Shown one piece after another: positions 1 to 5,876 of a stretch of 5,876 bases of DNA. The notes below the pieces were generated by a model, which worked only from the letters and a program-made list of their open reading frames with translations, ran no database searches and had not been told where the DNA came from. Position 1 is the first letter of the stretch. Every line of letters starts with the position of its first letter. The DNA is from a bacterium (GTDB taxonomy: Bacteria; CSSED10-310; JAJRTK01). Position numbers and translations under genes: made by a program. Location: contig JAJRTK010000109.1 of the NCBI GenBank assembly GCA_024278345.1, positions 1 through 5,876 on the forward strand, in the 5' to 3' direction.

Positions 1-20
1 GCTGGCTCCCTGGCGTGGGT

Positions 21-90
21 CTGGGAGCGGCGCTCCCAGCGGAGGTCCGGAGGCAGAGCCTCCGCCGGGTTCCAGGGCTGGAAGCCCTGG
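21..90. repeat. Cluster of three short-loop inverted repeats
   Basis: Three perfect inverted repeats lie in a row, each with a 3-nt loop. The first is at 21-39 (stem CTGGGAGC, loop GGC). The second is at 48-64 (7-bp stem CGGAGGC, loop AGA). The third is at 72-90 (stem CCAGGGCT, loop GGA). None is followed by a T-run in either direction, so they do not look like ordinary intrinsic terminators. The segment at 5-10 (GCTCCC) could also pair with 23-28, giving a competing fold. The cluster may continue beyond the left edge. It could be a family of dispersed intergenic palindromes, a cruciform-forming site or part of a transcript leader; the sequence alone does not decide. Confidence 0.75.
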
Positions 91-124
91 GGCGGCGTCT
101 GAAATCTGCACCGTGGCCGGTACC

Positions 125-151
125 ATGACCGAGGCCCGTTGCGCATATAGT
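125..151 (+). promoter_or_regulatory. Possible promoter for mobA
   Basis: TATAGT at 146-151 matches the -10 consensus at five of six positions. The best upstream partner is ATGACC at 125-130, which is weak and gives a short 15-bp spacer. A transcript would begin near 157-159. That would leave the ATG at 187 with a short leader and would exclude the GTG at 150 as a start. The call rests mainly on the -10 match. Confidence 0.3.
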
Positions 152-172
152 GGAGGGGAAATCTCTTGCAAC

Positions 173-178
173 GGGGGA
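173..178 (+). promoter_or_regulatory. Ribosome binding site deciding the mobA start
   Basis: GGGGGA lies 8 nt before the ATG at 187. A competing GGAGGGG at 152-158 lies 7 nt before an in-frame TTG at 166, which would add seven residues (MQRGKLS). I prefer the ATG because it is the standard codon. It also puts the nucleotide-binding loop about ten residues from the N-terminus, as is usual for MobA proteins. Confidence 0.45.
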
Positions 179-186
179 AACTGAGC

Positions 187-786
187 ATGGCCGAGAAATC
201 GTTCCCAGTTGCCGGCGCCCTGCTGGTGGGCGGCCGGTCCCGCCGGATGGGCCGGGACAAATACGCCTTGAGGCTGGGCGGGATGACCCTTGCCCGGAAG
301 CTGGCCGGAACTCTGCGGGAATTGACGGAGGAGGTCCTTCTTGTTGGCAATCGGACTCCAGAGATTCCAGGTTGCCGGCGGGAGGCGGATCGCCACCCGA
401 TCCGCAGCTCTCTGACGGGCCTTTACACAGCGCTGGAAGCCTCCCGCTATCCGCTGGTTCTGGTTTTGCCTTGCGACACTCCGTTTGTGGAGCTGTCGCT
501 CCTTCGCCTACTCCTGGAAGCGTGGGAACCCGGTGTGGATGTGGTCGTTCCCGAGAGTCCTCACGGGCTGGAGCCGTTGACGGCGCTCTATTCGGCCCGG
601 TTGGCCGGTGCTTTCCGGGAACGCCTCGACGCCGGGCGTCCACGGATAGGGGATGCCCTGGAAGGACTTGTGTTGAAACGCCTTTCATGGCCGGAGCTTC
701 AGGATCGCGGGATCGGGTTGCGCCAATTCACAAACCTCAACACTCCGGAAGATTTTGCTCTGGCGGAGGCTAGCGAGGGCGAATGA
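187..786 (+). CDS. mobA: Molybdenum cofactor guanylyltransferase (MobA family)
   Basis: This 199-aa cytoplasmic enzyme should transfer GMP from GTP to molybdopterin-bound molybdenum, making the guanine dinucleotide cofactor used by DMSO-reductase-family enzymes. The N-terminus carries the family nucleotide loop in a LVGGRSRRMGRDK motif (residues 13-25), with R20, G22, D24 and K25 present. D68 followed by SSLTGLYTAL (74-83) occupies the place of the usual D...GPLxGI..AL segment, though the GPL is not kept. LPCDTPF (94-100) matches the family metal-binding CDMPF motif. EPLTALY (about 130-136) and a C-terminal NLNTPED (183-189) are also typical. Length is normal for MobA. The gene ends in TGA and its last 17 bp overlap the 3' end of the convergent gene. 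No other molybdenum gene lies in the window. A related cofactor nucleotidyltransferase such as MocA is possible, but NLNTPED favours MobA. Confidence 0.9.
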   Translation: MAEKSFPVAGALLVGGRSRRMGRDKYALRLGGMTLARKLAGTLRELTEEVLLVGNRTPEIPGCRREADRHPIRSSLTGLYTALEASRYPLVLVLPCDTPFVELSLLRLLLEAWEPGVDVVVPESPHGLEPLTALYSARLAGAFRERLDAGRPRIGDALEGLVLKRLSWPELQDRGIGLRQFTNLNTPEDFALAEASEGE

Positions 787-2299
787 TGCCGAAGCGGACG
801 TTGACGTCGATCCAGGGAAAGACGTGCCGGTCCTTGGGCGTGTCGTAGATGGCGAGCTTGCGATCCCGTTCCGTGACAAGGAGCTCCGTTTCGTGGAGAA
901 GCGGGGACCAATGGTGGGTGCGCTGCACGGCGCTTCCCATGTCGCAACGGCGGAGAAGGTCGGCCTGCTGGTTCCGGACGTTTGCCGGGAAACCGATGGA
1001 TTCGCGGGCAGCGACCTGGGTATCGTGGTGGGAGGTCTCGATTTGGCGGGTCAGGACATTGCTCAACCACTCGAGGGCCTCCGGTAGAGTTCCCGGTTCG
1101 ACGATGCCGCGAATGGTGCTGGTGGGGACCGTGCTCTTGAATAGCCCTTCCCGTTGGAGGAACTGGACTCCGGTGTGTGAGAGGGAATCGCTCCCCAGTT
1201 GGCTGTGGACGAAGGTCTTGGAGTCCAGGGCGAGGCGGAGGCCGTGGAGCGCCATTTCAATGGCTGGTTTCGAGAGGAGGGCCTGGTAGTGTTTCAATAT
1301 TTGTTCGCCCTCGACGATGGCGCGGAGGAGCTTCAAGTCTCCACAGGTGCCATGAGCGGATCCGTTGGCCGCGCTGAAAAGGAGGTTTCGGCACCGGAGA
1401 CCCCGGGCCAGGGCTTGCTGCTCGGGAGTTCCTCCCAGGAGCCGGCTTTCCGCTTGGAGTATGTTGGCACAGCCCTGGCTGTAGCCGAGAGTACCCCAGG
1501 GAGTGGAGGCTTGGCGAACCGCCTCTTCGATGCGGGCCGCGTTGTAATCCAAGGAGCGTGCCGTGGCCGTATCGGCGCGGATGGTCCTGATGCCTCGCCG
1601 CTGGAAGAGGCGCTCGTAAGCGGCTTCTAGTTCTCTGCCCCCAGCGCCTTCCGTGATGACGCCCATGGCACTGATGACCGTGAAATCGTATTCGGCCTCC
1701 GGTGGATCGAGAAGAAGCCGCGCGAGGGGGTCCCGGAGCAGTTTCGCTCGGTCTTTTCGATAATAGTAGAGGGCTTCCACGACGGTTTCCAGCAATCCTT
1801 GCTCGCTGGTGGGCAGCTTTTTCCCCGTTCGCGTTTCGAGCCATCGGGGAACGCTGTCGATCCCTTCCTGGGCGTTCCGGACCACGGAGAGAACCATGAG
1901 AGCTTCGTAATTCCTGCGCCAGAACTTCTTGAACCAGCGGCGCTGGAAAGCCTCCCCACCGATATCGAGGAGCTCCGCGCATGCCTGGAAGGCGGCTCGG
2001 TACGCGGAGATCGCTCGGGTCTCGGCCCGGGACTTTGGGGAACTGAATCCGCACTCCGTGCCCAGAGCATCGGCGCGTTCCACCGCCTTGCGGGCCCTGT
2101 CTTCGGCCTTTTTTAGAGGACTGGTCCGGTGTCGTTTGACCGCAAGCTGGAGCGGCGGGCGGGCAATTTGCAGGTGGCAACGGAATGCCACGTAGGCCTG
2201 GCCAGCGATGAGAATCCGTTCCGCCGTATTGCTCAGTTCCTGGTAATAGCTCAGCTTTGCCCAGCGGCCGCCCGCCAGATAGTCTTCCAGGCGGGGCAA
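770..2299 (-). CDS. Alpha/beta-hydrolase-like protein, possibly the C-terminal part of a larger protein
   Basis: The frame gives 509 aa from a TTG codon and ends in TAG. Residues 1-200 are mostly helical and rich in basic residues and aromatics, and match no family I know. From about 205 the pattern fits an alpha/beta hydrolase: strand DFTVISAMGVITEG, strand GIRTIRADT (236-244), then WGTLGYSQG, giving a G-x-S-x-G elbow with S274 as candidate nucleophile. A later strand ends in NGSAHGT (312-318), resembling the SPHxGT segment of lipases. THHWSP near the C-terminus puts H462 or H463 as candidate catalytic histidine; D447 or D453 could be the acid. The usual HG oxyanion motif after the first strand is absent. 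There is no signal peptide or clear membrane helix. The start is doubtful: TTG at 2299 has only a weak GGA 6 nt upstream, and the sole alternative after the preceding in-frame TAG is CTG at 2323. It may be the C-terminal third of the upstream protein. Confidence 0.75.
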   Translation of the reverse strand: MPRLEDYLAGGRWAKLSYYQELSNTAERILIAGQAYVAFRCHLQIARPPLQLAVKRHRTSPLKKAEDRARKAVERADALGTECGFSSPKSRAETRAISAYRAAFQACAELLDIGGEAFQRRWFKKFWRRNYEALMVLSVVRNAQEGIDSVPRWLETRTGKKLPTSEQGLLETVVEALYYYRKDRAKLLRDPLARLLLDPPEAEYDFTVISAMGVITEGAGGRELEAAYERLFQRRGIRTIRADTATARSLDYNAARIEEAVRQASTPWGTLGYSQGCANILQAESRLLGGTPEQQALARGLRCRNLLFSAANGSAHGTCGDLKLLRAIVEGEQILKHYQALLSKPAIEMALHGLRLALDSKTFVHSQLGSDSLSHTGVQFLQREGLFKSTVPTSTIRGIVEPGTLPEALEWLSNVLTRQIETSHHDTQVAARESIGFPANVRNQQADLLRRCDMGSAVQRTHHWSPLLHETELLVTERDRKLAIYDTPKDRHVFPWIDVNVRFGIIRPR

Positions 2300-2323
2300 C
2301 TGGAATCCGAGTCTCTCTGACAG

Positions 2324-2326
2324 CTA
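2324..2326 (-). other. In-frame amber codon between two long open frames
   Basis: TAG here ends the 1062-aa upstream frame. The very next codons continue open in the same phase for 517 codons down to the TAG at 772-770. Translation across it reads RAPLDLIS, stop, LSERLGFQLPRL, with no ATG or GTG in the downstream part near the junction. A CAG-to-TAG transition would explain it, giving Q at this position. Readthrough, a sequencing error or a true gene boundary with re-initiation at TTG 2299 remain open. Confidence 0.8.
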
Positions 2327-5300
2327 CGAGATGAGGTCGAGAGGGGCTCTTAGGCATGGTTGCGGCATGTTGAGAAGGGCGTTGAGGACACTGGCCAAGA
2401 CGCGAACACTATTTCCTGAGATCTCCACGAGAACGGCCAGAAGGTAGTCTCTGGGCCTCGACAGAATGTGGTCAAGGAGCATCTTCTGGTTGAGCTGAAC
2501 CGTTCGGCCTCGAAAAACGGAGGCCAATCCGGCTTGGAGAAGGACTGCCACGTCGGCTGGCCCCAGGATGCTTGCCTGGGCTTCCTGTCGTTCCGCGGCA
2601 AGGGTTTCCCCCAGAAAAAAGGCGATGGCCAGGGCTTGCGGAGCGAAGGCAAGGCCGCCATAGCTTTCGGAAATCTCCTTGATCTGGCGCTTGAGCTGCC
2701 GGACGTGTTCTAGTCGGATGCGTTGAGCTGGATGCCAGTTTTTTGTTTCTGCCCGGAGGATGAAATCCACCTGTTCCAGGGCCAGGCAGGGCGCAAGCCT
2801 GGTGACGATGAGGCGGAAATCTCCGGGCAGAGGTTCGCGGGATTCCAAAGCTCGATTGATATCGGCCGCTGACGGAATTTCTTCCAGATCGCTGGCAAAT
2901 TCTGGAAGCTGCTCCAAAGGTGGGGATTGCGTGACTTCCAAGGGAGGAAGTGGCTCTGTCGGCGCCAGAAGGTGGGAGAGCCACCGGACCAGCCGGTCCA
3001 CTTCGAACTCGTAGTCATGGGTTCCGAGGGCCTTGTACAGAAGTTGCTTCGTGGCGAAGACGTCGAGGCCGTTACCATCGGTGACTTCCTTGATGAGTTG
3101 ATAGAGGGGTTCCGCCAGCTCCGCGCTATCCACCAGGAACCCGGAAAGGAGCCTGGCTAGTTTCGGGCCGGGGATGGCGTCGCCGGGGCGTTCAATCTTT
3201 TCTCGTTCGACTGTTTTCCGAATGCGCTTGGATAGGTCGAAGAGCGCCCTGCCCAGGCGGTGTGCGTCAGCGGAAAAGAGCTCTACCGCTCCCAGAACGC
3301 GGCTCATGGCCTCTTCATTGGCCAGGATCTCCGCCAACCGGTGAGGATCGGCCCCGGGGTTGACCAGCGCGTTGAAGAAGCGGCCATCGTAGAGGTGTCC
3401 GTCTTCGCCCTTGACCTCCAGGCCACCGGCGGGGCTGAGCTCCATGAGAAATTTGCCCTGCCGAAGCTCCGGAACGAAAATTTCCAGGCTTCGATCACCG
3501 TGTTCAAGGAGCGGAGATCGCCCGTGGAGATCCCAAGAAATGTCGATTTTGGCTCTTCCCAGCCCCGACGCGGCAAGAATCCCTTCCGCGAGCCGAAGAT
3601 CAAGCCGCGCGGGCACCGGCACCAGGAGGCGCCTAGAACCCAGAGCGAAGGAGGCTCGTTGCAGCACGAGGCTCAGGCGGCTTCCGCTGCAATCGAGGGT
3701 CGGCCTCTTTCCCCCGTCTAGCGTCAGCGCCCCCACGAGGCCGAAAGCAGCCTGTCCGCCAAGATGGAGAAGGAGCTTTCCCTTGTCGATATCGAGCTCC
3801 GGAATCGCCGGAACGGGCCTAAATCCTTCCAGTGCGCCAGTGGCCTTGCCCGTTATTTCAAATCGCACCGGAGTCTCGTCAGAAGCAGTCACGCGACCCT
3901 CAAGCGTCACCAGAAGGTTTTTCGGCTTCAGCATCAGTGCGCCGTCGCTGAATTGGGTCCCGCCAGCAAGCTCCGCCATGCAGTTGAAGCTCGCCTCAAG
4001 CCGTTGCCCGGCTGTCATCTTCTTCCCAAGCTCGATTCTCCCTTTACCTTTCCCAGCTATGACCGCCTGGCGGATCTTTCCGGCGATATCGAGTCCCCCA
4101 AGAAGCTGGGTATGGCGAACCGTTCCGGCGAAGGCCAAATCGGGAAGGCGGGAGTTTGGCTCCATCGAGCCCGCCCAGGATACCGAGAGACCTGTCCCTC
4201 GGAAATCCGAAGCCAGGAGCCCCCACGCCAGCCGCCCGACGATCCCGAGCCCTCCCCGGGCCCCTGGCTCCATCCGCTGAACGCTGGCCTTGAACCCGAA
4301 GCGGGAGATATGGCCATCAGCCCAGAGCCGTGCGTCCTTGGAGAAGATCTCCAGGGCTTCGGGGCTCAACCGGATCTCGAGCCCGGAGCGAAGGTGAATC
4401 CATTCCGGCGCCTTGACGGCTACCTCCAAATGCCCTTGATCCGGCAATACCGCGCCCAACTCCAGCTCTGGAGAGCGACCGGCCAGCTCGACGTTTCCAT
4501 GGACGCGCGAAACCAGACCGGCCAAGGCGTCCGCCAGGGTTTCCAGCCTTACGGGAAGAGGCGCCAGCCTCCCCACGGCCAGCGGGGAATCTGACAGCAG
4601 CTTGTGGAGATCCCCGTGAAGGGGCGGCAAGATCCCGTACGGCAAGAGGAGCTTTTTGAACGGCACGCGGAGGCTCTTGAAGAACTCTACTTCACCGGAG
4701 AAGAGCAGATTGACAGCGCCGGTCCCACCAATTTCCACCGGCCGTGCCGTGACGCTTGCCAGGTGGACACGGGCAAGTTCGCCCAGCTCCGAGGCCGCGG
4801 CTTTCACCAGTGACCAGAGCAACGGTTTGGCGCCAGTCCCGCCAGCCAGATCCAGGCCCAACGGCTCAAGCCAGTCCCGGAGGGACTCCAGCGCATTTCC
4901 AAGCTGCAATCTTGCCGCCGCGGCCGCCGGGATCCGCTCTAGCCAGTCCAGGGCCGCCATGGAGTCTGTCCCTTCGAACAGCAAGGGGATGCGGGCCAGG
5001 ATCGGCGGAACATCTTCCATGAGAAGCGGCGAGGAAAACTGGATCTCGAGCTGCCGCAACCGGCTGCTCGTGTGGCTGGGCCCCGGCTTGGGAGCCGCAA
5101 TGCCAGGACCCGCTTCTTCCCCCCGGCTCCCGGGTGCCCCGTTTCTTCCCGCCGCCGGGATTTCCCCCGTTCGGTTTGCCAAGACCTTGAGGGAGCAACA
5201 GGTTCCGGGCGCAACCTGCAAACGGATGGAGAGATCCTCGAAGAGGGGGATCTCATGAGATCCGGCCGCCAGATCGATCTCTAGATCAAGGCTCGCCAGG

Positions 5301-5512
5301 TCAAGAAGGCGCGGCAAGTTTCCCGCGGTCTCCACCAGCAGACTCCGAGGCGGCAGGAGAGGTTGAAACTCCGGTGTCTGGGCCGAGGATCGCGCCAGCT
5401 CGATCCGAAGGCACGGAGGGGAGTTTGCTGAGACGGTTCGTTCCGCTGGATTCTTTGCCGGCGTCATTTTCTTCATCCCCAGTTCGTGGATAGCCAGGTG
5501 CAGCGCCTCCAT
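2324..5512 (-). CDS. Large protein of unknown function, beta-rich centre and helical C-terminus
   Basis: I do not recognise this protein (1062 aa from the ATG at 5512). In order: a mixed N-terminal part (1-117); a Gly/Pro/Ala-rich linker (about 118-150); a mixed helical segment with AAAAA and several Leu-rich helices (about 155-335); a long run of alternating hydrophobic strands separated by Gly turns (about 336-696); and a helical region to the end (about 716-1062) with an acidic, Pro-rich break near 850-885. The strand region loosely recalls AsmA/TamB-like beta-groove proteins, but there is no N-terminal membrane anchor or signal peptide, so I do not assign that family. The open frame extends to an ATG at 5629. 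I chose 5512 because codons between 5629 and 5513 are AT-ending (three ATA) and repeat-bearing, while G/C-ending codons begin at 5512. ATG 5467, with GGGGA 8 nt upstream, is another candidate. The gene ends at an amber codon followed by an open frame in the same phase. Confidence 0.75.
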   Translation of the reverse strand: MEALHLAIHELGMKKMTPAKNPAERTVSANSPPCLRIELARSSAQTPEFQPLLPPRSLLVETAGNLPRLLDLASLDLEIDLAAGSHEIPLFEDLSIRLQVAPGTCCSLKVLANRTGEIPAAGRNGAPGSRGEEAGPGIAAPKPGPSHTSSRLRQLEIQFSSPLLMEDVPPILARIPLLFEGTDSMAALDWLERIPAAAAARLQLGNALESLRDWLEPLGLDLAGGTGAKPLLWSLVKAAASELGELARVHLASVTARPVEIGGTGAVNLLFSGEVEFFKSLRVPFKKLLLPYGILPPLHGDLHKLLSDSPLAVGRLAPLPVRLETLADALAGLVSRVHGNVELAGRSPELELGAVLPDQGHLEVAVKAPEWIHLRSGLEIRLSPEALEIFSKDARLWADGHISRFGFKASVQRMEPGARGGLGIVGRLAWGLLASDFRGTGLSVSWAGSMEPNSRLPDLAFAGTVRHTQLLGGLDIAGKIRQAVIAGKGKGRIELGKKMTAGQRLEASFNCMAELAGGTQFSDGALMLKPKNLLVTLEGRVTASDETPVRFEITGKATGALEGFRPVPAIPELDIDKGKLLLHLGGQAAFGLVGALTLDGGKRPTLDCSGSRLSLVLQRASFALGSRRLLVPVPARLDLRLAEGILAASGLGRAKIDISWDLHGRSPLLEHGDRSLEIFVPELRQGKFLMELSPAGGLEVKGEDGHLYDGRFFNALVNPGADPHRLAEILANEEAMSRVLGAVELFSADAHRLGRALFDLSKRIRKTVEREKIERPGDAIPGPKLARLLSGFLVDSAELAEPLYQLIKEVTDGNGLDVFATKQLLYKALGTHDYEFEVDRLVRWLSHLLAPTEPLPPLEVTQSPPLEQLPEFASDLEEIPSAADINRALESREPLPGDFRLIVTRLAPCLALEQVDFILRAETKNWHPAQRIRLEHVRQLKRQIKEISESYGGLAFAPQALAIAFFLGETLAAERQEAQASILGPADVAVLLQAGLASVFRGRTVQLNQKMLLDHILSRPRDYLLAVLVEISGNSVRVLASVLNALLNMPQPCLRAPLDLIS

Positions 5513-5552
5513 ACAACCGTCGGAAGCGCCTGTTTTTTGGGAGAGGGACCGT

Positions 5553-5612
5553 GGGAAACTTATATTATGTTGTTTAGGGAAACGTCCAGCTATCGCGTGT
5601 CGGGAAACGTCC
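5553..5612. repeat. Three GGGAAAC direct repeats, possible operator
   Basis: GGGAAAC occurs at 5553-5559, 5577-5583 and 5602-5608, with start-to-start distances of 24 and 25 bp. The second and third copies share the longer 11-mer GGGAAACGTCC (5577-5587 and 5602-5612). They surround an AT-rich -10-like sequence upstream of the minus-strand gene. Spaced same-orientation copies could bind a regulator, but this is inference from position and spacing only. Confidence 0.4.
5559..5569 (-). promoter_or_regulatory. Possible -10 region for the minus-strand block
   Basis: On the minus strand this reads CATAATATAAG, containing CATAAT and the overlapping TATAAG, each matching five of six -10 positions. 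No good -35 hexamer lies at the right distance. Transcription would start near 5552 and leave about 40 nt before the ATG at 5512. If used, it would rule out the ATG at 5629. A second weak candidate sits further upstream: TTGTAA (5674-5669) and TTTGAT (5652-5647) with a 16-bp spacer. Confidence 0.3.
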
Positions 5613-5683
5613 GGTCCGACTATCTCCATTCGTCTCGCCGGGACCTATCAAATTGTCGTGTTTTTGCTTTACAATTTTCTTCG

Positions 5684-5876
5684 CCGAAAGGGTGGCACCG
5701 GCGCCCAGGCCGAAAAGGTGGCACCGGCATCTTGCCGGTGTAGACCGAAAAGGTGGCACCGGCATCTTGCCGGTGTAGACCGAAAAGGTGGCACCGGCAT
5801 CTTGCCGGTGTAGACCGAAAGGGTGGCACCGGCATCTTGCCGGTGTAGACCGAAAAGGTGGCACCGGCATCTTGCC
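5684..5876. repeat. 35-bp tandem repeat array with a hairpin in each unit
   Basis: Units start at 5684, 5710, 5745, 5780, 5815 and 5850. The four from 5710 to 5849 are complete at exactly 35 bp. The first is a 26-bp divergent copy and the last is cut by the window end. Each full unit holds a perfect inverted repeat, CACCGGCATCTTGCCGGTG (8-bp stem, TCT loop), at 5722-5740, 5757-5775, 5792-5810 and 5827-5845. The only variation among full units is A or G at unit position 7. There are no unique spacers, so it is not CRISPR. Because 35 is not a multiple of three, open frames across it on the minus strand are by-products of the repeat. Similar GCACCGGCAT...GCCGGTG repeats are, to my recollection, common between genes in Verrucomicrobiota. 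Confidence 0.92.

Follow-up and report, generated by a model that had tools for sequence, protein, structure and literature searches.

Do two long frames that follow one another on the same strand encode two proteins, or are they the parts of one gene broken by a stop codon, and, if the latter, is that codon a lesion or a signal that the cell reads? The question is raised by the window (the whole 5,876-nucleotide stretch of DNA analysed here), in which the minus strand holds a frame of 1062 aa and, in the same phase, another of 517 codons, with nothing but the TAG at 2326-2324 between them, an arrangement that our analysis confirmed as the first-pass annotation had described it. The relevant features are as follows.

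2327 to 5512, minus strand: N-terminal and middle part, residues 1-1062, a frame that aligns with homologs.
2324 to 2326, minus strand: in-frame TAG, which takes position 1063 when the two parts are joined.
773 to 2323, minus strand: C-terminal part, residues 1064-1580, 517 sense codons, conserved to the end as judged from the frame and its homologs.
770 to 772, minus strand: TAG, the natural stop of the long gene, coinciding with the usual C-terminal end of the family.
166 to 786, plus strand: MobA-like nucleotidyltransferase neighbour gene (no part of the interrupted gene or its story), tail-to-tail with the long gene and overlapping its end by about 17 bases.

From the ATG at 5512 down to 2327 the upstream frame comprises 1062 sense codons, and an alternative in-frame ATG at 5629 would give 1101 aa. 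The downstream frame has, as had been remarked earlier, no ATG or GTG near its beginning: the earliest possible start after the TAG is the TTG at 2299, the earliest GTG lies near 2190, and there is no nearby ATG. Codon usage and GC3 are similar on both sides of the TAG (GC3 of 0.66-0.73 before it and 0.70-0.78 after it). Chance does not explain why the downstream frame is open, since its identity to closer relatives is 47-58% from end to end.

Both ends of the window carry repeats. Positions 1-137 are rich in short inverted repeats and recur in near-identical form at about 40 genomic sites, many of them contig ends; this segment belongs to an abundant interspersed repeat, and the assembly breaks at its copies. 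At the opposite end, positions 5710-5876 hold 4.8 copies of a tandem 35-bp repeat that reaches the contig end and contains the palindrome-like CCGGCATCTTGCCGG; related repeats are also present on contigs 504 and 270.

A scan of bacterial genomes turned up one close relative, on a contig (L010) from a genome entered as Deltaproteobacteria bacterium S10.Bin075. There a single frame of 908 codons aligns unbroken to residues 728-1577 of the window protein, with 47% identity, and has a sense codon where the window has the TAG; the N-terminal half of this relative sits at the end of a different contig from that genome. A profile built from the window protein and this relative was run on 377 genomes of the phylum to which the relative's genome belongs, a different phylum from that of the window, and detected the family in 33 of them, in most cases as one frame of some 1,540-1,670 codons. 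Within the matched parts of the homologs in those 33 genomes there was no stop. The first-pass annotation had proposed a single protein of about 1,580 aa in preference to two genes, and had suggested searching for homologs that align across the junction; this proposal is borne out by the 28 homologs that cover the site, all of which cross it in one open frame and have a sense residue in the TAG column, and the window protein is itself a family member by sequence, at full length and in a single alignment through residue 1063. Homologs occurring as two separate genes split at the junction, which had been named as the observation that would speak against one protein, were found in none of the 33 genomes.

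The residue found at the TAG column varies (Leu in nine homologs, Phe in seven, Ile in three, two each with Ala, Met and Val, and one each with Lys, Arg and Glu), so that the interruption falls at a position of low conservation, occupied in most homologs by Leu, Phe, Ile, Met or Val. Gln occurs in 0 of 28, and the earlier idea that the TAG arose by a C-to-T change in a Gln codon is therefore unsupported.

In its full-length membership the window protein resembles the other members of this uncharacterised family of about 1,600 aa, but the window copy differs in carrying the TAG and in its phylum: no family homolog was found in seven other genomes of the window's own phylum, and the long gene may for that reason have come from outside it. 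No conserved gene neighbourhood of the family was seen in the loci compared. Across the loci examined (L088-L116), the family is unannotated and strongly conserved at its C-terminal end, with the motifs GYSQG, HDTQV and HHWSP.

After the TAG, the window keeps all 37 invariant columns of the homolog alignment and 81 of the 83 whose conservation is at least 90%. The ratio of identity in the C-terminal part to that in the middle part is 1.34 for the window, compared with 1.38 +/- 0.19 among intact pairs, so that decay is not visible. The TAG is the one lesion in 1580 codons, and no frameshift accompanies it. Since the C-terminal part is intact, the interruption is very recent, absent from the cells or tolerated by them. 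The earlier suggestion that any inactivation is recent or the codon tolerated thus holds, with sequence error as a further possibility.

These observations make it very probable that a single gene lies here, encoding a stand-alone protein of about 1,580 aa, and that one stop codon arisen by chance disables it in the sequence as assembled. That stop would be a nonsense mutation of recent date in the population sampled, or else a wrong base in the draft genome. The gene has intact relatives, a single lesion and little decay, as is characteristic of recent nonsense pseudogenes and of assembly errors. Like nonsense-type bacterial pseudogenes and genes fragmented by assembly errors, it has one in-frame stop within a conserved gene; it differs from them in that the lesion is single and decay is not visible, which argues for an event that is very recent or for an error. 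As the sequence is written, residue 1062 would be the last one translated, and the cell would not produce the C-terminal domain with its GYSQG, Asp and HisHis residues. Provided that the TAG is real and is not read through, the product would be non-functional because the domain that holds the most conserved residues would be missing.

Other readings of the locus were weighed against this one. An old pseudogene from which constraint has gone would also have an interrupted frame, but a lone lesion without a frameshift, followed by conservation typical of the family, makes this very unlikely. Even less probable is the arrangement as two genes, in which ribosomes, perhaps re-initiating, would start the second at TTG 2299 or close to it and make the C-terminal domain by itself. 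That TTG stands 8 codons past the TAG, but no GGAGG-like ribosome site precedes it, a start there would cut into a stretch kept by the homologs ahead of the conserved PRLxDYxAGGR, and no homolog is divided at this point. The remaining alternative is that cells make the full protein by reading through the TAG, whether with a suppressor tRNA, under a leaky code of the lineage or as pyrrolysine. This is unlikely. It would account for the lack of decay downstream, and it draws some support from lone in-frame TAGs in other conserved genes of the genome, including single-copy atpB and the Q-loop of an ABC ATPase.

Against readthrough stands the translational machinery. The genome has RF1, scoring above the cut-off and without an internal stop. 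None of 48 tRNA matches has the anticodon CUA, although one may be missed in a genome that is 87.9% complete, and pyrrolysyl-tRNA synthetase (PylS) is absent above the cut-off of 178, the two weak matches scoring no more than 23 bits. A tRNA-like gene at L073:473-545, with a 6-base loop (TTTGTC), has an unclear anticodon and is not a CUA suppressor. TAG is, moreover, a common stop in this genome: among about 894 genes called with a stop in the 1.48 Mb sampled, 243 (about 27%) end in TAG, and backup stops are no closer after TAG than after TAA. It ends tig directly ahead of the ATG of clpP, and it ends the long gene itself. All bacterial stop reassignments known at the time of a 2021 eLife survey involved UGA, and the survey also cautions that a pseudogene with an in-frame stop may look like a case of reassignment (PMC8629427). 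The window resembles pyrrolysine and other amber-recoding systems in having an in-frame TAG inside an open coding frame, but it differs from them in that no PylS or CUA tRNA was found, TAG is in general use as a stop, and the sites imply different residues.

The last point comes from surveying about 1.7 Mb of this genome, a draft of 550 contigs, for stops inside coding frames; about 1% of the sampled genes have a lone in-frame stop. For comparison, a published study of 64 prokaryote genomes put pseudogenes at 1-5% of gene-like sequences (PMC522871). Lone TAGs were seen in genes with APH, ABC, kinase, ThiF and DUF2887 domains and in atpB; TAA interrupts one kinase gene and probably one gene for a GTPase-like protein, and there was no clear case of TGA. 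The tally of about 7 TAG, 1-2 TAA and 0 TGA, where codon usage leads one to expect 51% TAG, amounts to a weak excess of TAG (P about 0.06-0.1). In the OppD/DppD-type ABC ATPase the TAG replaces the Q-loop Gln (L117:5411, which is base 5411 of contig 262), and in two Ser/Thr kinases the stop lies in the SPEQ region (TAG at L127:17752 and TAA at L190:8289); we take the original residue at the ABC and kinase sites to be Gln from these well-known motifs. The atpB gene, encoding ATP synthase subunit a, has its lone TAG at L215:5193 (base 25193 of contig 239), where 26 of 29 aligned homologs have Glu. Over these few sites the residues of the respective families at in-frame TAGs are thus Gln, Gln, Glu and hydrophobic, not one consistent amino acid, which points to random nonsense changes or consensus errors and not to one new meaning of the codon.

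Amber recoding was accordingly rejected as the main explanation on the evidence of the tRNAs, PylS, RF1, stop usage and the survey of in-frame stops, and neither programmed nor general readthrough is supported. Of the three causes that the first-pass annotation had put forward, recent mutation and sequence error remain, while a translated amber has become unlikely. A real nonsense codon in single-copy atpB should be harmful, implying either that assembly errors are common or that there is some suppression. It is quite improbable, slightly more so than readthrough at this one TAG, that the lineage tolerates in-frame TAGs through leaky, context-dependent readthrough by which AtpB, the oligopeptide-transport ATPase, the kinases and the long protein are all made. 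It is difficult to see how a cell could live with a TAG in atpB that is real and unsuppressed, and, the genome being a draft, consensus base errors have to be seriously considered for the window as well.

A possible role for the intact protein is suggested by its C-terminal domain, which holds its most conserved residues. Three features of this domain stand out.

1472 to 1486, minus strand: GYSQG motif, residues 1343-1347, invariant; a possible alpha/beta-hydrolase nucleophile elbow with Ser1345.
1022 to 1024, minus strand: Asp1497 in the motif HDTQV, conserved; a possible catalytic-triad acid.
911 to 916, minus strand: His1533-His1534 in the motif HHWSP, invariant; a possible triad histidine.

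Together these give the pattern of GxSxG with a later acid and His, and the intact protein may well be a serine hydrolase acting via Ser1345, to judge from its motifs. Cutinases, which are serine hydrolases with GxSxG, carry GYSQG. As in the alpha/beta-hydrolase superfamily, GYSQG follows a likely beta strand and precedes the conserved Asp and His-His, but the window protein differs in having no significant match to Pfam, NCBIfam or PDB profiles, the likeness coming from the motifs. Searches of both halves against Pfam, NCBIfam, PHROGs and PADLOC gave no significant match, and PDB profile searches gave none; a match to the FSH1 profile (E 0.16) appeared in one family member only. AlphaFold models from two-row alignments, with pLDDT of 34 and 31, were too poor for use.

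For annotation, our findings call for entering both frames as a single interrupted gene and not as two proteins. The presence of lone stops even in single-copy atpB is a warning about base quality in this draft genome or, less likely, a hint of readthrough. The analysis of the interrupted gene also brings to light an unannotated family of proteins of about 1,600 aa, whose hydrolase-like C-terminal end is very conserved.
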